A stretch of 37,668 bases of DNA from a virus. The stretch lies in IMG/VR virus record IMGVR_UViG_3300042516_000330, positions 1 through 37,668 of that record. One strand, given 5' to 3'. Below, piece by piece: positions 1 through 37,668 of this stretch (within the stretch, counting starts at the first letter, position 1; each line of letters opens with the position of its first letter). A program made the translations under genes and the position numbers. The notes under the pieces are model-generated. The model saw only the letters and a program-made list of their open reading frames with translations. It made no database searches and was not told the origin of the DNA.

Positions 1-47
1 ACATCCCGCGCTAGGAACAACATGCCTACAAAATCAGCCGGTTTCAT
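1..47 (-). CDS. Partial copy: N-terminus of the helical protein that is complete at the right end
   Basis: The first 15 codons of the 120-residue protein that is complete at the other end of the window. The start ATG overlaps the portal stop codon as ATGA. It is cut only by the contig end and is not a second gene. Confidence 0.85.
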   Translation of the reverse strand, partial: MKPADFVGMLFLARD

Positions 48-127
48 ACCATTCCCTCGCCCATGTCAGGAGTTTCACGTGGAACTTCCATAGGCATTAA
101 ATCTGCGCTTGACATCATACCTGAAAT
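1..127. repeat. Left copy of 127-bp terminal direct repeat
   Basis: Identical over its full length to the last 127 bases of the window. It covers the end of the portal gene and the first 47 bases of the next gene. An exact 127-base overlap is what a de Bruijn assembler gives when it closes a circle with k=127, so it is most likely an assembly overlap and not a biological terminal repeat. Confidence 0.95.
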
Positions 128-2203
128 AGTACCCATGACGATGTCCTGAATCTGTTCTTCGGACATGCCCGCCTGAACGGCGCTGATGCGCTTGGTTTCG
201 GCGTCATAGGCCTTAATCGAGGCTTCCTGCTCCTTGATACGCAGTTCGGTTGCTTCCATCGACTGACCGACGCGCTGGAGCATTTCCTGCATCATTTGCA
301 TTTCTTGACCCATGACCTCGATCTGCTGGTTAGCAGCCTGCAACGCCGGGTCTTCATCCGGGTCAGCAAGGAGTTTGGGGTCAATCGTCTTAGCCAGACG
401 CTTAGCAATCTCTTGGGCGCCCGGCCAATCCATGTTCTTAACGAACAAGTCGCCAGCCACCTGCCAGAGGTTCGGGTTGGCTTGCAGGATTTGCGACATG
501 GCCTCCATCGCTTCCTGACGCTTGGTCAGGTAGGACGGGCCAGTCGTTACCGCTACGTCGTATTTACCGACAGACGGGTTGTAGATTTTCTCGATGACAA
601 TGCCAGCCTGATCCACGATCTTGCGGACAGGCTCTTGCTGCATCGGGTCGATCCGCACCGTACCCGTCTCACCGTCGATGCCGACGATTCGGGCGATACG
701 CTGGGTATCGTAAATCTTCGGAATCAAGTCCACGAGTTGACGCGTGACGTAGCGGATAGCGCGGGCAAGGTTATCGACGTAGTGATATGACCCCGTATCG
801 CCCTGACGTTCACGCGCCAGAATGGCTCTACCCGACCGCTCGTTAGACGTGGCGCCCAGGCTAGAGTCATAGTAGCCCGTCGTGGACTTAATATCGTCCG
901 ACGCGCCCATCTTAGCCTGAATAAGCCCCGTTTGAGCAAGGGGCGGAGCAGCACGTTGCGGCAACGGCATTGCTGCGCCAGCGCCGTCAGTTACGTCAGG
1001 ATTGACCTCAAGGTACGGCCAGTTCTGGGTGTTAGCCGTCTTCCATTGATGCTCGTACCCCTCAAACTGCCCGCCATAGCCGATAAACGGCGCTTTGGGG
1101 GCCAAGGCGAGCATTTCCGCCTCTTGGGATACCCAGTAGTTGTACATGCGCTGCGCGTCTTTAGCGTTACGCACGAGGCCGCTGATATAGATACGGCCTT
1201 CCACTTCGTATTCGTTACCGACTACGCGAATAACCGGAATCCACTTACCCGGCCACTCTTGCTCTTCCAGAATCTCGTAGCCGTTGGTCTTAATCCACTT
1301 AATCTTGCGAATATCGACTTCGCGGCTGCGAACAGCCTGCAAGCCCATCATTTCCAACTGCTTGGCTTCGGGTGACCCGGCAAACGCCGTTTGGTTCCCC
1401 GGATAGAGGTTTAACTTCGCTTTTTCGTAGTAAGCGTAGAAGTATTCCGCGATCCGAACGGAGTTATCCGTAATCCATTGCGCCAGATTCTCGTCACCAG
1501 TACCACGCTGCTGGATCGACGAGATTGGCTCGGCGTCAGGAAAATGACGCTCAAACTCCTCACGGGGCATGTCCTCAGTAATGAAACACCACTCGGCATC
1601 CGACCCACAGGGGTCTTGGATGTGAGGGTCCATATAGACCGAGAATGAGTTTCGCACACGTCCGATACGAATGTCTTGGTCGAACGTATTGTCGTCGCAG
1701 TATTCCGTCAGGATGCGGATATAGCCTTCGCCATACGTCACCTGGTTCTCACAGGCGGTGTCGTAAGCAACATCGGCGTCCGAGATGTATTCAATATGCC
1801 GAACGATGCCGTCAAATACTTCTGCGACTTCAATATCGGCTTGGTCATCAACCGGGATGACCTTACCCGAGGGGCGGTTCTGACGCTGGTCGTTAGTGAC
1901 TTGACGAACGTGCTGCGGCAGTTTGTTGATGGTCAGGCAGGGACGCGCATTGATCGTCTGGCCCTGCACTGCGCCACGGGTAGCCAGCACTTCTTGCGGC
2001 CACTGCCAGCGGTTGTCCGGCGAGCCTGCCATAAAGCGCAGGTCATCGAGTTCGCTGTCGCGGGACTCGCTATACGCCGTCAGGGACAACTGCATACGGG
2101 TACGCGCTTGCGAGAGGATGTCTCCCGCATCGCGTCCACGGCGGGACTGCGGCGTATTAGCGACCTGAGCCGCTCCCTTCATCCCTGTCGGGTCTTTAGC
2201 CAT
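44..2203 (-). CDS. Portal protein, P22-like
   Basis: A 719-residue protein with the sequence character of P22-type portal proteins: an N-terminal stem/wing region with the conserved block around NARPCLTINKLP (about residues 85-97), a Q-rich region with QVTNDQRQNRPSG, and a long C-terminal helical, Met/Gln-rich barrel tail (about residues 620-700). It would form the dodecameric ring at one capsid vertex through which terminase packs DNA and to which the gp4-like protein attaches. The start codon overlaps the stop of the upstream 48-residue gene as TAATG, and its own stop overlaps the next start as ATGA across the contig junction. Length agrees with P22 gp1 (about 725). Confidence 0.93.
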   Translation of the reverse strand: MAKDPTGMKGAAQVANTPQSRRGRDAGDILSQARTRMQLSLTAYSESRDSELDDLRFMAGSPDNRWQWPQEVLATRGAVQGQTINARPCLTINKLPQHVRQVTNDQRQNRPSGKVIPVDDQADIEVAEVFDGIVRHIEYISDADVAYDTACENQVTYGEGYIRILTEYCDDNTFDQDIRIGRVRNSFSVYMDPHIQDPCGSDAEWCFITEDMPREEFERHFPDAEPISSIQQRGTGDENLAQWITDNSVRIAEYFYAYYEKAKLNLYPGNQTAFAGSPEAKQLEMMGLQAVRSREVDIRKIKWIKTNGYEILEEQEWPGKWIPVIRVVGNEYEVEGRIYISGLVRNAKDAQRMYNYWVSQEAEMLALAPKAPFIGYGGQFEGYEHQWKTANTQNWPYLEVNPDVTDGAGAAMPLPQRAAPPLAQTGLIQAKMGASDDIKSTTGYYDSSLGATSNERSGRAILARERQGDTGSYHYVDNLARAIRYVTRQLVDLIPKIYDTQRIARIVGIDGETGTVRIDPMQQEPVRKIVDQAGIVIEKIYNPSVGKYDVAVTTGPSYLTKRQEAMEAMSQILQANPNLWQVAGDLFVKNMDWPGAQEIAKRLAKTIDPKLLADPDEDPALQAANQQIEVMGQEMQMMQEMLQRVGQSMEATELRIKEQEASIKAYDAETKRISAVQAGMSEEQIQDIVMGTISGMMSSADLMPMEVPRETPDMGEGMV

Positions 2204-2349
2204 TACTTGCCCTTCTTACCCTTGGCCGCAGCGCGGCGCTTAACGGAATAGGCGATGGCAACGGCCTGCTTCTGCGGCTTGCCAGCCTTCATTTCCGCCT
2301 TGATGTTCTTACGGAAGGCGCCCTTACTGGCGGACTTGACTAAGGGCAT
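2203..2349 (-). CDS. Small basic phage protein, 48 aa
   Basis: A 48-residue Lys/Arg/Ala-rich protein (starts MPLVKSASKGAFRKNIKAEM, ends in a run of KGKKGK). The stop codon overlaps the portal start as TAATG and its start overlaps the stop of the upstream gene in the same way, so it is translationally coupled. Proteins of this type occur next to terminase and portal in many environmental phages; function unknown. The pattern fits a nucleic-acid-binding or virion-packaged protein, but that is inference. Confidence 0.8.
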   Translation of the reverse strand: MPLVKSASKGAFRKNIKAEMKAGKPQKQAVAIAYSVKRRAAAKGKKGK

Positions 2350-2534
2350 TAGCCCATCCGTCCACGCGGCTTAACGACCGGGGTCGGGCGAAATGCAACC
2401 GTTGTGCGGATCATTTCCTCGTTTACCCGGCGCGGAGCGCGGGGAGCAGGCGCACGGGGCTTCTGCATACGAGAATTGGTGATCATGTCGCCAATTGTGG
2501 CACCGGGTGACACGCCTACAGGGCCGTACTTCAT
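2349..2534 (-). CDS. Small Pro/Arg-rich hypothetical protein, 61 aa
   Basis: Sixty-one residues, with a Gly/Pro-rich start (MKYGPVGVSPGATIGDMI) and a PRAPAPRAPRR stretch in the middle. A GAGG Shine-Dalgarno sequence stands about eight bases before the ATG. It lies between two other small basic genes with 2-base and 1-base junctions, so it belongs to the same portal-proximal cluster. No domain recognised; probably disordered and cationic. Confidence 0.7.
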   Translation of the reverse strand: MKYGPVGVSPGATIGDMITNSRMQKPRAPAPRAPRRVNEEMIRTTVAFRPTPVVKPRGRMG

Positions 2535-2536
2535 GT

Positions 2537-2692
2537 TTATTTCCTCTTTTTGGCCGTTTTGGCCGATTGACGGAACGCTTTAGCAGTCGGAGCGCCTTTG
2601 GCACCCACTTTTCGCATTTTTTCGCCAGAACCGGCAGCAATACGCTCCCGTTTAGCGTGAATGTTGGCGTACAAGCCCTTTTTAGCAGCCAT
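2537..2692 (-). CDS. Small basic conserved phage protein, 51 aa
   Basis: Fifty-one residues beginning MAAKKGLYANIHAKRERIAA, followed by GSGEKMRKVGAKGAPTAKAF. This pattern recurs in small proteins of many environmental and cyanobacterial phages, usually near the terminase. Its function is not established. The start overlaps the upstream stop as TAATG. A longer reading frame covers the same bases in another register, but this frame has the conserved sequence and the coupling. Confidence 0.82.
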   Translation of the reverse strand: MAAKKGLYANIHAKRERIAAGSGEKMRKVGAKGAPTAKAFRQSAKTAKKRK

Positions 2693-2955
2693 TAGTTGCA
2701 TTTCCATCGTCGCAGTGATGCCTTTGCGCGCTCTGCTGGGCCTTTGGCCTTGGCAACAACGCCTTTCATACGCGCACAGAACGACTTTTTACGTCCTGCG
2801 TCTGCTTTAGTCTTAGGGCTAGGGGCAGGAGCCTTCAGTTTGCTGCCCGTAGCACGGTTGTACTTCGCTCGACCCTTGGCGGTAAGTCCAGCGCCCTTGG
2901 AAACGGACTGCTTTTCGCCGCGACCAACGGAGAGCGATACGGACTTCTTAGCCAC
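2692..2955 (-). CDS. Small Lys-rich phage protein, KYNRATGS-type, 87 aa
   Basis: Eighty-seven residues with a GLTAKGRAKYNRATGS block (about 23-38), then KKSFCARMKGV (55-65) and a C-terminal LRRWKCN. This signature marks a family of small proteins common in marine and freshwater phages, with no proven role. It starts with GTG immediately after the terminase stop, which implies coupling to terL. The RKKSFCARM and RRWKC elements place two conserved cysteines near the C-terminal half and suggest metal or nucleic-acid contact (inference). Confidence 0.8.
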   Translation of the reverse strand: MAKKSVSLSVGRGEKQSVSKGAGLTAKGRAKYNRATGSKLKAPAPSPKTKADAGRKKSFCARMKGVVAKAKGPAERAKASLRRWKCN

Positions 2956-4479
2956 TCAAGCACCCATCCACGACGAGAGCATCTCGTTGCGTCCTGAAAA
3001 CCTACGCTCGATTTTAACTCTTGACTCCCGACTTGCAACAGGGTACGCGAAAGTAACCGCTAAAGCATCTGCTGCGTCAGGGGAGGCCAAGCCTCTAGCC
3101 TTCATGTCTTTCTTGGCTTCTAGGGCGATGGCACCCGAGGAGTTGGTCTTGTACTGCGGGCTACAGAGGTCGGACTTCAGTAATCGTTCGTTCGGAATAG
3201 AGGCGGTACGCAACCACTGGCGCATATCACCCCACATCTCGGCACGCTTGTTCTGCCACATCGCAGGCTTTGACGACTTCCAGCCAAAGTTGACGCCACG
3301 CACCTTGTACCGCTGTTCTTTCAAGCGATCCAAGATGCCGTAGCCGAGGCCGCCTTCGTCAAGGACAACGAGCGCTGGGCGGAACTCTTCGATTGCGTCG
3401 ATTACTCGCCCGACAATCTCCATTGTATCTTCGCCTTTATATCTCTTAATCGCGACAATATCGCGTCCTTGGCGCGCGACAATGACCGTGGAATCATTGC
3501 CACTTCTAGCCGGATCAACGCCCAGTACAATCGGAGCAGTTTCATCCTTGTACTTAGGGCGGCTCGCCGCTTCGTCCACCAGGCTTGGAGGGATGAACTG
3601 GTCGTCTCCATCGGCGGGGAATTGTCCATACACTTCGATTCGGGCTTGCGGGGAGTCCGAGCCGTACTCTTCGATGATTTGTTCGTAGACCGCTTTGTCG
3701 GTGTCTTCGACTTGCCGGGCGTCGATGCTTTGCGTCGTCCAGAAATTCCTTTTCGCGTTGAAGCACTCATAGAAATAGCCCTCATTCCGTCGTGGGTTGC
3801 TAAACGCAAACCAGAAACGGTTTGGCGTGTTCTCAGTAAAGAAGCCTGCGGTCACAGACCAGATAGGGTCAGGGATACCCGAGGCTTCGTCGAAGATGAC
3901 CATCACACCGTCGTGGTTGTGGACACCGGCATACGAGTCGGGGTTTTCTTCTGACCAGAGACGACCTTCGACAGACCAGTAACGGGTGCCTTTCTTTAGG
4001 TCGCGTTCAACGAGTTCAGCAATCCATTTAGCGGGCATCACGCGGGTTGCGCTGATCTCAAACCAATGCGAGTTGATCAGGAGCGCTGCCCACTTAGTAA
4101 TTTCGGCCCATGTGATCGAGCGCAACTGCGCTTCCGAGTTAGCCGACACAATGGTCGTCGAACCAATCCTAGTCGTCAGCATCCAAAGGATTAGCCACGA
4201 GACGAGCGCCGACTTACCGATACCGCGACCGGAAGCGGTAGCCATACGCAGGACTTCGTAGGCGGTGGCTTCCTTGTTCTTTTTCATGTGCGCGGCTACT
4301 TGGCGCAGCACTTCACGCTGCCACTTACGCGGACCTTGGAAATGCTCAAGGGGCGTGTTCTTTTTCTGCCACGGGAACACGAGCAACACGAAGGCTTCCG
4401 GGTCGTCCTTGATAGAAGGCGACCAGAGTTTGCTCATCAGCAACTCTTCATGTTCTGCCGAATAGACTGGTAACTGCAC
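2956..4479 (-). CDS. terL: Terminase large subunit (packaging ATPase/nuclease)
   Basis: A 507-residue motor protein. The ATPase half has a Walker A variant SGRGIGKS (83-90), a Walker B VMVIFDEA (192-199) and a coupling motif FSN (226-228). The RNase H-like nuclease half has Asp322 in GVDPARSG, Asp374 in VVLDEGG and Asp468/Asp471 in SPDAADAL. It cuts concatemers and drives DNA into the prohead through the portal. The GTG start lies just after the HNH gene; an internal ATG at residue 15 is an alternative, but the residues before it resemble the usual start of relatives. Similarity to P22-type terminases suggests headful packaging, in keeping with a circular map. Confidence 0.95.
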   Translation of the reverse strand: MQLPVYSAEHEELLMSKLWSPSIKDDPEAFVLLVFPWQKKNTPLEHFQGPRKWQREVLRQVAAHMKKNKEATAYEVLRMATASGRGIGKSALVSWLILWMLTTRIGSTTIVSANSEAQLRSITWAEITKWAALLINSHWFEISATRVMPAKWIAELVERDLKKGTRYWSVEGRLWSEENPDSYAGVHNHDGVMVIFDEASGIPDPIWSVTAGFFTENTPNRFWFAFSNPRRNEGYFYECFNAKRNFWTTQSIDARQVEDTDKAVYEQIIEEYGSDSPQARIEVYGQFPADGDDQFIPPSLVDEAASRPKYKDETAPIVLGVDPARSGNDSTVIVARQGRDIVAIKRYKGEDTMEIVGRVIDAIEEFRPALVVLDEGGLGYGILDRLKEQRYKVRGVNFGWKSSKPAMWQNKRAEMWGDMRQWLRTASIPNERLLKSDLCSPQYKTNSSGAIALEAKKDMKARGLASPDAADALAVTFAYPVASRESRVKIERRFSGRNEMLSSWMGA

Positions 4480-4480
4480 G

Positions 4481-4978
4481 TCAGACTACCCGCGTTGGAT
4501 GCAACAATTTAACGGCATTTTCTGCTGCTTGTTTGGCAAGTTCTAGGTCGGCAAACAAACCAAGATACTTGTACTTGTTGTTTACCATAATCTGAGCCTG
4601 CCACTTCTGGTTGCGTTTATGCCACACGACGTTACGAACGCCAGTGGTGTTGCGTCCGCTATCAACGCAGTTGTGCCGGTTTTCCGAGGCAGTCACGTCT
4701 CGCAGATTGCTTATGCGATTGTCGCTGCGGTTGCGGTTGATATGGTCAATTTGATTGGTAGGCCAAACCCCATGCACGTATAGCCATGCTAAACGGTGCG
4801 CGTGGTGCTTTTGGCCGCTAACCTGAATCACAACGTAACCCAACGGGTTAACGTACCCGGCAAGGTCGCCAATCTTGGCTCTAGGGTTGCGGGTAACTTT
4901 ATTAGTAAAGACGCCGGTTGCCGGATCATAGTGCAGCAACTCTTTCAGGGTCTCTTGCGTTAGAATCTTCGTAGCCAT
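4481..4978 (-). CDS. HNH homing endonuclease with AP2-type DNA-binding domain
   Basis: A 165-residue free-standing nuclease. The HNH core runs over about residues 45-103, with His61 in HAHRLAW, the Asp-His pair 78-79 in QIDHINRN and Asn91 in the following NRISNLRD. A C-terminal AP2-like domain (about 112-150, TGVRNVVWHKRNQKWQAQI) binds DNA. It lies between terS and terL and has its own AGAGAGG Shine-Dalgarno. Its first 53 bases encode the last residues of TerS in another frame, so insertion probably replaced the TerS tail. Such genes spread by cutting uninvaded relatives at the same site. Confidence 0.92.
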   Translation of the reverse strand: MATKILTQETLKELLHYDPATGVFTNKVTRNPRAKIGDLAGYVNPLGYVVIQVSGQKHHAHRLAWLYVHGVWPTNQIDHINRNRSDNRISNLRDVTASENRHNCVDSGRNTTGVRNVVWHKRNQKWQAQIMVNNKYKYLGLFADLELAKQAAENAVKLLHPTRVV

Positions 4979-5474
4979 AATCAGCCTCTCTTACAGGTTG
5001 GTTGGTCAGAAGCCTCGATCCGCTGGAACGGTTCGGGGCTTCGTCAATTGTAGCATCTAGTGCAGGCGGTGTATCCGACACCACTCTTCCCTGAATAACG
5101 CGGGATTCCGCCTCTTGCAGTGCCGCGATGATACTGATCTGCGATTTAACATCGACCTGCACCTGGGTCTTAGCGACCCACCCATGCACGTGCTGCAAGA
5201 GAGCAAGTGCTGCCTTGCTATCGCCACCAAGAGCCGCCACGCGCAACTGGTTGGCCGCCTCAAATTCACTATCAGCACGACCTTTAGCCTCCGCGATAGC
5301 CGCAGCCCCATCCATCTGGCAGAGCCTACGGTACTCCATCGGCAGCATGTCCGCAGCAAAGGCTAGGGCGTCACCCTTCAGCCCAAGTTTGGCAGCCTCG
5401 TAAATCTTATCCAAAACCTCCTGAGAGGCTTTTAGTTCCCGAGGCTTAAAAGGGATAGACCTAAACGTCTCCAT
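4926..5474 (-). CDS. terS: Terminase small subunit (probable)
   Basis: 182 residues from the chosen ATG, placed as expected upstream of TerL. The N-terminal part (about 15-60) is helical and fits an HTH that recognises a pac site; the middle (60-125) is an Ala-rich helical region suitable for ring assembly. The chosen start has GAGG six bases upstream and overlaps the previous gene by 14 bases; an upstream GTG start (5543) has no Shine-Dalgarno. The last ~17 residues are read from inside the HNH gene, so the C-terminus may not be ancestral. Identification rests on position and helical architecture more than on a strong motif. Confidence 0.8.
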   Translation of the reverse strand: METFRSIPFKPRELKASQEVLDKIYEAAKLGLKGDALAFAADMLPMEYRRLCQMDGAAAIAEAKGRADSEFEAANQLRVAALGGDSKAALALLQHVHGWVAKTQVQVDVKSQISIIAALQEAESRVIQGRVVSDTPPALDATIDEAPNRSSGSRLLTNQPVREADYGYEDSNARDPERVAAL

Positions 5475-5664
5475 CTTTAGCCTCGTACTTAAAGGTAATC
5501 CCGTCGCATCGAGGTTTATCGGTGACCCAGCCGTGAACGACACGGTGAGCGCACCAAATCTTGTTTTGCGGACGCGTCACTTCAGCAGACCAGAAGCAGG
5601 AACGGCATACCAAGGCAGTGGCAGCAAACTGCGACCACTCTTGCTCCGTCATTCGTAGTGCCAT
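5461..5664 (-). CDS. Small Cys/His-rich protein, first gene of the late leftward block
   Basis: 67 residues from the chosen ATG. Cysteines and a histidine are arranged as LVCRSC, WCAHRVVHGW and PRCDG, a plausible one-zinc site. It overlaps terS by 14 bases, so the two are coupled. No Shine-Dalgarno precedes the ATG; instead a TACATT hexamer (complement of 5671-5676) ends exactly six bases before it, which would fit a leaderless transcript, though the matching -35 is poor. An upstream start at 5709 would add 15 residues of unlike composition. Function unknown; position suggests a packaging or late-gene role. Confidence 0.68.
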   Translation of the reverse strand: MALRMTEQEWSQFAATALVCRSCFWSAEVTRPQNKIWCAHRVVHGWVTDKPRCDGITFKYEAKDGDV

Positions 5665-5712
5665 GCGGGGAATGTAACAGAAGGTTTGGCGAAAAGAAAA
5701 CAGTTGCAACGT

Positions 5713-5727
5713 GCAGGATGATCCTGC
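5713..5727. promoter_or_regulatory. 15-base palindrome upstream of the late block
   Basis: GCAGGAT-G-ATCCTGC, perfect 7-base arms around one base, 49 bases before the start of the Cys/His-rich gene. Size and symmetry fit a dimeric regulator operator; it could also form an RNA hairpin in a longer leader. Confidence 0.5.
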
Positions 5728-5740
5728 CGGGAGGCCGCGA

Positions 5741-5759
5741 TCTCGAACGTCCGTCGAGA
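5741..5759. promoter_or_regulatory. Hairpin with 6-bp stem
   Basis: TCTCGA and TCGAGA flank a 7-base loop. A second hairpin, ACCAG-CGCAT-CTGGT, follows at 5839-5853. Together with the palindrome they make the first 150 bases of the region rich in foldable sequence, perhaps a structured late leader. Confidence 0.35.
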
Positions 5760-5863
5760 CTGTGTGCCGAGGCGGAAGCGTTAAACGTTTAGTGCCTTAG
5801 ATGGTGGAGTCCTTTCCTTCAGTTACCTCTCGGTCGCTACCAGCGCATCTGGTCAGACGTTGC

Positions 5864-5915
5864 AAGTAAAGGATATCAAACAATCGTTTATTAGGGAAAG
5901 GGGTAAGTAAAGGAT
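5864..5915. repeat. Direct repeat AAGTAAAGGAT, two copies
   Basis: Exact 11-base copies at 5864-5874 and 5905-5915, 41 bases apart (about four helical turns). On the minus strand each reads ATCCTTTACTT, preceding the late leftward genes, so they may be activator sites. Confidence 0.5.
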
Positions 5916-6016
5916 GTACGGATGATGTGTGTACAAATTAAAAAAAATAAAAAGTTTTTGTAGACGCTTCGTAATCGTGACCGGTCACGCTCCGGCCCTA
6001 CCCCCCCTGTTGTTTT

Positions 6017-6226
6017 GCTGCAACGGATTGTTGTGCGTGTACCACAAGCCTGGATGCAAACGATTCTCATGTAGTTATGTGAACGAGAATTGTTTACATG
6101 ATGTTGCGTAGATGCAACACGTTGCGTTTATGCAACATGGATGCGTGCTGATGCGTCACTGCAACATGTGGTTTTTTTGCAACACAAGCGCTGAGTTTTA
6201 TGCAAGCACAGTGCTTTTATGCATTG
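6017..6226. repeat. TGCAAC iteron-like cluster
   Basis: Repeated TGCAAC or TTTTATGCA units: GCTGCAAC at 6017-6024; two adjacent 18-base units with GTTGC-N6-GCAAC symmetry at 6103-6118 and 6121-6136; CTGCAACAT near 6149; TTTGCAACAC ending at 6185; TTTTATGCAAGCAC at 6196-6209; and TTTTATGCATTG at 6215-6226. Spacing is about 18-25 bases. This resembles iterons bound by a replication initiator, or a multi-site operator. Confidence 0.6.
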
Positions 6227-6285
6227 TTAGTAAAAAACACGTCATTTCCCCAATTGATATCACTATGACGAAAGGCGACAAACTG

Positions 6286-6299
6286 AGAAGTAGACTTCT
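6286..6299. promoter_or_regulatory. 14-base palindrome AGAAGT-AG-ACTTCT
   Basis: Perfect 6-base arms with a 2-base centre, between the iteron cluster and the rightward promoter. Candidate operator; no protein partner can be assigned. Confidence 0.4.
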
Positions 6300-6406
6300 A
6301 TTTTACTAACATCAGGTCTAAGCCTTTGATTCTAGGCTTCTATCTTGTTAGTAGTCTCCAGCCTTTCAAGTACTGACAAATTTTCTGTTACTACTACAAA
6401 AAGCCC

Positions 6407-6436
6407 TTGCAAGCCCTTTTCAGGCTGTGCTATAAA
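6407..6436 (+). promoter_or_regulatory. Sigma70-like promoter for the rightward accessory block
   Basis: TTGCAA (-35) and TATAAA (-10) separated by 18 bases, about 75 bases before the first rightward ATG. It lies inside the cluster of TACTAAC repeats, two of which would fall in the transcribed leader. Confidence 0.6.
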
Positions 6437-6512
6437 ACAATTGTTTACAGAAATAGCGTTTGGTTAGTGCTTTTCACTACTACGCTACTAACAAACTACT
6501 AACAGGGAAATT

Positions 6513-6668
6513 ATGCATATGACACTTCGAAAACTACTTAATGCCACTGTGCTTGCGTGCTGTGGTGTGGCCGTGTTTGGCGTGCTTCTAGACTCTTTTG
6601 AATTGTTAGTGCTTGGCACTGTGCTAGCCGGAATTGCAGCACTGATCGATTACGTCATTTTCCCGTAA
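6513..6668 (+). CDS. Small membrane protein, 51 aa
   Basis: Fifty-one residues. After a short basic N-terminus (MHMTLRKLL) come hydrophobic stretches at about 11-27 and 30-50, containing CCGVAVFGVLL and LVLGTVLAGIAALI, enough for one or two membrane segments. An AGGGA Shine-Dalgarno stands six bases upstream, and the gene is first behind the predicted promoter. A second ATG two codons in is possible. No family recognised; an inner-membrane protein is the likely location. Confidence 0.65.
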   Translation: MHMTLRKLLNATVLACCGVAVFGVLLDSFELLVLGTVLAGIAALIDYVIFP

Positions 6669-6694
6669 ACAATAAACAAACGGAGAAAACTAAC

Positions 6695-7072
6695 ATGCAA
6701 ACTGAAAACAAATTCCCAGCCTTTTCGAAATATGTTTGCGCTGGTGACTCAGTCAGTGTCAATTGTGGCCCGTACACGATCACAGCCCGAATTGTCCCTG
6801 ATGACGATATGCGCCCCACTGATTTCGATTGTTACGGTTCAGACGAAATGAAAGCCTGGGAACGTGGCGACTGGTCATTTGTTGGCATTGTTTTAAGTGT
6901 TTCGGTAGACGGTTTCAGGCTCGATTCGCATGCGGCTAGCCTTTGGGGAATCGATTGCAATTTCCCCGGTGGCGATAACGCCTATTTGCAAGAAATCGCG
7001 AATGACTTGTTACCCGAAGCGCTGGAACGGGCCGAAACGATTCGCGCGAGCCTACTCGCCAAACTCGCCTAA
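6695..7072 (+). CDS. Hypothetical phage/plasmid protein, 125 aa
   Basis: An acidic 125-residue protein. Visible blocks are a beta-rich N-terminal half (GPYTITARIVPDDDMRPTDF, about 25-44), a Trp-containing centre (WERGDWSFVGIVLSVSVDG) and SLWGIDCNFPGGDNAYL (about 82-98) before a C-terminal helix. The SLWGI-C-FPG block resembles proteins on plasmids and phages that often sit near GP88-like genes; no activity is known. It has GGAG upstream, and its 5' flank is nearly duplicated before the next gene. Likely soluble and cytoplasmic. Confidence 0.75.
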   Translation: MQTENKFPAFSKYVCAGDSVSVNCGPYTITARIVPDDDMRPTDFDCYGSDEMKAWERGDWSFVGIVLSVSVDGFRLDSHAASLWGIDCNFPGGDNAYLQEIANDLLPEALERAETIRASLLAKLA

Positions 7073-7099
7073 ACAATAAAACGATCAGGACAAACTAAC

Positions 7100-7894
7100 A
7101 TGCAAACGAAACTCTTAAACATCGACGCTAACCCGAAAACGATCAAGGGCACCAAACGCGGCTATATGACGGCCGTTTTGTATTTGGCGCCTCACGATTC
7201 CAGCGGTATCAATCTGTGCCCTACTGCTAACCTGGCGGGATGCGTCGCGACGTGCCTGAACACGGCCGGACGTGGTGGCATGGCGGCCGGTAACGCAACA
7301 TTCCAGACTGATTCTGGCGCTGTGCTACCTGATAACGCTATCCAGCGGGCTAGACTTCGGCGGACGCATTTGTATTTAAACGATCACGGCGCTTTTATGG
7401 CGCAATTGGTCGCCGAAATTGATGCATTCCTGGCAAAGGCTCGACGCAAGCGCTTACAGCCCGCTATCCGTTTAAACGGCACTTCTGATATCCGTTGGGA
7501 ATTGTTGCCCGTAGTCCGGGCTAGTCGCGAGTATGCAAACGTATTTGCAGCATATCCGCGCGTCCAATTCTACGATTACACCAAAATCCCGAATCGACGC
7601 GTTTCGCACATTCCAAACTATCATTTGACGTTTTCTTACTCTGATCGGGCCGCCTATCAATCGATAGTGGCAAAGGCTGTGACGCACTACGGCGCTTCTG
7701 TGTCATTCGCGGCCGTGTTTCGTGGACCGATTCCCCAGTATTTCCTGGGCCGTCCAGTCATCAATGGCGACGAAACGGACTTGCGCTTTCTCGATCAGCC
7801 TGGCGTCGTTGTGGCGCTTACCGCTAAGGGGCGCGCGCGTCGCGACATTTCGGGTTTCGTTGTCCACACCACACCGGCCCGTGTGGCCGCCTAA
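7100..7894 (+). CDS. GP88-like protein with conserved Cys cluster
   Basis: 264 residues of the GP88-like family (named from mycobacteriophage gene product 88), found on many phages and plasmids. Conserved blocks: NPKTIKGTKRGYMTAVLYLA (11-30), a Cys cluster at 40, 48 and 52 in LCPTANLAGCVATCLNTAGR, the RLNGTSDIRWE motif (about 123-133), VQFYDYTK (155-162) and a C-terminal PVINGDETDLRFLD-GVVVALTAKG. The three cysteines could bind a metal or Fe-S cluster, but this is inference. The biochemical role is not established. It is the largest gene of the rightward block, next to the candidate origin, so a replication or host-takeover role is possible. Confidence 0.87.
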   Translation: MQTKLLNIDANPKTIKGTKRGYMTAVLYLAPHDSSGINLCPTANLAGCVATCLNTAGRGGMAAGNATFQTDSGAVLPDNAIQRARLRRTHLYLNDHGAFMAQLVAEIDAFLAKARRKRLQPAIRLNGTSDIRWELLPVVRASREYANVFAAYPRVQFYDYTKIPNRRVSHIPNYHLTFSYSDRAAYQSIVAKAVTHYGASVSFAAVFRGPIPQYFLGRPVINGDETDLRFLDQPGVVVALTAKGRARRDISGFVVHTTPARVAA

Positions 7895-7909
7895 TCGGAG
7901 AATCTAACC

Positions 7910-8125
7910 ATGCGTTATGTAGTCCATTACACGGGCGATTACGTCCGAAACAATGCGAACACGTCCGCGACCAGGGAAGCGCCCCAAATAACCGAATATG
8001 ACGCGCTAACCGATATTCATCCGGTGGACCGGTGGTATTTCGATTGGATGCTGGAACACGGGGAAATCGTCGTTACATGTGGCGCTTACGTGTACCAAAT
8101 TCGCAAGGGGGGCACCCATGGATAA
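7910..8125 (+). CDS. Hypothetical protein, 71 aa
   Basis: Seventy-one residues with many aromatics (RYVVHYTGDYV; DRWYFDWMLEHGE, about 40-52). CGGAG lies about ten bases before the ATG. The last eight bases overlap the next gene. No family recognised. The mix of short beta stretches and acidic turns fits a small soluble binder, as many accessory phage proteins are. Confidence 0.7.
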   Translation: MRYVVHYTGDYVRNNANTSATREAPQITEYDALTDIHPVDRWYFDWMLEHGEIVVTCGAYVYQIRKGGTHG

Positions 8126-8312
8126 CCCAATCGAGTATTTGGGGAAGCGCCCGCGATATGGCAAAAACGAACATCATTTGCGAGTCACTCGGGATGTGCC
8201 AGATAGGGCGCTGATCGAGTACATCATCGCGACCAGGCGTGACCACGATTCATTTGGCGCTTACGTCCAGCGGGGAGAATCCGAAGCGCTTGTTTTCTTC
8301 TACACTGACTGA
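8118..8312 (+). CDS. Hypothetical protein, 64 aa
   Basis: Sixty-four residues (starts MDNPIEYLGKRPRYGKNEHH; ends ALVFFYTD). The start was chosen because a GGGGGG Shine-Dalgarno stands six bases upstream and it overlaps the preceding stop by eight bases; an in-frame start at 8079 would overlap more and has no better signal. Charged, probably soluble, no known domain. Confidence 0.65.
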   Translation: MDNPIEYLGKRPRYGKNEHHLRVTRDVPDRALIEYIIATRRDHDSFGAYVQRGESEALVFFYTD

Positions 8313-8330
8313 TAATGGGAGAATTGAACG

Positions 8331-8540
8331 ATGTCACAAAATGAAACCATTCGGGCCGCGTTACTAGCGGGCCGCGCGATCACGCCATTAGAAGCGCTTC
8401 AGGAATTTGGCTGTTTACGGCTAGCCGCCAGGATTCGAGACTTGCGCCAGACTGGCATGGATATTGAGTGTAAAAACGTTATCCGAAACGGTAAGCGCTT
8501 TGCACGCTACAGACTGAGGGGGGCCGCCAATGCGCTCTGA
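8331..8540 (+). CDS. Small helix-turn-helix protein, 69 aa
   Basis: Sixty-nine residues with the pattern ITPLEALQEFGCLRLAARI (17-35), followed by a basic wing RNGKRFARYRL (52-62). This is typical of small phage/plasmid winged-helix proteins in which the region ITPLEAL-FGC-RLAARI-LR forms the HTH. It could bind the operators of the 5.7-6.5 kb region, or DNA during replication; target unknown. A GGGAG site precedes the ATG. Confidence 0.8.
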   Translation: MSQNETIRAALLAGRAITPLEALQEFGCLRLAARIRDLRQTGMDIECKNVIRNGKRFARYRLRGAANAL

Positions 8541-8652
8541 TCACGTTTGGCGCTTGTCTTACTGGTTCGCGGGGGGCTGGGATTGGCGCCACGTGCCCGC
8601 CCCCAATTGGCACTGTAGACGGCGCATCAACCCACTATCTGTTTATTGGTGA
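8530..8652 (+). CDS. Tryptophan-rich peptide, 40 aa
   Basis: Forty residues with six tryptophans (for example VWRLSYWFAGGWDWR) and an Arg run CRRR. The ATG overlaps the end of the HTH gene by 11 bases and is preceded by GGGGGG with suitable spacing. Basic and aromatic, it could associate with membranes or nucleic acid. Short; the call rests on context and ribosome-binding site only. Confidence 0.45.
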   Translation: MRSDHVWRLSYWFAGGWDWRHVPAPNWHCRRRINPLSVYW

Positions 8653-8655
8653 CTT

Positions 8656-8853
8656 ATGGAAAAACCACACAACCCAACAATTGCAGAATTAGAAGACTTA
8701 TTCCGTTCGATGGACGATCACCCTCCAGGCCCGGAAGTTTGGATTCGCACCACAGCCCGCGCGTTTATATATGCGTGGGATGAGGGGCTATCGGTGTCGC
8801 AACTATCCCCGTTTGTTGAAGAATTACGCAAAGCGCTGGACGGGCGCGCGTGA
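8656..8853 (+). CDS. Hypothetical acidic protein, 65 aa
   Basis: Sixty-five residues, helical and acidic (IAELEDLFRSMDDHPPGPE early, LSPFVEELRKALDGR at the end). It begins four bases after the preceding stop and its own stop overlaps the next GTG. No strong Shine-Dalgarno, so translation probably depends on coupling. No family recognised. Confidence 0.6.
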   Translation: MEKPHNPTIAELEDLFRSMDDHPPGPEVWIRTTARAFIYAWDEGLSVSQLSPFVEELRKALDGRA

Positions 8854-8984
8854 CTGAATTCCACGAACGTTGGGGGCTTCGGCCACGCTATCCAAACTTG
8901 ACGCGCTGCACCAGGCGCTTTTGGATTACGTATCTGGGGCGCTGTATTGACACTGCACGGGCTAACTTATGGCTGGATTCTTGA
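8850..8984 (+). CDS. Short basic ORF, 44 aa
   Basis: Forty-four residues from a GTG that overlaps the upstream stop as GTGA. Rich in Arg and aromatics (MTEFHERWGLRPRYPNL; CTRRFWITYLGRC). Coupling is the main support; it might not be expressed as protein. Confidence 0.4.
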   Translation: MTEFHERWGLRPRYPNLTRCTRRFWITYLGRCIDTARANLWLDS

Positions 8985-9031
8985 TCGCGGTACTGGTCAC
9001 AGTACTGTTCGCAGTACTGTTCGATGACTAA
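8969..9031 (+). CDS. Tiny hydrophobic peptide, 20 aa
   Basis: Reads MAGFLIAVLVTVLFAVLFDD, a single membrane-spanning stretch with two C-terminal aspartates. It is last in the block, immediately before the terminator, and is partly made from three 12-base tandem units. The size and layout recall Ibs-like membrane toxins or holin-like peptides, but there is no homology evidence and the Shine-Dalgarno is weak. Confidence 0.35.
   Translation: MAGFLIAVLVTVLFAVLFDD
8990..9025 (+). repeat. Three 12-base tandem units beginning GTACTG
   Basis: GTACTG recurs at 8990, 9002 and 9014, with related intervening hexamers. In frame they encode the VLV-T/VLF-A/VLF-D series of the tiny peptide. Confidence 0.75.
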
Positions 9032-9033
9032 CC

Positions 9034-9056
9034 GGGGGGCGCAAGCCCCCCTTTTT
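9034..9056 (+). terminator. Rho-independent terminator of the rightward block
   Basis: GGGGGGC stem, GCAA tetraloop, GCCCCCC, then five T. Its T tract overlaps the stop codon of the opposing helicase gene. In the other orientation it has no U tract. Confidence 0.92.
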
Positions 9057-10374
9057 ATTTCACAATAGTCAGTGTGTAGGGCGCTTCCAGCATGTTGCGT
9101 ATTTCAGTCTTCGGGCGCTTGGCATATTCAGGCGCCACCCAGGCGTGCTTGGGTGTACTGAATTCGCGGCTCTGTACGCGGCCGAAGTCTTTCCAGCCAC
9201 TTTCCCGAAGCGCCACGAAAACCATTTCCCGTGTCGGTCCCTGGCATACCTTCGACAATTCTGCGATCACATCGGACCATGGGGAACCGATCACACCACG
9301 GGCGAACAATCCCCGACGCTCGCGCACCATATCGGCCAAATACAATTCTCCGCCACTCATGCCCAAATCGATCATGGATATCTTGGCATCGGTTAGCGGC
9401 GGAGTGGCCCCAGGATTAAAGGCGCTCACGTCGCGCTGATCGAGCCACGCGGCTACAGCATCGAACCCGCCACCCTGATACCACCCCCACAATTGGCGGG
9501 CCTCATAATCGCTCATGCGCGGCGCTTCGGACCATATAACGAACCAGCGACGATCATCCGCCGGTATCGTTATCGGTGCGCGATCGTTACTGAACGACAG
9601 AACGAAAACCCGATTCATTACATAGTACGGGTGCATCTGTTTCTTATTGACTAGCAACAACTCAGGCGGTGCCGCGATCACGGGCTTTAAATTGTTTTCC
9701 ATCACACGGCGATCCTCGCCGCGTTTGTTCCGAATTTCATTCAGCACGATGACCTCGGATTCATACGAATAGCCCCAGGCGCCTGCGACCTCTTCGGCAC
9801 GGGCCACGGCTACGTTTTGCAGGCTAGAGCCGCCAATCGAGTACAGGAAAGGCGCCCATAATGTGTCCTTACCGCTCCCAGGCACCCCAGTGTGCAGCAC
9901 CGCGTGGTTTATCTTGCGGGCCGGGTATTGGCGCTTGAATGCCATCACATTTAGCACGTGTTCGCGCTCGGCCTGGTCCGGCACCATGCGCTCGGCGTGT
10001 TCCAGCCACGGGCTTACGTCGCCCGGTACGCCTGCTGGGCGTGCGTTATGCCATTTGTTAGCGTAGGCGCCTGTGCCTTTACGAACCAGCATAGACTCGC
10101 CTGCCGCATAGGTTAGCCCGGTCAGCAAGTGACTACCCATAGCGGTGCGGTTTTCATCGAAAAACGTGGCCGCTTCTACCCTGCGCGACTTGTTATGGAT
10201 CGAATAGCAGGGATGCCCTCGATATATCGCATTAAAGGAATACCGCGTGTATTCCTGGCGAGTCACCACGTCAAAAAAGTAATCGCCCTCGGCCACGTAC
10301 ACAAAGCGCTTGAACCACTCTGCGGGCAAAAGGTTCGAGATATCGTTTTCAGCCAATGTATCGTAATCGTCCAT
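9055..10374 (-). CDS. SF3-type phage helicase (DUF5906/NrS-1-like), no primase domain
   Basis: 439 residues from the chosen start (446 if started at 10395). Numbered from the longer form, the P-loop GVPGSGKD is at 170-177, the Walker B-like EVIVLNE at 214-220, the sensor-like LSFSND at 266-271 and DDRRW at 280-284. It should unwind DNA at the phage origin. Related proteins often carry an N-terminal primase-polymerase; only about 150 residues precede the P-loop here, with no such motifs seen. The chosen ATG has GAGGGG six bases upstream, whereas 10395 has none. It is the last gene of the early leftward block. Confidence 0.87.
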   Translation of the reverse strand: MDDYDTLAENDISNLLPAEWFKRFVYVAEGDYFFDVVTRQEYTRYSFNAIYRGHPCYSIHNKSRRVEAATFFDENRTAMGSHLLTGLTYAAGESMLVRKGTGAYANKWHNARPAGVPGDVSPWLEHAERMVPDQAEREHVLNVMAFKRQYPARKINHAVLHTGVPGSGKDTLWAPFLYSIGGSSLQNVAVARAEEVAGAWGYSYESEVIVLNEIRNKRGEDRRVMENNLKPVIAAPPELLLVNKKQMHPYYVMNRVFVLSFSNDRAPITIPADDRRWFVIWSEAPRMSDYEARQLWGWYQGGGFDAVAAWLDQRDVSAFNPGATPPLTDAKISMIDLGMSGGELYLADMVRERRGLFARGVIGSPWSDVIAELSKVCQGPTREMVFVALRESGWKDFGRVQSREFSTPKHAWVAPEYAKRPKTEIRNMLEAPYTLTIVK

Positions 10375-10425
10375 TGCAAACCCCTCGCCCGCCATGTAGT
10401 CTGATCGGGCATCGTTAGTTCTCCT

Positions 10426-10443
10426 TAACTCCTGACAGAGTTA
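10426..10443. promoter_or_regulatory. Leader hairpin over the helicase ribosome-binding region
   Basis: TAACTC and GAGTTA flank CTGACA. In the leftward mRNA it lies between the terminator-like hairpin and an AAGGAG site, so it could affect access to that site. Confidence 0.4.
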
Positions 10444-10469
10444 GCCCCACTTCGGTGGGGCTTTTTTTT
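10443..10469 (+). terminator. Rho-independent terminator, rightward orientation
   Basis: AGCCCCAC, TTCG tetraloop, GTGGGGCT, then a run of T. It acts on rightward transcripts, yet both flanking genes are leftward. Its T tract forms the stop codon of the neighbouring leftward gene. Leftward RNA has the hairpin without a U tract. Confidence 0.88.
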
Positions 10470-10782
10470 ATCCCTGCCGCTTGTTGGCCTGAATCGTTCG
10501 CCAAGTATCGAGAACGATGCGCTCCGTCTCACGCTTGTTCGCCATCTTGCCGTACACGGCTATGGCCGCGCAGTAGCGATCATGCGCCTCTTTGGTGGCG
10601 TGGTGGGTCGCGGCAATCGCCTGCCGCTCCGCCACCGTACCCTCGGCGTGAGTGAACACGGCTTCTCGTGTGGCCTTCCAGCCATACTCTGCACGCTCCA
10701 TCTCGGCCTTGGCGAGCGCACAAGGCTCGTCGGTATCCACTAGATACCGCAGCGCCTTTTCTGCTCTCTCGTCGCTGATCAT
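10468..10782 (-). CDS. Conserved phage protein of the recombination cluster, 104 aa
   Basis: A helical 104-residue protein: MISDERAEKALRYLVDTDEP at the N-terminus, an ALAKAEMERAEY helix, GTVAERQAIAATH (48-60) and a basic C-terminus. Similar small proteins lie beside exonuclease, annealing-protein and SSB-like genes in many phages, so it is likely part of the recombination/replication module, activity unknown. Its start directly follows the upstream stop. Confidence 0.75.
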   Translation of the reverse strand: MISDERAEKALRYLVDTDEPCALAKAEMERAEYGWKATREAVFTHAEGTVAERQAIAATHHATKEAHDRYCAAIAVYGKMANKRETERIVLDTWRTIQANKRQG

Positions 10783-11058
10783 TTAGAACCCCAGTGGATC
10801 GTTCAGATCAGCCTTTGCCCAGTTGTCCTCAGTCAGAGTACCAGCAGGCATTTCGTTCTTCGGCGGAATCTTTTGACCTTCCTTTAACTGGACGCTAATG
10901 GACAAAAAGTTATTGCCCTGCTTGCTCGCCTTCTTCCAGGCTGACAGCCGGTACTCCGTGCCGCCCACGTTTATGTCACCAGTAAAGTCGGGGCGCTTCT
11001 CATTGCCTTTCTTATCGTTCGGAAACAAAACGCCACGGTTCGTGTTATCAAAATTCAC
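10783..11058 (-). CDS. SSB-like small beta-rich protein, 91 aa
   Basis: Ninety-one residues beginning NFDNTNRGVLFPNDKKG, then a series of beta strands (KRPDFTGDINVGGTEYRLSAW; NFLSISVQL) and an acidic tail ending DLNDPLGF. This pattern fits small phage ssDNA-binding-like proteins with one OB-type fold. The acidic tail recalls SSB tails that recruit partners. Position between exonuclease and helicase genes agrees. Overlaps the exonuclease stop by four bases. Confidence 0.7.
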   Translation of the reverse strand: MNFDNTNRGVLFPNDKKGNEKRPDFTGDINVGGTEYRLSAWKKASKQGNNFLSISVQLKEGQKIPPKNEMPAGTLTEDNWAKADLNDPLGF

Positions 11059-11663
11059 AGGCTCATCTCCTTCAGTTTTGCCACTTTAACATCTAGTTCA
11101 GCGAGGAATTCGCTGACCTCTCTCTCTAACAAGGTAATGCAATCGGGGTCGCGTGGAATACGCACCACGAGCAACTGTAGGCTCTCGGGCATACGTGGAT
11201 CGTATGAAACCCAGTCGCACCAATCTGCACCTTCGCAAGCCATTTGCCATTGCATCTGGTAAAAATATTTTTGAGGCGGCTCACGCTCAAACAGGTACTC
11301 GATGTGCGTTGCCGTACTCGGGCATTTAATCTCAACGATCCCTGCGCCGACGATGCCATCGGGTGACGCGCCAGACATCGGGATGCTCGGATGGTCGATG
11401 AAACCCACTTCGGTGACGAGTTCGCCCACCTTGGCGCTGTACGCATCGCGGGCTGCGGCTTCCTGCTCGACGCCCCACTCCATCGCTGCGTTGGAAAAAT
11501 TCTCGGTCGGCTTGCCGGTCAGACGCTCGCACACCAACTGCGCCATATAGTTAGCGCGGCTGGCTGCATAACCCGTCTTAGTGCGAGCCACTACGTCAGC
11601 CACCTTTGATGCAGTCACCTTGCCAAGTCTGGCGGCGTGCCATTCTGCTGATCGCTGTTCCAT
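11055..11663 (-). CDS. YqaJ/lambda-exonuclease-type 5'-3' exonuclease
   Basis: 202 residues of the PD-(D/E)xK exonuclease family. From the chosen start: RSAEWHAARLGKVTASK at 4-20 (the conserved W-R-G-TAS element), Glu in MEWGVEQE (61-68), Asp102 in GASPDG and Glu111/Lys113 in VEIKCP. It would trim 5' ends to make 3' overhangs for the annealing protein. The ATG at 11663 has AAGGTGG upstream; a longer start (11714) lies inside the previous gene and lacks a signal. Confidence 0.9.
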   Translation of the reverse strand: MEQRSAEWHAARLGKVTASKVADVVARTKTGYAASRANYMAQLVCERLTGKPTENFSNAAMEWGVEQEAAARDAYSAKVGELVTEVGFIDHPSIPMSGASPDGIVGAGIVEIKCPSTATHIEYLFEREPPQKYFYQMQWQMACEGADWCDWVSYDPRMPESLQLLVVRIPRDPDCITLLEREVSEFLAELDVKVAKLKEMSL

Positions 11664-11664
11664 A

Positions 11665-12372
11665 TCAAACCACCTTGTAATCTTTAAAAACGGCGCCACG
11701 GGCTGGATCGCCAACTTTGCACGACTTTACCCAAACAGTTTTCCCGTTCGGTAAACGCCGATGATGCCCTCGACGCTCATGGAATCGCGGCGATGCGTGC
11801 GTGCCGCCGTGATCTTCCTTGCCAATTTTCTTTCCACTGACAATGAGCGTTCGCCAGGTATAAATAGGCGGCTTATTCCGCTCTAGTCGTTTCTTGTTAA
11901 TAAAGTTATCAACGGTTGGGATTGACGCTTTTGTGGGCATATTTGCAAGCCGCTGATACAGCATCGCAATTAAGGTCAGACCCCAGTTGCGATTATCAAT
12001 ATCTTGCTGCGTCTCGCCTTCTTTGCGAGTTAAGAACAACTGACCGTCACGAATTGAATATATCGCTGTCGTTAATAACTTCGGAAGATGCTCTCCGTAT
12101 CTAATCACCACGGAAAACTTAATACCGACTTCCGGGTCATCTCCCTCCAAAGTCATCAAGACTTCGTGAGACACTTTGTTGTGCTGCGCCTGATATACCA
12201 AGACAGTCTTATCAAACGGAGGCCGATATGTTGTTAGCCACAATTCTGGCTCAACGTGTACCGCGTGATCAGTTGGAATTGATCCGCTTAAATCAAACCA
12301 ATGCCATTCGCACGGGTTTTTCGACGTAGCAACCCACGTCTTAACCATGCGTTGAAGTAATGCGCTCATCAT
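11665..12372 (-). CDS. Hypothetical early protein, 235 aa
   Basis: 235 residues, no domain recognised. The first half is beta-rich with many aromatics (WHWFDLSG; PELWLTTYRPPFDKTVLVYQ). The end is rich in His/Arg and well marked: GGTHASPRFHERRGHHRRLP, then GKTVWVKSCKVGD (about 190-222). That tail occurs in proteins of other phages in similar clusters. It may bind nucleic acid or metal. Coupled to both neighbours: ATGA-type overlap upstream, one base between stop and the exonuclease ATG downstream. Confidence 0.72.
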   Translation of the reverse strand: MMSALLQRMVKTWVATSKNPCEWHWFDLSGSIPTDHAVHVEPELWLTTYRPPFDKTVLVYQAQHNKVSHEVLMTLEGDDPEVGIKFSVVIRYGEHLPKLLTTAIYSIRDGQLFLTRKEGETQQDIDNRNWGLTLIAMLYQRLANMPTKASIPTVDNFINKKRLERNKPPIYTWRTLIVSGKKIGKEDHGGTHASPRFHERRGHHRRLPNGKTVWVKSCKVGDPARGAVFKDYKVV

Positions 12373-12593
12373 TCCTCTCCTATTTCAGATAGACGTTTAA
12401 GTTCTTTGCACTCGCGCTCCAGGCGCTCTACCTTTTCTCGCAGCGCTGAGTTCTGATCTCGGTACTCATCACGCTGCTCCAATACTCGCTTCAACTTCTC
12501 TGCCAAGGCTTGCGACAGTTCCGACGAATCAGGAATCGCCATCGTGTGACCGATGATTTCCCAATCCGACATCAGCGAGTAATAAGGGGTCAT
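12369..12593 (-). CDS. Coiled-coil protein, 74 aa
   Basis: Seventy-four residues; from about residue 25 onward a continuous charged helix with heptad spacing (LAEKLKRVLEQRDEYRDQ; LREKVERLERECKELKRL), so probably a dimeric coiled coil. The start was chosen for its ATGA overlap with the upstream stop; a longer frame lies inside that gene. Unknown role; similar C-terminal coils occur in the gene two positions upstream. Confidence 0.65.
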   Translation of the reverse strand: MTPYYSLMSDWEIIGHTMAIPDSSELSQALAEKLKRVLEQRDEYRDQNSALREKVERLERECKELKRLSEIGEE

Positions 12594-12814
12594 TGCAGTT
12601 CCCCCCGCTTCCACAGCACGTAGTCGTACTGCTTGATGCCGCGCTGCAAGGCCGTGCCGATCACGCTCTGACGCACGCCCCACAGTTCAATCAGGTCTTT
12701 GTAGCGCACACGCTCGTTATTGGCTTTCGCTTTGCGCTTGCGGTACAGCAGCAGTTGGTACTGCTCGAAAGACAAACGAAGGTTATAGCGGGACGGTTTG
12801 GTATATGCCTTCAT
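12590..12814 (-). CDS. Small basic HTH-like protein, 74 aa
   Basis: Strongly basic (MKAYTKPSRYNLRLSFEQYQ; LLLYRKRKAKANNERV) followed by RYKDLIELWGVRQSVIGTAL (about 37-56), which could form a helix-turn-helix with LWGVRQSVIGTAL as recognition part. Probably a DNA-binding regulator; homology not recognised. ATGA overlaps at both ends place it firmly in the early operon. Confidence 0.68.
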   Translation of the reverse strand: MKAYTKPSRYNLRLSFEQYQLLLYRKRKAKANNERVRYKDLIELWGVRQSVIGTALQRGIKQYDYVLWKRGELQ

Positions 12815-13053
12815 TTGGACATTTCCGGTGATAAACGCTTTGAATGGCGCTTAAGTTCTTTGTACTTTCGATCTAAACGCTTAAACCGCTCAGTTAACCG
12901 GTCAATCTCTAAATCTTTCTCATCAATAAGAAACTCGGCAAATGTATTTAATTGCTCTTCCGAAAACTCATAAAACATTTCGCCGTCTAGCCCCATGCGC
13001 TCATCGCACTCCGAAAAAATCATTGCGCTAACAACAATATCTTTAGTAATCAT
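12811..13053 (-). CDS. Hypothetical helical protein, 80 aa
   Basis: Eighty residues from the ATG overlapping the upstream stop as ATGA. An acidic N-terminal half (DGEMFYEFSEEQLNTFAEFL, about 24-43) is followed by a charged helix (LTERFKRLDRKYKELKRHSK). Partial likeness in its tail to the coiled-coil protein downstream (both contain YKELKR or CKELKR). No function assigned. Confidence 0.65.
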   Translation of the reverse strand: MITKDIVVSAMIFSECDERMGLDGEMFYEFSEEQLNTFAEFLIDEKDLEIDRLTERFKRLDRKYKELKRHSKRLSPEMSK

Positions 13054-13334
13054 AATGGCGGAACCTCGTACCAACCTCGCACGATGCGTACCGCCTCCAA
13101 GTGGTCACGCAGGATGCGAAGGTCTTTGGTTTTGTTGCGGTCGAAAAACCCGTTCTTCCAGTCACCGGCTAACCGTTCTTCAATGATCTGTTCCAAACTG
13201 GCCTCCGTGGTCGTCAGCGAGTAACGCACGATGTATGCAGATACGTCGTCGATTACTTGCCGGAGAGTTGGGTCTTGCGGGTTGAGAAGATCGGCAAGTG
13301 CGTCTTTCTTTGTTCGGCGCTTAGGCTTTTCCAT
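13050..13334 (-). CDS. Hypothetical early protein, 94 aa
   Basis: Ninety-four residues, basic start (MEKPKRRTKKDALADLL) and a mostly helical body with WKNGFFDRNKTKDLRILRDH (58-77). It overlaps the end of the ERF gene by 82 bases in another frame; GAGGAG stands 11 bases before the ATG, within ERF. No family recognised. Confidence 0.65.
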   Translation of the reverse strand: MEKPKRRTKKDALADLLNPQDPTLRQVIDDVSAYIVRYSLTTTEASLEQIIEERLAGDWKNGFFDRNKTKDLRILRDHLEAVRIVRGWYEVPPL

Positions 13335-13828
13335 ACGTTGTTCAACTCCTCGATAGTGGTAGCGGCTTCTACGGACGCTTCAACAGCAGGGTCAGTCGCA
13401 GAGACTTCGTGCGTGTGGGCGTCAGCGTCGTTGTCGCCCTCAGTCGGGATACAGAAGGCTTGGAAGGCTGCGTACTTGTAAGCCGCAGACATCGCCTTGT
13501 TGCTGGCCTTGTCGCCAGAGTCCATCGCTTCACCAACCGTGATGACCGTGTGCTTGCTGCCGTCTTCGGCTGCTACAAAGTCAAACTCCACAGTCAACGT
13601 GACGTAGAACAACGCCGTGCCTTGGCGGTTCTGGCGTTCAATAACCTGTCGGTCAGTGACGCGAGGCAGGATGCACAGACCGTGCTTTGACAGCATAGGC
13701 GAGAGCGCACCGTACACAGCGTCGATGCCACGGAAAGCGTAGCCCTGTGATGTGTTCTTGCTGTCCTTGCTGATACCGATCTTGGACAGTTCGGCGGTGA
13801 CGGCAGCAATCTTCTCGTAGACTTTCAT
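13253..13828 (-). CDS. erf: ERF-family single-strand annealing protein
   Basis: 191 residues from the chosen start. The ERF signature is clear: ELSKIGISKDSKN, then GYAFRGIDAVYGALSPML (about 30-47) and SGDKASNKAMSAAYKYA (about 104-120). It anneals complementary single strands made by the neighbouring exonuclease, a pair that supports recombination-dependent replication and concatemer formation. P22 Erf is the name-giver. GAGGG lies seven bases before this ATG; a longer start at 13876 overlaps the upstream gene. Start overlaps upstream stop as ATGA. Confidence 0.92.
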   Translation of the reverse strand: MKVYEKIAAVTAELSKIGISKDSKNTSQGYAFRGIDAVYGALSPMLSKHGLCILPRVTDRQVIERQNRQGTALFYVTLTVEFDFVAAEDGSKHTVITVGEAMDSGDKASNKAMSAAYKYAAFQAFCIPTEGDNDADAHTHEVSATDPAVEASVEAATTIEELNNVWKSLSAEQRKTHLPIFSTRKTQLSGK

Positions 13829-14040
13829 TGTGGTTCCCTCAGTTTGGCGGAAGCAGCGTCGATAGCAGCAAGGCACTCGGCAAACGCTTGGTGCAGTTTA
13901 AAAGCGCCTTCGGCTTCGATGCGGTTGAGTTCGTTCAAGCCTTCGATGACGTTGAAGGCTGCGTATTCTGCACGGCAGTGCAGTTCCATGAGTCTGTCGC
14001 GCTCCTGCTCTTGCAAGATGCGAAAGTCGTCTTGTTCCAT
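13825..14040 (-). CDS. First gene of the early leftward operon, 71 aa helical protein
   Basis: Seventy-one residues, almost entirely helical and acidic (MEQDDFRILQEQERDRLMEL; ELNRIEAEGAFKLHQAFAEC). GGAG is seven bases before the ATG. It is first behind the strong leftward promoter and coupled to ERF, so it is made early and in quantity. A longer in-frame start at 14139 would extend through the operator and promoter and was rejected. Function unknown. Confidence 0.72.
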   Translation of the reverse strand: MEQDDFRILQEQERDRLMELHCRAEYAAFNVIEGLNELNRIEAEGAFKLHQAFAECLAAIDAASAKLREPQ

Positions 14041-14056
14041 CGTAGTCTCCAGTAAG

Positions 14057-14071
14057 CGGGGCCGATCCCCG
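14057..14071 (-). promoter_or_regulatory. 5'-end hairpin of the early leftward transcript
   Basis: CGGGG and CCCCG flank five bases, located where transcription from the leftward promoter should start. Such a 5' stem could stabilise the mRNA. Confidence 0.45.
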
Positions 14072-14077
14072 GAGTTA

Positions 14078-14105
14078 AGTATACGCATGTTGACTATGGT
14101 GTCAA
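14078..14105 (-). promoter_or_regulatory. Strong early leftward promoter
   Basis: On the minus strand: TTGACA (-35, complement of 14100-14105) and TATACT (-10, complement of 14078-14083), 16 bases apart. The -35 is a consensus match and the -10 differs at one position. Predicted start near 14071, about 30 bases before the first ATG. Confidence 0.85.
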
Positions 14106-14106
14106 C
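14089..14106. promoter_or_regulatory. Operator GTTGAC-N6-GTCAAC between divergent promoters
   Basis: Perfect 6-base arms around TATGGT. Each arm contains most of a -35 hexamer, one for each direction, so one bound dimer should block both promoters. The Cro-like protein encoded alongside is the obvious ligand (inference). Confidence 0.8.
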
Positions 14107-14118
14107 AGTCGTTACAGT
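14090..14118 (+). promoter_or_regulatory. Rightward promoter of the Cro-like gene
   Basis: TTGACT (-35) and TACAGT (-10) with a 17-base spacer. The -10 ends six bases before the ATG, so transcription should begin at or next to the start codon. Confidence 0.7.
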
Positions 14119-14124
14119 GCGCTC

Positions 14125-14298
14125 ATGACACCGAAGCAACTACTAAAGATTTATGGTTCCCAAGCGGAGATCGCTCGGGCGTTAGGCGTGACTCGTCAGG
14201 CCGTGCTGCGCTGGTTCAAGGAAAACAAGATTCCTGCCCTGCGGCTGTATCAGATTGAATGTGTGGTGAAGCCCAATGATCCAGCAGCAGATCGTTAG
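14125..14298 (+). CDS. Cro-like repressor, 57 aa
   Basis: Fifty-seven residues with an HTH: QAEIARALGVTRQAVLRW (13-30), then FKENKIPALRLYQIE (31-45), in the YdaS/Cro manner. It lies beside the divergent promoters and their shared operator. No Shine-Dalgarno; together with promoter spacing this implies a leaderless message like lambda cI from PRM. No larger CI-type repressor or integrase is present, so it probably tunes the early genes and not stable lysogeny. Overlaps the next gene by 23 bases. Confidence 0.88.
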   Translation: MTPKQLLKIYGSQAEIARALGVTRQAVLRWFKENKIPALRLYQIECVVKPNDPAADR

Positions 14299-14590
14299 TA
14301 GCGACATCTCGTGGGCGTCCGAGGCGAACGTCCGGTACTGGGAGTCGGTAAGGAATAATCCTTACCATAAACTTCGGTTAGCCGATGCGTACCTCGCTCG
14401 GATCAACGTAGGCGAGTGGTCGCAGCGGGCAGAGCGCACGTCGTGGCTTAAGAACTACGTGGGCGACATCCTCCGCAGCCTCACCGACGTGAAGGAAGCC
14501 TACGGCGACCCGCACATCCGTGGCATGGTCAGGGAATTATGGGGCGAACCTGGCGTAAACAGATTGAAGGCAAGGGCGGAAGCGGCATAA
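14276..14590 (+). CDS. Hypothetical early protein, 104 aa
   Basis: 104 residues, rich in Trp/Arg (VRYWESVRNNPYHKLRLADA at about 19-38; EWSQRAERTSWLKNYVGDIL). GGTGA stands about seven bases before its ATG, inside the repressor gene. No known domain. Basic and helical; a nucleic-acid role is possible. Confidence 0.68.
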   Translation: MIQQQIVSSDISWASEANVRYWESVRNNPYHKLRLADAYLARINVGEWSQRAERTSWLKNYVGDILRSLTDVKEAYGDPHIRGMVRELWGEPGVNRLKARAEAA

Positions 14591-14591
14591 T
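14564..14591 (+). promoter_or_regulatory. Candidate promoter before the VRR-NUC gene
   Basis: TTGAAG and CATAAT, 16-base spacer; the -10 ends exactly six bases before the ATG, as in the Cro-like gene. Individually weak; listed because of the shared geometry. Confidence 0.4.
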
Positions 14592-14597
14592 AGGCCG

Positions 14598-14906
14598 ATG
14601 CGCTACGCCAAACGTCGGGACAACAACCACACGGATATAGTCGAAGCCCTTCGCAAGGCCAATTTCGAGGTCATCGACTTTGCCAGCGCCGGTCACGACA
14701 TCCCTGACCTGCTCGCCATCAAGCCCATGCACGACGGCATGGCGTGGATATGTTGGGTAGAGGTCAAGGCGAAGGGCGGGCGGCTCTCAGACGGCCAGAA
14801 GCGCTTTAGAGGGCTGTTTGAGCCTAGGGGCGAGTGGTACGAAGGCAGGGACGCCGACGACACCGTGTGCGCCCTACAAGCCCTGTACTTGCAGCGGCTT
14901 AAATAA
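14598..14906 (+). CDS. VRR-NUC-type endonuclease, 102 aa
   Basis: A compact PD-(D/E)xK nuclease. Visible catalytic pattern: Asp37 in HDIPDLLAI, Glu55 and Lys57 in WVEVKAKGG, and the following LSDGQKRF (63-70). Length and order match phage VRR-NUC proteins, which often replace RusA as Holliday-junction or branched-DNA nucleases. It would process recombination intermediates made by ERF and the exonuclease before packaging. It has no good Shine-Dalgarno. Confidence 0.87.
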   Translation: MRYAKRRDNNHTDIVEALRKANFEVIDFASAGHDIPDLLAIKPMHDGMAWICWVEVKAKGGRLSDGQKRFRGLFEPRGEWYEGRDADDTVCALQALYLQRLK

Positions 14907-14918
14907 TTCGTTTACAAT
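14889..14918 (+). promoter_or_regulatory. Candidate promoter before the 87-residue gene
   Basis: TTGCAG and TACAAT, 18-base spacer, with six bases between the -10 end and the ATG and no Shine-Dalgarno. Confidence 0.5.
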
Positions 14919-14924
14919 AGCGCC

Positions 14925-15188
14925 ATGAACAACTGGCGCTCACTTAACCAAACACTGAACTCGCTGAACGAAGAGCAGGTCAAAGCCCTGCTTGACGATG
15001 AGATCGTCGGCCAACGTCGCACGACATTCCTCAAGCGGCTGCACCAACGCTACTGCATCTTGCGGGCCGCTCGGGAACGCGCTGAGATTTTCAGCGCCGT
15101 CGCAGATAAGTCAGATAGTCCGCACCTTCCTGCGGGTCCCACCACACTTTCACCAAATCTGGATGGTCAGGCGGCAAGTCTGGGTTAA
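14925..15188 (+). CDS. Hypothetical protein, 87 aa, tail antisense to the metallophosphoesterase
   Basis: Eighty-seven residues. The first ~57 are helical and charged (LNSLNEEQVKALLDDEIVGQ; FLKRLHQRYCILRAARERAE) and look like a small conserved phage protein. The last ~30, Pro/Ser/Ala-rich, are read through the 3' end of the opposing gene and may be a run-on. Last gene of the rightward early block; no terminator was seen after it. Confidence 0.65.
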   Translation: MNNWRSLNQTLNSLNEEQVKALLDDEIVGQRRTTFLKRLHQRYCILRAARERAEIFSAVADKSDSPHLPAGPTTLSPNLDGQAASLG

Positions 15189-16158
15189 TCGTCGTCAGGA
15201 CGCAGGGTGACAGGGCGTTGTCCCTGAACCCTCGATCCTTGGCGTAGCGGTCATATACCTTGTACGAGGCGACTTTGACCGCGTGCATGGTGATTCCCGT
15301 AATCGCATCCTTCAAGACGCTATAGGCGCTCTCGTGCTTATGCCCTGCCACGTAGATGTGGTCGCGGGTTCCCATGATGGCTGCCTTCATCGGGCCGTGT
15401 GCCGGGTTCCAGATAGACGAGCCGCTGTGGTCGTGGCGAGCATTGACCCGTACTTCCATGCCGTTCGGGAACCGAAGCGCTAGGCGGGCTTCTGAGGCCT
15501 TATAAAGCGCCCCCTGCTGTCGCGTAATCCATTTGAGAGGATCGCCTGCCCCGGCCCACAAGTCGTGATTGCCAGCAATCATGTAAAGCCAGTCGCAGCG
15601 ACCGACGAACCATTCTGCAATCTTCCAAGCCTGTGCTGCTGATGTTGCCTGTTCGCCGTAAAGCCTTGCTAAACGGCCTACCCACCCATTGGTGGTATCC
15701 CCGACGTTGCAGGCAAACAACCCCTCGGTCTTGTTCACCAGCGCCGTGTGGCGCTCGATGGCTTCAATGTCGCATCCGTCATCGTCTACGTGCGGGTCGC
15801 CGAAGTGCAGCAGGCCGATAGCGCCGCCAAGTTTGACCTTGATGGGAATAAGTTTGGAGGCTTCTTCGTGTTCGCGCTTGTGCAGGAACTTGCGCTTGCG
15901 CTGCTCAATCAGTTCCTCGATGGGAACGTCGTCATCAGGCAGCGGGGTAAAAGAGAATCCCGCCTTCTCTACATCTTGCTTGACCGCACCGGGCTGGTAC
16001 GTGGACTCAGGGATAATGTATCCCTTCGCTTTCATCTTCTTTAGCCGCATCATCAGGCTTCGTTCGTTAAGCCCTAGTTTGTTAGCGGCGACGGCTCGTA
16101 TCCCGTTAGCGTCCTGTATTGCTTTTAGAATCTGATCGTCAGTGGCTTTTGCTTGCAT
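15091..16158 (-). CDS. Metallophosphoesterase with N-terminal HTH
   Basis: 355 residues. The N-terminal ~45 residues form a Fis-like HTH (IRAVAANKLGLNERSLMMRL, 20-39), then a linker and a calcineurin-like phosphoesterase with HFGDPHVDD (118-126), VGDTTNG (152-158), AGNHD (195-199), His242-Asp-His244 and AGHKHE (271-276), a full two-metal site. Proteins of this make-up are frequent in phages with ERF/exonuclease modules; possible roles are DNA end processing or nucleotide hydrolysis. GGAG precedes the ATG. It is the last gene of the long leftward block. Confidence 0.88.
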   Translation of the reverse strand: MQAKATDDQILKAIQDANGIRAVAANKLGLNERSLMMRLKKMKAKGYIIPESTYQPGAVKQDVEKAGFSFTPLPDDDVPIEELIEQRKRKFLHKREHEEASKLIPIKVKLGGAIGLLHFGDPHVDDDGCDIEAIERHTALVNKTEGLFACNVGDTTNGWVGRLARLYGEQATSAAQAWKIAEWFVGRCDWLYMIAGNHDLWAGAGDPLKWITRQQGALYKASEARLALRFPNGMEVRVNARHDHSGSSIWNPAHGPMKAAIMGTRDHIYVAGHKHESAYSVLKDAITGITMHAVKVASYKVYDRYAKDRGFRDNALSPCVLTTINPDLPPDHPDLVKVWWDPQEGADYLTYLRRR

Positions 16159-16161
16159 CGT

Positions 16162-16458
16162 CTACTCCATCGTTGTGAGCATCTGTTGCAGCAAGTGGCC
16201 GGTTCGGTCTACGAGTTGTTCGTCTGACGACAGGTCGGGATGACCTGCCACATCAAAGAGGGCGTGCATAGCCTCATGCGCCCATACTTGCTGCCGGTTT
16301 GTGCCTTTACAAGAACTTATGATGTGAATCTCATACTTGTCTGGAAGCCACATTCCAACACAATTCTTGCCGTGTCGCCACTTTGAAGGCGATATTACTT
16401 TGACTTTGATGGTGTGACCGGCTAGTTGGAACGCGGCAGGGATACCGTCTTTACGCAT
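16162..16458 (-). CDS. Small HExxH metallopeptidase-like protein, 98 aa
   Basis: Ninety-eight residues with HEAMH at 61-65 in a helix (QVWAHEAMHALFDVAGH), preceded by beta strands (YEIHIIS), the typical minimal zinc-peptidase layout. A third ligand may be Glu80 or His88. It stands between endolysin and metallophosphoesterase with a GGAG site eight bases upstream. It could degrade a host repressor or cell-envelope protein; substrate unknown. Confidence 0.72.
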   Translation of the reverse strand: MRKDGIPAAFQLAGHTIKVKVISPSKWRHGKNCVGMWLPDKYEIHIISSCKGTNRQQVWAHEAMHALFDVAGHPDLSSDEQLVDRTGHLLQQMLTTME

Positions 16459-16482
16459 GACGCCTGCTCCATGAGGCTTAAA

Positions 16483-16968
16483 TTACGGCTGGCTAAGAAA
16501 CATCGCCATCTCGTCCCGGCGCCTCTTGACCAGTCCGGGCAATACTTTGCCCGCTGCCTTTGTCCACATCAAGAAGGCGTCCGCTGCCTCCTCAATGTCA
16601 CCCCGGTTGTAGCGCATCCGTATGCTACTGCGCTGAAGATTGCCGAGTCCCACGTTAAAGGAGAACGAGACTAGGGCGTCAAATTGTCCTTGATTACCAA
16701 CAGACCCAGGGCAAAGGCGGGCCACGCCACGCTCAAAGCGGCCAAGGTCTTCAGCAAGCAGAGCGTCAACTTCTCCCATTGTGAGAGTGCGATCCCAGCC
16801 TGCCGGTATCGGTAGATTGCGCCTTTCATCGAACTTTACTGTTGCGTGGGTAGGGTCAATAACGTGGCCGACTCCGACGCTCCAGATTAGCGCCGGACAT
16901 TGGTAAGGGCGTAATTTGATGCCCTCGTGGTGACAAATCATCCGTATTGCTTTTTCAGAAACTCGCAT
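16483..16968 (-). CDS. Endolysin, GH24 lysozyme
   Basis: 161 residues from the chosen ATG. Glu15 in ICHHEGIKLRPY is the catalytic acid; SVGVGH follows at 30-35. With Cys24 and Ser30 it gives E-8-C-5-S where T4 lysozyme has E-8-D-5-T. SFSFNVGLGNL and WTKAAGKVLPGLVKRRRDE complete the fold. No signal or SAR anchor is seen, so release needs the holin. The upstream TTG start (16983) was rejected. It overlaps the GIY-YIG gene by 14 bases. Confidence 0.92.
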   Translation of the reverse strand: MRVSEKAIRMICHHEGIKLRPYQCPALIWSVGVGHVIDPTHATVKFDERRNLPIPAGWDRTLTMGEVDALLAEDLGRFERGVARLCPGSVGNQGQFDALVSFSFNVGLGNLQRSSIRMRYNRGDIEEAADAFLMWTKAAGKVLPGLVKRRRDEMAMFLSQP

Positions 16969-17473
16969 GCCTGCACCTGTCAAAGTGCCATCGTTTCATT
17001 CCGTTACATCGTCCTTGTTTGCCACAATGAGGGCAAATTAAAACAGGCATGTTTTGCGCTGCTGCCGCTAAACGAAATTTGTGTTTTTCAGAAAATACAA
17101 TCTTTTTGCCATGCATTGGATTTTTTTCGCCAAGTTTGGCAACAGATATGTTTTTACGATAAGCCTCAGACCTTTCCTTACCTTTTGGGTTTGGCGGGAT
17201 GCCGCCACCGACGCAAGCGTTCCAGCCCATATTTTCAAATGGGCGAAGCATTTTTTCTAAAAACCTTGCTAAATCTTCATCAATATTAGACGCAATAACA
17301 TCAAGACATATCTCGTCGCCATATTTCTTAATGGCTTTTGACAGATGACTGTTACGGGTCTTTGCCGCAGTTTTGTGCTGGCAAAATCTAACAGCAGGGT
17401 TTACGCTGATCCCAACGTACCCTTCATCAAGCGCAAGGCTTGATCGCTTTCTGATGTGATATACCGCTGTCAC
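16955..17473 (-). CDS. GIY-YIG homing endonuclease
   Basis: 172 residues. The GIY-YIG core has YHI (5-7), GYVGIS (18-23), Arg29 and Glu73 in FLEKML. A NUMOD3-like element (SEAYRKNISVAKLGEKNPM, 102-120) and a C-terminal zinc finger (CPHC at 147-150 with Cys167 and a nearby His) supply DNA binding. It starts with GTG overlapping the holin stop as GTGA and runs 14 bases into the endolysin, thus inserted cleanly between two lysis genes. A mobile element with no direct lysis role. Confidence 0.9.
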   Translation of the reverse strand: MTAVYHIRKRSSLALDEGYVGISVNPAVRFCQHKTAAKTRNSHLSKAIKKYGDEICLDVIASNIDEDLARFLEKMLRPFENMGWNACVGGGIPPNPKGKERSEAYRKNISVAKLGEKNPMHGKKIVFSEKHKFRLAAAAQNMPVLICPHCGKQGRCNGMKRWHFDRCRHASF

Positions 17474-17955
17474 TTTTTCCCGAAGGCTTGCGTGCCAAAC
17501 CAGAAGGCAATGATGGATGACAGGATCAGCATCTCGTCTTCAGAGAAGACGTTTTCCAGCGCAATCGCAAACGGTACGCCTTGGTTCCACGCATACCACA
17601 TGCCAGCCATGTTAATGACGACCAGTTCCAGCACAAAGATGTAGGTGACGACCGGGCGCACGGAGGCACGCAGGTTGATCATCCACTGGCTTGCACCCTT
17701 GCCGATCTCAACGTCGTGGTTATATAGCGACTGACGCTCTTCGCCAGCCGTCTGCGTCTGAATCTGCTCTAGTTTGATCTCTTCGACGCGAGCCTGGGCG
17801 ATAAAGCCACGCTCGGCCAAGGCCAACTCACGTTCCTTTTGGGCAGCGACAAGGGCTAACTCGTGCTTCTTGTCCTGACGGTCTTGGAAGATTTGCAGAA
17901 TTTTGGGCAGGCCACCGGCCAAGAACGACAGAAAAGTGCTGACCATCGTCATCAT
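17470..17955 (-). CDS. Holin, three-transmembrane GTA/phage type
   Basis: 161 residues: a hydrophobic N-terminus (about 5-23), a long charged helical linker (24-80), then two transmembrane segments (about 100-121 and 141-157) in the GTA_holin_3TM manner. It would permeabilise the inner membrane and release the endolysin. The next two upstream genes are also small membrane proteins, giving a four-gene lysis set. Overlaps its upstream neighbour by four bases. Confidence 0.85.
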   Translation of the reverse strand: MMTMVSTFLSFLAGGLPKILQIFQDRQDKKHELALVAAQKERELALAERGFIAQARVEEIKLEQIQTQTAGEERQSLYNHDVEIGKGASQWMINLRASVRPVVTYIFVLELVVINMAGMWYAWNQGVPFAIALENVFSEDEMLILSSIIAFWFGTQAFGKK

Positions 17956-18230
17956 TTGTTGCGCTCCTCCATCAACTTGACCCGCACTTGCAGGTCATGG
18001 ATGTCTTCCATCAGATCGTCCTTGAGTTCCTGCCGCTTGGCCGCGCTCAACGGGCTGTCGGTCGGTACACCGTCTTCGGTAATTAGGATCGGAATCTTCG
18101 ACTCGATAGCAATCAAGCGGTTCTGGAACGAGGTAATCTCGCCCAGCAGCCAAGCCACAGCAGCAAGCAAGACCGGGAACAGCATGTCCACGACCTTTTC
18201 CATACTGAAACTGGGCTTCTCATCGCTCAT
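17952..18230 (-). CDS. Small membrane protein of the lysis cluster, 92 aa
   Basis: One transmembrane helix (about 15-34, LFPVLLAAVAWLLG), then a periplasmic or cytoplasmic helical tail ending in a coiled coil (DIHDLQVRVKLMEERNK). Similar proteins stand next to holins in many phages, and a second-holin or inner-membrane spanin-like function is possible; no Rz1-type lipoprotein was found. Overlaps both neighbours by four bases. Confidence 0.78.
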   Translation of the reverse strand: MSDEKPSFSMEKVVDMLFPVLLAAVAWLLGEITSFQNRLIAIESKIPILITEDGVPTDSPLSAAKRQELKDDLMEDIHDLQVRVKLMEERNK

Positions 18231-18451
18231 TTGTCCATCTTCTCGTCTAGTTTGTCGAAGATTTTGCCGAGCATAGACTTGATGTCGTCAATGTCGCGCT
18301 GGTACGTGGTCTGCGTTACATACGTCAACGGCATGTTACGGATGTCTTTATCCAGTCGCTCGATGCTGCGCGTCAGGTTATTTACCGTCCAGCCACCAAG
18401 GAAGGCAGCCACGCCCAACACGATGTTGAAAAGAACCTGCATGTCGTCCAC
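18227..18451 (-). CDS. Small membrane protein of the lysis cluster, 74 aa
   Basis: An N-terminal transmembrane helix (about 5-22, VLFNIVLGVAAFLGGWTV) followed by a coiled coil (LTRSIERLDKDIRN; DIDDIKSMLGKIFDKLDEKM). The topology resembles XhlA-like or antiholin partners of the neighbouring holin. First gene of the lysis set; a 26-base gap separates it from the ejection-protein genes. Confidence 0.75.
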   Translation of the reverse strand: MDDMQVLFNIVLGVAAFLGGWTVNNLTRSIERLDKDIRNMPLTYVTQTTYQRDIDDIKSMLGKIFDKLDEKMDK

Positions 18452-18477
18452 GTCATTACTCCGAAAAACTTGCGCTT

Positions 18478-19953
18478 TTAAAAGCCAAGTTCGTTTATGC
18501 GCTGTTGTTCAGCCAAAAAGTTCACGCCATACGGTGATGCTGCGGGAACTATTGGCGCAAATGACTCAGGCGCTAAAATGTTTGGTGCGCGGCCACCAGC
18601 AACACGAGCGCCGAATTGAGACGCTCTTGCCGCAGCAAGTCTATTAGCCATAGCGCGAGACAAATACCCGGTTCCGCCAACGCCGATAGCAATCGGAATT
18701 GCCATTTCAGGGCCGATGCGAGCCGTTCCCAAACCCGTCGTAGTGGCTTGCCCCAGCGCTTTCGGAAGTTCTCGAATGTTGGGGCGTATGACACGCGGTG
18801 GTGCAAAGATAGCGCCTATGCCTTCAAGGGCGTTAATGTCCAATCTGCCGTTACCAATGCTTTTAATAACCGCCTTCTCATCAGCGGTAAATTGGCGTTT
18901 AAGTGCGGCGTACTTTCCTTTGCCTTGGCTAATCTTGTAGAACTCTTCCTTGATGACTTCGGCGGGTTCTCTGCCCTTTGCGACTCTAGCCTTTTCAATG
19001 ATGTTATCAACCGCTTGAGAGCGTTGAGCGCGAGTAAACAAGTCTCTTGCCAGTTCAATCTTTTCAGACACTTGAGTTGGAAATGTTTGGCGAACAAATC
19101 TATCCAAATCGCCAAGCATATTTTTAGCAATGTCTCTCTCAACTTTGTCGCCGCTATTAAGGGCTTTATTCAAATCCCTTCGCAGATTATCAATACGCTC
19201 GATTGAAACGGGCTGTTGAAGATCGGCTTGCTGCCCAAACGTCGTAAGAGCGTTATCAACCTTCTTGTGCTTGTTAGGCAAAAATTGAAACTTGGCGGCA
19301 GTATCTTTCATCTGCGATACCAAGTTGTTAAATTGCGTCGGAGCAACTGTTGCGCCAACGTCTTCCGCCGCCTTGTACGCGGCCTTGTATTCTTTCTCAA
19401 CCTGCTTGGTTGCACCAAACACCTTCACAAAAGGCCGAGTAACTTGTGCGGCAACAGGAGTCAATACGCCAATCGTGGCGCCAGTCATTATTTGATCTGG
19501 ATCAACAACGCCTGCGCCAACCCCGCCTGAGACGGCGCTGCCAGCGACTCTTTGCGGAACACTTAATCCCGGCGCTAATCCGCCAGACTCAATAGCCCTG
19601 CCGAATTGCGTTATTGTCGGAGCAAATCGACCTGTTACGTCTGCGGCAAACTTTAAAGTTCGACCAAGCGCAACAGGCGCGGCCATACCGGCGCTTAATT
19701 GAACGCCAGTCTTTAATGCCTCTTTCTTTTGTTGAGGCGTAAGCATTGCCATAGCCGGGCCAACGTCACGGCTAAAACCAGTAAATCGTTCTGCACTAGG
19801 CTGACGCTGCGGGATGCCTTCAGGCGCATCAACAAACTCCGCATACGGATCAATTTGCCTGTTTCCAATACGTGTGACCGTAACAGCCGGAGGCTTTGAA
19901 ACGTCCGAAAACTCAGCGTATGGATCGTCTTGAGGTTTTACTGGAGGCGCCAT
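18478..19953 (-). CDS. Large internal virion (DNA-ejection) protein, 491 aa
   Basis: A 491-residue Ala/Gly/Lys-rich protein. The N-terminus repeats DPYAEF-D at about 10-16 and 36-42; hydrophobic Gly/Ala segments follow at about 88-100 and 140-175, a helical charged middle (210-360) and a further hydrophobic Gly-rich stretch near 430. Size, order and composition fit the last of the P22-type ejection proteins (gp16-like), which leave the capsid with DNA and cross the envelope. Start overlaps upstream stop as TAATG. Confidence 0.75.
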   Translation of the reverse strand: MAPPVKPQDDPYAEFSDVSKPPAVTVTRIGNRQIDPYAEFVDAPEGIPQRQPSAERFTGFSRDVGPAMAMLTPQQKKEALKTGVQLSAGMAAPVALGRTLKFAADVTGRFAPTITQFGRAIESGGLAPGLSVPQRVAGSAVSGGVGAGVVDPDQIMTGATIGVLTPVAAQVTRPFVKVFGATKQVEKEYKAAYKAAEDVGATVAPTQFNNLVSQMKDTAAKFQFLPNKHKKVDNALTTFGQQADLQQPVSIERIDNLRRDLNKALNSGDKVERDIAKNMLGDLDRFVRQTFPTQVSEKIELARDLFTRAQRSQAVDNIIEKARVAKGREPAEVIKEEFYKISQGKGKYAALKRQFTADEKAVIKSIGNGRLDINALEGIGAIFAPPRVIRPNIRELPKALGQATTTGLGTARIGPEMAIPIAIGVGGTGYLSRAMANRLAAARASQFGARVAGGRAPNILAPESFAPIVPAASPYGVNFLAEQQRINELGF

Positions 19954-21257
19954 TACCGCACCTTTTCACGGCCATCAGGAGTGATAAACTTAGTTCCAGG
20001 CTTTAATGCGCGAGCCTCTTCAGGGCTATTAACCCTAATCGGCTGCTTGGCGGTTTCCCCAAGCGGGCTGCCACCGGGGCCAGTATCAGTAACTTCTGGC
20101 GGAGGCGCAGCCAACTTTTCTGGAAGTTTAATTTCAAGGCTATACGGGAACGCGTTTGCAAGATTTGGGTTTGCTTTCATTTCCGCAAACTCGCGGTTGT
20201 GCTGTTCAACGCGTCCGCGAATAACGTCTTCGTACACCTGCACAACGCGTGGGAGTGCATCAGGATCGGTGTCCAAATTACCCAACGCTTCTTGCATAAT
20301 AAACTGCTGTTGCTGCGATGGCTGCGCGTCCAGTTTACGCAAGTTGCCTAACACGTTTTGGAACAGCACCGTTCTCGCTTCTTCAGCATCAGCAAGAGCC
20401 TTCGCGTCTATGTCCACGCCAAGCCGATTCTTTAAGAATTTAGCGGCAGACAAAAACGCTTGGCCGCCCGTTCCCATGTATTTGCGGCCTTCCGACTGTG
20501 CCAATACGGCGGCGCGGCGAAGATTTGCAATGTCCACAGGCGCCGTTTTAAGTTGTTTGTACGTGTCCCTAAATTCTTTAATGAATTCAGTTTGAGCGGT
20601 TTCGGATGCAGGAATAAATGCGTTGACTTGAGTTCTTGCAGCGCCAGCGCGAGCGATAGCCGCTGGGTCAACAACATCTTTAATTGTGGTGCCGATCTGC
20701 TGCCCGGTATACGGGTTAATAACAGCCGTGCCACCGCCAACATCCGTAACCTCGCCTTTCGGCAAAGCAGCATCAGCAGTCATTAATAACTGCTGCTTCG
20801 TCTGAGGGGTCAACATCGGCGGCAGCATTTGCGCCGTCCAAGGCGCACGAGCAACAATACGATTAGCCCATGCTTGATAAGCGGCCTGATTGTTATCGGG
20901 AATTGCAGCCAACTCGTTTCGAGATGTTTCCCAAAAAATCTTATCGGCTTCCGCTGAAGACTTGCCCGCAGCAGCAGTTTTTGAAGCAATCTCCGCTTGT
21001 TGCGCTTGCAAGCCGGGGATCATTCCTCCCATGCCTTGCGTGGCAAGATTGCGATACAACTGATTTACATCAACTTGACCTGTAGGGCCAAGTGCGCGGG
21101 AGTACAGTTCGTTTAAAGCGCGTTGCTGTTCGGCAGCCTTGATGCGATCAATCTCTTGACGCTCTAGTTGTCGGCGGCCAGCGCCAACCTGCAACCCTTT
21201 GGCGTATTCCTCCAAAAAGTTCACGGGCTGTAATTGAGTTGCTCCAATAACCGCCAT
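19953..21257 (-). CDS. Internal virion (DNA-ejection) protein, 434 aa
   Basis: 434 residues, Gln/Ala-rich and helical: ERQEIDRIKAAEQQRALNEL (32-51) then many short AQ/AEA repeats; the C-terminal ~50 residues are Pro/Gly-rich and contain SPEEARALKPGTKFITPDG. It lies between the gp7-like and the largest ejection protein, the place of P22 gp20. Expected inside the capsid near the portal. GAGGTGA stands before its ATG. Confidence 0.75.
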   Translation of the reverse strand: MAVIGATQLQPVNFLEEYAKGLQVGAGRRQLERQEIDRIKAAEQQRALNELYSRALGPTGQVDVNQLYRNLATQGMGGMIPGLQAQQAEIASKTAAAGKSSAEADKIFWETSRNELAAIPDNNQAAYQAWANRIVARAPWTAQMLPPMLTPQTKQQLLMTADAALPKGEVTDVGGGTAVINPYTGQQIGTTIKDVVDPAAIARAGAARTQVNAFIPASETAQTEFIKEFRDTYKQLKTAPVDIANLRRAAVLAQSEGRKYMGTGGQAFLSAAKFLKNRLGVDIDAKALADAEEARTVLFQNVLGNLRKLDAQPSQQQQFIMQEALGNLDTDPDALPRVVQVYEDVIRGRVEQHNREFAEMKANPNLANAFPYSLEIKLPEKLAAPPPEVTDTGPGGSPLGETAKQPIRVNSPEEARALKPGTKFITPDGREKVR

Positions 21258-21265
21258 ACGTCACC

Positions 21266-22003
21266 TCAGTACCGACGACCCGTAACGGTCACACCGGGAA
21301 GAATTTCATCCAAAGAACCACGCGACAGGCCGCTGCCCGCGTACTGACCATAAGCGCCAGCCAATCCACCAAGGGCTTGGTTCAACGCATTAGCCTGACC
21401 AAGATAACCAGAGGCACGAGCCTGTCCGCCCTGTGTCATCAAGTTGCCGACGTTGACGCCCATTTGTCCGGCCTGACCAGCGACCTGCTGTGCGGCAGCC
21501 TGACCGGCGCCATACAGGCTGCCGAGCGTTCCCAAGCGCGTACCCAACTGTGCCTGCGCTCGATTAAAAGCGTTCATGTACTCTTGCGAAGCCAAGTCTT
21601 GTCCGAAGCGCTGACCGGCTTTAATAGCGGAACCCGACAGCATGTTGCCGCGAGCCGACTGCATACGCTCAAGGGCTTTTTCGCCTTCACGTAGACGGAA
21701 ACCGTAACCGGGGTCCATTTGCAGATCGCGCTCACCAAAGCCGCGAGTCAGCATCCCGTAGTCGGCAGCGGCAGCATCTCCGCCAATCCCAAGCAGTCGC
21801 ATCAATTCGTTCTGCGAAGTAATGCCAGCCTGACGGAACGGCTCTTGCAGTTCGGTCTGCTTTTGAAATATTTCGCGCTGAACTTGTGCGGCTTGATCTG
21901 CCGCCTGTTGCTGCGCTTGCGCGGCTTTTCTAGCGCCACGAGAACTTATGGCGCCGCCAACAACAGTAGAACCTGCGGTGACGGCTGTTACTGGATCAGG
22001 CAT
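21266..22003 (-). CDS. DNA transfer protein, P22 gp7-like
   Basis: 245 residues from the chosen ATG (MPDPVTAVTAGSTVVGGAIS), which has GAGGA eight bases upstream and overlaps the previous stop by eight bases. The N-terminal Gly/Ala hydrophobic segment, the AQAQQQAADQAAQVQREIF helix, the conserved YGMLTRGFGERDLQMDPGYG region (about 82-101) and the Gly/Gln/Ala-rich tail are hallmarks of gp7-like ejection proteins needed for DNA entry. Confidence 0.88.
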   Translation of the reverse strand: MPDPVTAVTAGSTVVGGAISSRGARKAAQAQQQAADQAAQVQREIFQKQTELQEPFRQAGITSQNELMRLLGIGGDAAAADYGMLTRGFGERDLQMDPGYGFRLREGEKALERMQSARGNMLSGSAIKAGQRFGQDLASQEYMNAFNRAQAQLGTRLGTLGSLYGAGQAAAQQVAGQAGQMGVNVGNLMTQGGQARASGYLGQANALNQALGGLAGAYGQYAGSGLSRGSLDEILPGVTVTGRRY

Positions 22004-22445
22004 GAGGGAATTCCTCGCGATACTTCGCAAAATCTTCGCCGTATAGTGCCATTACCGCACCTGCTTTTTCCATAGCAGACTCACGGCCAAGACACAACAG
22101 CACCGTTAACAACACAATGTCGTAATAGGCGGCACGCCAGACAAACGACTTCTCGTCCGCCCGACCTGACCGTTCGGCGTCATCCGACGCCTTCCACTTA
22201 CAAATCGCCGTAGCCAATGCTGGCAATAACTGAATAGCATTAGCCATAAAGAAACTGTTTGCAGGCATGTTGACGAGGCAGCGCCACACCGTGTCGTCCA
22301 GCGCACCCCGGTCTACCGGGTCGCCGTCAGCCACGTCGTCAAACGTCTGGGTAACGTGCCACAGGTCTAGCAGCCAAGCCGCAGCGTCAGGCGGTAGCCC
22401 GAGTTCCCTGAAGTTCTCCGTCAGCCAGTATTCGGCAGTCGTCAC
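21996..22445 (-). CDS. Conserved phage protein with FDDVADGD motif, 149 aa
   Basis: 149 residues, helical: WLLDLWHVTQTFDDVADGDP (25-44), then NSFFMANAIQLLPAL (63-77) and a WRAAYYDIVLLTVLLCLG stretch near 103-120. The DD-x3-D cluster recalls metal-binding helices of isoprenoid synthases, but the protein is far too short for one; related proteins are common next to gp7-like genes. Role unknown. GTG start overlaps the upstream stop as GTGA. Confidence 0.78.
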   Translation of the reverse strand: MTTAEYWLTENFRELGLPPDAAAWLLDLWHVTQTFDDVADGDPVDRGALDDTVWRCLVNMPANSFFMANAIQLLPALATAICKWKASDDAERSGRADEKSFVWRAAYYDIVLLTVLLCLGRESAMEKAGAVMALYGEDFAKYREEFPHA

Positions 22446-22777
22446 GAGACTTCTCGCCCCGACGAACGGATGTTAATAGCCGATGCCGTACCAGCAATCG
22501 TCGAGATAAACCCGCCCGGTTGCAGGACGTGGCCGACCAGTTCGGGGAACGTGTACGTCTCGCTCGGCAACAGCGTCTTGTTCTTAATGATCAAGTTCTG
22601 GTTGCCCGAGGAGTCAAACTGCGTCACGAGGTTAATCGAGATGGTAGCCGCCGCAGCGCTGTAGTTAGTCGCCGTGAACTTGTCGATAATGGCCGACACG
22701 TTCTGGGCAATGTATTGAGTTACTTGGGTGTTCTCCGCAATCTTTGCGGGGATCAGGACTTTGACGTTAACTGCCAT
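22442..22777 (-). CDS. Putative virion structural protein, 111 aa
   Basis: 111 residues, beta-rich with an Ala/Asn/Thr bias (KVLIPAKIAENTQVTQYIAQ; FTATNYSAAAATISINLVTQ; NKTLLPSETYTFPELVGHVL). The alternating pattern fits a small beta-sandwich of a neck, tail or decoration protein. AGGTGA before the ATG. Sits between ejection and fibre-like genes. Confidence 0.72.
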   Translation of the reverse strand: MAVNVKVLIPAKIAENTQVTQYIAQNVSAIIDKFTATNYSAAAATISINLVTQFDSSGNQNLIIKNKTLLPSETYTFPELVGHVLQPGGFISTIAGTASAINIRSSGREVS

Positions 22778-22784
22778 GTGTCAC

Positions 22785-23444
22785 CTAAAAGGTAAAGACC
22801 ATTCGGACGCGGCCATTAGACCCAGACAGGCCAGCGGCACCGCCCTCTACCGGATCGCCACCGTCACCGCCAGCGCCACCAGTAAGGCTACCCACACCAG
22901 CGATTGCAGCCGCACCTGTCTGCGTAAAAGCCGCTCCGCCGTTGCCGTTAGTGTTGGTCGTATTGCCGCCAGAGGCCGTGCCGCCAGCACCCTGCTGACT
23001 GCCGTAGATACCGATACCACCGTAACCTCCAAAGCCTCCAGTTGCGATCATTTCGGGCAGCGCATACGTTCCGGCATACGCCACTGACTGAGTGCCAGCA
23101 CCGCCTACCGCATCGCCAAGTGAGCCGCCTGTGCCAGCCACGCCGACAGTGTACAGGATCGTTTTACCGGCATCTGGGCCAGTTAGAACGAGTACAGTCT
23201 TGGAGTAGGCACCACCGCCTCCGCCGCCACCAGGGTTCTCCTGCGGCTCGTAGGCGAACTCACCAAAGATGTTGGTTACCGTGCCGTAGCCGCCACCACC
23301 ACCTGCGCCCCATACCTCGATGGTGACGCCCGTAGCGCTGGCAGGGATCGTGACCGACCCAGACCCGGACGAGTAATCAACAACGCCCGCACCGGCTCCT
23401 CCGGTCGTACCTGCAATCGCCGCTGCTAGGGTAGCGCCGCTCAT
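22785..23444 (-). CDS. Glycine-rich fibre-type protein, 219 aa
   Basis: 219 residues from the ATG overlapping the upstream stop as TAATG; the longer start at 23498 lies in that gene. After a short Ala-rich lead come VTIEVWGAGGGGGYG, GGGGGGAYSKT and many GG/GA repeats. The VEVWGAGGGGG entry with a closing GRVRMVFTF is the same kind of glycine-rich sandwich found three times in the 806-residue protein. Likely a fibre tip or adhesion domain. Confidence 0.75.
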   Translation of the reverse strand: MSGATLAAAIAGTTGGAGAGVVDYSSGSGSVTIPASATGVTIEVWGAGGGGGYGTVTNIFGEFAYEPQENPGGGGGGGAYSKTVLVLTGPDAGKTILYTVGVAGTGGSLGDAVGGAGTQSVAYAGTYALPEMIATGGFGGYGGIGIYGSQQGAGGTASGGNTTNTNGNGGAAFTQTGAAAIAGVGSLTGGAGGDGGDPVEGGAAGLSGSNGRVRMVFTF

Positions 23445-24244
23445 TAGGTCAACCCTGCTCCGCTGATCAGCCACGAGGTTGAGCCAATTTTGACGCAAGT
23501 CGCCAAGCCGTTACGCGCAAGGGTGCGGGTGCCGGTTGTCGTGCTGTTAGCCAGTGTCAGCGTGTCGGTCGTAATACCAATCGAGAGCGCCGAGACGTTG
23601 AGGTTAACGATAATGATGACCGTGCCAACCGGGAACGCGACAGCAGAGTTAGCCGGAATGGTCAGCGTCAGCGACGAGCCGTTCATTAGGATGGACTTGC
23701 CGCGATCCGCCAGCACCAACTGATAGTTAGCCGTTTGGCTGTTCTGCGGAGCCTCTCGATAACCTACGGCGTAATTAACACTAGCCGTGGCGTTATCAGG
23801 GATCAGCGGCGTGCCGGTGAACGTGGGCGAAGCAATCGGCGCGTAGGTGGCCGCAGCAGCCGTCGTCGTCAGGGCGTTGGTGATTCCATAGCCAGACACC
23901 GTCGTCGGGGTGCCGGTAATGGTAGACCACGCAACTGTTTCAGTCGAAATGTCATTGACGCCAGCAATGTCGTCGTACTCACCAATCTGCACATCATTAG
24001 AGTCAGTTAAAACAAACCGATACTTGATGCCCTCAGATAGCCACATGTCTTCTGGCAAGCGACCGCCAGAATCCAAAATGATTGGATTGGAATTGGCAGT
24101 TGTGCCAAGAACCGACGTGTAGGTGTTTTGCGGCGTGGTTGTGCCAGCCGCATACGTGTAAATCTTTCCGCCCGACAGCACTGAGTTGTCGTCGGTAAAG
24201 AACTGCGCTCCGGCGCCAGCAAAGGCGGAAAGATAGACGGTCAT
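23444..24244 (-). CDS. Tail fibre/appendage protein, 266 aa
   Basis: 266 residues from the ATG that overlaps the upstream stop as ATGA. The N-terminal domain has GGKIYTYAAGTTTPQNTYT (about 25-43) and DSGGRLPEDMWL, a module frequent at the start of phage appendage proteins. The C-terminal ~110 residues (from GYREAPQ) match in pattern the end of the 223-residue fibre protein near 36 kb. Probably a trimeric fibre part. Confidence 0.78.
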   Translation of the reverse strand: MTVYLSAFAGAGAQFFTDDNSVLSGGKIYTYAAGTTTPQNTYTSVLGTTANSNPIILDSGGRLPEDMWLSEGIKYRFVLTDSNDVQIGEYDDIAGVNDISTETVAWSTITGTPTTVSGYGITNALTTTAAAATYAPIASPTFTGTPLIPDNATASVNYAVGYREAPQNSQTANYQLVLADRGKSILMNGSSLTLTIPANSAVAFPVGTVIIIVNLNVSALSIGITTDTLTLANSTTTGTRTLARNGLATCVKIGSTSWLISGAGLT

Positions 24245-24963
24245 ATATTCACCTGCGTCATAGTAAGAATGACCGAGGGGATGCCAGGATGGGGAGCAGT
24301 GGCTGGCTCGGCCAAAAGTTGCACGGTAGTGCTGTCGGTTGCCCACATTAACTGCAAATAATCGCCGTTTGACATGGGGACAAATATATTTGCGGCGACA
24401 AATACTTCGCCGTTGTTGCCTTGAATACGGACTTGAGATGCCGAATCTGGAATATCAACGCCGTTAACTCTCGGCCACACGTAGAAAAGCGCCACGCCAC
24501 CAGAGGTTTTATCCAACTGAATGGAAAACTGCATGTTGTAGATAGCGGGCCTGCCTACCTTAATGTGAGTGTTATTTGCCGGATCAACATAAACGCCGTA
24601 CTGGCTTGACGTGCTGTTAAACGTCATCGCGTAAGCGGTATTTATTGCGGCGGCAACTTGCGTTTGCGTCGAATAAAACGAGCCGTAGTTAACAGTAAAG
24701 ACTTTGGCGGCTACAACCTCGGCAAGCGGAGGTTGCTTTTGAATGTCCTCAATCTCTTGTTGCAGAACCGCTATTTCATCTTCGGTGTTAGACGACAGCG
24801 ATGGCGTAATCTCAAGGTCGGCAATAGAGGTAGACGTAGTGCCGCCACCTGTCAGTTGGTACTGATTGTTAAGAAAGCGGAACCATTCACGCGAAACCAA
24901 GCCCGTCCGTTCATCAAGGAACGGAACACGCGGGGCAGGGATTTGCGTGATGTTCTGTGCCAT
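24241..24963 (-). CDS. Structural protein with PAPRVPF-type N-terminus, 240 aa
   Basis: 240 residues. The start (ITQIPAPRVPFLDERTGLVS, then REWFRFLNNQYQLTGGG) is a recurrent N-terminal motif in podovirus and siphovirus tail genes. A short coiled segment (EDEIAVLQQEIEDIQKQ) precedes a beta-rich C-terminal domain (about 90-240) that looks like a jelly-roll or C1q-like head. Probably a tail appendage. Coupled at both ends. Confidence 0.75.
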   Translation of the reverse strand: MAQNITQIPAPRVPFLDERTGLVSREWFRFLNNQYQLTGGGTTSTSIADLEITPSLSSNTEDEIAVLQQEIEDIQKQPPLAEVVAAKVFTVNYGSFYSTQTQVAAAINTAYAMTFNSTSSQYGVYVDPANNTHIKVGRPAIYNMQFSIQLDKTSGGVALFYVWPRVNGVDIPDSASQVRIQGNNGEVFVAANIFVPMSNGDYLQLMWATDSTTVQLLAEPATAPHPGIPSVILTMTQVNI

Positions 24964-26567
24964 TACGATGCCGTCGGACTAATCTGTAGTTCGGCGCCCA
25001 TGATGGCGACCTTGACCGGATCGGTGCCGCTAACCTCGTACACACGGTCACGCAGTTTTAGCGTCATGCCAAGACGGCGGAATATGGCGCGAGTGCCGTA
25101 TTGCCCGACGCGACCCATAGAAGTCTGCCGTTCTCCGTTCCACGTATGACCACCGTCATCCGACCAACGCAGCATCAACTGCGGGTCAGCGCCAGTCGTT
25201 GCGTTAACGTCCAGAATAATGTCTTGACCGGCTTCCGTTTGCAGGATTTGCAGCAACTCAGTACCAAGGTACTGCGTGTCGGTAAAGGCATATCCAGACA
25301 AGCCAACGCCCGTCTCGCAGTCAATCTGGAGCGAATGGTGCGCGGTACGCTTCAGGTCATTAGCGCCAGTCGGCAACGCGCGCCAGCGGCGCAGCCACTT
25401 CTGTGTTTGCCCGTCATCGGCGTATACGTCTAAGTCAAACTCGTACAACTTACCGTTCTGGTAATCACCCACAATCGGCACGCCGTTAAAGCGAGCGTGG
25501 TTGTTTGCGCGATGACGCTTGAAGTCACCGTTACGGAACCCTGCGCGTTCGTGCCATGCGCCCGTAGCGGCGTCAAACACCCAAGTCGTATCGGCATCCG
25601 TAAAGTTCAGCACATAAAACGTATGGCCGTCTTGCTGGTAGGTGTAGCCCACAGCATCAGCCAAATTGCTATAGCCTTGAATGGCAAACTCAACGGCATG
25701 GGTAGATACACGCACGCCTTGGTAGCCATTGGCCCGATAGACGATGCCCTGACCGCGAGCGTCTGCGCCTAGCCAAAAGACAGAGTTATCCATCTTGGCT
25801 ACCGAGTAGGGGGCAATACAACCGATCTCGTTGTAAGCGCCTTGGATGCGGGTGAGGGGGAAGTCAGGGTCGCCCGAGTTGTACCAGACCTCCACCGAGT
25901 TTGTGCCGAACAGCCACGCTTCTCGATGGTCAATGATGAGGGAAACTAACCCGTCTGGTGAACCCTCCGCGCTCGCAAAATCCAAGGGGTCAATAGACAA
26001 ACCATCAAGCAGTTGTGTCACCCACACTCTTTGCGAGTTCGGTTCGTTGAACACAAAGTAACCGTCAAGGTAGCCCACAGTAACCGCGCCGGGAAAATCC
26101 GGGTCAGTAATCTGGGCAAATACTTCGGTTACTGAGTTGTAAATATATCCGTCAGGATTGGCGGCAATAAAGATTTGCGTGCCGTTGTCTGTCATTGACA
26201 CGGGGCCAGTGCCAGAAACTTCGCCAATGTAATTGACGCCAGCATCTTCAAGAAGAATACCGCCGTCATCTTCTAACAAAATTTCAAACCCATCTTCTAG
26301 TAACAAAAACCCTTCGGTTTCAAAACTAGAGTCAAGGCGATAAAACTTATCACCAGAAACGACGTACAGGTAATTGCCTAACGACCACAGCCCTCTAATC
26401 GGGCCTTCGCCTAGGTCTGTTTTTAAAGTTAAACCGGGGCAGCGTTGCAGATAAGCGGGTTCTTTGCCGCCTTCTGGCACTACCTCTGGATAAAGGTTCA
26501 CCATCCGGTTGTCGGCAGCATTGACCGACCGGATGACGTACGACGACCCGAGGATCGGCGTCTTCAT
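24963..26567 (-). CDS. Packaged-DNA stabilisation protein, P22 gp10-like tail hub
   Basis: 534 residues, length and blocks as in P22 gp10-type hubs: NAADNRMVNLYPEVVPEGGK (16-35), a beta-propeller body with GLWSLGNYLYVVSG (59-72), VFNEPNSQRVW and SVFWLGADARGQGIVYR. It should plug the portal below the gp4-like ring. Residues 87-109 hold three LLLED-type repeats (FLLLED, EILLEDD, GILLED) not expected in P22 gp10 itself. Starts by TAATG overlap. Confidence 0.9.
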   Translation of the reverse strand: MKTPILGSSYVIRSVNAADNRMVNLYPEVVPEGGKEPAYLQRCPGLTLKTDLGEGPIRGLWSLGNYLYVVSGDKFYRLDSSFETEGFLLLEDGFEILLEDDGGILLEDAGVNYIGEVSGTGPVSMTDNGTQIFIAANPDGYIYNSVTEVFAQITDPDFPGAVTVGYLDGYFVFNEPNSQRVWVTQLLDGLSIDPLDFASAEGSPDGLVSLIIDHREAWLFGTNSVEVWYNSGDPDFPLTRIQGAYNEIGCIAPYSVAKMDNSVFWLGADARGQGIVYRANGYQGVRVSTHAVEFAIQGYSNLADAVGYTYQQDGHTFYVLNFTDADTTWVFDAATGAWHERAGFRNGDFKRHRANNHARFNGVPIVGDYQNGKLYEFDLDVYADDGQTQKWLRRWRALPTGANDLKRTAHHSLQIDCETGVGLSGYAFTDTQYLGTELLQILQTEAGQDIILDVNATTGADPQLMLRWSDDGGHTWNGERQTSMGRVGQYGTRAIFRRLGMTLKLRDRVYEVSGTDPVKVAIMGAELQISPTAS

Positions 26568-27280
26568 TAGAAGTTGCCCGTGAAGATGTTAAAGCGCGGA
26601 CGATTGACGATGAGCGCCGCTGGCATTGCCATCAAGTCATCCGGGTTGTTGATGCGCTTCAGATCGCGCTTGCTGGTCATTGCAATGCGTTGCACTTGCG
26701 GAGACGGCTCAACACCGAACTCGGCTGCAAGTTCACAGGCCAAGCAAAAGCGGAACGCACGCAGGTATCCAGGCGGAAACGCAAGGGTGGTGTCCAACGT
26801 GGCCGGTTGAGCCAGCGGACGCACCGACACAAAGTGGAACTCCAGTATCTTGGTCGGTACTGGGTAAATGTAAATCTCCACGTCCGGGTAGGTCATATTG
26901 ACCCACATCAACTGTGGATAAGTCGAGGTCACTGTTTTAACGGCAATATTGTTGTACTGCTCGTTGTTGATCAGTTTGATGCCATACGACACGTTGGTCG
27001 ATGGGTCACGGAAGTAGGTAGCGTCGTCCATTAGAATCGGACGCTCGGCCACAAACGTGCCGGTCGGTCCCATCGTAATGTTACGGACGGTAGGCAACCA
27101 GTTGTAGACTTGATCTTGAGTCGAGAAGACCGCCAGACGCTCCGTACTCCAAGAGTCAAGCATCTGGTTTAGAGCAGCGAGGGCGTCTTGAGACGTGGCT
27201 GCCGAAGGCACTTCACCTTCTGCTAATTGCCCGATCAGACGCAGCGCACCGTTGATCTGGTCAGCAGCGGTGGTTGCCAT
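26567..27280 (-). CDS. Head-completion/tail-accessory protein, P22 gp4-like
   Basis: 237 residues. The helical N-terminus (QINGALRLIGQLAEGEVPSA, 8-27, then LNQMLDSWSTERL) and the core with FPPGYLRAFRFCLACELAAE (about 168-187) are characteristic of gp4-like proteins, the first ring added below the portal after packaging. Followed at once by the gp10-like hub, the P22 order. GGGAG stands before its ATG. Confidence 0.88.
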   Translation of the reverse strand: MATTAADQINGALRLIGQLAEGEVPSAATSQDALAALNQMLDSWSTERLAVFSTQDQVYNWLPTVRNITMGPTGTFVAERPILMDDATYFRDPSTNVSYGIKLINNEQYNNIAVKTVTSTYPQLMWVNMTYPDVEIYIYPVPTKILEFHFVSVRPLAQPATLDTTLAFPPGYLRAFRFCLACELAAEFGVEPSPQVQRIAMTSKRDLKRINNPDDLMAMPAALIVNRPRFNIFTGNF

Positions 27281-27283
27281 GTA

Positions 27284-27487
27284 TTACTCCCGGCGTCGTC
27301 GTCGCGCCCTTAATGCGTTATCAGAAGTCCCCGATGCCGACAAGTTTGCCGACACCGGGGATTCTGAATCATCCGGGTCAGAGGGGTCAAACTCCTCCCA
27401 CCCATGCTCCATATCTTCCCGCGCTTCCAGCACCGAGATTGCTACTTTCTCGCCGTGCTTGTGATGACGAAGGTAGATATTCGGCAT
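27284..27487 (-). CDS. Small MPNIYLRH-type phage protein, 67 aa
   Basis: Sixty-seven residues: the conserved beginning MPNIYLRHHKHGEKVA is shared by small proteins following coat genes in many phages. An acidic middle (EEFDPSDPDDSES) and a strongly basic end RARRRRRE follow. Starts two bases after the upstream stop; the longer frame start at 27592 lies in that gene. Function unknown. Confidence 0.75.
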   Translation of the reverse strand: MPNIYLRHHKHGEKVAISVLEAREDMEHGWEEFDPSDPDDSESPVSANLSASGTSDNALRARRRRRE

Positions 27488-27488
27488 A

Positions 27489-27992
27489 TTAGGCAACAGT
27501 GAATTGCAGGCTATAAACGGGGAACGTGACGGTGTTCGCCAGCGTACCCGTAACAGCGGCTCGGATGCGGAGACGGTCGCCCGCCGCCACAACGAGATTC
27601 GCTGCCGTGCCGTTTAGCGTCAGCACTCGACGTGCGTTTGCTGAAAGCCCAGTGCCGCCCGTGGCCTTGGTCGTGTTCGCGTCAGTTGCCGCGAGCATTG
27701 CCGTCGTGCCGGAGCCGGTCGTTGCAAGGTTGGTAATTGAGAACGTAATGTAGTTGCTGTCGCTCGCCGTCAGCGCATCAACGCCTGAAAACCACGCCGC
27801 GTTCAACGTTCCGGCAGCAGGGGCAACGACATAAACGTCATTGTTACCCGTGGCTACCGCAATCGTCGCACCCTGTTGTGCGCCGGTAAAACCGCTACGC
27901 ACGTTAGAGTTAACAAGGGTCGCGGAATCAAGGCTTCCGTTGATAATCGCTTGGTCCGAAAAGGCAACGCCAATCGCCTGTGTATTAGGCAT
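27489..27992 (-). CDS. Putative head decoration/structural protein, 167 aa
   Basis: 167 residues, Ala/Thr/Asn-rich and beta-patterned (GQQGATIAVA-like strands, DVYVVAPAAGTLNAAWFSGV, RLRIRAAVTGTLANTVTF). The composition and position two genes downstream of the coat fit a capsid decoration or head-fibre protein. AAAGGGG lies eight bases before the ATG. Confidence 0.72.
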   Translation of the reverse strand: MPNTQAIGVAFSDQAIINGSLDSATLVNSNVRSGFTGAQQGATIAVATGNNDVYVVAPAAGTLNAAWFSGVDALTASDSNYITFSITNLATTGSGTTAMLAATDANTTKATGGTGLSANARRVLTLNGTAANLVVAAGDRLRIRAAVTGTLANTVTFPVYSLQFTVA

Positions 27993-28014
27993 AGAAATAC
28001 CCCTTTAGGTAATA

Positions 28015-28040
28015 CCCCCGACAGATCGCTCTGCCGGGGG
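28015..28040. promoter_or_regulatory. GC-rich hairpin between structural genes
   Basis: CCCCCG-A-CAGA, loop TCGC, TCTG-C-CGGGGG: a ten-pair stem with one mismatch in the gap between two structural genes. No U tract on either strand, so not a standard terminator; it may stabilise or process the coat mRNA. Confidence 0.6.
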
Positions 28041-28048
28041 CGTTGCCA

Positions 28049-28447
28049 TTACGAAATGCGGTAGCAGGTCCACGTACCGTCGCCCGTTTTGCGAGCGCGG
28101 AAGTGACCCGAAGTACCGTTATCAACCTGACCAGCGCCAACCAGCGTCCAGCCCGTGCCAATCGCCACGGTTACGTCATCCGTACCCGCGTCGATGTTGA
28201 TGACAAAGAAGTCAAACGCAGCGTCTACCTTTGAGGCAGATGAAACGTAGACTTCAAGGTCAGCAACCGTCGGCAGCGTCAAGTCGCCAGCCGTGCCATT
28301 GAAGGTGAACAGGCCATTAGCCAACTGAGCAGCAGTTGCCGTAGCAGCCGCAGTCAGAGCCGTCGGAGCGCCCTGTACAAACAGGATCGGTTCGCCGACG
28401 TTGCCGTCTGTAACCTGATAACCACCAGCGCCATTAGGAAGTGCCAT
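28049..28447 (-). CDS. Putative capsid-associated protein, 132 aa
   Basis: 132 residues, directly after the coat gene. Beta-rich with Gly/Thr/Asp (GEPILFVQGAPTALTAAAT; FDFFVINIDAGTDDVTVAI; ending GTWTCYRIS). Similar small proteins next to coat genes serve as decoration or head-fibre proteins. GGAG precedes the ATG. Confidence 0.72.
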   Translation of the reverse strand: MALPNGAGGYQVTDGNVGEPILFVQGAPTALTAAATATAAQLANGLFTFNGTAGDLTLPTVADLEVYVSSASKVDAAFDFFVINIDAGTDDVTVAIGTGWTLVGAGQVDNGTSGHFRARKTGDGTWTCYRIS

Positions 28448-28477
28448 TTTGAATTACTCCGTGAATTAAGTTAAGGG

Positions 28478-29683
28478 TTAGCCCCAGAGACGCACGCCCA
28501 TCTGCGGGCGAATCACCGAGTAGCCATACAGCACGTCGATACGGCACGGCATACGGTCGTTGTTGATGTCGTACTGACGGACAACGCGCATGGACACACC
28601 GTTGTGGACCTGACGCGAAGCCATGTCAACGCCCTGCGGAAGCAGGAGGTCAGCCGTGGCAAACGCAATCGCGTCCTTGTGGTACACGAGGTTCTGCGGA
28701 TACTGGGTCGAAGCACCACCCAAGAAGGTGATAGCAGCGCCAGATTGCGGGAACGAGTCAACGGTTGCAAGAGCGTTCGACGAGGTGTAGATCGCCGGGC
28801 TGATCTCAACCGAGGCATACGCACCGCCGGTCGCCGCAACGTCCTTCGTGCAGACGAACTGCTGGAGCGAGCCAGTCGATTCGCGGGTCTGCGGGTTCAC
28901 CGCGTAGACGTTCGCAATCGTGAACACGTCGCCCTTCTTGATGGTCTGCGTGCCGGTGCCAGTGATGGCAATAGCCGCAGTACCCTGGGCCGTCACAGTG
29001 GTCGTGACCGTGTGAGCGCCCGAGCGGCTGCCAGTCGTGAACTGCTTGATCGACTGCGACATGTTGAGTTCTTCAAACCCAAGGATGCCTTCGCCAAACA
29101 TGCCGTTCTTGAACTGCGACGAGATCGTGCTGACCGGGTTAAACAACCCCTTCATGCCCTCGATGAGCGCGGCGTTCGCAGCCGGGTTCACGGTGACATA
29201 ACGGGGCGACATCACGGCAGCCGACTCGTTCAACTTCTGCTGGGCAGCAAGAAGAACAGCGGTGCTGCTTGGGGTCGTGCCGGGGGTGCCAACCGCCTGA
29301 TACATGTTCAGGAACGAGTTAGCAACGTCGGCGTCGATGCTGGCGGCCAACTGGCTGATACGCGGCTTCAGCACGCGCTCGGCAAAGTCGTCCAACTGCA
29401 TGGTCATTTCGGCAGTCGTAAAGTTCACGCCGATGTGCTTCTGCGAAGCAACGGTCAACGTGGTGAACTGCTCGTTGTCGTCCTGCACCTGAAGGGCAGC
29501 ACCGTCGGTCACGAGAGCGCGGTCCGGCAGACGGATACGCAGCGTGGTGCCGATCTTGGCGCCTTCGACGGCATACGAATCGTCGTACTGGCGGTTCACA
29601 TTGCGGGTCAGTACGAGATTGTTTTCAAGAATCTCCAACGCTTTCCGCGTGATCATGTCGATAGTAAGAAGTGTATTAGCCAC
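28478..29683 (-). CDS. Major capsid protein, P22 coat-like
   Basis: 401 residues, HK97-fold coat of the P22 gp5 type. Marks: NTLLTIDMITRKALEILENN (3-22), the LRIRLPDRALVTDGAAL strand, FTTAEMTMQLDDFAERVLKP (about 88-107) for the spine helix region, an inserted domain near 215-290, and a C-terminal RIDVLYGYSVIRPQMGVRL. Length is close to P22 coat (430). It starts with GTG after AGAGGA. Preceded by the scaffold gene. Confidence 0.93.
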   Translation of the reverse strand: MANTLLTIDMITRKALEILENNLVLTRNVNRQYDDSYAVEGAKIGTTLRIRLPDRALVTDGAALQVQDDNEQFTTLTVASQKHIGVNFTTAEMTMQLDDFAERVLKPRISQLAASIDADVANSFLNMYQAVGTPGTTPSSTAVLLAAQQKLNESAAVMSPRYVTVNPAANAALIEGMKGLFNPVSTISSQFKNGMFGEGILGFEELNMSQSIKQFTTGSRSGAHTVTTTVTAQGTAAIAITGTGTQTIKKGDVFTIANVYAVNPQTRESTGSLQQFVCTKDVAATGGAYASVEISPAIYTSSNALATVDSFPQSGAAITFLGGASTQYPQNLVYHKDAIAFATADLLLPQGVDMASRQVHNGVSMRVVRQYDINNDRMPCRIDVLYGYSVIRPQMGVRLWG

Positions 29684-29705
29684 TTTAAATGTCCTCTAAA
29701 AGAAG

Positions 29706-30488
29706 TTAGCGGTTACGACGCGCTTCCCACTGTTTAATCTGTCGCTGACGCTCGCGCTCGATCCACTCTGACGCGCTCATGGCCGAAATTGACCGTGGGT
29801 CTGTCGTGTCGTAGACCGGAGTGCCAGCGCCTTTAGCCGTGACAGGCTTAATCGGCGGGGGCGCACTGGTTGTCTTTTTGACCGGGGCGGGACTGTCGGC
29901 CAACTTGGCCTCAATCTTCCCGATCTCCTTTGCCTGCAAGTACGGCGACAGGCGGGAAATACGTTCAGCCTCGCGGGGGTTAGAACCCAAGTGATATGCA
30001 ATATCGGGTCCTAATTCCGAAGCCTGAATCGTCTGAGCCATCACGGTCGTAATGGGCAGAGCGTTGTTGTACGCGACTTGTTCAAAGTCATCGTAACGGT
30101 CACGCGCTGCTTCTTCGCGGTCGTGATAAGCCTCTAGAAGAGCCATTTGCTCCCGCTCTGCCTCACGTCGGGCGAGGAGTTCGGTAGCCTTACGCTCGGC
30201 CAAAGCCTCTGCGTATGCGTCCGGGTCCTCGTCTCTGCTTGGCAGGGCAGCGGCTTCAGCCTGTGACGGCGTGGCCTTTAGCGCCTGCTCCCTTTCCCAC
30301 TTGCGACGTTCCCGTGCAAGCCTCTTGCCGACCATCGCGTCCAACTCTTCTTGAGAGAACGATTTGGCTGGCTTTTCCTCCGGCTGTTGCGTTTCTGCAA
30401 CGACTTCGGGTTCCGGGGTAGCCGTGACCACCGGTTCCGGCGCGGAAACCTCCGCTACGACTTCAGGGACTACATTTTCGTCCGACAT
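29706..30488 (-). CDS. Scaffolding protein
   Basis: 260 residues. Disordered acidic Pro/Glu/Val N-terminus (1-40), then a charged helical core (FSQEELDAMVGKRLARERRK, 44-63, and a long EAEREQMALLEAYHDREEA segment), and a basic C-terminal helix (ASEWIERERQRQIKQWEARR) of the sort that docks on coat protein. Immediately upstream of the coat gene, as usual. GGAAGG before the ATG. Confidence 0.87.
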   Translation of the reverse strand: MSDENVVPEVVAEVSAPEPVVTATPEPEVVAETQQPEEKPAKSFSQEELDAMVGKRLARERRKWEREQALKATPSQAEAAALPSRDEDPDAYAEALAERKATELLARREAEREQMALLEAYHDREEAARDRYDDFEQVAYNNALPITTVMAQTIQASELGPDIAYHLGSNPREAERISRLSPYLQAKEIGKIEAKLADSPAPVKKTTSAPPPIKPVTAKGAGTPVYDTTDPRSISAMSASEWIERERQRQIKQWEARRNR

Positions 30489-30506
30489 AACCTTCCTTAC
30501 GGAAAC

Positions 30507-30540
30507 CTGGTGAAACGCACCAGTACGGTTAAACTTTAAC
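30507..30540. promoter_or_regulatory. Hairpin and palindrome upstream of the scaffold gene
   Basis: CTGGTG-N5-CACCAG at 30507-30523 and the 13-base palindrome GTTAAA-C-TTTAAC at 30528-30540, both in the 76-base gap before the scaffold gene. A weak minus-strand promoter may overlap them. They could mark the start of the head-gene transcript. Confidence 0.4.
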
Positions 30541-30564
30541 TTACAAGTTGTGTTCGCGCAACAA

Positions 30565-32112
30565 TTATGAAGTGGTCATGTAAACGCCACTGATGTACAG
30601 CACTTTGCCGGACAGCGTGGCGTTGGTGGTGGGCGTAAACGAGCCAACCGGGAACAAGTTAATGCCGGTTGAGATAACGTAGCCTTGCAACGCCGATCCA
30701 ACGTCCGTCATCAGCGTTACGGGCGACTCTTCAGCGTTAATAAACGGCGGGCGCGAAATAATCGCGGCGCTTGCGTTTGCCGTAACGGGATACGCCACCG
30801 TCATTGAGAACGTCACCAAGCGGCCAACCTTTGTGTAACGCCCCAAAGCCGACGTAAACGTCAGCCCTGCGCCAGACTGGTCGGTCGGCGTCAGCGAGCC
30901 TTCTTCGTAGTCATCAAGGACGTTTGGCAGGTTGTTCGGAATTTGCGTAGCCGGGAACGTAATCGCCGGAGTCGCCACGCCAAGGTCGAATTTAGCCGGA
31001 GAGTCATATTGCAAACCGGTAGCGTCGCCGCCTGCGCCAACCGTGGCGTAGTTGCCGTAACTGCTTACAAAGTTAGCCACCGAGTTGCCGCCGACAATCA
31101 CAGGCGACTGCAACGACACCATGACGTTCTTGGAGAAGTTACAGACTTTGCGCGGGCTGTCGGAGAAGTTAATCAGGCCGTCAGGGATGCGCGAGTACGT
31201 GTGGAAAAGGCAGTTATCGACCGTCAGAACTTCGGCAAAAATGCCGTTGGAATCGCTGCGCGTCCAGATAACAGCCTTGCCAGTGTCCGTCGTGCCTTGC
31301 GCGTCTTCGAACCAGCAGCCTTCAAAGCGCGGGAACAAGATGCCAGAGAGCAGGATCGGCGTCAGGGTCGGCGTAACAAACTCGATGATGCAGTCACGGA
31401 ATACCAACTCGTAGCCGGTTTGGAACTCAATGTTGGACTGCGGAGCGCCGCAATTCTTAACCCAGCACTGCTCGATGACGTTGATGTTGGTTAGATTGAC
31501 CGGCGCAGTGCCGATAGACTCAATGGCCTTCATGGCATTGCCAGAGCCAGAGCCAAACACGCCAAACGTGCAGCGGTAGACGTGCGATCCAATCAACACG
31601 CCCTTAATTCCAGCGGCAAGGCGACCGTAAAAGTCGCAGTCCGCAATTAACAGGTGCGACAGGTACACGCCAGAGGGCGAGTAGATAGCCCATCGAGTAG
31701 CAGCAGCGTTATCCGAATCAAACGTCAGGTTTTGGATAATGCCGTTTTCAGCGGTAAAAGCGGTGGCAACTTGGAAGTAGCCTTGGATCGTGCCGCCCGA
31801 TCCCATGATGATGGACTTGCCCTTGACGCCAGAAATTTCAAAGTTGTTTTGCGACAAGATAATCGGCGAAGTGATCTTGTAGGTGCCAGCAGGGAAGAAC
31901 ACCGACTTGTTAGCCGTGATCGCAGCCTGGATAGCAGCGGTGTCATCGGCTGATCCATCGCCAACCGCGCCATAAGACTTCACGCTGACAACAGGCGCAA
32001 TAGCCGATACCGGCGTCTTCTTGGTTACGCCGCCCTGCACAATCGGCGCAAGTTCAGCGCCAGAAAGCGGGATCGACGAATTCGTCAGTTGTGAAATCTT
32101 AATCGTAGTCAT
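30565..32112 (-). CDS. Tailspike with pectate-lyase-type beta-helix
   Basis: 515 residues. The N-terminal ~40 residues (KISQLTNSSIPLSGAELAPI) are an anchor also seen in the 223-residue fibre protein. VKSYGAVGDGSADDTAAIQA (44-63) opens the pectate-lyase-3-type right-handed beta-helix, which continues to about residue 370; NVLDDYEEGSLTPT (about 396-409) opens a C-terminal receptor or trimerisation domain. It probably binds or degrades a surface polysaccharide. GGAG precedes the ATG. Confidence 0.9.
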   Translation of the reverse strand: MTTIKISQLTNSSIPLSGAELAPIVQGGVTKKTPVSAIAPVVSVKSYGAVGDGSADDTAAIQAAITANKSVFFPAGTYKITSPIILSQNNFEISGVKGKSIIMGSGGTIQGYFQVATAFTAENGIIQNLTFDSDNAAATRWAIYSPSGVYLSHLLIADCDFYGRLAAGIKGVLIGSHVYRCTFGVFGSGSGNAMKAIESIGTAPVNLTNINVIEQCWVKNCGAPQSNIEFQTGYELVFRDCIIEFVTPTLTPILLSGILFPRFEGCWFEDAQGTTDTGKAVIWTRSDSNGIFAEVLTVDNCLFHTYSRIPDGLINFSDSPRKVCNFSKNVMVSLQSPVIVGGNSVANFVSSYGNYATVGAGGDATGLQYDSPAKFDLGVATPAITFPATQIPNNLPNVLDDYEEGSLTPTDQSGAGLTFTSALGRYTKVGRLVTFSMTVAYPVTANASAAIISRPPFINAEESPVTLMTDVGSALQGYVISTGINLFPVGSFTPTTNATLSGKVLYISGVYMTTS

Positions 32113-32115
32113 GTC

Positions 32116-32409
32116 TTACTCCGTTACCCACGGCAAAGCGACGGGAACTGGCTCCGGCTGCGGGTGCTTGGCATCTTCTTCTGCCTTGGCAGCGCGGGCT
32201 TCCATATCCGTCTTGGAAATTCTAGCCCACACCCAACCCAGCACAACGTCTTCGGTTAGTCCGTCAAACGGAATAAAGTTGCCAGTAGGCAACAGCAGTT
32301 CCGTTACGGCATCAAGCAAGCCGAGTTCCCAATGCACCAAATACACCACGTTGTCTTTGCCATCGAGGTGCGGATAGGCGGTCAGGCTTCTGACTTTCCA
32401 TTCAGCCAT
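32116..32409 (-). CDS. Conserved small phage protein near fibre genes, 97 aa
   Basis: Ninety-seven residues with paired blocks: YPHLDGKDNVVYLVHWEL (12-29), FIPFDGLTEDVVLGWVWARI (45-64) and a C-terminal PVALPWV. This pattern recurs in marine and freshwater phages close to tail-fibre genes; it may be a chaperone or small tail protein. Unknown activity. Confidence 0.72.
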   Translation of the reverse strand: MAEWKVRSLTAYPHLDGKDNVVYLVHWELGLLDAVTELLLPTGNFIPFDGLTEDVVLGWVWARISKTDMEARAAKAEEDAKHPQPEPVPVALPWVTE

Positions 32410-32412
32410 GAC

Positions 32413-32793
32413 TTACTCCTTGGCGACTACAACCCAATTACCGGCAGCCTCGTCCCATGAGTACATCTTGGGCGGTTCGCCCGTGCCAGCGTCAGACGGC
32501 ATCGGCACCGGAGCCTGCCAGTTGCAATCGGCATCGAGCGTCCACGACGGGTACGGCTGCGGCGGGATGAACGCATCCAGCGCGGCATCGTACTTGTAGC
32601 CGACACCAGCGTAGTGCTTGCGGATGTTGCCGTTGTAACTAGTTTGCTTCCAGTTACCGCCGAGCAACTTCTGGCAGAACGCCACGCCGATGCTTTCCAT
32701 TTCGTTGCCGTTGGCGTCAGCGGTGTCCTTATTGGCAACCACGATGACGCGCTGCACAACGCCGTTTGAATCAAGTTCAGCAAAATGAGCCAT
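32413..32793 (-). CDS. Conserved phage protein, MAHFAELD type, 126 aa
   Basis: 126 residues. MAHFAELDSNGVVQRVIVVA opens it, followed by CQKLLGGNWKQTSYNGNIRK (40-59), HYAGVGYKYD and a Trp/Pro-rich tail (PYPSWTLDADCNWQAPVPMP). Widely found in aquatic phages among fibre genes. Probably structural, perhaps a small fibre domain. Three-base gaps on both sides. Confidence 0.78.
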   Translation of the reverse strand: MAHFAELDSNGVVQRVIVVANKDTADANGNEMESIGVAFCQKLLGGNWKQTSYNGNIRKHYAGVGYKYDAALDAFIPPQPYPSWTLDADCNWQAPVPMPSDAGTGEPPKMYSWDEAAGNWVVVAKE

Positions 32794-32796
32794 GTC

Positions 32797-33399
32797 TTAC
32801 TCCTTCAGATGCAACGCGGTCAGGCTGCTTTCGTCACCAACGTAGCCGACCGGAAAAGTGTTAAACGCCAAAGATACGCGATCCTCGCCCTGCACGGTTT
32901 CAACCATGTGCGTAAGGCTAGACGGAAACAGCATCAGATCGCCTGCGCCTACCTCAAACCACCACGAGTCGCTGTTGTACACGTTGTAGTTGTCGGTCGG
33001 CAGTTTGACTTGCTGATACCCGTCTTTGTAGAAGTAAATCTTATCCCGCTCTTTGGCAGCCTTCAGATACAGCACACCGGACACGAACGAATTGGGATGC
33101 GCGTGTTTGTGGTGGTACTGACCCGACTTGGTGTAGTTCAGCCACGATTGCGTCAGGCGCAGCGATACGTCGTGTTTCGGTGCGTAGATACTGCGTAGAT
33201 ACTCGTTGACGCTCGCTTCAGCAAACGCCTTGAGGCTTGCCATCGTGTCGTGGCGCAGCACATAGCGGTCATCGCTTGTGGTGTTACCCATGTTGCTGTG
33301 CGTCGGCTGCTCGTCTACAAACGCTAGTTCGTCAGCGGTGTAGTCGCGGCCAAGTTCAAACTTGGCTACAGCCGTCGGGAAAAGGTTGTAGGTAATCAC
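32797..33399 (-). CDS. 2OG-Fe(II) oxygenase-like protein, 200 aa
   Basis: 200 residues resembling the phage 2OG-Fe(II) oxygenase group. A His-rich turn HHKHAHPNSFVSGVLYL (96-112) carries the first iron ligand(s); LMLFPSSLTHMVETVQGEDR (155-174) carries the distal His164 and Arg174 for 2-oxoglutarate, followed by SLAFN. Such enzymes hydroxylate proteins or other substrates; in a fibre cluster the target may be a virion protein or host surface molecule (inference). GTG start overlaps the previous stop. Confidence 0.82.
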   Translation of the reverse strand: MITYNLFPTAVAKFELGRDYTADELAFVDEQPTHSNMGNTTSDDRYVLRHDTMASLKAFAEASVNEYLRSIYAPKHDVSLRLTQSWLNYTKSGQYHHKHAHPNSFVSGVLYLKAAKERDKIYFYKDGYQQVKLPTDNYNVYNSDSWWFEVGAGDLMLFPSSLTHMVETVQGEDRVSLAFNTFPVGYVGDESSLTALHLKE

Positions 33400-33644
33400 G
33401 CCACCGCCTGTTCAATTTGGCTGACGTAATCGTCAAACGCCTTTTGCTGCTCGGGCAACAGGATCGTCGGCACCGCGTCCTCAAGTTCCTTGATCTTCTC
33501 CACCGTGAACATGATCTCGTCCCACGAGGGTTTTGGGCGCGGGTCTTCCCATCGCGTGATTTCGCGGTTGCTGATTTCCCACTTGGCACCGGGACGCAGC
33601 AAGTGCATCGCGGTATCTATGCCCATGAGTTGATAGGTTTTCAT
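33396..33644 (-). CDS. Small tail-associated protein, XkdW-like, 82 aa
   Basis: Eighty-two residues: AMHLLRPGAKWEISNREITR (12-31), then WEDPRPKPSWDEIMFTVEKI (32-51) and an acidic helical end. The RPGA-W-x-x-W-PKP pattern occurs in XkdW-type proteins accompanying tail fibres. Possibly a fibre-assembly chaperone. ATGA overlap with the glycine-rich fibre gene upstream couples their synthesis. Confidence 0.75.
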   Translation of the reverse strand: MKTYQLMGIDTAMHLLRPGAKWEISNREITRWEDPRPKPSWDEIMFTVEKIKELEDAVPTILLPEQQKAFDDYVSQIEQAVA

Positions 33645-36061
33645 GTGAAGTTGACCTTGAGAATTACGATGCCAGAGCCGCCGCCGCCACCTGCTGCACG
33701 TTCAGTTGACGGCCCAAATCCACCGCCACCGCCACCCCCGCCGGTATTGGCTGTGCCAGCGGTTGCCGTAGCAGTTGTTGAACCAGCGCCACCGCCACCT
33801 GTGCCGCCAGCGCCAGCGGGGCCAGATGCTTCCGAACCGCCGCCACCGCCGCCTGCATACGTTACGGATGAACCAGAAATTGACGATGCAGTTCCGTTAC
33901 CTCCAGCACCAGCCGCTGATCCGCTGCCGTTTGCGCCAACCGCAGACGCTCCACCGCCACCGCCAGCGCCGTAATAAGGCGCGGCAGCCGAACCAGACCC
34001 GCCCGCGCTGCCCTGCGAGGGCGATGTTGAAGGGGTGTTTCCTGCGCCGCCAGCGCCGCCAATGGAGCCGCCACCACCAGAACCGCCAGAACCTCCGGCC
34101 ACATTTGATCCTGCGGATGCGCCGTATCCACCGCCATTAGAAGTGATGGTGCTAAATACGGAGTTTGACCCTGCTGTGCCGTTATTGATGCCGCCAGCCG
34201 CGCCGCCAGAGCCACCGCCGCCAACGGTAATGGTGTACTCGGTGCCTGCAGTAATGCTCAAAGCCGTGCCGGTACGAAAACCACCCGCACCGCCGCCTGC
34301 ACCCGACCCTGACCCACCCCCACCACCCCCCGCTACAACGAGGTAGTCAACGCTGACCGCACCAGCAGGGGCAGTCCAGTTCTGCGTGGACTTGAAGGTG
34401 AAGATTGAGGCAGAGCCGATGTTGTATTTGATCAGGACGATACCGGAGCCGCCTGCTCCTGCTGCCGAGTTATATCCACCGCCACCACCACCGCCGGTAT
34501 TTGCAGTTCCTGCTGCAACGCCAGAACCACTCGGAGCAACGCCGCCTTGACCGCCACCGCCAGAACCGCCAGTACCTCTAGTTGTGCCACCGCCACCGCC
34601 ACCAGCGCCTGCGTAAGTAACACTGGCACCAGAAACACTAGATGCAGTGCCATTTCCGCCATTACCGCCAGTATTTAATGCGCCGTTTCCGCCAACAGCA
34701 GAGGCACCACCACCACCACCACCGCTGCTTCCTGAATTAGAGGCATCGCCCGTGCCGCCATTTGATCCTTGTGCGGGGGATGTAGAAGGAGTATTGCCAG
34801 AACCACCGCTTCCGGCAGTAAATGGAGAGGTAGACCGAGTGCCGCCGCCGCCGCCAGAGCCGCCGTTATTTCCGTTTAAGTTCGTATTATCAAAAGCGCC
34901 GCCGCCGCCACCGCCGGTTGAGGTAATGGTGCTAAATACAGAATCATTTCCTGTACCACCTTTTGACGACCCCGCCCCGGACGCAGTTCCACCGCCGCCT
35001 ACAGTTACGGTGTAGTTGGTTCCTGCCGTTACGGATAAGCCCGTGCCGGTGCGGAAACCACCTGCGCCACCGCCACCAAATCCACCGCCACCCGCACCAC
35101 CCGCAACAACGAGATACTCAACCTCGCTGACGCCGCTCGGGGCAGTCCATGTGCCGGTAGAGGTGAACGTGGCTACGACAGACTGTACGGGTACGGTGTA
35201 CTTGAGGATGACGATGCCGGAGCCGCCTGCGGAACCAGCAAAAAATGTTGGAGCAACGTATGCACCGCCACCACCGCCGCCACCGGTGTTAGCCGTGCCT
35301 GCAACCGCCGCGCTAGGGTTACTTCCGTTACCACCGGCACCACCACCGCCCGTGCCGCCAGCGCCTCCCGTTGTTGAAGGAGCGCGACTATCCGCACCAC
35401 CCCCACCGCCGCCTGCATAAGTAGTGGACGATCCAGAAATGGTCGATGCCGTTCCGTTGCCGCCACCACCAGCGTTAGTTAGCGTAGCAGTGGTTCCTGT
35501 AGCAGAAGCGCCACCACCGCCTGCTCCTAAACCCCAATTTCCTCCGGTGCCTAATTGTCCGGCTCCGCCGTTATTTCCTTGAGATGGAGAGGTACTTGGA
35601 GTATTTCCTGCTCCTGCGGCTCCACTAGCATTTGGAGAACTACCAGCGCTACCGCCGCCACCTGAGCCGCCGCTTCCACCGTCTATAACTGTGCTTGATG
35701 ATGGGCTGTTGTAAGACCCGCCACCACCACCACCGGCAGAGGTAATAGTGCTAAATACAGAATTGTTGCCAGATGATGCGCGTGCCTGAGTTGTTGCTCC
35801 ATTACCACCAGCACCGACTGTGATGGTGTAAGAAGTTCCGGCAGTTACAGCAAAACCAGTACCTGTGCGAAACCCACCGGCTCCGCCACCGCCGCCAAAG
35901 GTATACCCACCACCACCACCACCCGCGACGACAAGGTATTCCACTTGCGTCACGCCAGTCGGCGCAGTCCAGTTACCGGATGCGGTGAAGATTTTGTATT
36001 CGGTAAATGCTCCGCCGCCTGCAACCTTGGCGGCGAGCAGCAAACTCATAATGCCGCTCAT
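33641..36061 (-). CDS. Glycine-rich tail fibre with three tandem modules
   Basis: 806 residues built from three similar modules at about 22-290, 297-547 and 554-806. Each begins with TFTASGNWTAP-like strands and YLVVAGGGGGG, continues with GAGGFRTGT and ITAGTEYTITVG, repeats the words NTPSTSP and SVFSTIT, and ends with GGSGIVILKY. Glycine-rich domains of this type form polyglycine-II-like bundles at phage fibre tips. It should be a host-binding fibre or tip. The DNA repeats favour recombination. Confidence 0.85.
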   Translation of the reverse strand: MSGIMSLLLAAKVAGGGAFTEYKIFTASGNWTAPTGVTQVEYLVVAGGGGGGYTFGGGGGAGGFRTGTGFAVTAGTSYTITVGAGGNGATTQARASSGNNSVFSTITSAGGGGGGSYNSPSSSTVIDGGSGGSGGGGSAGSSPNASGAAGAGNTPSTSPSQGNNGGAGQLGTGGNWGLGAGGGGASATGTTATLTNAGGGGNGTASTISGSSTTYAGGGGGGADSRAPSTTGGAGGTGGGGAGGNGSNPSAAVAGTANTGGGGGGGAYVAPTFFAGSAGGSGIVILKYTVPVQSVVATFTSTGTWTAPSGVSEVEYLVVAGGAGGGGFGGGGAGGFRTGTGLSVTAGTNYTVTVGGGGTASGAGSSKGGTGNDSVFSTITSTGGGGGGAFDNTNLNGNNGGSGGGGGTRSTSPFTAGSGGSGNTPSTSPAQGSNGGTGDASNSGSSGGGGGGASAVGGNGALNTGGNGGNGTASSVSGASVTYAGAGGGGGGTTRGTGGSGGGGQGGVAPSGSGVAAGTANTGGGGGGGYNSAAGAGGSGIVLIKYNIGSASIFTFKSTQNWTAPAGAVSVDYLVVAGGGGGGSGSGAGGGAGGFRTGTALSITAGTEYTITVGGGGSGGAAGGINNGTAGSNSVFSTITSNGGGYGASAGSNVAGGSGGSGGGGSIGGAGGAGNTPSTSPSQGSAGGSGSAAAPYYGAGGGGGASAVGANGSGSAAGAGGNGTASSISGSSVTYAGGGGGGSEASGPAGAGGTGGGGAGSTTATATAGTANTGGGGGGGGFGPSTERAAGGGGGSGIVILKVNFT

Positions 36062-36064
36062 GGC

Positions 36065-36736
36065 TTAACTCACGTTGCCGTTGATAACGCAGACCGTACC
36101 AGAGAGGAACAGTATCGTCGCCACACCTCGCGTTGCCAAAGTCACCGTCGCCTTATCCGCATCCGTACCAGCGATATACGCCGTCGTAATCGTGCAGGTA
36201 ATTGTGATGTTGCCGGATGTGTTGTTGAAGATCGACACCACATCGCCAGCGGCAAACGTTGCATCAGGAATGGTGATGGAACCCGACGCACCGACCTCGA
36301 TGAACTTACCCACATCGCCAACGGCGAGGCTGTAAGAGGTCGTTTTGGCCGATCCAGACTGCGGAACGTTGCGGAATCCGACCGTCATCGTCTCGTCAGG
36401 GATCGTTACCGTTCGGTTAGCCGTCAGCGTAGTCGGGGTCAGCGTGACGGCATACGAACTCGTACCGCCTGCGCGACCAGCGATAACCACCGCGTCCTGC
36501 GTCGAGGCAGCCTCAGAGCGAATCGCATTGGCAGCACGGAACGTCTGGGCGGCAGTAAAACTGCCTGCAACCGAGAACGTCTGAGCCGCGCTCCAGGTAT
36601 TTGCCGTGCTGGTCGTCAGCGTCAGCAAATTAGTATTGGTGAGTTTGAAGTTAGCCCCACCGCGAGCGATCACTAACTCATCACCCGGTTGTGCCGGTGC
36701 GCCTGAAGCCAGTGCGCTTATCTTGGTATCAGCCAT
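36065..36736 (-). CDS. Tail fibre protein, 223 aa
   Basis: 223 residues. The N-terminus (TKISALASGAPAQPGDELVI) is an anchor like that of the tailspike; a TWSAAQTFSVAGSFTAAQTF repeat follows; the C-terminal domain begins at GFRNVPQSG (about 120) and matches in order the end of the 266-residue fibre protein near 23.5 kb. Beta-rich, probably trimeric. GGAG in the upstream gene's last codons serves its ATG. Confidence 0.8.
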   Translation of the reverse strand: MADTKISALASGAPAQPGDELVIARGGANFKLTNTNLLTLTTSTANTWSAAQTFSVAGSFTAAQTFRAANAIRSEAASTQDAVVIAGRAGGTSSYAVTLTPTTLTANRTVTIPDETMTVGFRNVPQSGSAKTTSYSLAVGDVGKFIEVGASGSITIPDATFAAGDVVSIFNNTSGNITITCTITTAYIAGTDADKATVTLATRGVATILFLSGTVCVINGNVS

Positions 36737-36739
36737 GAT

Positions 36740-36913
36740 TTACTCCAATTCTATTTTGCTGTCGTCTTCGAGCAGCACGAACGAGTCGTCTTCCAATAAA
36801 AGATAACTAGCCGCAGGTGGTGCGGCTCCCGCTGGCGGAATCCCTAACGCAATAATCGACCCTAGCCCGATGGCTATGCCGTTTGCAGGGGATATGCCGT
36901 AAAAAACTGTCAT
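36740..36913 (-). CDS. Small protein with LLLEDD repeats, 57 aa
   Basis: Fifty-seven residues: a hydrophobic Gly/Ile/Ala first half (GIAIGLGSIIALGIPPAGAA, 12-31), then YLLLEDDSFVLLEDDSKIEL (37-56). The LLLED words recur in the gp10-like hub, so the two may contact each other or share a mobile motif. Start overlaps the upstream stop as TAATG; the stop is three bases before the next ATG. Gene position among fibre genes suggests a virion protein. Confidence 0.75.
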   Translation of the reverse strand: MTVFYGISPANGIAIGLGSIIALGIPPAGAAPPAASYLLLEDDSFVLLEDDSKIELE

Positions 36914-37215
36914 TAGGTGCCGCTAATAGGCTTGGCGTACACGTTGCCACCCGAAGCAACCTGGATAGCCGATACGCGCCACGGGCCGCCAGTACCCTTC
37001 GGTACAGCGAACGGCACAGGGACGTTTGCCGGGATCGGGGTGCTGCTGGTAGTCGCCGTAACGCCATTACCAATCGCAATATACGCGGCAGTCGTAGTCC
37101 ACACCAACAGGGCTTCTACGCCCGCATCCCACGTACCCGTAGACCCGGCAGTACCCGTGTAGGAGGCAGTCTTGGCCGGGAACAGACTGTCATCAAGTGG
37201 GTTAAGTAATTGCAT
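36913..37215 (-). CDS. Putative small structural protein, 100 aa
   Basis: One hundred residues, Thr/Gly/Ala-rich with regular beta strands (TASYTGTAGSTGTWDAGVEA at 16-35; AAYIAIGNGVTATTSSTPIP). The layout fits a small single-domain beta-barrel, such as a head or neck decoration protein. TTGAGGT stands before the ATG. It follows the portal-linked helical gene. Confidence 0.72.
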   Translation of the reverse strand: MQLLNPLDDSLFPAKTASYTGTAGSTGTWDAGVEALLVWTTTAAYIAIGNGVTATTSSTPIPANVPVPFAVPKGTGGPWRVSAIQVASGGNVYAKPISGT

Positions 37216-37225
37216 TGTCTATACC

Positions 37226-37588
37226 TCAAGCCAAGAAACGTAACTTGTACAGAGTAGAAAGATACAGCGCGACAATCTCGTCAATAATGTTCTGAATCGA
37301 CGTTTCTTCCTTGTCGCAGAACTTATACCGATTGGCTTCAATTTCAGCCAACTGGTCTTGCAGAAACTCGACAACGTTGCTGGTCTTCTTAGCCGACATT
37401 AGCGTGATCGGCCCGATCAGGCCGTGACGACCTTGATAAGCCTCCGCAAACGCATCGGCAAGATCAACTACGCCGGTATAAAACTTACCCAACGCCTTGT
37501 GTTTGGCGTAACTACGGGTGTTCAGATGCACGGAATGGGTCACATCCCGCGCTAGGAACAACATGCCTACAAAATCAGCCGGTTTCAT
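37226..37588 (-). CDS. Helical ferritin-like-looking phage protein, 120 aa
   Basis: 120 residues, nearly all helical: MKPADFVGMLFLARDVTHSV, then NTRSYAKHKALGKFYTGVVD (23-42) and ADAFAEAYQGRHG (45-57). The series H-x3-H and E/D at helix positions recalls four-helix-bundle carrier proteins, although metal binding is not shown. Related proteins are found near portal genes in aquatic phages. On the circle it starts inside the portal stop (ATGA). Confidence 0.78.
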   Translation of the reverse strand: MKPADFVGMLFLARDVTHSVHLNTRSYAKHKALGKFYTGVVDLADAFAEAYQGRHGLIGPITLMSAKKTSNVVEFLQDQLAEIEANRYKFCDKEETSIQNIIDEIVALYLSTLYKLRFLA

Positions 37589-37668
37589 ACCATTCCCTCG
37601 CCCATGTCAGGAGTTTCACGTGGAACTTCCATAGGCATTAAATCTGCGCTTGACATCATACCTGAAAT
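37542..37668. repeat. Right copy of 127-bp terminal direct repeat
   Basis: Exact copy of the first 127 bases of the window. See the left copy for interpretation. Confidence 0.95.
37585..37668 (-). CDS. Partial copy: C-terminus of the portal protein
   Basis: The last 27 codons plus stop of the portal gene, present a second time only because of the contig overlap. Complete at the left end of the window. Confidence 0.9.
   Translation of the reverse strand: MSGMMSSADLMPMEVPRETPDMGEGMV

Follow-up and report, generated by a model that had tools for sequence, protein, structure and literature searches.

The region between 5.9 and 6.5 kb of this genome is probably (we put the likelihood at about 0.6) an iteron origin of replication served by the SF3 helicase of a circular-mapping phage, in which one repeat array, array 2, would be bound by the helicase and another, array 1, would be accessory. 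That the region is a replication origin is likely from its anatomy, its conservation and an array 2 motif that follows the helicase. Both arrays exist and are kept in place in relatives; array 2 varies with the type of helicase, and array 1 is constant. We infer origin activity, helicase binding, a melting site and a role and reader for array 1 along the following lines. The phage's own SF3 (DUF5906) helicase would be the initiator, its C-terminal winged helix binding the iterons of array 2 (TGTTAGT/ACTAACA, 6225-6504); it would open nearby A-rich DNA and then load itself, after which host primase and polymerase would act. Array 1, which lies between a conserved A-tract element and array 2, would be the target of another protein, a dimer whose specificity does not change, and would most likely aid recruitment of the host replisome, or regulate firing, where the helicase has no primase. 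If so, a family of uncultured freshwater phages gains a testable origin and initiator. The initial annotation had proposed a candidate origin here, with the TGCAAC repeats of array 1 as the site of an unknown initiator. The anatomy, the conservation and array 2 speak for the region; the assignment of the TGCAAC repeats to the initiator finds no support.

The genome and its relatives

The window, that is the whole stretch of DNA analyzed (37,668 nt), is the IMG/VR virus record IMGVR_UViG_3300042516_000330 and looks like the genome of a freshwater phage. An exact 127-bp terminal repeat (positions 1-127 and 37542-37668) has the appearance of an assembler k-mer overlap, so that the genome maps as a circle of 37,541 bp. 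The record is classed as linear, yet looks like a complete circular genome of that length. Relatives, dozens in number, were gathered by TerL, GP88, helicase and pattern searches, and a blastn search of the intergenic region against cultured phages returned no match. TerL relatives occur in Rhodoferax and Burkholderiales MAGs, which suggests a burkholderial host.

The region of interest is a long intergenic stretch between leftward terminase-side genes and a rightward operon. From left to right, it contains an RNA element, an A-tract/TGACCGG/GGCCCTACCCCCC element, a TTGTG-CACAA dyad, array 1 and array 2. GC skew, which had been suggested as a check, changes sign at the region in none of 11 genomes, and is uninformative as evidence for an origin.

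An iteron array that follows the helicase

Array 2, which was absent from the initial annotation, clusters more significantly than array 1. Its TGTTAGT/ACTAACA iterons start at 6225, 6305, 6346, 6487 and 6498, and the density of five in 300 bp compares with a shuffle maximum of two. Most relatives have phage-specific iterons at this position, often as pairs with a 9-bp spacing. For several type-A relatives, the top motifs proposed by an automatic 8-mer finder were unclear, and targeted motif counts were used instead.

The array 2 motif was found to vary with the SF3 helicase, and more precisely with its C-terminal winged helix. A helicase C-terminus of the form GRV[QM]S pairs with TGTTAGT/TACTAAC iterons, GR[IV]YS with TAGG[TC] iterons, and GRLHS mostly with TGGGCAA iterons, while TGGGTCA and TGGACAA iterons accompany other forms. 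TAGG iterons dominate in 8 of 9 cases with Y408, against 5 of 41 without it, for a residue picked after inspection and in counts that ignore phylogeny. Iterons specific to the helicase are expected of an SF3 origin, and such specificity is what these counts, taken regardless of phylogeny, display. Two relatives illustrate the pattern. The early genes of L087 are 84 to 98% identical to those of the window, its helicase is at 57%, and it has seven GCCTAAC and no TACTAAC; in L280, the early genes are at 42 to 98% (ERF 85%, YqaJ 88%), the helicase is at 98%, and five TACTAAC are retained. Few recognizable copies of array 2 are present in L004 and L109 (71% helicase), and L192 has few clear iterons.

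Judged from these sequence comparisons, array 2 is likely to consist of binding sites for the SF3 helicase, and appears a better initiator site than array 1. Co-inheritance alone could also cause the linkage, array 2 and the helicase gene being only about 3 kb apart. The natural series of winged helices and iterons (TGTTAGT, TAGG[TC], TGGGCAA, TGGGTCA, TGGACAA) could reveal how SF3 initiators read DNA.

The helicase as candidate initiator

The phage had been described as having no known initiator, a statement that we revise: the best candidate for this role is its own SF3 helicase of the DUF5906 type. The gene (9055-10395, minus strand) encodes a protein of 446 amino acids without a primase domain, which domain search and a structure model point to as a candidate self-loading initiator. 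DUF5906 scores above its gathering threshold, as for an element-encoded helicase of SF3/D5 type, and the protein matches the C-terminal half of phage primases. An AlphaFold2 model (mean pLDDT 86.7) has its best match, in sequence as in structure, in the C-terminal (helicase) region of the NrS-1 polymerase (6k9c, E 1e-17), and also matches SaPI5 Rep (7ola, E 1e-8). Residues 373-437 (9085-9279, minus strand) are predicted to adopt a winged-helix-like arrangement, and are the candidate iteron reader from the model and the motif comparison. The early proteins scanned include an SSB-like protein of the replication module (10783-11058, minus strand), a YqaJ exonuclease, ERF and VRR-NUC; no primase domain or polymerase was found among them.

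Three known systems can be compared with this arrangement. SaPI Rep and SCCmec Cch2 bind origin iterons via their C-terminal domains (PMC7581432). The window helicase has a related fold, as the match to SaPI5 Rep indicates, with its C-terminal domain as putative iteron reader. However, SaPI origins are directly downstream of rep, whereas array 2 (6.2-6.5 kb) is about 2.6 to 3 kb from the helicase gene (9.05-10.4 kb), and so not directly downstream of that gene; moreover, array 2 has as neighbors another dyad array, unrelated to it, and an RNA element. Given this distance, the region would work like a SaPI Rep/Cch2 origin without being a SaPI-type member. Synthesis by the NrS-1 primase-polymerase begins at a defined site, TTTGGTTA (PMC8718748), and NrS-1 has two single recognition sites (PMC7102993). 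The enzyme combines a PrimPol with a DUF5906-type helicase region, the latter being the best match of the window helicase, but the window helicase is without a PrimPol domain, and two single sites are not an array. The alpha protein of phage P4 is a helicase that binds the origin through a domain at its C-terminus, and iterons are present at the P4 ori. Compared by description, these two traits would be shared with the window; P4 alpha, however, carries its own primase, unlike the window helicase.

Composition of the TGCAAC array

Array 1 extends from 6019 to 6183, and comprises two 16-bp dyads, GTTGCGTNNATGCAAC, with an 18-bp period, plus half-sites. TGCAAC occurs five times, at 6019, 6113, 6131, 6160 and 6178. 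On the plus strand, dyad 1, GTTGCGTAGATGCAAC (6103-6118), found by pattern search and TRF and kept in relatives, is followed 18 bp later by dyad 2, GTTGCGTTTATGCAAC (6121-6136), detected by the same two methods, and then by a degenerate third copy with two mismatches, GATGCGTCACTGCAACATG (6150-6168). The hexamer count adds half-sites at 6019-6024 and 6178-6183. TRF reports an 18-bp unit in 1.9 copies at 6103-6137. Two further plus-strand units, TTTTATGCA (6196-6204 and 6215-6223, together 6196-6223), are common to the close relatives L083 and L084 only; with the five TGCAAC they make up the seven related units first described. The two inverted units are indeed in tandem, their length being 16 bp and their period 18 bp, rather than the 18-bp length given to them. 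An A-tract (5935-5953) does lie 5' of the array, but the wording that the array directly follows it is loose, since 65 bp separate the end of the tract from the first half-site, and 150 bp separate it from the dyads.

Bare TGCAAC is not over-represented genome-wide (34 observed for 28.7 expected), and five copies per 210 bp equal the maximum of 200 dinucleotide shuffles (mean 2.5, maximum 5). Against shuffles, the hexamer cluster alone is borderline, unlike the pair of dyads: none of 200 shuffles placed two dyads within 210 bp (maximum 1). A search with an extended form of the dyad that allowed up to 3 mismatches returned 6 matches for 0.26 expected. Conservation in relatives is the strongest evidence we have that the array is not a chance product. 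A one-mismatch copy of the dyad, GTTGCGTTTATGCCACACG, is present at 4610-4628 within the HNH endonuclease gene. The dyad may resemble CytR-type operators.

Instead of serving as protein sites, the tandem dyads might form hairpins in DNA or RNA, for single-strand initiation or as a terminator. On the plus strand, the G-T mismatch that is conserved within the dyad can still form a pair, and a terminator-like match is found at 6102-6119. However, the single-strand DNA fold of the array is no better than that of shuffles (z -0.07), the inner bases of the dyad vary among relatives, and L020 has the site on the other strand, so that we consider this scenario highly improbable.

Distribution and possible readers of array 1

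Relatives with the same flanking genes carry array 1 in place; the loss that had been named as grounds for refutation did not occur. Among phages with a lone, primase-less helicase, 28 of 31 have dyads in this intergenic region, the first two usually 18 bp apart, versus 1 of 26 among phages with a primase-fused helicase. A fused helicase with array-1-like dyads is that of L282. Across helicases from 100% down to 53% identity, the array 1 motif is unchanged.

This constancy, and the near absence of the array with the primase-fused form, are the reasons for which we consider array 1 unlikely to be the initiator's site. The idea that the TGCAAC array is nevertheless the initiator's own binding array, and that array 2 serves another protein, is consistent with tandem dyads close to an A-tract at a conserved position. 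It is quite unlikely, as the motif stays fixed despite the divergence of the best initiator candidate to 53%, with which array 2 does change, and as the array is missing from nearly all relatives in which the same helicase is fused to a primase. Array 1 is best read as a dyad array within the origin that has an accessory or regulatory role. Its distribution would fit a helper role where a host primase must be recruited. The split between lone and fused helicases also separates whole early gene modules, so that common descent explains the distribution equally well: the link to a primase-less helicase may be descent only, array 1 tracking the whole early module.

Which protein would read array 1? 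An HTH protein had been proposed, and is a possible reader. The candidate is an HTH_39 winged-helix protein of 69 amino acids (8331-8540, plus strand), present in 31/31 lone-helicase phages and 0/26 others, although this co-occurrence is shared by the whole early gene module. GP88, the other protein initially put forward, was found in only 6 of the 31 lone-helicase phages, and is an unlikely reader. The Cro-like protein (14125-14298) does not suit either: its own promoter contains GTTGAC-N6-GTCAAC, overlapping divergent -35-like boxes, and not the array dyad, and GTTGC-N6-GCAAC, which a Cro/CI-type operator would have there, was absent from the promoters of Cro-like genes in the 13 phages compared. 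We also observed, at 14040-14125, a divergent promoter-like sequence with TTGACA-N16-TATACT on the minus strand; it separates the ERF operon from the Cro-like gene and is kept in relatives.

Alternatively, array 1 may have no part in replication and serve as operators for a regulator of the phage, either HTH_39 or the Cro-like protein. Dyads of 16 bp suit a dimeric regulator, and the occurrence of HTH_39 just given is in its favor. Against it, the likely promoter of the rightward operon, read by eye and clearest in L002 and L087, is inside array 2, more than 200 bp to the right of array 1; a promoter scan gave no hit near array 1; and the dyad is missing from the promoter of the Cro-like gene. 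We regard such an operator as rather unlikely, and retain the accessory array.

The A-tract element and packaging

Upstream of terS, a conserved plus-strand element (5935-6007) is formed by the A-tract (5935-5953), TGACCGG (5978-5984) and GGCCCTACCCCCCC (5994-6007). The A-tract/TGACCGG/GGCCCTACCCCCC element gave 53 matches at E<=1 in a first set in which some were weak and some redundant, and relatives that lack array 1 also have it upstream of terS. From its sequence, this A-tract/C-run element is a candidate unwinding element or pac.

Array 1 is also located upstream of the terminase genes, and repeat arrays are known at the packaging sites of other phages, so one may imagine that it is part of a cos or pac signal bound by the small terminase subunit. 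We find this very unlikely. The helix-turn-helix stretch of TerS is nearly identical in L090, which has no array 1; this makes TerS an improbable reader and argues against array 1 as pac. Contigs of 11 near-complete genomes break at scattered points, circular overlaps being found among them, and the ends overlap by 123 to 127 bp in five near-complete genomes (the window's record and four others of its family). Such scattered breaks disfavor a cos end at the array, and no fixed genome end was found there in the 11 genomes compared. For a packaging signal, the A-tract/C-run element is a better candidate than array 1.

Some smaller motifs were noted. The dyad TTGTGCGTGTACCACAA (6031-6047, plus strand) is conserved in close relatives. 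Dyads such as GCTAATCATTCTCATTAGC (L002) and GCAAATGATTCCCGTTTGC (L090), at 6056-6095 and near the C-run of L090-type relatives, may resemble Fur boxes. Perfect DnaA boxes (TTATCCACA or its complement) exist in two relatives, near 5683 in L004 and in the homologous intergenic region of L283.

A covarying RNA element beside the arrays

At 5705-5864, on the plus strand and opposite to terS, lies a structured RNA element of about 160 nt with six helices, supported by covariation and a covariance model. In an alignment of 31 sequences, pairing is kept in 99.4% of cells, and 13 of the 40 pairs show changes in both partners, versus 0 to 2 in slid controls. In the plus-strand consensus structure, G-U pairs (162) far exceed A-C pairs (6), which points to the plus strand. 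The element did not match phages by blastn, was not found in 303 bacterial genomes by an RNA model search, and had only chance-level matches in Rfam 15, at gathering as at relaxed thresholds, so no family could be assigned. A strongly covarying RNA without an Rfam match is thus brought to light beside a likely origin, and it may be the newest item of the region.

A role of this RNA in replication or packaging is speculation. The RNA, whose reading direction leads to the A-tract, the C-run and the two arrays, might be a part of the origin that primes or licenses replication, which would make a new, RNA-assisted type of helicase-initiated phage origin; we see this as a long shot. The element is present in dozens of phage contigs. 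Of the contigs found by pattern, 73 have a TerS match, and in every one of these the element is on the strand opposite to terS. The covariance model also detects it in further phages near GP88 genes (L010, L011, L017 and L023), in which no relative of the window's terminase was detected.
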